Assembly: GCA_945898095.1 (NCBI GenBank)
Contig: CAMDHE010000050.1
Location: 1-32,470 of the forward strand
Direction of reading: 5' to 3'
From: Roseateles toxinivorans
GTDB taxonomy: Bacteria; Pseudomonadota; Gammaproteobacteria; Burkholderiales; Burkholderiaceae_C
Length of the DNA: 32,470 nt
Position numbers and translations under genes: made by a program. A model generated the notes under the pieces. It made no database searches. It was given only the letters and a program-made list of their open reading frames with translations, and was not told the origin of the DNA. This document shows, piece after piece, positions 1-32,470 of this stretch. Each line of letters starts with the position of its first letter. Within the stretch, counting starts at the first letter, position 1.

Positions 1-44
1 CCAAGCGCCTTTTCTGCTGTAACCTTGGGGTCCAATTCCACCAT
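1..44 (-). CDS. Start of an unidentified gene, truncated by window edge
   Basis: An ATG on the minus strand at 44 opens a reading frame that runs off the window after 14 codons (MVELDPKVTAEKAL). It begins only 2 bases after the stop codon of the NadC-like gene, and the purine-rich AAGGGA just upstream of that stop is a plausible ribosome binding site. It is therefore probably the fifth gene of the same operon. Too little is visible to recognise a family. Confidence 0.55.
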   Translation of the reverse strand, partial: MVELDPKVTAEKAL

Positions 45-46
45 TT

Positions 47-934
47 TCACTGTCCCTTCTGGGCAAGAGCAATGTCGCGCAACGCACTCGCCTTCAATTG
101 CCCGATGTCGATACTAATGTCGACAACCTTGGCACTGTGCACTATGCCGCCGATTGCGATCTGCTTGACACCGGTCTTGGCGATTGGCACCACCGTTTCT
201 TCATTGACTCCCCCAGTGCCAACCGTCCAGGCTTTGTCCCCGACTATCTTTACCGCCTCAGCCAATACATCTATATCCATATTATCGAACATAATGCATT
301 CGACACCACAGGCGAGCGCCTCCCTGGTATCTTCAAGCGTTTCGCACTCGCACTCTATCTTCAGCGTATGTTGGCCACGTTCGCGTAACTGGGCGACTGC
401 AGGGCTAATACCACCGGCCATCTTGATATGGTTATCCTTGAGCAAAACTGCATTGTGCAGGCTGTACATGTGCGGAATTGCTCCGCCTTTTCGCACGGCA
501 TATTTTTGCAGCACCCGGATCGGTGGTATGCCCTTCCTTGCATCGGAAATTTTCGTGCCATATGGCTTGACCAGATCAACATATTTTCGCGCTTCGGTCG
601 CGATACCAGAAAGGTGCTGCAGATAATCCAAAGCCAGACGTTCGCCGGCTGCAAAGATCCAGGCGGGCGCCTTGATCGTCATGACGACATCACCGGGCCT
701 GCAAAATTCGCCATCCTGTTTGAGAATTAAAATATCACTTTCGGGAGCCAGAATTTCAAATGTCATTTTCGCAACTGGAATTCCACACAGAATTCCCGGC
801 TTCTTCATATATATATTGGCGGTCATTATCTGCTTATGACCATCCAGGAATTGTGACGTATGATCGCCGTGCATCAACTCCTCGCGAATTCCCCATTCGA
901 TGATTGGGCGAATTATGCTTGGTATCAAATCCAT
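47..934 (-). CDS. NadC-like (quinolinate phosphoribosyltransferase family) enzyme, divergent
   Basis: This 295-residue protein has the length and layout of nicotinate-nucleotide pyrophosphorylases, which join quinolinate and PRPP to make nicotinate mononucleotide with loss of CO2. Family signatures visible are GDHTS (23-27), ERLALDYLQHLSGIAT (98-113), LQKYAVRKGG (142-151), LLKDNHI (164-170), IECECET (193-199) and MFDNM (215-219). Several substrate-contact motifs deviate: the usual TRKTxPG is ARKGIPP (132-138), the usual His-Arg pair is His155-Met156, and the usual SGG is TGG (240-242). It may therefore act on another base, as the NadC-like ModD proteins are thought to do. The ATG at 934 has a good AGGA site upstream and overlaps the end of the esterase gene by 10 bases, so it sits within the operon. 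It is unlikely to be the housekeeping nadC, which normally lies with nadA/nadB; this is inferred from context. Confidence 0.8.
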   Translation of the reverse strand: MDLIPSIIRPIIEWGIREELMHGDHTSQFLDGHKQIMTANIYMKKPGILCGIPVAKMTFEILAPESDILILKQDGEFCRPGDVVMTIKAPAWIFAAGERLALDYLQHLSGIATEARKYVDLVKPYGTKISDARKGIPPIRVLQKYAVRKGGAIPHMYSLHNAVLLKDNHIKMAGGISPAVAQLRERGQHTLKIECECETLEDTREALACGVECIMFDNMDIDVLAEAVKIVGDKAWTVGTGGVNEETVVPIAKTGVKQIAIGGIVHSAKVVDISIDIGQLKASALRDIALAQKGQ

Positions 935-1941
935 TTGCTTTTCCTTTGCTTATCTACCACACCAAAAAGAGCAAGGCGTAGCGCCTCACATGAGAAATTC
1001 GCCATCTTCTTCACATCCTCGCTGCTGGACAGCGCCCGGAAAAATCCATGCGTCAATCGTTCGGCATTGCGAATCACAACGCTAGTACCGGCGAGTTGCA
1101 GTCGCGCTGCGTAGTTGCGCCCATCATCGCGTAGCGGATCATATTCGGCGGTAATAATATGGGCTGCCGGTAACCCACCAAGCCCGTCTGCAACCAACGG
1201 AACAGCATAGGCTACTGGGGGCACATCTATTTCTGCCAGATAGTTTTTCCAGAAATACCTCATTTCGCGGCCGGATAGTATCGGCGCATCCGAATTTTCC
1301 ATATATGACAAGGTTTCAAAGTTCGAGCCCATGGCGGGATAATTAAGTAGCTGTAACAAGATCTCCGGGCCTCGCCTATCGCGCGCAGCGATTGCACATG
1401 CGGCAGCTAGATTGCCACCGGAACTCTCGCCGGCAACTGCGATTCTCGATGTATCAATACCATTAGCCGAACCCTGTTCTGCCAGCCATGTCAAAGCGGC
1501 ATAGCAATCATTGAAGCCGGCAGGAAATGGATGCTCCGGCGACAGTCGATATTCAGGACTAACAACGATAGCTCCGACTTCCTTCACGTATAGATAGGCT
1601 AGCTCAGAAGACTGCTCAGGACTACCGTACATCCAACCGCCGCCATGGCAATAAAGTATCACTGGCAACAGACCGACTGCAGCCGTCGGGCGGAACACAA
1701 GCAAGCGCAGCGGCAGGCCATCGCTGGATATATTTATCCACTCGACTGTTACACCGTCCGGGATAATCTGCAGATTTTCAGCCCGTACCTTGGCTACCTT
1801 TTCACGGCGACTCACGACATCCACAAGGTCCAGCGACTCAGACCGGTCAGCAATTGCTTTCTCGAGATAAGGCAAATACGTCGGGTCAATGTTCATTGCT
1901 CGCATTGTATTTTTCCCAGCCGCGTCATTTGCAAGGTTCAC
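925..1941 (-). CDS. Alpha/beta hydrolase, HSL-type esterase
   Basis: A 338-residue alpha/beta hydrolase of the hormone-sensitive-lipase (Aes/lipase IV) family, which hydrolyses ester bonds of small substrates. The oxyanion-hole motif HGGGW is at 99-103, the nucleophile elbow GESSG at 171-175 (Ser173), the acid Asp268 in AEYDPLRDDG, and His298 in THGFF. All catalytic parts are intact. No signal peptide is seen, so it is probably cytoplasmic. The start used is a GTG that overlaps the psuG-like stop as GTGA, suggesting translational coupling. An ATG 12 codons further in (MRAMNIDP), with a weak GGGA upstream, is a reasonable alternative. The substrate cannot be told from sequence, but its position between a PsuG-like and a NadC-like gene suggests it removes an ester group from an imported compound or intermediate. 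Confidence 0.85.
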   Translation of the reverse strand: MNLANDAAGKNTMRAMNIDPTYLPYLEKAIADRSESLDLVDVVSRREKVAKVRAENLQIIPDGVTVEWINISSDGLPLRLLVFRPTAAVGLLPVILYCHGGGWMYGSPEQSSELAYLYVKEVGAIVVSPEYRLSPEHPFPAGFNDCYAALTWLAEQGSANGIDTSRIAVAGESSGGNLAAACAIAARDRRGPEILLQLLNYPAMGSNFETLSYMENSDAPILSGREMRYFWKNYLAEIDVPPVAYAVPLVADGLGGLPAAHIITAEYDPLRDDGRNYAARLQLAGTSVVIRNAERLTHGFFRALSSSEDVKKMANFSCEALRLALFGVVDKQRKSKWI

Positions 1942-2849
1942 CTTGCGTGGGCATCAAGCCGCCGCCCTGCAAAGGCAGCGGCGATCTGGCCGGCAGCCTT
2001 TGCAACTGCCAATATTGCCGTCTGGCGTATCTTGTCAGCTTGACCGGAAGTCATCTGGTCCAGTTGTGCGAGCAGGAAAGGCGTCAGCGCCTTTCCCGTT
2101 ATTCCGGCCTGTTTGGCTGCAGTCATGGATTTCTCGACCAGTTCCTCCAGCAACTCGGGCGCCATCTCGCTGGGTGGCGCAATCGCTACCACCACGCCCG
2201 TTTCAGAACCTAGTTGCCAGTGAACATCAAGAAGTGCTGCAACCTGTTCCGGCTCATCCAGTCGATCGATTGAGAGCTGGGTCGATCCAAAGTAGGCCGG
2301 AAAGTTGCCGGTACGATAGCCGATAACCGGTACTGACTTCGTCTCAAGGAATTCAAGGGTGCGCGGCAGGTCCAGAATGATCTTGGCACCCGTACAGACA
2401 ATTGCCACCGGATTTTCTGCAATCTCCTCCAGGTCGGACGAAGCATCAAGCGTCTCCTCGTAGCCCCGGTGAATGCCACCAATGGCACCCGTCATGGCGA
2501 CATGTATGCCGGCGAGACGTGCGCAAAAGATTGTTGCCGAGACTGTTGTCAACGCGCAGTTGCCTTTGACGAGCGCCATTGCCAGCTCACGCTTGCCGGC
2601 CTTTGATACCGATTTGGCCCGTCCGATCTTCTCGAGTTGTGCCGCGTCAGGTCCGATGACAATCTGCCCGTCAATAACGGCCACGAGAGCAGGAATCGCA
2701 CCTTGCGAACGGATCGTCTGGCTGACTTCCTCAAACAGAGTCAGATTATCCGGGTACTTTCCTGCCGGCGAGATTATCACTGACTCGATTGCAACAACCG
2801 GCAGGGCTCGAGCGCAGGCGTCAGCTACTTCGAGTCCAATTTGTAGCAT
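1938..2849 (-). CDS. PsuG-like pseudouridine-5'-phosphate glycosidase family protein
   Basis: About 303 residues, close to the usual length of PsuG, which reversibly splits pseudouridine 5'-phosphate into uracil and ribose 5-phosphate by breaking a C-C glycosidic bond. Matching motifs are ESVIIS (Glu22), TTVSATI, TGAIGGIHRG, SSDLEE (Asp139), CTGAKIILDL (Lys156, the position of the catalytic lysine of the family), VPVIGY and GKALTPFLL. The C-terminal stretch that carries conserved asparagines in PsuG reads ADKIRQTAILAVAKAAG here, without Asn, so the substrate or mechanism may differ. The related IndA-type proteins show the family has roles beyond pseudouridine. A TTG two codons upstream (2855) is an alternative start. 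No PsuK-type kinase is visible nearby. The gene lies 35 bases after the binding-protein gene and overlaps the esterase gene by 4 bases. Confidence 0.82.
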   Translation of the reverse strand: MLQIGLEVADACARALPVVAIESVIISPAGKYPDNLTLFEEVSQTIRSQGAIPALVAVIDGQIVIGPDAAQLEKIGRAKSVSKAGKRELAMALVKGNCALTTVSATIFCARLAGIHVAMTGAIGGIHRGYEETLDASSDLEEIAENPVAIVCTGAKIILDLPRTLEFLETKSVPVIGYRTGNFPAYFGSTQLSIDRLDEPEQVAALLDVHWQLGSETGVVVAIAPPSEMAPELLEELVEKSMTAAKQAGITGKALTPFLLAQLDQMTSGQADKIRQTAILAVAKAAGQIAAAFAGRRLDAHAR

Positions 2850-2884
2850 TATCAATTACCCAATCTCAGGTGAACGGGGGTTGA

Positions 2885-4087
2885 CTATTTCTTTGCGTAC
2901 TCGCAGTCCCCGTCCTGCATCGGTCTAAAGGCATCGTTTCCTGGAACTTTCGCGATCAAATTATAATAATCCCAAGGCCGCTTCGATTCCTCGGGCTTCT
3001 TCACGGAATACAAGTACAGATCACGAATGACGCGTCCATCCTTGCGTATGAATGCATTCTTCGTGAAAAAGTCATTTATTTTCATCTCACGCATCTGGTT
3101 GGCCACCTTGTCGGGGTCGGTCGTTCCCGCTGCGGTCACAGCCTTGAGGTAATGGGTCACCGCACTATAAATACCAGCCTGCAGCATTGTTGGCATGGAG
3201 CGGTGCTCCTTCAAGAAGCGCTCGGACCATTCACGCGTCTGTGCATCGGTATCCCAATAGAAAGCTTCAGTCAAGAGCAGTCCTTGAGCGCGCTGCAATC
3301 CAATCGCGTGAATATCAGTGATAAAGACCAGCAAGCCAGCCATTTTTTGGCCGGATTTGGTTATCTGGAATTCTCCCGCCTGTTTGATGGCGTTGCTCGT
3401 ATCGGCGCCGGCATTTGCCAAAGCGATTATCTTTGCTTTTGAAGCCTGGGCTTGCAGCAGGAATGAAGAGAAGTCATTATTGCCGAGTGGCGTTCGCACG
3501 CCGCCGAGAACCTTGCCGTTGTTGGCAATCACGACATCGCGGGTGTCGCGTTCCAAAGCGTGCCCGAAAGCGTAGTCAGCGGTAATGAAATACCAGGTGT
3601 CATTGCCAGCTCGGACTGCAGCGCCGCCTGTACTTTTGGCGAGGGCGTAGGTGTCATAAATCCAATGGAATCCTGTCGGTGAACAGGCTTTTCCAGTCAG
3701 GTCGGATGAACCACCGCTCACCACAATATCGATTTTTTTCTTTGTACTTGAAACTGATCTGACCGCCAGAGCAGCACTTGAGTTTCCGAGTCCGACCACA
3801 GCGGTCACGCCATCAACGTCGTACCAACTCCTCGCCATCGAGGAAGCAATGTCAGCCTTGTTCTGGTGGTCACCCGTCACCAGCCCGATCGGGTTACCGA
3901 GGGCTTGTCCACCAAAATCCTGGATCGCGAATTTTGCCGCGATCACGGCACCGGGGCCTGTGGAGGCCGACAGAGGTCCCGACATGTCTTCCATGATTGC
4001 TATTTTTGCGACTTGTTGCGCAAAGGATTCCACTCCGACGCAGGATATTGCCGCGACTCCTAGAACTATCTTCCGGAACGTTTTCAT
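2885..4087 (-). CDS. ABC transporter substrate-binding protein, branched-chain amino acid (LivK) type
   Basis: A 400-residue periplasmic binding protein (Peripla_BP_6 / LivK type) that would capture a small molecule for an ABC importer. A signal peptide MKTFRKIVLGVAAISCVGVESFA is followed by a likely cleavage before QQ. The mature part opens with KIAIMEDMSGPLS, and later segments such as GVTAVVGLGNSSAALAV and FITADYAFGHALERD fit the two-lobed fold. The start at 4087 is chosen because AAGGAG lies six bases upstream; an in-frame ATG ten codons earlier lacks this and would spoil the signal peptide. It is the first gene of the low-GC operon. No permease or ATPase gene is in the window, so these may lie beyond the left edge. 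This binding-protein class also takes urea, amides and aromatic acids, so the ligand is open. Confidence 0.88.
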   Translation of the reverse strand: MKTFRKIVLGVAAISCVGVESFAQQVAKIAIMEDMSGPLSASTGPGAVIAAKFAIQDFGGQALGNPIGLVTGDHQNKADIASSMARSWYDVDGVTAVVGLGNSSAALAVRSVSSTKKKIDIVVSGGSSDLTGKACSPTGFHWIYDTYALAKSTGGAAVRAGNDTWYFITADYAFGHALERDTRDVVIANNGKVLGGVRTPLGNNDFSSFLLQAQASKAKIIALANAGADTSNAIKQAGEFQITKSGQKMAGLLVFITDIHAIGLQRAQGLLLTEAFYWDTDAQTREWSERFLKEHRSMPTMLQAGIYSAVTHYLKAVTAAGTTDPDKVANQMREMKINDFFTKNAFIRKDGRVIRDLYLYSVKKPEESKRPWDYYNLIAKVPGNDAFRPMQDGDCEYAKK

Positions 4088-4265
4088 GATCGTCTCCTTT
4101 GACTTTTTTGAATTCAATTGATGAGGATTTTTATACCTGAATAAATACTGAGAGGCTTTGCTGTAAATATATTTTTAATTTTCGAAAATCCCTGGGCTTG
4201 TATTCTGCACGCGATCGTGAGCACTGAAGGCCTGCCAGGCTAGCTCCCGGAATGCATGTTTAAAC

Positions 4266-4314
4266 ACAATAAATATTTACAACAAATATACAATTATTAT
4301 TGTAATTTATTGTT
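4266..4314. repeat. Nested AT-rich palindrome, candidate operator
   Basis: A perfect 9-base inverted repeat (ACAATAAAT at 4266-4274, ATTTATTGT at 4305-4313) encloses a second palindrome TACAAT-TATT-ATTGTA (4289-4304). The stretch 4281-4314 as a whole is an imperfect palindrome beginning AACAAAT and ending ATTTATTGTT. It lies about 200 bases upstream of the binding-protein gene, where a regulator could bind. No T-run follows that would mark an intrinsic terminator, although DNA this AT-rich can form palindromes by chance. Confidence 0.45.
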
Positions 4315-4387
4315 ACTTTGTGAAGAGTTTTTAACGCCGTTAGAAAAGACTATCGCTTGCACGGATCGACCTTTTTCAGATGATTGG

Positions 4388-4460
4388 CGCTGCATTCCGC
4401 AGCGACAACTCATTGCTGGCTTGCCAGTCGATTTGACTTAGGTTGCAGCATCCATGCTGC
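4388..4460. repeat. Three short GC-rich palindromes in a row
   Basis: CGCTGC-ATTCC-GCAGCG (4388-4404), CTGGC-TT-GCCAG (4416-4427) and GCAGCAT-CC-ATGCTGC (4445-4460) follow each other at roughly 28-base intervals. They sit at the edge between the AT-rich region and the GC-rich core sequence. None is followed by a T-run. They may be protein-binding sites or remnants of a small repeat; no function is asserted. Confidence 0.3.
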
Positions 4461-4702
4461 CTGTTCCCGATTTAAATACTTCCTGCGCGGCAGTCTACGC
4501 CCAGCAAGGTATTTATTACCAAAAAATATAGGCGGGCAAGCGTTTTTACTTATAGGGTTTTCGAGATATTATTCAATTTACTGTCCGACTGAACAGTGGC
4601 CTAGTCTGGATCGCACACATGGTGCCCCTTGAAGTGATGAGGGCGCAACTGGTTCTGCTGACAAGCAGCCCAGAACCGAAGTCAGTCTGCCCCGGGGAGC
4701 GC

Positions 4703-5965
4703 TCAGCGCCGCCCGAACATCATCTGCCTGGCCAGGGCCTTTTTCAGTGGCGGCAAGGCCTGCAGAACGGCCAGCGCCAAGCCGCGCGCAGCCGGCAGGC
4801 CGGGCCAGCGCCAGGCAAAGCTTCTGGCGAGGAAATCGGTGGCCGCAATCATCACCCAGCGGTCCGGTGCGCGCTGCCATTCGACCCGCTGGAGCGCTGC
4901 GTCGATGTCGCCGCTGCTGCGCAAGGCATCGACCAGGGCATAGACATCGCGCAGCCCCAGATTGAGCCCCTGGCCCGCCACCGGATGGAGCGTCTGGGCG
5001 GCGTTGCCGATGCGGACGATGCGGCGCTCGACCAGGCTGCGCTCGGCATTCAATCCAAGCGCAAAGCATTTCAATCCACTGATGCCTTGCAATTTACCAA
5101 CAGCTGCGGGCAACTGACTTTGCAGCACCGCCAGACGCTGGTTGTCGCTCAAGCTGGCCACCTCGTCATCGGCTTGTGGCATGCACCAGACCAAAGCTGC
5201 ACGGCGCGGTTGGCCAGCCACCGGACGCAAGGGCAGCAAGGCCAGTGGCCCGTTGCGGGTGAACCGCTCATAAGCCACGCCGACCGGACTGTCATCAGCC
5301 AGAACCAGCGTACCGACCCAGGCGTTTTGTAAATAGTCCCGGCTGACGGCCTTGCGCGCCTGGTCGGCGAATACACCGCCTTCGGCGACGACAGCCAGGT
5401 CGAAACGCTCGGCAATGCCGGCATCGACTTCAACGCCAGTCTCCGGCGCCTCCAGCGGCTTCAAGTTTTTTACCGGGGAGCCGAATCGACTGCTCAGTCG
5501 GCCCGGCTCAAACGCCACAAGTCCATTCCAGGCAGCCTGCAGCGGCGCGACCAATTGGCCGTAGCTGATCACGGCACCAAGCTGCGCCACACCCTGCTCG
5601 GCCGCACTTAAACGCACCTCGGGTTCTCCCGATGCGCCGAACAGCGGATGTCGCAAGGTCGGCGGCGCCTGACTGACATTCACCTGCAGAATCGCCTGGG
5701 CCAGACCTGGATCCCAAACCGACAAGCGCTGCAGCAATTGCACGCTGCCGAGCGACAGGGCCAGGGTGCGGGGATCGCCCGTGACATCCTTGTCGATCAA
5801 TCGGGCATCGAACAGGCTGATGCGAAGCTGCGGCAGCAATTGCGCCGCCAACAGCGCCAGGCTCAGGCCGACCGGACCGGCACCGATGATCGCCAGATGC
5901 AGCGCCGGCTTGGAGCCTGCGGGAAGTGGCGAATCGGCATCGGGGTCAAGGTTTCGGGTCTGCAT
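4703..5965 (-). CDS. ubiH: UbiH/COQ6-family FAD-dependent hydroxylase (ubiquinone biosynthesis)
   Basis: A 420-residue flavoprotein monooxygenase of the UbiH/UbiF/COQ6 family, which hydroxylates the aromatic ring of ubiquinone precursors with O2 and NADPH. The FAD-binding Rossmann motif IIGAGPVG is at 26-33. The second FAD motif, [19 protein letters not shown], is near residues 320-338 and has the Asn form typical of UbiH rather than the GD form of many relatives. [17 protein letters not shown] also matches the family. The exact hydroxylated ring position cannot be settled by motif, so the symbol is tentative. The start is uncertain: the ATG at 5965 removes a poor leader, but an in-frame ATG at 6031 exists, and neither has a strong ribosome binding site. 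It is divergent from the aldo/keto reductase gene, with 84 bases between. Confidence 0.8.
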
Positions 5966-6049
5966 GGATGGGCAGCTTACCGCATGACCTTGCAAGCCGC
6001 GCTGACCCCGGTCTGCGTTACCCTTGCGCAAATTTTTGAAGGATCAGTC

Positions 6050-7030
6050 ATGCAATATCGTCGTCTGGGCCGCAGCGGCCTGCAGGTTTCCGAGCTGTCA
6101 CTGGGCTCTTGGGTGACTTATCACAACCAGGTCGATAGCCAGGGCGCTACCGAGATGCTGGCTGCCGCCTATGACGCCGGCATCAACTTCTTCGACAACG
6201 CCGAAGTCTATGCAATGGGCCGCAGCGAAATCTTGATGGGTCAGGCTTTCAAGGCGCTGAAATGGCCGCGACTGAACTACATCGTCTCGACCAAGTTTTT
6301 CTGGGGCATCGATCGCGAGGGCAACACCGTCAATCGCCGCGACACCCTGAACCGCAAATACCTGATGCAGGCGATCGACGGTTCACTGGCCCGGTTGCAG
6401 CTCGACTTCGTCGATCTGGTCTATTGCCATCGCCCTGACCCGCAAACGCCGATCGAGGAAACCGTGCGGGCGATGAGCGACATGATCAGCCAGGGCAAGG
6501 CGCTTTACTGGGGCACCAGCGAATGGTCGGCAGACGCCATCCGCAGCGCTTACGAGATCGCCGACCGCCACCATCTGCACAAACCGGTGATGGAACAGCC
6601 GCAATACAACCTTTTGCACCGCGGCAAGGTCGAGCAGGAATACGCGCAGCTGTACGCGGAAATCGGTCTGGGCTTGACCACCTGGAGCCCGCTCGCGTCG
6701 GGGTTGTTGACCGGCAAATACCAGCAGGGCATTCCTGAAGACAGCCGGGGCGCGCTCGCTTCGATGGCTTATCTGCACGACACCCTGACCGATCCGGCCA
6801 AGAACAAGGCCGTTGCCGGGCTGGCCCAGATCGCTGCCGAACTCGGCGGCAATGTGGCCCAACTGGCGATTGCCTGGGTCAACAAGAACCCGCATGTATC
6901 AACTGTGATCCTGGGCGCCAGCAAACTCGCGCAGTTGCAGGACAACCTCGGCGCCCTCGCCTTGACACCGAAATTGACGCCCGAAGTGATGGCCCGCATC
7001 GACGCCTTGACCTTGCCGCTGTTGGACTGA
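6050..7030 (+). CDS. Aldo/keto reductase, Kv-channel beta-subunit-like
   Basis: A 326-residue TIM-barrel NADPH-dependent oxidoreductase closest in pattern to the AKR6 group (potassium-channel beta subunits and bacterial YghZ-like proteins), which reduce aldehydes and ketones. The catalytic tetrad is visible as Asp49 (FFDNAEVY), Tyr54, Lys82 (STKFFWG) and His127 (CHRPDPQTP). [29 protein letters not shown] and [14 protein letters not shown] are characteristic of this group. The ATG at 6050 has GAAGGA seven bases upstream; the reading frame is open further 5' but that part overlaps ubiH and has no homology-like features. It converges with the hemerythrin gene, with 54 bases between. The natural substrate is unknown. 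Confidence 0.9.
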
Positions 7031-7084
7031 ACCTGCGCCAGAAGTCTTGCAAACCCTGGGCCCATGGCGTAAGTGAGCGCCTGC

Positions 7085-7669
7085 TCAGAGTGCCGGCCCC
7101 AGGCCGATCGGCGCCGGCACGGCGGCCAGCACTTTCTGGAACAGGCTGCGGTATTGCTCTTCAGGCGGGTGCCCGGTCAAAGGATCACGGTTGGCGGCAA
7201 AAGCCGCGTCGAGTTCTTCCCAGTCATCGGGTTGCAGCACCCTCAGGGCCAAAGGCAGGATTTGTTGTTCTTCAACTTCCATATGCCGCAGGTAAGCAGA
7301 GACATATTCCTGCGCTGCAAGCTCGAAGGCGTCGCGGCGCGCTTCGCCCATCACCTCGAAGGCCAGCAATGCATGCTCGAGATCGCGGATCGCATATTCG
7401 CCGCGCGCATGGTCATGGTCGAGCATGTCCAGGGTCTCACGGTGCGTGGGTGCACGGGCACGCAATTTCGGAAACAGCAACTGGCTTTCCTTCGGGTGGT
7501 GCAGGCGCTCGGGAAATTCGTCGACATAAAAGAGCATCGCTCGCAGCACCGAAAAGTCCGGCAGGCTGCCATGACGCCGGTGCTCGGCCAACAGCAACGG
7601 TATCGACCTGAGCATTGCCGCCAGGGCGCTATGTTCTTCACGAATGATGGTCAATGTCAAAGGCTTCAT
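7085..7669 (-). CDS. Hemerythrin HHE domain protein
   Basis: A 194-residue helical protein with a hemerythrin-like cation-binding domain. Candidate di-iron ligands are His13 (REEHSAL), His57/His58 (LHHPKE), Glu61, His85/His87 (LDHDHARGE), His129 (YLRHMEVEE) and Glu133. Such proteins bind O2, NO or iron, or protect against oxidative and nitrosative stress; which applies here is not decidable. The ATG at 7669 is preceded by GGAGC at good spacing. An in-frame upstream extension of 20 residues would intrude on the divergent transketolase promoter and lacks a ribosome binding site. It is transcribed on its own, convergent with the aldo/keto reductase. Confidence 0.87.
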   Translation of the reverse strand: MKPLTLTIIREEHSALAAMLRSIPLLLAEHRRHGSLPDFSVLRAMLFYVDEFPERLHHPKESQLLFPKLRARAPTHRETLDMLDHDHARGEYAIRDLEHALLAFEVMGEARRDAFELAAQEYVSAYLRHMEVEEQQILPLALRVLQPDDWEELDAAFAANRDPLTGHPPEEQYRSLFQKVLAAVPAPIGLGPAL

Positions 7670-7797
7670 CGGCTTGCTCCTGCACAAATGCGTTAGCCTG
7701 AACTCCGGCCGCCTGCTCGGTCTTGTCATTGATCAAGCCTACGTCTTTCTGCGGCCAAGTAAACTTAGCGTTTTTGCATTTTCCGGACCTATACAAC

Positions 7798-9834
7798 ATG
7801 GCTTCAATCGCTGCTAGCAACCCCACCACGATGGCCAACGCCATTCGCGCCTTGGCGATCGATGCCGTGCAACAAGCCAACTCAGGACACCCGGGCGCGC
7901 CGATGGGCATGGCCGACATCGCCGTGGCCTTGTGGACCCGCCATCTGCGCTTCAATCCGACCAATCCGCATTGGGCCGGACGCGACCGCTTCGTGCTTTC
8001 GAACGGACATGGCTCGATGCTTCTCTATGCCGCCCTGCATTTGAGCGGCTACGACCTGCCGATGGCCGAGTTGAAGAACTTCCGCCAGATGCACAGCAAA
8101 ACGCCCGGCCACCCCGAACTCGGTGTCACGCCAGGCGTCGAGACCACCACCGGGCCGCTCGGACAGGGTTTTGCCAACGCAGTCGGGATGGCCCTGGCCG
8201 AGAAGCTGCTGGCGCGTGAATTCAACCGCGAGGCCGGCACCATCGTCGACCACCGCACCTATGTCTTCATGGGCGACGGCTGCATGATGGAAGGTATCAG
8301 CCATGAAGCGGCTTCTCTGGCCGGTGCCTGGAAGCTGAACAAGCTGATCGCGATCTATGACGACAACGGCATCTCGATCGACGGACAGGTTGGGCCCTGG
8401 TTCGCCGACAACACCGCTGAGCGATTCAAAGCCTATGGCTGGAACGTGGTCGGCCCGGTCAACGGCCATGACATCGACGCCGTCGATGCTGCAATCGCCC
8501 AGGCCAAGCTGAGTCAGGACAAACCAACGCTGGTGATCGCCAAGACCCATATCGGCCATGGCAGCCCGAACCGCGCGAACACCTCCAAGGCCCATGGCGA
8601 GCCGCTCGGTGCCGAAGAGATCGCATTGACTCGCGCAGCGCTCGGCTGGACCCATGCACCGTTCGTGATTCCGCCCGAGGTTTATTCCGGCTGGGACAGA
8701 AAAGCCGCCGGCGCCAAGCTCGAAGCCGCCTGGGACCAGGGTTTTGACGCCTACGCCGAAGCGCACCCGGAGTTGGCCGCTGAATTCCAGCGCCGCATGG
8801 CCGGCATCTTGCCGACCGACTTCACCCAGACCGCCGTCGATGCGGTGATCGCGGCTCATACCAAGGGCGAAACAGTCGCCAGCCGCAAGGCCAGCCAGAT
8901 CGCGCTCGAGGCATTCACTGCCGCCGTGCCCGAGATGCTGGGCGGCTCGGCCGACCTGACCGGCTCGAACCTGACCAACACCAAGGCCGCGACCGCTTTC
9001 CGTATCGAAGCTGACGGGGGCTCGAACGGCGGGCGCCACATCAACTACGGCGTGCGTGAATTCGGCATGGCCGGCATCATGAACGGACTGGCGCTGCATG
9101 GCGGCTTCATCCCCTATGGCGGCACCTTCCTGACTTTCAGCGACTACAACCGCAATGCGATCCGCATGGCCGCGCTGATGAAGCTGCGCGTGATCCATGT
9201 CTTCACCCATGACTCGATCGGCTTGGGCGAGGACGGCCCGACGCACCAGTCGATCGAACATGTCGCCTCGTTGCGCCTGATCCCCGGCCTCGATGTGTGG
9301 CGTCCGGCCGACACCGCCGAAACTGCGGTCGCCTGGACCTTCGCGCTCGGCAATGCCAGTCGCCCGAGCGCGTTGGCCTTGTCACGCCAGAACCTGCCTT
9401 ATGCGCCCAAAGCCGGGCTCGACGAAATCAGCCGCGGCGCTTATGTGCTGAGCGAACCCGCAGAGGTCGGACTGAAGAAAAAGCCCAAGGCCGTCATCAT
9501 CGCCACCGGCTCCGAAGTGCAGTTAGCGCTGCTGGCGCAGGTCGCACTGGCCAAGGAAGGCATGCCGGTGCGGGTCGTGTCAATGCCCTCAACGAATGTA
9601 TTCGACCGCCAGGATCGCAAGTACAAGAAGGCCGTGCTGCCCGAAGGCCTGCCGCGCATTGCAGTGGAAATGGGCGTCACCGATGGCTGGTGGAAATATG
9701 GCTGCGCGGCGGTCATCGGCATCGATACCTATGGCGAATCGGCACCGGCGCCGGTGCTGTTCAAGCATTTCGGCTTCACCACCGAGAACCTGGTCGCAAC
9801 CGTCAAGCAAGTGCTGGGCAAGAAAAAACGTTGA
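7798..9834 (+). CDS. tkt: Transketolase
   Basis: A full-length 678-residue transketolase, which moves two-carbon units between sugar phosphates in the pentose phosphate (and Calvin) pathway using thiamine diphosphate. Seen are [12 protein letters not shown] (His31), the ThDP/Mg motif starting [12 protein letters not shown] near 159-170 and ending in [10 protein letters not shown], the catalytic Glu421 in REFGMAG, and [13 protein letters not shown] with [14 protein letters not shown]. The ATG at 7798 is chosen over an in-frame upstream start because the protein then begins, as in the family, shortly before [12 protein letters not shown]. The ribosome binding site is weak. GAPDH follows after 53 bases, pointing to a carbon-metabolism operon. 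Confidence 0.97.
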
Positions 9835-9875
9835 TTTCAAATCGGGTGCTGGTCACCCATTATTTTGTTGATTGA

Positions 9876-10886
<1,011 letters not shown>

Positions 10887-10906
10887 GGCGAACCGTTCCA
10901 ACCCTC

Positions 10907-11101
10907 AAACCCCGCTCTTTAGGATGCTCTGCATGACCCCTCACGGCTGGTGCTAGCGCGGCCTCGGGCGGTCTGCGGCGTTGCATTTCTTGCCAATAGC
11001 ACGCGCTATTGGCCGCAAACTGCGCCTTGCATCCCATCCCGATCCGCACTACACACAGTCGCGTTGAGTTATGCAGAGCATCCTTAACAGCGGGGTTTTT
11101 T
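10907..11101. repeat. Inverted-repeat element with internal palindrome (MITE- or REP-like)
   Basis: Two 28-base arms, 10907-10934 and 11071-11098, are inverted copies matching at 26 positions; both carry AGGATGCTCTGCAT and AAACCCCGCT separated by a variable 4-base spacer. The similarity weakens inward (GCATGACCC against GCATAACTC). In the centre is a perfect palindrome GCCAATAGC-ACGC-GCTATTGGC (10992-11013). The right arm runs into six T residues (11096-11101), so on the plus strand it could also act as a terminator for gap. No open reading frame fits inside. It resembles a non-autonomous mobile element or a dispersed intergenic repeat; no second copy is in this window. Confidence 0.65.
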
Positions 11102-11185
11102 CACTTATGGCAACCGAGTTTGAGTTTCTTTGCAATGAGTTGCTGGAGCTGCAATAAACTGTGCCCCAAATTGGAGACCGGGTGC

Positions 11186-13903
11186 ATGAAATACTTTTTG
11201 CTTATGTTTCTGTCAACATTGCTGTTGGCCGCACAACCGCTGCAGGCTGCAGTCGAGGAATCTGCGCGCGTCATCGTCCGCTTCAAGCCCATGGCGCCTA
11301 GCTTGCGCGCCAATCCGATGCGACCTAACGCGACCCGCCTTGAGGCACGCGATATGGCCCAACTCAGAGCCACTGGTCTGGGTCTCCGCACGGGGCGTGC
11401 CTTGAGCGCCCGCAGAAGCCTTGACAACCGCACCCATGTATTTACCGCCCAAGGAATAAGTTCGGCAGCGCTGGTCAATCGCCTAGCGCAGGATAGCGAG
11501 GTCGAACTGGCAGTGATTGACCAGCGGCGGCGGCACACCTTGCTGCCTAATGATCCGCTCTATGTTGGCAATAACGGCATAGCACCGACCTCGGGTGCGG
11601 GTTCAGCCAACGGTCAGTGGTATTTGAAAACACCAAGCAGCGTTCCCGGTCAAGTCGTTTCAAGCATCAATGCGCCAGCGGCCTGGGATATTACAACGGG
11701 CGTTTCCTCGATCGTCGTGGCTGTTCTCGACACCGGGGTGCGCAAGGATCACCCGGATCTGCTTGGTCAATTCGTCGGCGGTTACGACATGATTGCCGAC
11801 GATGCGACATCCGGCGATCTCAGCAGCGGTCGTGACAGCGATGCAACTGACACCGGCGACTGGGTCAGCCAGGCTGACATCGACAGCGGGACATTGAGTG
11901 GTTGCACTTCTAACGACATCGGCAACAGCAGCTGGCATGGCACCCGCGTCTCGGGTCTGATCGCTGCAGCCAGCAACAACGCCCGTGGCATTGCCGGCAT
12001 TGCCTTCGGCACAAAAGTCCTGCCGGTGAGGGTGCTGGGTAAGTGCGGAGGCTGGGACTCTGACATCCAGGCGGGCATGTTGTGGGCCGCTGGCATCGCG
12101 GTACCAGGCCTTCCGGCAAATCCGAACCCGGCCAGGGTGTTGAATATGAGCCTTGGCAGCGGCGGCACTTGTGGAACTACTGGAAGCGGCGCGGTCTATC
12201 GCGACACCATCAACCAAGTGCTGGCGAAGGGCGCAGTCATCGTCGCTGCGGCCGGCAACACCACCGGACAGGCGGTGGGTCTGCCGGGCAACTGCCCCGG
12301 TGTCATCGCTGTAACCGGCCTGCGCCATGTCGGTAGCAAGGTTGGTTTTTCGAGCGTGGGCCCCGAGGTAGCGATCTCGGCACCCGGCGGCAATTGCATC
12401 AATATTGGAGCCGGTGAGCCCTGCCTTTACCCGATGCTCAGCACGACCAACAGCGGCCTGAATGGCCCAGTAGCTGCTGAAGATGCCTACACGAACAATT
12501 CTGCCTCAGTAGGTACCAGCTTCTCTGCGCCGGTGGTCAGCGGCACGGTGGCCTTGATGCTGTCGATGCGGCCCACGCTGACCCCGGCCGAGGTAATGTC
12601 CCTGCTGAAGAAAACCGCCCGTCCGTTCGTGACGACCGGGGCCACGGCCGACACCAAACAATGCGTCGCGCCGGTCAACAATGTCGACCAGCTTGAATGC
12701 TATTGCACCACCAGCACCTGCGGCGCCGGCATGCTCGACGCCAGCGCTGCCGTGCTGGTCGCCAATGCGACGACGCCTCAGTTGATCAACTTTACCCAAC
12801 CTGCGAGCCAATTTCTCAGCGCCGGCACGCTGACCTTGTTCGCCAGTTCAAGCTCAGGGCTGGCCGTCAGCTTCAGCTCGAGCACGCCGACGGTCTGCAC
12901 GGTCAGCGGCAGCCTGGTGACGCTGGTCACTACAGGCAATTGCACAGTGACCGCCAACCAGGCCGGCAACGCCATCTATCTGCCCGCAACAGCGGTGTCT
13001 TACAGTTTCACTGTCCTGGCTGCGGCAGCCTTGACAGCGCAGACGATCACCTTCGAGCTGATCGCAGCGCAAACCTTCGGCATCACGCCAGTCAATTTGA
13101 GCGCCAGCGCTTCATCCGGACTGGCTGTCACTCTTGCTTCAACGACAAGCTCGGTCTGCACGGTCAGCGGCAACAGCCTGACATTGCTGGCAGCAGGCAA
13201 CTGCTCGGTCACGGCCAGCCAGAGCGGCAACTCGAGCTACGCCGCCGCGCCCTCAGTCACGCGCAGCTTCAGCGTGCTGCAAGGCACGCAGACGATCAGC
13301 TTCGCTGCCTTGAGCGATCAGGTGCTGGGCGGCGGCGTGATCGCCGTCAGCGCACGTTCAAGCGCGGGCTTGGCCGTCTCGATGGCTTCGACCACGCCGA
13401 CGGTCTGCGCGCTCAGCGGCAGCAATTTGAGCCTGCTCGCCGCAGGCACCTGCACGCTGACGGCCAACCAGGCAGGGAATGCGAATTACAGCTCGGCTAT
13501 CAGCGTCACACGAAGTTTCGCGGTGGCACCGACGCCACAGACGATCACTTTCGCCGCAATCGCCGACCGACAACTGGGATCGGCCGCCTTGAGTTTGAGC
13601 GCCACCTCAAGCGCGAGTCTGGCGATCAGCTTCGCCTCGAGCACAACCGCGGTCTGCAGCGTCAACGGCGCGGCCTTGACGCTGCTGGCGGTGGGCAACT
13701 GCACAATCACCGCTTCACAGGATGGCAACGCCAGCATCGCCGCGGCTACGCCGGTGTCGCGCACTTTCGCGGTGACTGCAGCGCCCAGCAGCGGGAGCGG
13801 CGGCGGTGGCGGCGGGGCTTTCAGCGGCTTCTGGCTCGCTTTGCTGGCCTTGGCCAGCTTCACCCTGCAGCGCCGGCCGAATCGGGCTTCAGCGAGCCGC
13901 TGA
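11186..13903 (+). CDS. Secreted subtilisin-like (S8) serine protease with C-terminal repeats and GlyGly-CTERM-like tail
   Basis: A 905-residue secreted protease. The signal peptide is MKYFLLMFLSTLLLAAQPLQA. An N-terminal part (ARVIVRFKP onward) resembles an inhibitor-type propeptide. The S8 catalytic triad is Asp182 (AVLDTGVRKDHPD), His251 (SWHGTRVSG) and Ser445 (GTSFSAPVVSG). From about residue 531 to 867 come four repeats of about 84 residues, each with two cysteines. The end is a Gly-rich stretch (GSGGGGGGAFSG), a hydrophobic segment (FWLALLALASF) and a basic tail (LQRRPNRASASR), the layout of GlyGly-CTERM sorting signals processed by rhombosortase. The ATG at 11186 is chosen because of the signal peptide and GGAGA upstream; the longer open frame starts inside the inverted-repeat element. 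Its last 15 bases overlap the convergent SPOR-like gene. Confidence 0.92.
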   Translation: MKYFLLMFLSTLLLAAQPLQAAVEESARVIVRFKPMAPSLRANPMRPNATRLEARDMAQLRATGLGLRTGRALSARRSLDNRTHVFTAQGISSAALVNRLAQDSEVELAVIDQRRRHTLLPNDPLYVGNNGIAPTSGAGSANGQWYLKTPSSVPGQVVSSINAPAAWDITTGVSSIVVAVLDTGVRKDHPDLLGQFVGGYDMIADDATSGDLSSGRDSDATDTGDWVSQADIDSGTLSGCTSNDIGNSSWHGTRVSGLIAAASNNARGIAGIAFGTKVLPVRVLGKCGGWDSDIQAGMLWAAGIAVPGLPANPNPARVLNMSLGSGGTCGTTGSGAVYRDTINQVLAKGAVIVAAAGNTTGQAVGLPGNCPGVIAVTGLRHVGSKVGFSSVGPEVAISAPGGNCINIGAGEPCLYPMLSTTNSGLNGPVAAEDAYTNNSASVGTSFSAPVVSGTVALMLSMRPTLTPAEVMSLLKKTARPFVTTGATADTKQCVAPVNNVDQLECYCTTSTCGAGMLDASAAVLVANATTPQLINFTQPASQFLSAGTLTLFASSSSGLAVSFSSSTPTVCTVSGSLVTLVTTGNCTVTANQAGNAIYLPATAVSYSFTVLAAAALTAQTITFELIAAQTFGITPVNLSASASSGLAVTLASTTSSVCTVSGNSLTLLAAGNCSVTASQSGNSSYAAAPSVTRSFSVLQGTQTISFAALSDQVLGGGVIAVSARSSAGLAVSMASTTPTVCALSGSNLSLLAAGTCTLTANQAGNANYSSAISVTRSFAVAPTPQTITFAAIADRQLGSAALSLSATSSASLAISFASSTTAVCSVNGAALTLLAVGNCTITASQDGNASIAAATPVSRTFAVTAAPSSGSGGGGGGAFSGFWLALLALASFTLQRRPNRASASR
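12776..13785 (+). repeat. Four tandem ~84-residue repeats within the protease gene
   Basis: Approximate units are 12776-13035, 13036-13287, 13288-13533 and 13534-13785. Each begins QxIxF (INFTQP, ITFELI, ISFAAL, ITFAAI), continues with a serine-rich SSxxLAVSxxS segment, a VCxVSG-type motif, an LLAAGxC motif and ANQAGNAxY, and ends in a SFxV strand. The two cysteines in every unit are about 21 residues apart and could form a disulfide. The pattern suggests beta-sandwich, Ig-like stalk modules outside the cell. DNA identity between units is only partial, so they are old duplications rather than recent expansion. Confidence 0.8.
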
Positions 13904-14569
13904 AGCTGCCGATGCTGCCGTTGGCGGGGTCGCGCAACTCTTGAAGCCGGCGCGCAGCGCTTCGTCCTTCAAGCCGCGCAAGCCTTGCGCCTGCCCGGCT
14001 TCGACCTGAGCCAGCACCAGGCTGTGGCGTTTCGTCGGCGACTGCAATCTCGACACCAGCAAACCCTTCAGCGCGCGTTTCTCAAGGGTATCGAGCGCTG
14101 CAGCCGCCGCTTTTTCGCTGTCATGGCGACTCAAGAGCAAAAACTTCAGCTCACCCGCAGGCAGGGCTTCAAAGCCGAGATTCAGTCGCCGGATGGTTTC
14201 TTCCTTGCGGGCCAGCATCTCGGGCGCCAGCGGCGCAGTCACCACCGCCCAGACACCGGGCAGATTCTGCTGCTGGGCCTGCATGTCGCTCGCGGCAATG
14301 CCGGCATGAAGCAGCGCCGCCTGGGCGGCCAGCAGCGCAGCTTCGCTATCGACCGGCCCGAACTCGACGCAGGTCTTCGCCTGCAGTGCCTGCAAGTCCT
14401 GCGGCTTGAGCAGCGTGATCATTTCGGGGTGCACCTGCCTGGCCATCCGTTCGGGCTCGCGATCGCCGCGCGCTTTCAGGCCAACGATGTCGTCAAGCCA
14501 GCCCTGAGTCCAGCCAAAGAACAAGGCATTGACGAGCAAAAGAATCAGAACCAGCCAGCGCAGCAGCAT
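13889..14569 (-). CDS. Membrane-anchored SPOR-like protein
   Basis: A 226-residue protein with one N-terminal membrane helix (MLLRWLVLILLLVNALFFGW) and a periplasmic part. CVEFGP (67-72) and the following alternating pattern, ending in WAVVTAPL and LNLGF, fit a divergent SPOR-type fold, which in other proteins binds denuded peptidoglycan at division sites. The C-terminal tail is Ala-rich. The ATG at 14569 lies 1 base after the birA stop, with GGAGG at ideal spacing, so it is the last gene of a SET - birA - SPOR run. The domain call rests on pattern and on my knowledge that such a protein often follows birA in Burkholderiales; it is not certain. Confidence 0.7.
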   Translation of the reverse strand: MLLRWLVLILLLVNALFFGWTQGWLDDIVGLKARGDREPERMARQVHPEMITLLKPQDLQALQAKTCVEFGPVDSEAALLAAQAALLHAGIAASDMQAQQQNLPGVWAVVTAPLAPEMLARKEETIRRLNLGFEALPAGELKFLLLSRHDSEKAAAAALDTLEKRALKGLLVSRLQSPTKRHSLVLAQVEAGQAQGLRGLKDEALRAGFKSCATPPTAASAASAAR

Positions 14570-14570
14570 C

Positions 14571-15380
14571 TCAAGCCTCCCTGTCAGCAACCAGGCGCAG
14601 GCTGACTTCGCCGCCGCTGACCTTGTGCATCACCCCTGCCGCCGTCTCCAGCAGCAACTCACCGCTGGCTGTGACGCCGCGCGCAATGCCTTGCAGCCTG
14701 CCGGCGCTGACCTGGCAGCCTTGGGTCAGGTCGCGCCGCGCGAAAGTTTGCTGCCAAGCTGCGAAGCCGCTTCGAGGAAAGTCCAGCAAGGCCTGCAGCA
14801 GGGCCGGCGCCAACTGTGCGAGCACCTCGGGAGCGATCACGCCGGGCTGGATTTCGCTCAATGAAGCGAAGCCGGTACTGAATTGATCCTGTGGCTTGTC
14901 ATCAAGCTTGCTGATATTCAGACCGACGCCGACCACCACGGCGCGCTCGGCACCGCAGGCCTGGGTTTCGATCAGGATGCCGCCGAGCTTGCGTCCGTCG
15001 AGCCAGATGTCATTGGGCCATTTCAACTGCAAGCGCGGCTGGCTGCCGGCGGGTTCGAGCGCATCGGCAATCGCGCAACCCAGCGCCAAACTCAGCCCCG
15101 ACCAATCCTGCAGGGCCAGGCTCAGCCCGATTGAAAAAGTCAGCGAGCGGCCCGGGCTGGCCAGCCACTCCCGGCCCATGCGGCCACGACCCGCGGTTTG
15201 TTGCTCGGCCACCAGCAAGCAGGGCAGGCTGTCGGGGCCCTGTTCGCGCAGGCGATCAAGCAAGGTGCTGTTGGTTGACCCAAGGCTGGCAGCCACCTCG
15301 ACGTCGATGGCCGGGCAAAGCCGTGCCAACTGCTGCTGCAGCGCTGCGGCTTGCCAGTCGAGGGTGGGTGAAGGGCTCAT
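14571..15380 (-). CDS. birA: Biotin-[acetyl-CoA-carboxylase] ligase, short form
   Basis: A 269-residue biotin protein ligase that activates biotin with ATP and attaches it to the carboxyl-carrier protein of acetyl-CoA carboxylase. The biotinyl-AMP loop GRGRMGREW begins at 64, STN lies at 35-37, KWPNDIW at 120-126 is followed by GRKLGGILIE, and VVVGVGLNI follows further on. It lacks the N-terminal helix-turn-helix of E. coli BirA, so it should not repress biotin genes. The ATG at 15380 overlaps the stop of the SET-domain gene as ATGA, implying translational coupling. An upstream in-frame start at 15428 would lie inside the SET gene and is less likely. Confidence 0.92.
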   Translation of the reverse strand: MSPSPTLDWQAAALQQQLARLCPAIDVEVAASLGSTNSTLLDRLREQGPDSLPCLLVAEQQTAGRGRMGREWLASPGRSLTFSIGLSLALQDWSGLSLALGCAIADALEPAGSQPRLQLKWPNDIWLDGRKLGGILIETQACGAERAVVVGVGLNISKLDDKPQDQFSTGFASLSEIQPGVIAPEVLAQLAPALLQALLDFPRSGFAAWQQTFARRDLTQGCQVSAGRLQGIARGVTASGELLLETAAGVMHKVSGGEVSLRLVADREA

Positions 15381-15880
15381 CGCCGTTTTGGCGCCAGCAT
15401 CGTGCCGCGGCAGACTTCGCTGCCGCAATGGCAGGCGAATTCCTTTTTCAGCTTGGCCGTGTAGCGCTCGTCGATGGTCAGGCCATAGTCGTAGAACAAC
15501 TCCTCGCCGGGCAGCAGATCGCGCAGCGCCTTGATGTAGACGCGGTTGTCGACCTCGTCGGCCTCGCAGTTGGGGTCGCAGCCATGGTTGATCCAGCGCG
15601 AACTGTTGCCGCCGACCAACGCGTCGATGACGCGGCCATCTTCGATGTGGAAGTAGAAGGTATGGTTGGGCTGCTCAAGGTCATGCGGGTGGCGCAACAT
15701 CGCCAGATCCCAGCTGATCAGCTCACCGGTGTATTCGATCAACACCTCGCCAGCGACGATGCCGGTCAGCGTATAAACGCCCCGGCCATGGACACCCGAA
15801 TTGCGCACCTGGATACGGCGCCCGCCCGCCGCCTTGCTGGCTGGCGTCTCCCTCGAATTCTTGCGGTCGGCTGGCGTCAT
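15377..15880 (-). CDS. SET-domain protein (putative lysine methyltransferase)
   Basis: A compact 167-residue SET-domain protein. It opens with a VRNSGVHGRGVY segment (25-36) typical of the SET N-terminus, then EYTGELI (49-55), the pseudo-knot motif RWINHGCDPNC (95-105) and ELFYDYG (127-133), and ends with a post-SET cysteine cluster CHCGSEVCRGT (150-160) that with Cys105 could bind zinc. SET enzymes transfer methyl groups from S-adenosylmethionine to protein lysines; bacterial targets are mostly unknown. It is the first gene of the run ending in birA and the SPOR-like gene and is divergent from topB across 120 bases. A basic N-terminus precedes the domain. Confidence 0.9.
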   Translation of the reverse strand: MTPADRKNSRETPASKAAGGRRIQVRNSGVHGRGVYTLTGIVAGEVLIEYTGELISWDLAMLRHPHDLEQPNHTFYFHIEDGRVIDALVGGNSSRWINHGCDPNCEADEVDNRVYIKALRDLLPGEELFYDYGLTIDERYTAKLKKEFACHCGSEVCRGTMLAPKRR

Positions 15881-16000
15881 CGAGTTTGTGGTTACATTGA
15901 ATCTATGGGTGCGCGCGTGAGCGTGCGCGAGGCCGGATTGTAGGCAGGGCTTGATTTACAGTCCGACCCACAAGCAAACAGCAAAGAAGAAATCATCAAC

Positions 16001-18667
16001 ATGAGCAAGACTCTGATCATTGCCGAGAAGCCTTCAGTGGCTCAGGACATCGTGCGCGCGCTGACCGCCAGCGCCGGCAAGTTCGAAAAGATGGACGAAT
16101 ATTTCGAGAGCGACCGCTATGTGGTCAGCTCGGCGGTCGGCCATCTGGTCGAGATCAAGGCGCCGGATGAATTCGATGTCAAGCGCGGCAAATGGAGTTT
16201 TGCCAACCTGCCGGTGATACCGCCGCATTTCGATCTGAACCCGATCGACAAGGTCAAGGGCCGCCTGAATTCATTGGTCAAGCTGATCCGCCGCAAGGAC
16301 GTGACGAACCTGATCAATGCCTGTGACGCGGGCCGCGAGGGTGAGCTGATCTTCCGCCTGATCGTTCAATATGCAGGCACGGCCAAGGCAGCGATCAGCA
16401 AACCGATCGACCGGCTCTGGCTGCAGTCGATGACGCCGCAGGCGATCCGCGATGGCTTCGCCAAGCTCAAGCCCGATGCGCAGATGCTGCCCCTGGCCGA
16501 CGCGGCGCGCTGCCGCTCGGAAGCCGACTGGCTGGTCGGCATCAACGGCACGCGTGCGCTGACCGCATTCAACTCGCGCGATGGCGGTTTCTTCCTGACG
16601 ACGGTTGGCCGGGTGCAGACGCCGACTTTGTCGATCGTGGTCGAGCGCGAAGAAAAAATCCGCAAGCATGTCTCGCGCGACTACTGGGAAGTGCGCGGTG
16701 CTTTCGCTGCCCAGGCCGGCGAGTACGAAGGCAAATGGTTCGACCCGAAATGGAAGAAGGACGATGACCTCGAACGCCGCGCTGACCGGCTCTGGAATCG
16801 CGCTGACGCCGATGCGATCGCGGCGGCCGCTGTCGGCAAACCAGCCAGCGTCAGTGAAGAAACGAAACCGACCACGCAGAGCTGCGGCGGGCTGTACGAC
16901 CTGACCACCTTGCAGCGCGAGGCCAATTCGCGCTTCGGTTTTTCGGCCAAGACCACGCTCTCGCTGGCGCAGGCCCTGTACGAAAAACACAAGGTGCTGA
17001 CCTACCCGCGGACCGACTCGCGCTTCCTGCCCGAGGACTATGTCGAGGTGGCCAAGCAGACCGCAGCGATGATCGCCGAGGAAAACCTGCCGGGGCCCTT
17101 GCAGGCGCTCAGCCAGCATGCCCGCACGGCCTTGAAGAACGGCTATATCAAGCCGACGAAAAAGATCTTCGACAACACCAAGGTCTCGGATCACTTCGCC
17201 ATCATCCCGACCTTGCAGGCGCCGAGAAGCCTCAGCGAGATCGAAGCCAAGCTCTATGACCTGGTGGTCAAGCGCTTCCTGGCAGTGTTCTTCCCGCCGG
17301 CCGAGTTTTCGGTGACGACGCGGATCTCGACCGTCAAGGTGGCTGTTCCCGGCGTCGGCGAGGAACTGAACTTCCAGACCAACGGCAAGGTGCTGGTGAA
17401 ACCGGGCTGGCTGGCCGTCTACGGCAAGGAAATCCAGGAAGACGATGCCAATCTGGTGGCGGTGGCCAAGGGCGAAGTGGTAATCACCGCCGAAACCGAT
17501 GTCAAGTCACTGCAGACCAAGCCGCCGGCCCGCTATACCGAAGCCACGCTGCTGTCGGCAATGGAAGGTGCCGGCAAGCTGATCGACGACGAAGAACTGC
17601 GTGCCGCGATGAACGAGAAAGGTCTGGGCACGCCAGCCACTCGCGCGGCCACGATCGAAGGCTTGCTGACAGAGAAATACATGCTGCGTGAAGGCCGTGA
17701 GCTGATCCCGACGGCCAAGGCCTTCCAGCTGATGACGCTGCTGCGCGGCCTGGACGTGAAGGATCTGACCAAACCCGAACTGACCGGCGACTGGGAATTC
17801 AAGCTTTCCGAGATGGAAAAAGGTCGTTTGAAACGCGACGACTTCATGGCTGAAATCGCTGCGATGACCGCCTCGCTGGTGCAAAAAGCCAAGGGCTATG
17901 ACAGGGACACGATCCCGGGCGACTATGCAACATTGAAATCGCCCTGCCCCAAATGCGGCGGCGTGGTGAGGGAGAACTACCGGCGCTTCACCTGCGTCGG
18001 CAAGGCCGGCGCAGCAGCCGCTGACGATGCTGCGCCCGAGGGCTGCGGCTTTTCGATCGGCAAGATCCCCGGCAGCCGCAGCTTCGAATTGCATGAGGTC
18101 GAGCAATTCCTGCGCGACAAGAAGATCGGCCCGCTCGAAGGTTTTCGCTCGAAAGCGGGCTGGCCATTCAGTGCCGAACTGGCTTTGGTCTATGACGAGG
18201 AGCTTGCCAACTGGAAGCTCGAATTCGACTTCGGTGACGATGCCAGAAAGGCCGCCGAAGACGGCGAGCCGGTTGACTTCAGCGCCCAGACTTCGCTCGG
18301 CACCTGCCCGAAATGCCAGGGCCATGTCTACGAGCATGGCGGCAACTATGTCTGCGAACATGCGGTCGGCGCCACCATTACCTGCGATTTCAAGAGCGGC
18401 AAGATCATCCTGCAGCAGCCGGTTGCGGCCGCGCAGATGCAAAAACTGCTGGCCGGCGGCAAGACCGATCTGCTGGAAAACTTCATCTCCAACAAGACCA
18501 AGCGCAAGTTCAAGGCCTACCTCGCCTACGACAAGAAGGAGGGCAAGGTGATGTTCGAGTTCGAGCCGCGCGCCTTGAAACCAGGCGCCAAGCCCGCTGC
18601 GGCCAGGCCTGCGGCCAAGACCGCCGCCAAACCGGCAGCCAAGAAAGTCGTGAGGAAAGCCGCCTGA
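16001..18667 (+). CDS. topB: DNA topoisomerase III
   Basis: An 888-residue type IA topoisomerase that relaxes and decatenates DNA through a transient 5'-phosphotyrosine link. The Toprim motif IIAEKPSVAQDI opens the protein, DAGREGELIF follows near residue 108, and the catalytic Tyr335 lies in LTYPRTDSRFLPED. EKGLGTPATRAATIEGL is also typical. The C-terminal region has topoisomerase zinc-finger-like parts with CPKCGG (about 648) and CPKCQG (about 768), the latter followed by a TCDFKSGK segment, and ends in a Lys/Ala/Pro tail (from about KPGAKPAAARPAAKTAAK) like those seen on DNA-binding proteins of beta-proteobacteria. AAGAAG lies ahead of the ATG. It starts a plus-strand gene run. Confidence 0.96.
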   Translation: MSKTLIIAEKPSVAQDIVRALTASAGKFEKMDEYFESDRYVVSSAVGHLVEIKAPDEFDVKRGKWSFANLPVIPPHFDLNPIDKVKGRLNSLVKLIRRKDVTNLINACDAGREGELIFRLIVQYAGTAKAAISKPIDRLWLQSMTPQAIRDGFAKLKPDAQMLPLADAARCRSEADWLVGINGTRALTAFNSRDGGFFLTTVGRVQTPTLSIVVEREEKIRKHVSRDYWEVRGAFAAQAGEYEGKWFDPKWKKDDDLERRADRLWNRADADAIAAAAVGKPASVSEETKPTTQSCGGLYDLTTLQREANSRFGFSAKTTLSLAQALYEKHKVLTYPRTDSRFLPEDYVEVAKQTAAMIAEENLPGPLQALSQHARTALKNGYIKPTKKIFDNTKVSDHFAIIPTLQAPRSLSEIEAKLYDLVVKRFLAVFFPPAEFSVTTRISTVKVAVPGVGEELNFQTNGKVLVKPGWLAVYGKEIQEDDANLVAVAKGEVVITAETDVKSLQTKPPARYTEATLLSAMEGAGKLIDDEELRAAMNEKGLGTPATRAATIEGLLTEKYMLREGRELIPTAKAFQLMTLLRGLDVKDLTKPELTGDWEFKLSEMEKGRLKRDDFMAEIAAMTASLVQKAKGYDRDTIPGDYATLKSPCPKCGGVVRENYRRFTCVGKAGAAAADDAAPEGCGFSIGKIPGSRSFELHEVEQFLRDKKIGPLEGFRSKAGWPFSAELALVYDEELANWKLEFDFGDDARKAAEDGEPVDFSAQTSLGTCPKCQGHVYEHGGNYVCEHAVGATITCDFKSGKIILQQPVAAAQMQKLLAGGKTDLLENFISNKTKRKFKAYLAYDKKEGKVMFEFEPRALKPGAKPAAARPAAKTAAKPAAKKVVRKAA

Positions 18668-18686
18668 GTCTGAAGGCGTACGCGCC

Positions 18687-19682
18687 ATGTCCTGGTTGAT
18701 TTTTTCCAAACTGCTGAACATCTTCCTGGTCGGCGCCATCGGCTGGTTCGTCGGCCGGATGCGCTGGCTCGGCCATGCAGACGCAAGCGGCGCCGATCCG
18801 GCGAGGGTCTTGTCCCGCGCGGCCTTTTATATCTTTGTGCCGGCGCTGATGTTCCGGACCACCTCCAGGGTCGACTTTGCCGGTCTTCCCTGGGCCATGC
18901 TGTACGCCTTCTTCGGGCCGCTACTGCTGCTGATCCTCGGCGCCTATACGCTGCAGCGCTGGCGCGGCAAGGGCCGTATCGACGTCGCTGTGCCGAGCGT
19001 GCGGGCGATCACGGCGAGCTTCGGCAACACGGTGCAAGTCGGCATTCCGCTGGCCGCCAGCCTGTACGGTGAAGCCGGCTTGGCCGTCCATGTCACCGTG
19101 ATGAGCTTGCATGCCTTGACCATCCTGACCCTGCTGACCGCGCTGATCGAGCTCGATCTGGCCAGAGAGCGCGCACGCACCCAAAGTGGTGTCAGTTTGC
19201 TGCAGACCCTCATGCTGACGGTCCGCAATACCGTCATCCATCCGGTCGTGCTGCCGATCATCGCGGGTCTGCTCTGCAATGCCCTGGGGCTGCGTCCGCC
19301 GGCTTTCATCGACGAATTGCTGCAATTGCTGGCCAGGGCCGTGGTGCCTCTATGCCTGACGCTGACCGGGATGTCGATCGCTTATTACGGCTGGCCCAAA
19401 GTCTGGCAAGGCATCGTCGGGACTGTCGCGCTGAAGCTCTTGCTGTTTCCAGCCATGGTGCTGGTGCTGGCCCATTGGGGCCTGGGTCTGTCGGGCATGC
19501 CGCTGAACGTGGTGGTGATGATGGCCGCCTTGCCGACCGGCACCAACGCCCTGATTTTTGCCCAGCGCTACCGTTCGCTGGAGGCCGAGACAACTGCGGC
19601 CACCGTCCTGTCCACAATCCTGTTCATGCTGAGCGCACCGCTATGGTTGTGGCTGTTGAGCAAGATCGAAGCATTTCCCTGA
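18687..19682 (+). CDS. AEC (auxin efflux carrier) family transporter
   Basis: A 331-residue, highly hydrophobic membrane protein with about ten predicted helices, typical of the auxin-efflux-carrier family, whose bacterial members are thought to export or exchange small organic acids such as malate. Two similar halves are visible: FLVGAIGWFVGRM near the N-terminus, GNTVQVGIPLAASLYG in the middle, and the C-terminal MAALPTGTNALIFAQRY, which is the well-conserved family motif. The ATG follows the topB stop by 19 bases with AAGG upstream. The substrate cannot be told from the sequence. Confidence 0.88.
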   Translation: MSWLIFSKLLNIFLVGAIGWFVGRMRWLGHADASGADPARVLSRAAFYIFVPALMFRTTSRVDFAGLPWAMLYAFFGPLLLLILGAYTLQRWRGKGRIDVAVPSVRAITASFGNTVQVGIPLAASLYGEAGLAVHVTVMSLHALTILTLLTALIELDLARERARTQSGVSLLQTLMLTVRNTVIHPVVLPIIAGLLCNALGLRPPAFIDELLQLLARAVVPLCLTLTGMSIAYYGWPKVWQGIVGTVALKLLLFPAMVLVLAHWGLGLSGMPLNVVVMMAALPTGTNALIFAQRYRSLEAETTAATVLSTILFMLSAPLWLWLLSKIEAFP

Positions 19683-19732
19683 AACTCGGCCGATCCGGCC
19701 CGTTCGCTGACTCGAACCTGAAAGAGAACTTC

Positions 19733-22567
19733 ATGCGCTGCAAATCACTCGCCGTCCTTGTCCTGCTGGCCCAATGCGCTGTTGGCGCCATGGCGGCCAC
19801 GCCGGATCTATCAAAAGCAAACCCGGCCGGGGCGGTCATTGCCGACAGCGGACGCCTGACGGTCAAACATGAAAAGCTGCGGCTGGCCAACGGTTTCGAG
19901 GTGATCCTGGTCGAGGACCATCGCCTGCCGTTGGTGGCCTTCAACCTCTGGGTACATGCAGGGCCGCGCAATGAGGCGCCGGGCCAGACCGGGTTTGCCC
20001 ATCTGTTCGAGCACTTGATGTTTGCCGGCAGCAAACATATCGCGCGCGGCGAGGCTGACAAGATCATCGATGCTGCTGGCGGCACTGACTCAAACGGCTC
20101 GACCAATTTCGACCGCACCAACTACTTCTTCACCCTGCCCTCGAATCAGCTCGAACTGGGGCTGTGGATCAAGTCCGACATGCTCGGTTACATGATCGAC
20201 GGGGTCGATTCCGTCGCACTGGCCAATCAGCAGGATGTGGTGCGCAATGAACGCCGTCAGTCGGTCGAGAACCGGCCCTATGGCATCGTCGAAGAAGCGC
20301 TTTATCAGGCGCTGTTCCCGCCGGGTCATCCCTACCGCGCAACGGTGATCGGCTCGCATGCCGACATCCAGTCGATCAAGCTGGCTGACGTGAAGGCCTT
20401 TGCTCGCACCTACTACCGCCCGAACAACGCCACGCGGGTGCTGGCCGGCGATTTCAAGCCGGCCGAGGCCAGGCAAATGGTCGAAAAATATTTTGGTCCG
20501 CTGAAGGCGGGCGCGTCAGTGCCGCCGGTGCTGGTGGCGCAGCCACAGATCAGCGCTGAGCAGCGCGTGAAAGTCAGCGACAAGGTCGAGCTGGCGAGAC
20601 TGAATCTGGCCTGGCACACACCCGCCATGTTCCAGCCTGGGGACGCCGATCTCGATGTGGCTGCCAACATCCTCGGCGGTGGCAAGGCCAGTCGGCTCTA
20701 CAAGAAGCTGGTCTACGAACGCGAACTGGCGCAAAACCTGCAAATCGCGCAGGATTCCTTGTCGCTGGGTTCGGTATTCGGTATCGAGGTGATTGCCCGC
20801 CCGGGTAAATCGCTGGACGAAATCGAGGCGCTGGTCGATGCCGAACTGGCCGAACTGGCCAGGACCCCGCCGACGCTGGAAGAGCTGCAACGTGCCCGCA
20901 CCGCCATCGAGACCGAGATGATGAAGCGCATGGAAAAGCTCACCACGCTGGCCGATCTGCTGAACCACTACAACCAGATGGCTGGCGACCCCGGCTTCAT
21001 CGACAAGGATCTGGCCCGCTATCAGGCCGTGACGCCGGCCTCGGTCAGCGCTGCGGTGGCCAGGCAACTGCGCAAGGATGGCCGCGTCGTCGTGCATGCG
21101 CTGCCAGGAGATAAATTGCTGGCCGCCGAATTGCCGACGCCACCTGTCCCTGCGGCATCAGGCCCCGGAGAGCGTGAAGCCATGAACGCCGACGAAGCCT
21201 GGCGCAACAAGCCACCCAAACCCGGCAAGGCCGCTCCCTTGATCCTGCCCGCCGGAAAGCGTTTCACCCTGGCCAATGGACTGACCATCATCCACATCGC
21301 CAAGCCTGGCCTGCCACTGGTCAGTGCAGCCATGGTCTTGCGCGCGGGGCAATCAGCCAACGCACCCGACCAGGCCGGGCTGGCTAGCTTCACCGCGGCG
21401 ATGCTGCAAGAAGGCACGGTGACGCGCAGCTCGCAGCAACTGGCCGATCAACTCGCCAACCTCGGTACCTCGTTGGCGACCGGTGCCGGGCGCGATGAAG
21501 CACGTGTTTCCTTGAGCAGCCTGAAATCGAATTTCGCCCAAAGCCTGGGCCTGCTCGCCGATGTCGTACTGCACCCGGCCTTCAGTCCGGCCGAGGTCGA
21601 ACGCCAGAAGAGCGCCAGGCTGGCAGCGCTGGCACAGCAGCGCGAAAACCCGGCAGCGCTGGCGGCCGTGATGGCCAACCAGGCGGTCTACGGTGCGGCG
21701 CATCCGCTGGGCCTGAATGCGCTTGGCGATGCCGCCGCCATCCAGGCCACCAACAGCGCTGCGCTGGCAGCTTTCTGGCGGGCGAATTACCGGCCTGACC
21801 AGGCCGCGCTGGTGGTCGCCGGCGACATCACTGAGGCCGAGTTGCGCGAGCTGGCAAACACCTTGTTCGGCGCCTGGCCACAACCGGCCCAGGCAGTTGC
21901 AGCAAAGCCGGTGCCGCCGGTGCGCAGCAGCAGCGCCCGACTGTTACTGGTCGACAAACCCGGCGCGCCGCAGACTGCGCTGGCGGTCGTTGCGGCCGGG
22001 CCGCGCGCAGATGATCCGGAGGCCGCCTCGATCCAGGTGATGAATGCGGCCCTCGGTGGGCTGTTCACCTCGCGCATCAACACCCAGCTGCGCGAAGTCA
22101 AAGGCTATACCTACGGCATCTACTCCGGCTACGCGATGGGACGTGACAGCGGCCAGTTCGGCATACGCGGATCGGTGCGCACCGATGTCACCGGCGCAGC
22201 GTTGCTCGACATGTTCAAGGAAATCGAGACGATGCGCAGGCAGCCGATCGGCGCCGCCGAACTGACCCGCGTGCGCAACTCCCAGTTGCTGTCACTGCCG
22301 GGGCTGTTCGACACCAACCTGGCAGTCGTGGGCAAATATGGCAACGACTGGGCCCTGGGCCTGCCCGCAGACAGCATCGTCAAGCTGCCGCAAAAACTCG
22401 CCGCAGTGACCGCTGCCAGCGCCTTCAAGGCAGCCAGAAATCACCTCGATCCGGCCCGCTTGATCGTGGTTGCGGCGGGCGATAAAAAACAGGTGCTGCC
22501 GCAGTTGCAGGCCTGGGGGCGCAAGCCCTTGGAGCTGCGCGACTCGAACGGCGACGCGGAACGGTGA
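19733..22567 (+). CDS. M16-family zinc metalloprotease, two-domain (PqqL-like)
   Basis: A 944-residue pitrilysin-type protease with a signal peptide ([21 protein letters not shown]), thus probably periplasmic. The N-terminal half carries the inverted zinc motif HLFEH (His90, Glu93, His94) in [14 protein letters not shown], with the distal glutamate region [13 protein letters not shown]. The second half, from about residue 510 ([13 protein letters not shown]), repeats the fold but has [12 protein letters not shown] in place of HxxEH, so it is the usual inactive partner half. The ATG at 19733 has AGAG upstream and gives a clean signal peptide; the long 5' open frame overlaps the AEC gene and is not used. 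Likely role: degradation of peptides in the envelope. Confidence 0.93.
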
Positions 22568-22577
22568 AAATAGCCGC

Positions 22578-23864
22578 ATGAATGCATCCCACAAAGAGTT
22601 GTTTGCCTATGTCGACGGCCTTGGCGCTGCAGCAAGGCAGGCCGCTGCAGCGATGGCCGCCGCGCCGACTGCGGCCAAGGACATGGCTTTGCTGGCGCTG
22701 GCGAGGCGTTTGCGCGAATCCGGCCCGGCATTGGCCAAGGCCAATGGACTGGACTTGAAAGCTGCCGCAGCTGCCGGCCTTGACGCACCGCTGATCGACC
22801 GACTCAAGCTCGGTGCCAAGGAGCTCGCCACGGTGGCGCTGGGCTGCGAGCAGATCGCCGCGATGCCTGATCCGGTCGGCGAAATCACTGGCGTCAAGCG
22901 CCGCCCCAGCGGCATCAGCGTCGGCCAGATGCGCGTGCCCTTGGGCGTTTTCGGCATGATTTACGAGAGCCGGCCGAATGTGACGATCGAAGCGGCCGCG
23001 CTAGCGATCAAGAGCGGCAATGCCTGCATCCTGCGCGGCGGCTCCGAAGCCTTGCATTCGAATCTGGCGCTGGCGGCCCTGGTCGGACAGGCGCTCACCG
23101 AGGCCGGCCTGCCGGCGACGGCCGTGCAGTTGATCAACACCACCGACCGCGCCGCAGTGGGCCGCTTGATCACGATGCCCGACTATGTCGATGTGATCAT
23201 TCCGCGCGGCGGCAAAAGCCTGATCGCCCGCATCATGGCCGAGGCCAAAGTGCCCGTGATCAAGCATCTGGACGGCAATTGCCACAGCTATATCGACGCC
23301 GAAGTCGATTTCCAGATGGCCTTGACCGTGGTGCTGAACGCCAAGACGCAGAAGTACAGCCCCTGCAACGCGACCGAGTCGCTGCTGGTGCATGCCGAGC
23401 AAGCGGGGGATTTCCTGCCGCATATCGGCGCGCTGCTGGCAGCCAGGGAGGTCGAGATGCGTGGCTGTCCACGTGCGCTTGCGCTGCTCGGGCCGCTGCC
23501 TGGCGCCAAGCTGGCGGCAGCGACCGAAGCCGACTGGAGCGAGGAATACCTGGCGCCGATCATCAGCATCAAGGTGGTCGACAGCCTCGACGAGGCGATC
23601 AGCCATATCAACCGCTACGGCTCGCACCATACCGACGCAATCCTGACGACGAACCATGGCAACGCGATGCGCTTCCTGCGTGAGGTCGATTCAGCCTCGG
23701 TGATGATCAATGCCAGCACGCGTTTTGCCGATGGCTTCGAATATGGTCTGGGCGCCGAGATCGGCATCTCGACCGACAAGCTGCATGCCCGCGGGCCGGT
23801 GGGCCTGGAAGGCCTGACCTCGATGAAATGGGTCGTGTTCGGTCAGGGCGAGGTGCGGCAGTGA
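22578..23864 (+). CDS. proA: Gamma-glutamyl phosphate reductase (proline synthesis)
   Basis: A 428-residue ProA that reduces gamma-glutamyl phosphate to glutamate semialdehyde with NADPH, the second step of proline synthesis. [40 protein letters not shown] and HLDGNCHSY are typical, and the catalytic Cys263 lies in [12 protein letters not shown]. The C-terminal [14 protein letters not shown] is the family end signature. The ATG at 22578 lies 11 bases after the M16 protease stop with only a weak ribosome binding site. Its partner proB is not in this window. The stop overlaps the queC GTG start. Confidence 0.96.
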
Positions 23865-24571
23865 ACGCTGCCAGCCAGCGCAAGGCGCTGGTGCTGTTTT
23901 CGGGCGGCCAGGATTCGACCGCCTGCCTGGCCTGGGCGCTCGAGCGCTATGCGCAGGTCGAGACCATCGGTTTCGACTATGGCCAGCGGCACCGGATCGA
24001 ACTCGATTGCAGGCTCGATGTGCTGCGTGAATTGCACGCGCAGTTCCCGGCCTGGTCGCCAAAGCTTGGTGAAGATCATCTGCTCGACCTGAGCCTGCTG
24101 GGCCAGCTGTCCGACACCGCACTGACCGAAGCGCGGGCGATCGAGATGCAGGCCAATGGACTGCCCAATACCTTCGTGCCGGGCCGCAATCTGCTGTTCC
24201 TCAGCTTCGCAGCGACGCTGGCTTACCGGCGCGGCGCGTCGGTGCTGGTTGGCGGCATGTGCGAAACCGATTACTCGGGCTACCCCGATTGCCGCGACAA
24301 CACGTTGAAGGCCTTGCAAGTGGCGTTGAGCCTCGGCCTGGACCAGCCGATGACGATCGAGACGCCGCTGATGTTCCTGACCAAGGCGCAGACCTGGCGC
24401 CTGAGCGAGCAGCTTGGCGGCACGGCGTTGACTGACTTGATCATCGAACGCACCCATACCTGCTATCTGGGCCAGCGCGATCAGCGCCATGCCTGGGGCT
24501 ATGGCTGCGGCAACTGCCCGGCCTGCGAGTTGCGAGCACGCGGCCATGCCGAATTCATGGGCCTGAGATGA
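23861..24571 (+). CDS. queC: 7-cyano-7-deazaguanine synthase (queuosine pathway)
   Basis: A 236-residue QueC that uses ATP and ammonia to convert 7-carboxy-7-deazaguanine to preQ0, a precursor of queuosine in tRNA. The N-type ATP pyrophosphatase loop [14 protein letters not shown] is near the N-terminus. [10 protein letters not shown] and the zinc-binding cysteines 201, 216, 219 and 222 (CYLGQ ... [10 protein letters not shown]) match the family. The start is a GTG overlapping the proA stop as GTGA, with GAGG upstream; an ATG further upstream would lie inside proA. The other queuosine genes (queD, queE) are not nearby. The 3' end overlaps the LemA-like gene by 4 bases. Confidence 0.95.
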
Positions 24572-25113
24572 GCCGCCTGTCGTGGACCGTCTTGCTGATC
24601 GCAGCGATGCTGCTGTTCTGGGGCATCGGCGCTTACAACCGCCTGATGCGACTGCGCAACGGCATCGGTGAGGCCTTTGGCCACCTCGATCAGCATCTGG
24701 GCGAGCGCGCCGTCGTCTGCAGCCAGTTGCTGACCCGGTTGCGGCCCTTGCTACCCAGCGAGCAGGCGACCTTCGATGCTTTGGAGAGCGCGCAGAACGA
24801 TGCACAAGCTGCGGCCCAGGCAGCGCGGGCCAAGCCCCATGCCGGCGACCCGGTGGCCAACCTCGCCGTGGCCAGCGCGGTCCATGCTGCGGCACTGGCC
24901 CGCTTGATGTCGCTGCTTGAACATCAGGCCGAATTGCGCGAGCAGGCCGACATCGATGCGCTGGTCGACGAGCTGAAATTGATCGAACGCCAGCGCGCCT
25001 TTGCGCGCCAGGTTTTCAATCAAGCGGTGGCGCATTACAACCAGGCCACGCAACAGTTCCCGACGCGCATCCTGGCCGGTATTTACGGCTTCACCGAAGC
25101 CCGCTCACTCTGA
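24568..25113 (+). CDS. LemA-family-like membrane protein
   Basis: A 181-residue protein with one N-terminal membrane helix ([18 protein letters not shown]) followed by a long helical, coiled part. [22 protein letters not shown] after the helix and [18 protein letters not shown] with [12 protein letters not shown] at the C-terminus match the LemA family pattern, in which the helices form a bundle exposed to the periplasm. The middle part (about 60-120) is Ala-rich and poorly conserved. LemA function is not well defined. The ATG overlaps the queC stop as ATGA, so it is co-transcribed. Confidence 0.82.
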
Positions 25114-25122
25114 AGCGGCAGC

Positions 25123-25545
25123 TCAGGTGCAGACGATCGCGCCCGAGCTATCGAGTTCACGGAACAAGGCCGACAGCGCAGTGCCCCCCATGGTGTAGGG
25201 ATCGAGCCGCCCGGTTTCCGAATATTTCAGCACCAGGGCCGGGTTGAGCCGGTGCAGGTTGACCTGCCCCATCGCCCAACCGGAAAACTGACGCTCGGCG
25301 ATTTCTTCGTAGCAGAGCAGGATCACATGGATGTGGCGCGGGTCGCCAACGATCTGGTTGTAGCGCGCATTGACCGCATCGCGCCCGCCTTCGAGCACCT
25401 GCATGAAGATGCCATCGGTGTAGCAAAGCAGGCCGGTGAGCCCCTCGGCGGGGTTGTGCTCACGCGACTGCTTGAGAATTACGGCAAGCTCGGTTTCGCC
25501 GATCGGGCTGTTGGAGCGGCTGGCATACATCAGGCGGACGAGCAT
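25123..25545 (-). CDS. BLUF-domain blue-light photoreceptor
   Basis: A 140-residue protein that is almost only a BLUF domain, a FAD-binding blue-light sensor. The key photocycle residues are present: Tyr7 (LVRLMYASR), Asn31 (HNPAEGLTGLL), Gln49 (FMQVLEGG), and Trp90/Met92 in FSGWAMG. After the domain only about 40 residues remain, so there is no attached output domain such as EAL or cyclase; signalling would need a partner protein, as with PixD-type short BLUF proteins. AGGAG lies upstream of the ATG. The gene follows folE on the same strand after 29 bases, so both are probably one transcript. It converges with the LemA-like gene, with 9 bases between. Confidence 0.9.
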   Translation of the reverse strand: MLVRLMYASRSNSPIGETELAVILKQSREHNPAEGLTGLLCYTDGIFMQVLEGGRDAVNARYNQIVGDPRHIHVILLCYEEIAERQFSGWAMGQVNLHRLNPALVLKYSETGRLDPYTMGGTALSALFRELDSSGAIVCT

Positions 25546-25574
25546 GGTTGTGACTCCTGGTGAGACGGTAGGGT

Positions 25575-26300
25575 TCAGCTGGACTTGATCAGCGATAGAA
25601 ATTCACGGCGCAGATTGGAGTTCTTCAAGAAGGCCCCGCGCATCACGCTGTTGATCATCTTGGTTTCGGTGTCCTTGACACCGCGCCAATGCATGCAGAA
25701 ATGATCTGCCTCCATGACGATGGCCAAGCCATCGGGCTGGACGCGCTCTTGCAACTCATTGGCCAGCATCGTCACCGCCTCCTCCTGGATCTGCGGCCGG
25801 CTCATGATCCAGTCGCAGATCCGCGCGTATTTGGACAAGCCGATCAGGTTCGAATGCTCGTTGGGCAGCAGCCCGATCCAGACCCGGCCCATGATCGGGC
25901 AGAGATGATGCGAGCAGGCGCTGCGCACGGTGATCGGCCCGACGATCATCAGCTCGTTGAGCCTTGTCACGTTGGGGAATTCGGTCACCGCAGGCATCGG
26001 CACATAGCGGCCCTTGAAGACCTCGCGCACGAACATCTTGGCCACGCGCTTGGCAGTTTCCTGGGTGTTGTGATCGCTGTCGGTATCGATCACCAGCGCG
26101 CGCAGCACGTCCTGCATCTTGATCTGGACTTCGGCCTGCAACTCGTCGAGCTCGCCGTCTTCGACAAAGGCCGAAATATTGTCATTGGCGTGGTGGCGAC
26201 AACCGGCATTGACGAGGCGGTAGCGGATCCTTTCGGATGCGGGCAAGATTGCCGTGGCGGTTGTTGTGCTGGTTTTGTGGTCGGGCTTGGCGCCGGTCAT
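25575..26300 (-). CDS. folE: GTP cyclohydrolase I
   Basis: A 241-residue type I GTP cyclohydrolase that turns GTP into dihydroneopterin triphosphate, the first step of folate (and tetrahydrobiopterin) synthesis. The zinc-binding CSHHLCPI is at 129-136 (Cys129, His132), with the third ligand probably Cys202 in ADHFCMHWRGV. QETAKRVAKMF, LIGLSKYARI and SVMRGAF are also typical. An N-terminal extension of about 55 residues precedes the catalytic core. The start at 26300 is chosen because an earlier in-frame start (26348) would intrude into the divergent rsmB region; the ribosome binding site is weak in both cases. Confidence 0.93.
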   Translation of the reverse strand: MTGAKPDHKTSTTTATAILPASERIRYRLVNAGCRHHANDNISAFVEDGELDELQAEVQIKMQDVLRALVIDTDSDHNTQETAKRVAKMFVREVFKGRYVPMPAVTEFPNVTRLNELMIVGPITVRSACSHHLCPIMGRVWIGLLPNEHSNLIGLSKYARICDWIMSRPQIQEEAVTMLANELQERVQPDGLAIVMEADHFCMHWRGVKDTETKMINSVMRGAFLKNSNLRREFLSLIKSS

Positions 26301-26380
26301 GATGGGACTCACTGTTCTTGAACTGCTGCCATTGTGGCCGGATTGCAAAGACCGTGCCGCCGCGGGCCTACACTGCGCCC

Positions 26381-27721
26381 TTGACTACCCATCTGCCCAC
26401 CCAATCCCCACCGCTGCAACGTTTGCTGCTCGAAGTGGCCGATGCCGTCCAGGGCGTGCGCGACGGCAAATCGCTGACCGAGTTGCTGGCGCGCGTTCCG
26501 GCCGAAATGCGGCCGGCCACCCAGAGCCTGAGCTTTCATGTGCTGCGCGGCTTGGGCAGCGCAAGCGCGGCAAGAGTGCTGCTGGCACCGAAGGCCCCGC
26601 CGCCCAAAGTCGACAGCTTGCTGATCAGCGCGCTGGCCTTGCTCTGGCCGAGCGCCGTGCCGATCTATGCTGAACATACGGTAGTGGACCAGGCGGTCAG
26701 CGCTGCGCGCAAACGCGCGCCGGCCAGTGCCGGCTTCGTCAATGCGGTCTTGCGGCGTTTCGTGCGCGAACGAGATGCCATCGTGCAGGCCGTACTGCGC
26801 GATCCACAGGGCCGGTTCAACCATCCGCCCTGGTGGATCGACCGCACAAAAGCCGATTGGCCCGGGCCATGGCAGGCCATGCTGATGGCCAACAACGAAC
26901 ACCCGCCGATGACCTTGCGCGTCAATGCCAGGCATGGCACAGCAAGCGCCTATGTCGAGCGGCTCGCCGCAGCCGGGATAGCCGCGCGCCTTGTCGGGCC
27001 GCTGGCGCCGCAGGCGGTCATGCTGGAGCGCGCCATGCCGGTGACGGCCTTGCCGGGCTTTGAGCAAGGGCAGGTGTCGGTGCAGGACGCTGCGGCGCAG
27101 TTGGCCGCGCCCTTGCTGGTCGGTGCCCAGCCTGGCCTGCCGGCCATCGCCGCGGGTGCGCTGGTGCTCGACGCCTGCTCGGCGCCTGGCGGCAAAACCG
27201 CGCATCTGCTCGAACTCGCCGATCTCGACCTGCTGGCGCTCGACAGCGATGCCAAACGCCTGCTGCGGGTACAGGAAAACCTGACCCGATTGCAGCAGCA
27301 GGCCCGCTTGCAAGCGGGCGATGCGCGCGACCCTGCGGCCTGGTGGGACGGCCGGCAGTTCGACGCGATCCTGCTCGACGCGCCCTGCAGCGCCTCGGGC
27401 ATCGTGCGCCGACACCCGGATGTGCGCTGGCTGCGCCGGCCCGGCGACATCGGCAATCTGGCGCAGATCCAGGCCGACCTGCTTGAAGCCTTGTGGCCGA
27501 CCTTGAAACCAGGCGGGCGCCTGGTTTACGCGACCTGCTCGATTTTCAAAACCGAAGGTTCAAGCCAGATCGACGCATTTTTACAACGCCATGCGGACGC
27601 CTTTGCGGTTGAAGTAACCGGCCTGACCGGTCATCTGCTGCCTGTCGCAGACAATCACCTGCCGGCAGCGCCTTCGATGGTCGATGGCTTCTACTATGCG
27701 CTGCTGGTCAAAAAAACCTGA
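26381..27721 (+). CDS. rsmB: 16S rRNA (cytosine-967-C5)-methyltransferase
   Basis: A protein of about 446 residues with an N-terminal NusB-like RNA-binding part (PPLQRLLLEVADAVQGV onward) and a C-terminal SAM-dependent methyltransferase. The SAM site LDACSAPGGKTAHLLEL, the motif LLDAPCSASGIVRRHPD with the release cysteine, and VYATCSIFKTEGSSQ with the catalytic cysteine are clear. It methylates C967 of 16S rRNA. The start is uncertain: there is no good ATG, and a TTG at 26381 gives a normal length and leaves 80 bases to the divergent folE. A GTG at 26354 or TTG at 26318 are alternatives. It heads the run DUF4390 - NtrY-like - NtrX-like. Confidence 0.93.
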   Translation: MTTHLPTQSPPLQRLLLEVADAVQGVRDGKSLTELLARVPAEMRPATQSLSFHVLRGLGSASAARVLLAPKAPPPKVDSLLISALALLWPSAVPIYAEHTVVDQAVSAARKRAPASAGFVNAVLRRFVRERDAIVQAVLRDPQGRFNHPPWWIDRTKADWPGPWQAMLMANNEHPPMTLRVNARHGTASAYVERLAAAGIAARLVGPLAPQAVMLERAMPVTALPGFEQGQVSVQDAAAQLAAPLLVGAQPGLPAIAAGALVLDACSAPGGKTAHLLELADLDLLALDSDAKRLLRVQENLTRLQQQARLQAGDARDPAAWWDGRQFDAILLDAPCSASGIVRRHPDVRWLRRPGDIGNLAQIQADLLEALWPTLKPGGRLVYATCSIFKTEGSSQIDAFLQRHADAFAVEVTGLTGHLLPVADNHLPAAPSMVDGFYYALLVKKT

Positions 27722-27780
27722 TTTCAATCCAAGCCTTGAACAAGCCTGCCGCCACCGCCGCCAATGCCCTGCAATCAGCC

Positions 27781-28347
27781 ATGCTGCGCTGGCTGCTGGC
27801 GACCGCTTTGCTATTGACGCTGATTGCCCCGGCATCGCATGCCGAAGGGGTCGAGCTGGTCCAGTTGAGCAGCAGCCGCAGCGAAGAAGGCCTGGAGCTG
27901 AGCTTCAGCACAAGATTCGAGTTGCCCCCTGCGGCAGAAGATGCATTGCTCAAAGGCGTGCCGATCTACTTCACCGCCGAGGCGGTGCTGCTGCGCGGCC
28001 GCTGGTACTGGCGCGATGCCAGGGTAGCCCGCGCCACCCGCACTTGGCGGCTGGCATGGCAACCGTTGACCCGCCAGTACAAGATCAGCACCGGCGGTCT
28101 GAACCAGAGCTACGCCAGCTTGAACGAGGCTTTGGCCGCGCTGCGCGGCGTCTCGGCATGGCGGATCGCTGAAAACCGCGAACTCGAAGACGGCCGCCAT
28201 TACATCGAGTTCAGCTTCAAGCTCGACACCAGCCAGTTGCCGCGACCGATGCAGATCGGCCTGGGTTCACCCGATGGCTGGGGCTTGAACATCGAGCGCA
28301 GCTTGTCGCTGAACAGCGATTTCAGCTCGCGTCCCATCGCGCCATGA
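27781..28347 (+). CDS. DUF4390 exported protein
   Basis: A 188-residue protein of unknown function with a signal peptide (MLRWLLATALLLTLIAPASHA). The sequence after it (EGVELVQLSSSRSEEGLELSFSTRFELP) and the internal RWYWRDARVARATRTWRL fit the DUF4390 family, which in beta-proteobacteria sits directly before NtrY-like kinases. The ATG at 27781 is chosen for its clean signal peptide; a TTG 15 codons earlier is possible. The stop overlaps the kinase start as ATGA, so the two proteins are probably made in step. A periplasmic role linked to the kinase's sensing part is an inference from this coupling. Confidence 0.85.
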   Translation: MLRWLLATALLLTLIAPASHAEGVELVQLSSSRSEEGLELSFSTRFELPPAAEDALLKGVPIYFTAEAVLLRGRWYWRDARVARATRTWRLAWQPLTRQYKISTGGLNQSYASLNEALAALRGVSAWRIAENRELEDGRHYIEFSFKLDTSQLPRPMQIGLGSPDGWGLNIERSLSLNSDFSSRPIAP

Positions 28348-30605
28348 GCAAGCAGGCTCGTTGGGCCTGGGTCATCTCGCTGGTGGCGATAACGGGTATC
28401 GGCGGTGTGCTGGCCTTCCTGCTGTCGATCAGCGCCGGCCAACGCGGGTTCTTCGACCGCCACTATGTCTGGCTGTTCTGGGTCAATATTGCCGTCGCCC
28501 TGGCCCTGGTGCTGGTGATCGGCATGGCCGGGCTGCGCCTGTTCCTGCGCGTCAGGCGCGGCAAGTTCGGCAGCCGCTTGCTGCTCAAGCTGGCGGGCAT
28601 TTTTGCGCTGGTCGGGGTGATGCCGGGGGTGATGATTTACACGGTCTCATACCAGTTCGTCAACCGCAGCATCGAGAGCTGGTTCGACGTGCGTCTGGCC
28701 AGTGCGCTGGACGCCGGCCTCAATCTCGGCCGCGGCACGCTTGACGGCATGGTCGCTGACCTGGCAAACAAGACCCGCGATGCCGCCGAGCGCATGTCCG
28801 AATCCTCTGCCGTGCCGCAACCACTGGCACTTGAGCGCCTGCGCAATCAACTCGGCGCACGCACCGTCGCCCTGGTCGGCGGCAATGGTCAGATTCTGCT
28901 TTCGGTGGGCGGCGACACCAGCTCGCTGACGCCCGACAGGCCTGCCGCCGACAAGCTGCGCCAGGCCCGCAGCGCCGGCGTCATCAGCCACCTGGAAGGG
29001 CTGGAGGACGAAGCCCAGGCATTGCAAGGCAAGGCAATGATCCGTGCGCTGGCCTTGCTGCCGAATGCCGAGATGCGGCTAGGCACCAGTGGCCTGGGTG
29101 AGCGCTACCTGATGGTGGCACAGCGGGTACCGACCGGCATGCTGATCAATGCCCTGGCTGTGCAGACGGCCAGCGTGGAATACCAGCAGCGCGCGCTTGA
29201 GCGCGATGGCCTGCGGCGCATGTACCTTGGCACGCTGACGCTGGTGCTGATTCTGGCCGTGTTCGGTGCGCTGCTACTGGCCGTGACACTGGGCAACCAA
29301 CTGGCAAGGCCGCTGCTGTTGCTGGCCGATGGCGTGCGGCAAGTGGCGCAAGGCGATCTTTCCGCCAAACCGGTGTTGAGCTCGCGCGACGAGCTCGGCG
29401 GCCTGACAAGGTCATTTGCCGACATGACCCAACAGCTGGCCGAAGCGCGGGCGATGGTCGAGCGCAGCGTGGCTGATCTGGAAGGGGCACGCACGAATTT
29501 GCAGACGATTCTGGACAACCTGACCGCCGGCGTGATCGTCTTCAATGCCCAGGCGCAGATCGTCACCGTCAATCCGGGCGCCACCCGCATCCTGCGCCTG
29601 CCGCTGGCCGACTACCGGGGCCGCAGGCTTGATGAAGTGCCGCAGTTGCACGCCTTCGCCGATGCCGTGGGCCAGCGTTTTGATCAATACAGCCCCGAGG
29701 CCGGCGAGCGCGACCATTGGCAGGATGCGCTCGAATTGCAGCTTGAGGCGGGCCAGGATCTGCTGACCCTGCTGGTGCGCGGCGCCCAGTTGCCGGATGA
29801 CGCGCGGCTGATGGTCTTCGATGACATCTCCGAGGTGGTTTCGGCCCAGCGTTCGGCAGCCTGGAGCGAAGTCGCCCGGCGCCTGGCGCATGAAATCAAG
29901 AACCCGTTGACGCCGATCCAGCTCTCAGCCGAGAGGCTGCAGCACAAGCTCGAATCGAAGCTGGAAGGTGCCGATCAGGCGATGCTGATTCGTTCCGTCG
30001 CCACCATCGTCAACCAGGTGCAGTCGATGAAGCAGTTGGTCAACGAGTTCCGCGACTATGCCCGCCTGCCTTCAGCAACCTTGAAAGCCCTGGACCTGAA
30101 CGATTTGGTGACCGACGTGCTGTCGCTTTACGCCGAGGACCAAGAGCGTGGCCGCCTGCGAGCCGAGCTCGATCCGGCACCTCCGCTGATCAGCGGCGAC
30201 GCGACCCAGTTGCGCCAGGTGATCCACAACCTGGTGCAGAATTCGCTCGACGCGGTGCAGGACCGCAGCGACGGCCAAGTGCTGGTGCGCACGCGGCAGG
30301 CTTACACTGAAGCCGGTGCACCGCTCGCGCTACGCCTGCAAATCATCGACAACGGTCATGGTTTTGCCGAGAAAGTGCTGAAGCGTGCATTTGAACCCTA
30401 TGTCACGACCAAGACCAAAGGCACCGGCCTGGGCTTGGCCGTTGTGAAGAAAATAGCTGATGAGCATGGCGCCCGCATCCGTTTGTCGAACCTGCATCTG
30501 CAGGCAGATGAGGCCCTGCCCGTGATCGGCGCACAAGTTTCCTTGTCCTTTTCAAAACTCGCGACAGCAATGGCCGAAGTTGGCGCAGTGCAATATCCCG
30601 CATAG
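28344..30605 (+). CDS. NtrY-like sensor histidine kinase
   Basis: A 753-residue membrane-bound histidine kinase. Three N-terminal membrane helices (about 7-29, 42-67, 79-104) are followed by an extracytoplasmic segment, a fourth helix (about 293-315), a HAMP linker (about 318-370), a PAS domain (about 380-490, NLQTILDNLTAGVIVFN), the phosphoacceptor His516 in ARRLAHEIKNPLTPIQLSAERL, and an ATPase domain with NLVQNSLDAVQ, DNGHGF and GTGLGLAVVKK. This architecture matches NtrY, which senses nitrogen or redox state in alpha-proteobacteria; its signal here is unknown. It overlaps the DUF4390 gene by 4 bases and is followed after 9 bases by its likely partner regulator. Confidence 0.9.
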   Translation: MSKQARWAWVISLVAITGIGGVLAFLLSISAGQRGFFDRHYVWLFWVNIAVALALVLVIGMAGLRLFLRVRRGKFGSRLLLKLAGIFALVGVMPGVMIYTVSYQFVNRSIESWFDVRLASALDAGLNLGRGTLDGMVADLANKTRDAAERMSESSAVPQPLALERLRNQLGARTVALVGGNGQILLSVGGDTSSLTPDRPAADKLRQARSAGVISHLEGLEDEAQALQGKAMIRALALLPNAEMRLGTSGLGERYLMVAQRVPTGMLINALAVQTASVEYQQRALERDGLRRMYLGTLTLVLILAVFGALLLAVTLGNQLARPLLLLADGVRQVAQGDLSAKPVLSSRDELGGLTRSFADMTQQLAEARAMVERSVADLEGARTNLQTILDNLTAGVIVFNAQAQIVTVNPGATRILRLPLADYRGRRLDEVPQLHAFADAVGQRFDQYSPEAGERDHWQDALELQLEAGQDLLTLLVRGAQLPDDARLMVFDDISEVVSAQRSAAWSEVARRLAHEIKNPLTPIQLSAERLQHKLESKLEGADQAMLIRSVATIVNQVQSMKQLVNEFRDYARLPSATLKALDLNDLVTDVLSLYAEDQERGRLRAELDPAPPLISGDATQLRQVIHNLVQNSLDAVQDRSDGQVLVRTRQAYTEAGAPLALRLQIIDNGHGFAEKVLKRAFEPYVTTKTKGTGLGLAVVKKIADEHGARIRLSNLHLQADEALPVIGAQVSLSFSKLATAMAEVGAVQYPA

Positions 30606-30614
30606 TAGGTATCC

Positions 30615-31301
30615 ATGGCAACAATTCTTGTAGTCGACGACGAACTTGGCATCCGTGCCCTGTTGTCAGAAATCCTCAGCGATGAGGGTCATACGATCGA
30701 AATCGCCGAGAACGCTGCGCAAGCGCGCGCAGTGCGCGAGCGACTCCGCCCCGATCTGGTCCTGCTCGACATCTGGATGCCCGATGTCGACGGCATCACC
30801 TTGCTGAAGGAATGGGGCGCCATCGGCATGTTGACCATGCCCGTCATCATGATGAGCGGCCACGGCACCATCGACACCGCGGTGGAAGCCACCAAGCTGG
30901 GCGCGATCGCCTTTCTGGAAAAGCCGATTACCCTGCAAAAGCTGTTGCGCGCCGTCGAGCAAGCGCTGGTCAAGGCCGCCCCGCGGCCGGTTGCCATCGC
31001 CGGCATGGCAGGCTTCACACGCAGCGGCGTCAGCCCGCAGCCGGTCATGCACAGCCTGGCGCAGCATTCGGTGCAGGCGCCTCCCGGCCTGGCGTCGATC
31101 CAGCCCTTCGACCTTGATCGGCCCTTGCGCGAGTCGCGCGACGCCTTCGAAAAGTCCTATTTTGAATTCCATCTCGCCAAGGAAAACGGCTCGATGACCC
31201 GCGTTGCCGAGAAGACCGGCCTTGAGCGCACCCATCTCTATCGCAAGCTCAAGCAACTCGGCGTTGATCACAGCCGCAACAAGAAAAACAACGGAAACTG
31301 A
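30615..31301 (+). CDS. NtrX-like response regulator without AAA+ domain
   Basis: A 228-residue response regulator. The receiver domain (about 1-120) has the acidic pair Asp8/Asp9, the phosphoacceptor Asp52 in LLDIWMPDVDG, the conserved MMSGHG and Lys in FLEKPI. After a loose Ala/Pro-rich linker, FDLDRPLRESRDAFEKSYF and the C-terminal Fis-type helix-turn-helix (MTRVAEKTGLERTHLYRKL) look like the end of NtrX. The central sigma-54-activating AAA+ domain, with GAFTGA-type motifs, is absent. It cannot therefore activate sigma-54 by itself and probably acts as a classical DNA-binding regulator. It is the last gene of the rsmB run. Confidence 0.9.
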   Translation: MATILVVDDELGIRALLSEILSDEGHTIEIAENAAQARAVRERLRPDLVLLDIWMPDVDGITLLKEWGAIGMLTMPVIMMSGHGTIDTAVEATKLGAIAFLEKPITLQKLLRAVEQALVKAAPRPVAIAGMAGFTRSGVSPQPVMHSLAQHSVQAPPGLASIQPFDLDRPLRESRDAFEKSYFEFHLAKENGSMTRVAEKTGLERTHLYRKLKQLGVDHSRNKKNNGN

Positions 31302-31302
31302 T

Positions 31303-31310
31303 GCTAGAAT
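31303..31310 (+). promoter_or_regulatory. Probable promoter of tRNA-Phe (extended -10)
   Basis: TGCTAGAAT (TG at 31302-31303, -10 hexamer TAGAAT at 31305-31310) matches an extended -10 element in five of six positions. It lies just behind the regulator's stop and about 55 bases before the tRNA. No good -35 box is seen at 17 bases, which extended -10 promoters can do without. The tRNA may also be read from the upstream operon. Confidence 0.5.
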
Positions 31311-31365
31311 TCGCCTCTTCGCTGATTTTGGACTGGCTCAGCCAGCCCCGAAAAAGCCGAGAAAA

Positions 31366-31441
31366 GGCCTGGTAGCTCAGTCGGTAGAGCAGCGGATTGA
31401 AAATCCGCGTGTCGGTGGTTCGATTCCGCCCCGGGCCACCA
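31366..31441 (+). tRNA. tRNA-Phe (anticodon GAA)
   Basis: A complete 76-base cloverleaf. The acceptor arms GGCCTGG and CCGGGCC pair over seven positions with one G-U. The D-arm is TAGCTCAGTCGGTAGAGCA, the anticodon stem-loop is GCGGATTGAAAATCCGC with GAA at 31399-31401, and the T-arm is GGTGGTTCGATTCCGCC. The 3' CCA is encoded in the DNA. A hairpin terminator follows after 16 bases. Confidence 0.98.
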
Positions 31442-31457
31442 AAAAAGCAATGGAATG

Positions 31458-31492
31458 AAGCACCTAGCGCCACAAGCATTAGGTGCTTTTTT
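31458..31492 (+). terminator. Intrinsic terminator after tRNA-Phe
   Basis: AAGCACCTA (31458-31466) pairs with TAGGTGCTT (31480-31488) to form a 9-base-pair stem with a 13-base loop, directly followed by T residues up to 31492. This is a textbook Rho-independent terminator for the tRNA transcript. Confidence 0.85.
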
Positions 31493-31816
31493 CTTGGGCG
31501 GCTTGCTGTGCAGCAGTTTGCCTTCGCCCGCCCCCTAACGGCGCCGCGCCCAGCGCTTCTAGCAAGCACAAACCGACAGGAACGTCGTATCGACCGCGGC
31601 GAACGTGGCTGGGTTCGGTCGCTTGCCTCCGCCGCCCGGGCGATCGTGCAGTTCGCATTCTTTGCAGGCGCTTGCTGAGGGTCCAGAGCGTTCACGTCGC
31701 GAGAGTTCGCCACACGGCACCCACAGTCAGTCGGTCAACCACGGGGCCAACTTGGGGGTTGCTACCGGTCAAAAAAACGCCTGAGTCTTTGTAAAACTAG
31801 TGAAAACACTTCCTGA
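31493..31816. other. Gene-free stretch between tRNA-Phe and the insertion sequence
   Basis: No coding sequence is supported here. The first part (to about 31750) is GC-rich with no clear structure. From 31754 the sequence GGGGGTTGCTACCGGTC followed by an A-run may be the end of the insertion sequence, with 31777-31816 as its untranslated margin behind the transposase stop. The other end lies outside the window, so the inverted repeat could not be confirmed. Confidence 0.4.
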
Positions 31817-32470
31817 TTAGAAAGGTGCCTCAGCATGGTGTCTGACTTTGTGTTGGTTGAATGGAGCGCACTTTGCGACGTCAACGATCAGTTCCGTTAC
31901 CAATTTACGCAAATCGAACCGTCGGTTGAAGCGGTAGGCGAATGCAGCCAAATAATGGGCGGCGTATTTGCGGTACTTCAATGCGTGATAAGCCCCGGCC
32001 AATGTGGTTTTCAGATTTCCAAGAACCGTATTGACCCAGTGAAATTGCGGCAGGTCTCGCGGCTTGCGCGCACCAACGACCACTGGATAGTGGATGCAGC
32101 CAGCGGCGGTCACGGCGGCAAAGCAACCCAATCCATCGCTGATGACCGCGCAGTCGGGAGACAAGGATGCTTTCGCCCACTTGCCAATGGCGTCGGCGGT
32201 GAAGCCACTCACCATGCTGAGCTTCAGAAATCGGGGTCGACCTCTGTCATCCAGAGAAACGGCCGCTACGAACGGCACCTTGTTCTCCGATCCACGACCC
32301 GCCTTGCCGCCCGTGCGCTCGCCACCAAGGTAGGCGTCGTCGACTTGGACGGCGCCCTCGAGCCGATGGCCGGCGTCGCTCGCGGCCATGGCGCGGTTGA
32401 TCTTGTGGTGCAGCAGCCAAGCGGTCGGGTAGCTCACACCGAGTTGGCGTTTGAGCGCCAGCGCAGACAA
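31754..32470 (-). mobile_element. IS1595-family insertion sequence, partial
   Basis: The element includes the transposase gene listed separately and a proposed right end at 31754 (GGGGGTTGCTACCGGTC; elements of this family often start with a G-run). It continues beyond the window edge. The family call comes from the transposase; the exact end and any target duplication are inferred and uncertain. Confidence 0.6.
31817..32470 (-). CDS. IS1595/ISXO2-family transposase, N-terminus cut by window edge
   Basis: The last 217 residues of a transposase. The visible part begins SALALKRQLGVSYPTAWLLHHK, the segment that follows the N-terminal zinc-ribbon in this family, so the true start lies outside the window. 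The DDE-type core shows VDDAYLGGERTGGKAGRGS with the first Asp, VISDGLGCF with the second, and HWVNTVLGNLKTTL where the ISXO2-type proteins carry Asn in place of the third acidic residue. NKVPFVAAV and AYRFNRRFDL are also typical. The frame is intact to its stop at 31817, so the element may be active if the missing part is complete. Confidence 0.9.
   Translation of the reverse strand: MSALALKRQLGVSYPTAWLLHHKINRAMAASDAGHRLEGAVQVDDAYLGGERTGGKAGRGSENKVPFVAAVSLDDRGRPRFLKLSMVSGFTADAIGKWAKASLSPDCAVISDGLGCFAAVTAAGCIHYPVVVGARKPRDLPQFHWVNTVLGNLKTTLAGAYHALKYRKYAAHYLAAFAYRFNRRFDLRKLVTELIVDVAKCAPFNQHKVRHHAEAPF

Follow-up and report, generated by a model that had tools for sequence, protein, structure and literature searches.

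A possible catabolic operon in which NadC-, PyrF- and HisI-like enzymes would attack an N-heteroaromatic carboxylic acid through a phosphoribosyl handle

Which compound would call for a periplasmic binding protein, a PsuG-like enzyme, an esterase and a NadC-like phosphoribosyltransferase to be encoded side by side? This question is raised by the beginning of the window, as we call the whole analyzed stretch of 32,470 nucleotides from Roseateles toxinivorans. The original prediction, which proposed uptake and ribosyl handling of an unusual heterocycle, knew of no described pathway with such a set, and we likewise found no published description of these genes or of their logic in the open PMC papers, although one may exist elsewhere. 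With moderate confidence, we interpret the locus as a catabolic operon, probably acquired horizontally, in which phosphoribosyl would serve as a handle for the breakdown of an N-heteroaromatic carboxylic acid.

Operon structure and continuation in a relative

The operon at the beginning of the window comprises four complete genes plus the first bases of a fifth. As predicted, they share one strand, which is the minus strand. The first operon gene encodes a binding protein of the branched-chain-amino-acid type (SBP; Peripla_BP_6, Pfam 329 bits; 4087-2885, minus strand), whose nearest solved chain by sequence is 3i09 (E 1.9e-127). After a gap of 35 bases it is followed by the gene of a PsuG-like protein, an Indigoidine_A paralogue (Pfam 294.1 bits; 2849-1938, minus strand). 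The third gene encodes an HSL-type alpha/beta hydrolase, an esterase or amidase (Abhydrolase_3, 214 bits; 1941-925, minus strand), which scored under the cut-off in all nine NCBIfam families that it matched. Next are the NadC-like phosphoribosyltransferase (QRPTase_N+C; 934-47, minus strand) and the start of a PyrF-like gene (50-1, minus strand), the remainder of which is lost because base 1 of the window is also base 1 of its contig. The three junctions described before as overlapping or nearly so do overlap, namely PsuG/esterase and NadC/fifth gene (both GTGA) and esterase/NadC (10 bases). The stretch between the operon and ubiH (4088-4702, no strand) forms the left edge of the low-GC stretch. 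A weak promoter-like site at 4324-4296 on the minus strand was given no weight (8 sites found in the scan versus 3.9 expected).

A relative with 91% identical DNA, L018, was used to read beyond the contig end. The fifth gene of the window encodes the same residue in 14 of 16 visible codons as the PyrF-like gene of L018, which belongs to the OMPdecase family and is followed by genes for a HisI-like protein and an aldehyde dehydrogenase (ALDH). The full order of the seven genes in L018 is thus SBP-PsuG-esterase-NadC-PyrF-HisI-ALDH. The last two genes and most of the third-last were seen only in L018, and it is on this relative that the presence of the last three in the window's genome rests. Permease, ATPase and kinase genes, for which the original prediction had suggested looking in a leftward extension of the contig, were absent from the seven operon genes of L018.

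Base composition, probable transfer and selection

The lower GC content claimed for the operon relative to the rest of the window was confirmed. The operon stretch had a GC content of 52.7% (versus 62.7%); the value at 1-4117 was 0.527, whereas 474 other stretches of 4,117 bases, sampled each 50 bases from 4700 on, spanned 0.603-0.653. GC3 was 0.50-0.59 in four operon genes versus 0.70-0.79 in four neighboring genes. Since the operon combines this low GC with presence in only 2 of 18 genomes of the genus, it was probably acquired horizontally, in line with the transfer suggested originally. Identity to L018 was 91% in 1-4117 versus 75% in 4118-4702 (436 identical positions among 579 aligned bases, with 39 gap columns). 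When the window was compared with L018, dS ranged from 0.31 to 0.36 for the operon genes and from 0.22 to 0.29 for three neighbors. The transfer is therefore not very recent and seems to predate the split of the two genomes. The dN/dS values of the same comparison (SBP, 0.074; PsuG, 0.12; esterase, 0.14; NadC, 0.010) indicate that all four genes look maintained by purifying selection.

Recurrence and residue changes

One genome of another family, L100, contains NadC-PyrF-X-ALDH in the same order, with a HAD hydrolase gene as X and with overlaps of 1, 1 and 4 bases between the successive genes. The shared NadC, PyrF and ALDH proteins were 50, 50 and 51% identical, respectively. No match to the PsuG-, HisI-, esterase- or SBP-like genes was obtained within 19.9 kb of this locus; hence, two lineages, the second being a single genome, back NadC-PyrF-ALDH only. 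Ribosyl handling of an unusual heterocycle holds up as a reading of the locus, whereas the predicted association of PsuG, NadC and esterase is not what recurs. L100 also harbors two amidohydrolases. Catabolism of a carboxylate would be in keeping with its further genes for a CoA-transferase, an enoyl-CoA hydratase and two TctC binding proteins. The CoA genes are on the opposite strand and may be unrelated.

The PyrF-like protein had no match in 369 genomes of the class (E 1e-10), in 398 genomes of the phylum (E 1e-8) or on plasmids, and 5 and 72 pattern matches in viral contigs yielded none that was confirmed. The class, phylum and order genome samples overlap, and the window's own genome is matchless since its contig ends within the gene. 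NadC searches returned 317 plasmid records, all below 60% identity (42% being the best among 40 matches listed), and HisI searches 612, also all below 60%; 22 of the 30 HisI matches listed were named HisI or HisIE and 8 were unannotated.

The NadC-like protein shares with ordinary NadC the family, most basic pocket residues and a score above the cut-off of the nadC equivalog model (TIGR00078, 246.4 versus 198.4 bits); the L100 copy reached 286.6 bits. The equivalents of R138, K139, H160 and K171 are kept in the operon copies. In contrast, Arg161, reported in an excerpt of PMC3633916 to be key for quinolinate and to belong to the 3-carboxylate pocket, corresponds to Met156 in the window. Of the three operon copies, two have M and one has I at this position, compared with R in all 18 ordinary copies. 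The latter set consisted of the best-scoring loci plus two and was not random; of 21 loci given, 3 were excluded because the aligned part contained a stop. Further differences are RKG for RKT, GGA for GGG and NHIK for NHIA. In the tree, the copies from the window, L018 and L100 form one clade (support 100/99), separate from ordinary NadC. The operon gene is also not the only nadC of its genome, a circumstance that, together with complementation of a nadC mutant, would have spoken against the original prediction: a second NadC on contig C54 passes the same model (258.8 versus 198.4 bits) and keeps Arg161. We regard it as the housekeeping copy, though with some doubt, since Gln takes the place of His160 and no nadA or nadB was noticed beside it in the 10 kb read. 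A gene of the FAA-hydrolase family adjoins it.

The PsuG-like protein belongs to the same family as PsuG/YeiN and AlnA and keeps the equivalents of the Schiff-base Lys166 and of Glu31 (GAK and IES aligned). It differs at Asn289, which an excerpt of PMC7722734 describes as the single hydrogen bond to uracil in the covalent PsuG complex: the equivalent, with numbering transferred by hand from the alignment, is Arg277 in the window and also Arg in L018, compared with N in all 16 ordinary copies. The HGMP loop reads PAGK/PVGK, and of the 133 columns that these ordinary PsuGs conserve, 57 are different, including one gap. A second PsuG is encoded on contig C42. Pseudouridine salvage was rejected, as the operon contains no psuK-type kinase partner among its seven genes and the base contact is changed.

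The PyrF-like proteins match the OMP decarboxylase family (PF00215; 43.5 bits in L018 and 45.1 bits in L100, cut-off 27) and share its VGR motif near the end, but are below the equivalog cut-offs (L018, far below with 51.9 of 208 and 26.1 of 92.3 bits; L100, 50.2 of 208 and 26 of 193 bits). The catalytic motif of OMP decarboxylase is DxKxxD, with the catalytic Lys. In its place the PyrF-like protein has D83-H-Q-K86-A-G-P-D90, two residues longer and without a clean alignment. K54, D83, K86 and D90 occur in both copies, with the D-K-D spacing off by two residues, and Leu208 replaces the Gln of GxQGG in the solved enzymes.

The HisI-like protein (PF01502) has the HisIE chains 6j22/6j2l as nearest solved structures (E ~9e-24), and the L018 copy scores far below the equivalog cut-offs (92.0 of 187 and 81.1 of 126 bits). 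It shares with HisI the three Cys and three Asp metal ligands (DCDDD, C of HICGHG, C of TCF; roles taken from an excerpt of PMC8102479), while it departs from 16 ordinary copies in 22 of the 41 columns that these conserve (3 of the 22 are gaps). The His beside the zinc Cys, present in all 16 ordinary copies, is shifted by one position (CGH for CHT). According to the same excerpt, the plant enzyme holds the AMP phosphate by the loop 107WTKGETS113 and its 100SRS102 region is assigned to the N1-phosphoribosyl, an assignment of the two phosphate regions that is disputed between authors. The HisI-like loop reads WAMGEDD, with K109 changed to M and S113 to D (all 16 ordinary copies have K and S) and a mild change at T112 (D versus E in ordinary copies); the SRS region reads RRT. 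These changes fit a substrate with a single phosphoribosyl, as NadC followed by PyrF would deliver. One further PyrF and one further HisI are located on other contigs of the window's genome. Single-sequence AlphaFold models of the L018 PyrF-like and HisI-like proteins had mean pLDDT values of 41.7 and 42.6 and were set aside.

Proposed route and alternative explanations

Across NadC, PsuG and HisI, the catalytic parts are kept and the recognition parts are changed. From the sequences we infer the following reactions, their order and the kind of substrate. The SBP would catch the compound and the esterase would free the acid. The NadC-like enzyme would then transfer phosphoribose from PRPP onto the ring nitrogen with removal of the neighboring carboxylate, and the PyrF-like enzyme would remove a second carboxylate beside that nitrogen. 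Zinc-bound water of the HisI-like enzyme could open the ring next to the N-ribosyl bond, the PsuG-like enzyme could take off ribose 5-phosphate via its lysine, and the ALDH would oxidize the aldehyde left after ring opening. Several observations speak against this route: the catalytic motif of the PyrF-like protein aligns poorly and its GxQGG motif is altered, the HisI-like protein has a shifted His and phosphate regions of disputed assignment, a permease is missing from the seven genes, and the L100 locus gave no PsuG, HisI, esterase or SBP match. PsuG, moreover, is known for acting on C-C bonds; ribose removal from an N-ribosyl compound by a PsuG-like enzyme would be new. Pyridine-2,6-dicarboxylate (dipicolinate) would fit as substrate because both its carboxylates flank the nitrogen, but it is a guess to which we assign a low probability.

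An unlikely alternative is biosynthesis of an unusual nucleotide or of a C-nucleoside-like compound, in which the NadC-, PyrF- and HisI-like enzymes would carry out tailoring reactions. AlnA (solved chain 4ex8), which makes a C-glycoside, belongs to the PsuG family, and the gene set is accessory; however, the seven genes include none for resistance, export or a carrier protein, a periplasmic binding protein comes first and an aldehyde dehydrogenase last, and both amidohydrolases and TctC binding proteins are encoded in L100. The same phosphoribosyl logic might instead act on an imidazole, a pyrimidine or a fused ring rather than a pyridine, in another step order and with ring opening by the esterase or by HAD hydrolases and amidohydrolases. 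This would agree with L100, which keeps NadC-PyrF-ALDH and has a HAD hydrolase and two amidohydrolases yet no HisI or PsuG match, and no result obtained here contradicts it, but it is less specific than the main reading, and we consider it quite improbable.

Salvage or breakdown of a C-nucleoside, in which PsuG would free the base from a C-nucleotide for processing by the NadC-like and PyrF-like enzymes, agrees with the kept lysine and glutamate of PsuG and with its position before NadC. The lack of a kinase among the seven genes, the lost Asn289 contact and the lack of a PsuG match at the L100 locus make it similarly improbable. Very unlikely, finally, is an extra nadC with companions that add to quinolinate use, despite the equivalog score of the NadC-like protein and the features of the C54 copy that blur its housekeeping role. 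Arg161 is replaced in both lineages and kept in the C54 copy, and the PyrF-like and HisI-like proteins score far under their equivalog cut-offs; ordinary NAD synthesis was rejected as the main reading because of the Arg161 loss in two lineages and the second NadC.

The preferred catabolic reading can be compared with known routes. The pic route for picolinate is oxidative. Genes for a hydroxylase or an oxygenase are absent from the operon, which encodes phosphoribosyl enzymes in their stead; what the proposed reading shares with the pic cluster is bacterial use of a pyridine carboxylate, as described for picolinate in an excerpt of PMC10142695. Histidine biosynthesis (HisG-HisE-HisI) follows the same logic of a phosphoribosyl on a ring nitrogen and hydrolytic opening (PMC8102479, excerpt), but is biosynthetic and starts from ATP, and neither HisG nor HisE is among the seven operon genes.

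Tentatively, the operon would represent a non-oxidative dismantling of aromatic N-heterocycles that reuses folds of NAD, pyrimidine and histidine biosynthesis, with formation of a nucleotide from PRPP, a second decarboxylation by a PyrF relative, O2-free opening by a zinc cyclohydrolase and recovery of ribose 5-phosphate. If this reading is true, the automatic name 'nadC' is questionable for the operon clade, which passes a curated model without the quinolinate-binding arginine. Moreover, N-heteroaromatic acids would be broken down independently of oxygen after an initial conversion of the ring to a nucleotide, and three anabolic nucleotide enzyme families would have been recruited together.

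Gene content and conservation of the operon

The genome comprises 4.71 Mb in 209 contigs, and the window and contig C50 start at the same base. On the minus strand it carries genes for an SBP (4087-2885), a PsuG-like protein (2849-1938), an esterase (1941-925) and a NadC-like protein (934-47), followed by the start (50 bases) of a fifth gene. Three of the junctions are overlaps, and a 35-base gap separates the SBP and PsuG genes. The GC content of the operon was 0.527, compared to 0.603-0.653 in 474 stretches of the same length sampled from window position 4700 on.

A scan of genome contigs with the PsuG protein yielded one relative, locus L018 of an uncultured Burkholderiales MAG, which is genome G1219 according to contig number, place and 100% identity. 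The proteins shared 95% (SBP), 92% (PsuG), 90% (esterase) and 99% (NadC) identity with those of the window, and 14 of the 16 residues encoded by the visible codons of the fifth gene matched the start of the PyrF-like protein of L018. There, the operon continues with genes for this PyrF-like protein (12803-13573; OMPdecase, 43.5 bits), a HisI-like protein (13584-13994; PRA-CH, 59.8 bits) and an ALDH (14007-15473; 546 bits). Beyond the ALDH gene lie an ORF with weak family matches only (lipoprotein-like by eye) and, in the opposite direction, a GST gene. Further ORFs on the other strand, named by eye only, are a DMT-like permease, a rhomboid-like protein and GlnE.

Between the window and L018, dN/dS was 0.010 for NadC, 0.07-0.14 for the other three window operon genes and 0.08-0.11 for three neighbouring genes. 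The NadC-like protein (window 47-934) was 99.3% identical to that of L018, and its dN/dS was seven to fourteen times below that of its operon partners.

Distribution and genomic site

All 18 genomes of the genus contained an ordinary PsuG copy, and two of them (the own genome and G1219) an additional operon copy; the operon is accessory within its genus. Further copies in the own genome were a second NadC (C54), a second PsuG (C42), one HisI (C4) and one PyrF (C17). In the second NadC, the His160 equivalent is Gln; its gene abuts a fumarylacetoacetate-hydrolase-family gene (L019:4860-6430), and no neighbouring nad genes were seen. The NadC-like protein had matches at 1e-40 in 88 of 200 family genomes, with ≤40% identity except for the own operon copy. 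The PyrF-like protein was matched in none of 369 class and 398 phylum genomes, in one of 379 order genomes and in one of five genomes of that match's family, which was the same genome; these samples overlap and the counts are not additive.

In G801, a genome of the same genus, the region 3′ of ubiH encodes a carbon-nitrogen hydrolase, YhdP and GlnE, and none of the operon proteins had a match in the 19.9 kb of this locus. In G677, also of this genus, a cas3 gene (Cas3_HD, Cas3_C; L056:7626-10364) lies beside ubiH, on the flank occupied by the operon in the window genome. The site 3′ of ubiH may thus be an insertion hotspot in the genus that takes different inserts. The GST-to-glnE block has opposite orientations relative to ubiH in L018 (16582-20847) and G801 (L057:94-3577). 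A large subtilase gene (Peptidase_S8, 964 aa; window 11009-13903) follows the GAPDH gene; its L018 counterpart shares ~79% DNA identity, compared to 91% for window 1-10918.

A partial gene set in a second lineage

The sole PyrF-like match, G137, belongs to a different family of the same order. Its locus (L100) encodes on one strand, in order, an amidohydrolase, NadC-like and PyrF-like proteins, a HAD hydrolase, an ALDH and a second amidohydrolase, with overlaps of 1 (NadC/PyrF), 1 (PyrF/HAD) and 4 bases (HAD/ALDH). Identity to the operon proteins was 50% (NadC-like), 49-50% (PyrF-like) and 51% (ALDH). Four of these genes have a GC content of 0.69-0.76 (GC3 >0.95), very different from the window operon, so the likeness does not reflect a recent copy. 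In a NadC tree of 21 rows, the three operon copies (window, L018, L100) grouped together with support of 100/99, and the position of this clade relative to the long row L045 was uncertain (73/42). PsuG-, HisI-, esterase- and SBP-like genes had no tblastn match in 19.9 kb of L100, and the part seen twice is therefore NadC-PyrF-X-ALDH.

Residue changes and a proposed pathway

Of the alignment columns in which ≥90% of 18 ordinary NadCs share a residue, 17 were changed in all three operon copies, including the equivalent of Arg161, which is reported to be crucial for quinolinate and to belong to the 3-carboxylate pocket (PMC3633916). Aligned with the reference enzyme (PMC7722734), the PsuG-like protein retains Lys166 and Glu31 and has Arg in place of Asn289, which would suit a carboxylate. 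The PyrF-like protein contains a putative acid-lysine-acid motif, but with altered spacing.

The HisI-like protein retains the metal ligands. In the plant enzyme, a loop including K109 and S113 holds the AMP phosphate (PMC8102479); these residues are replaced by Met and Asp, and the T112 position shows a mild change, with Asp in the operon copy versus Glu in ordinary copies. The N1-phosphoribosyl region, as assigned in that paper, reads RRT instead of SRS. We read these changes as pointing to a substrate with one phosphoribosyl, which is an inference, as PMC8102479 and the earlier models cited there differ over which region binds which phosphate.

We propose that the operon encodes a phosphoribosyl-assisted breakdown pathway, a reading we consider evenly balanced. 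The NadC-like enzyme would catalyze PRPP-dependent N-ribosylation and decarboxylation, the PyrF-like enzyme a second decarboxylation, and the HisI-like enzyme hydrolytic ring opening; the PsuG-like enzyme would take off ribose 5-phosphate and the ALDH oxidize the aldehyde. For NadC-PyrF-HisI-ALDH, this order matches the gene order, and the roles of PsuG and HisI could fall to the HAD hydrolase and amidohydrolases in L100. Dipicolinate, both carboxylates of which would fit NadC and PyrF chemistry, is a guess at the substrate and an improbable one. We found no description of such a gene set or logic among open PMC papers. The reactions are proposals; the operon itself is real and maintained.
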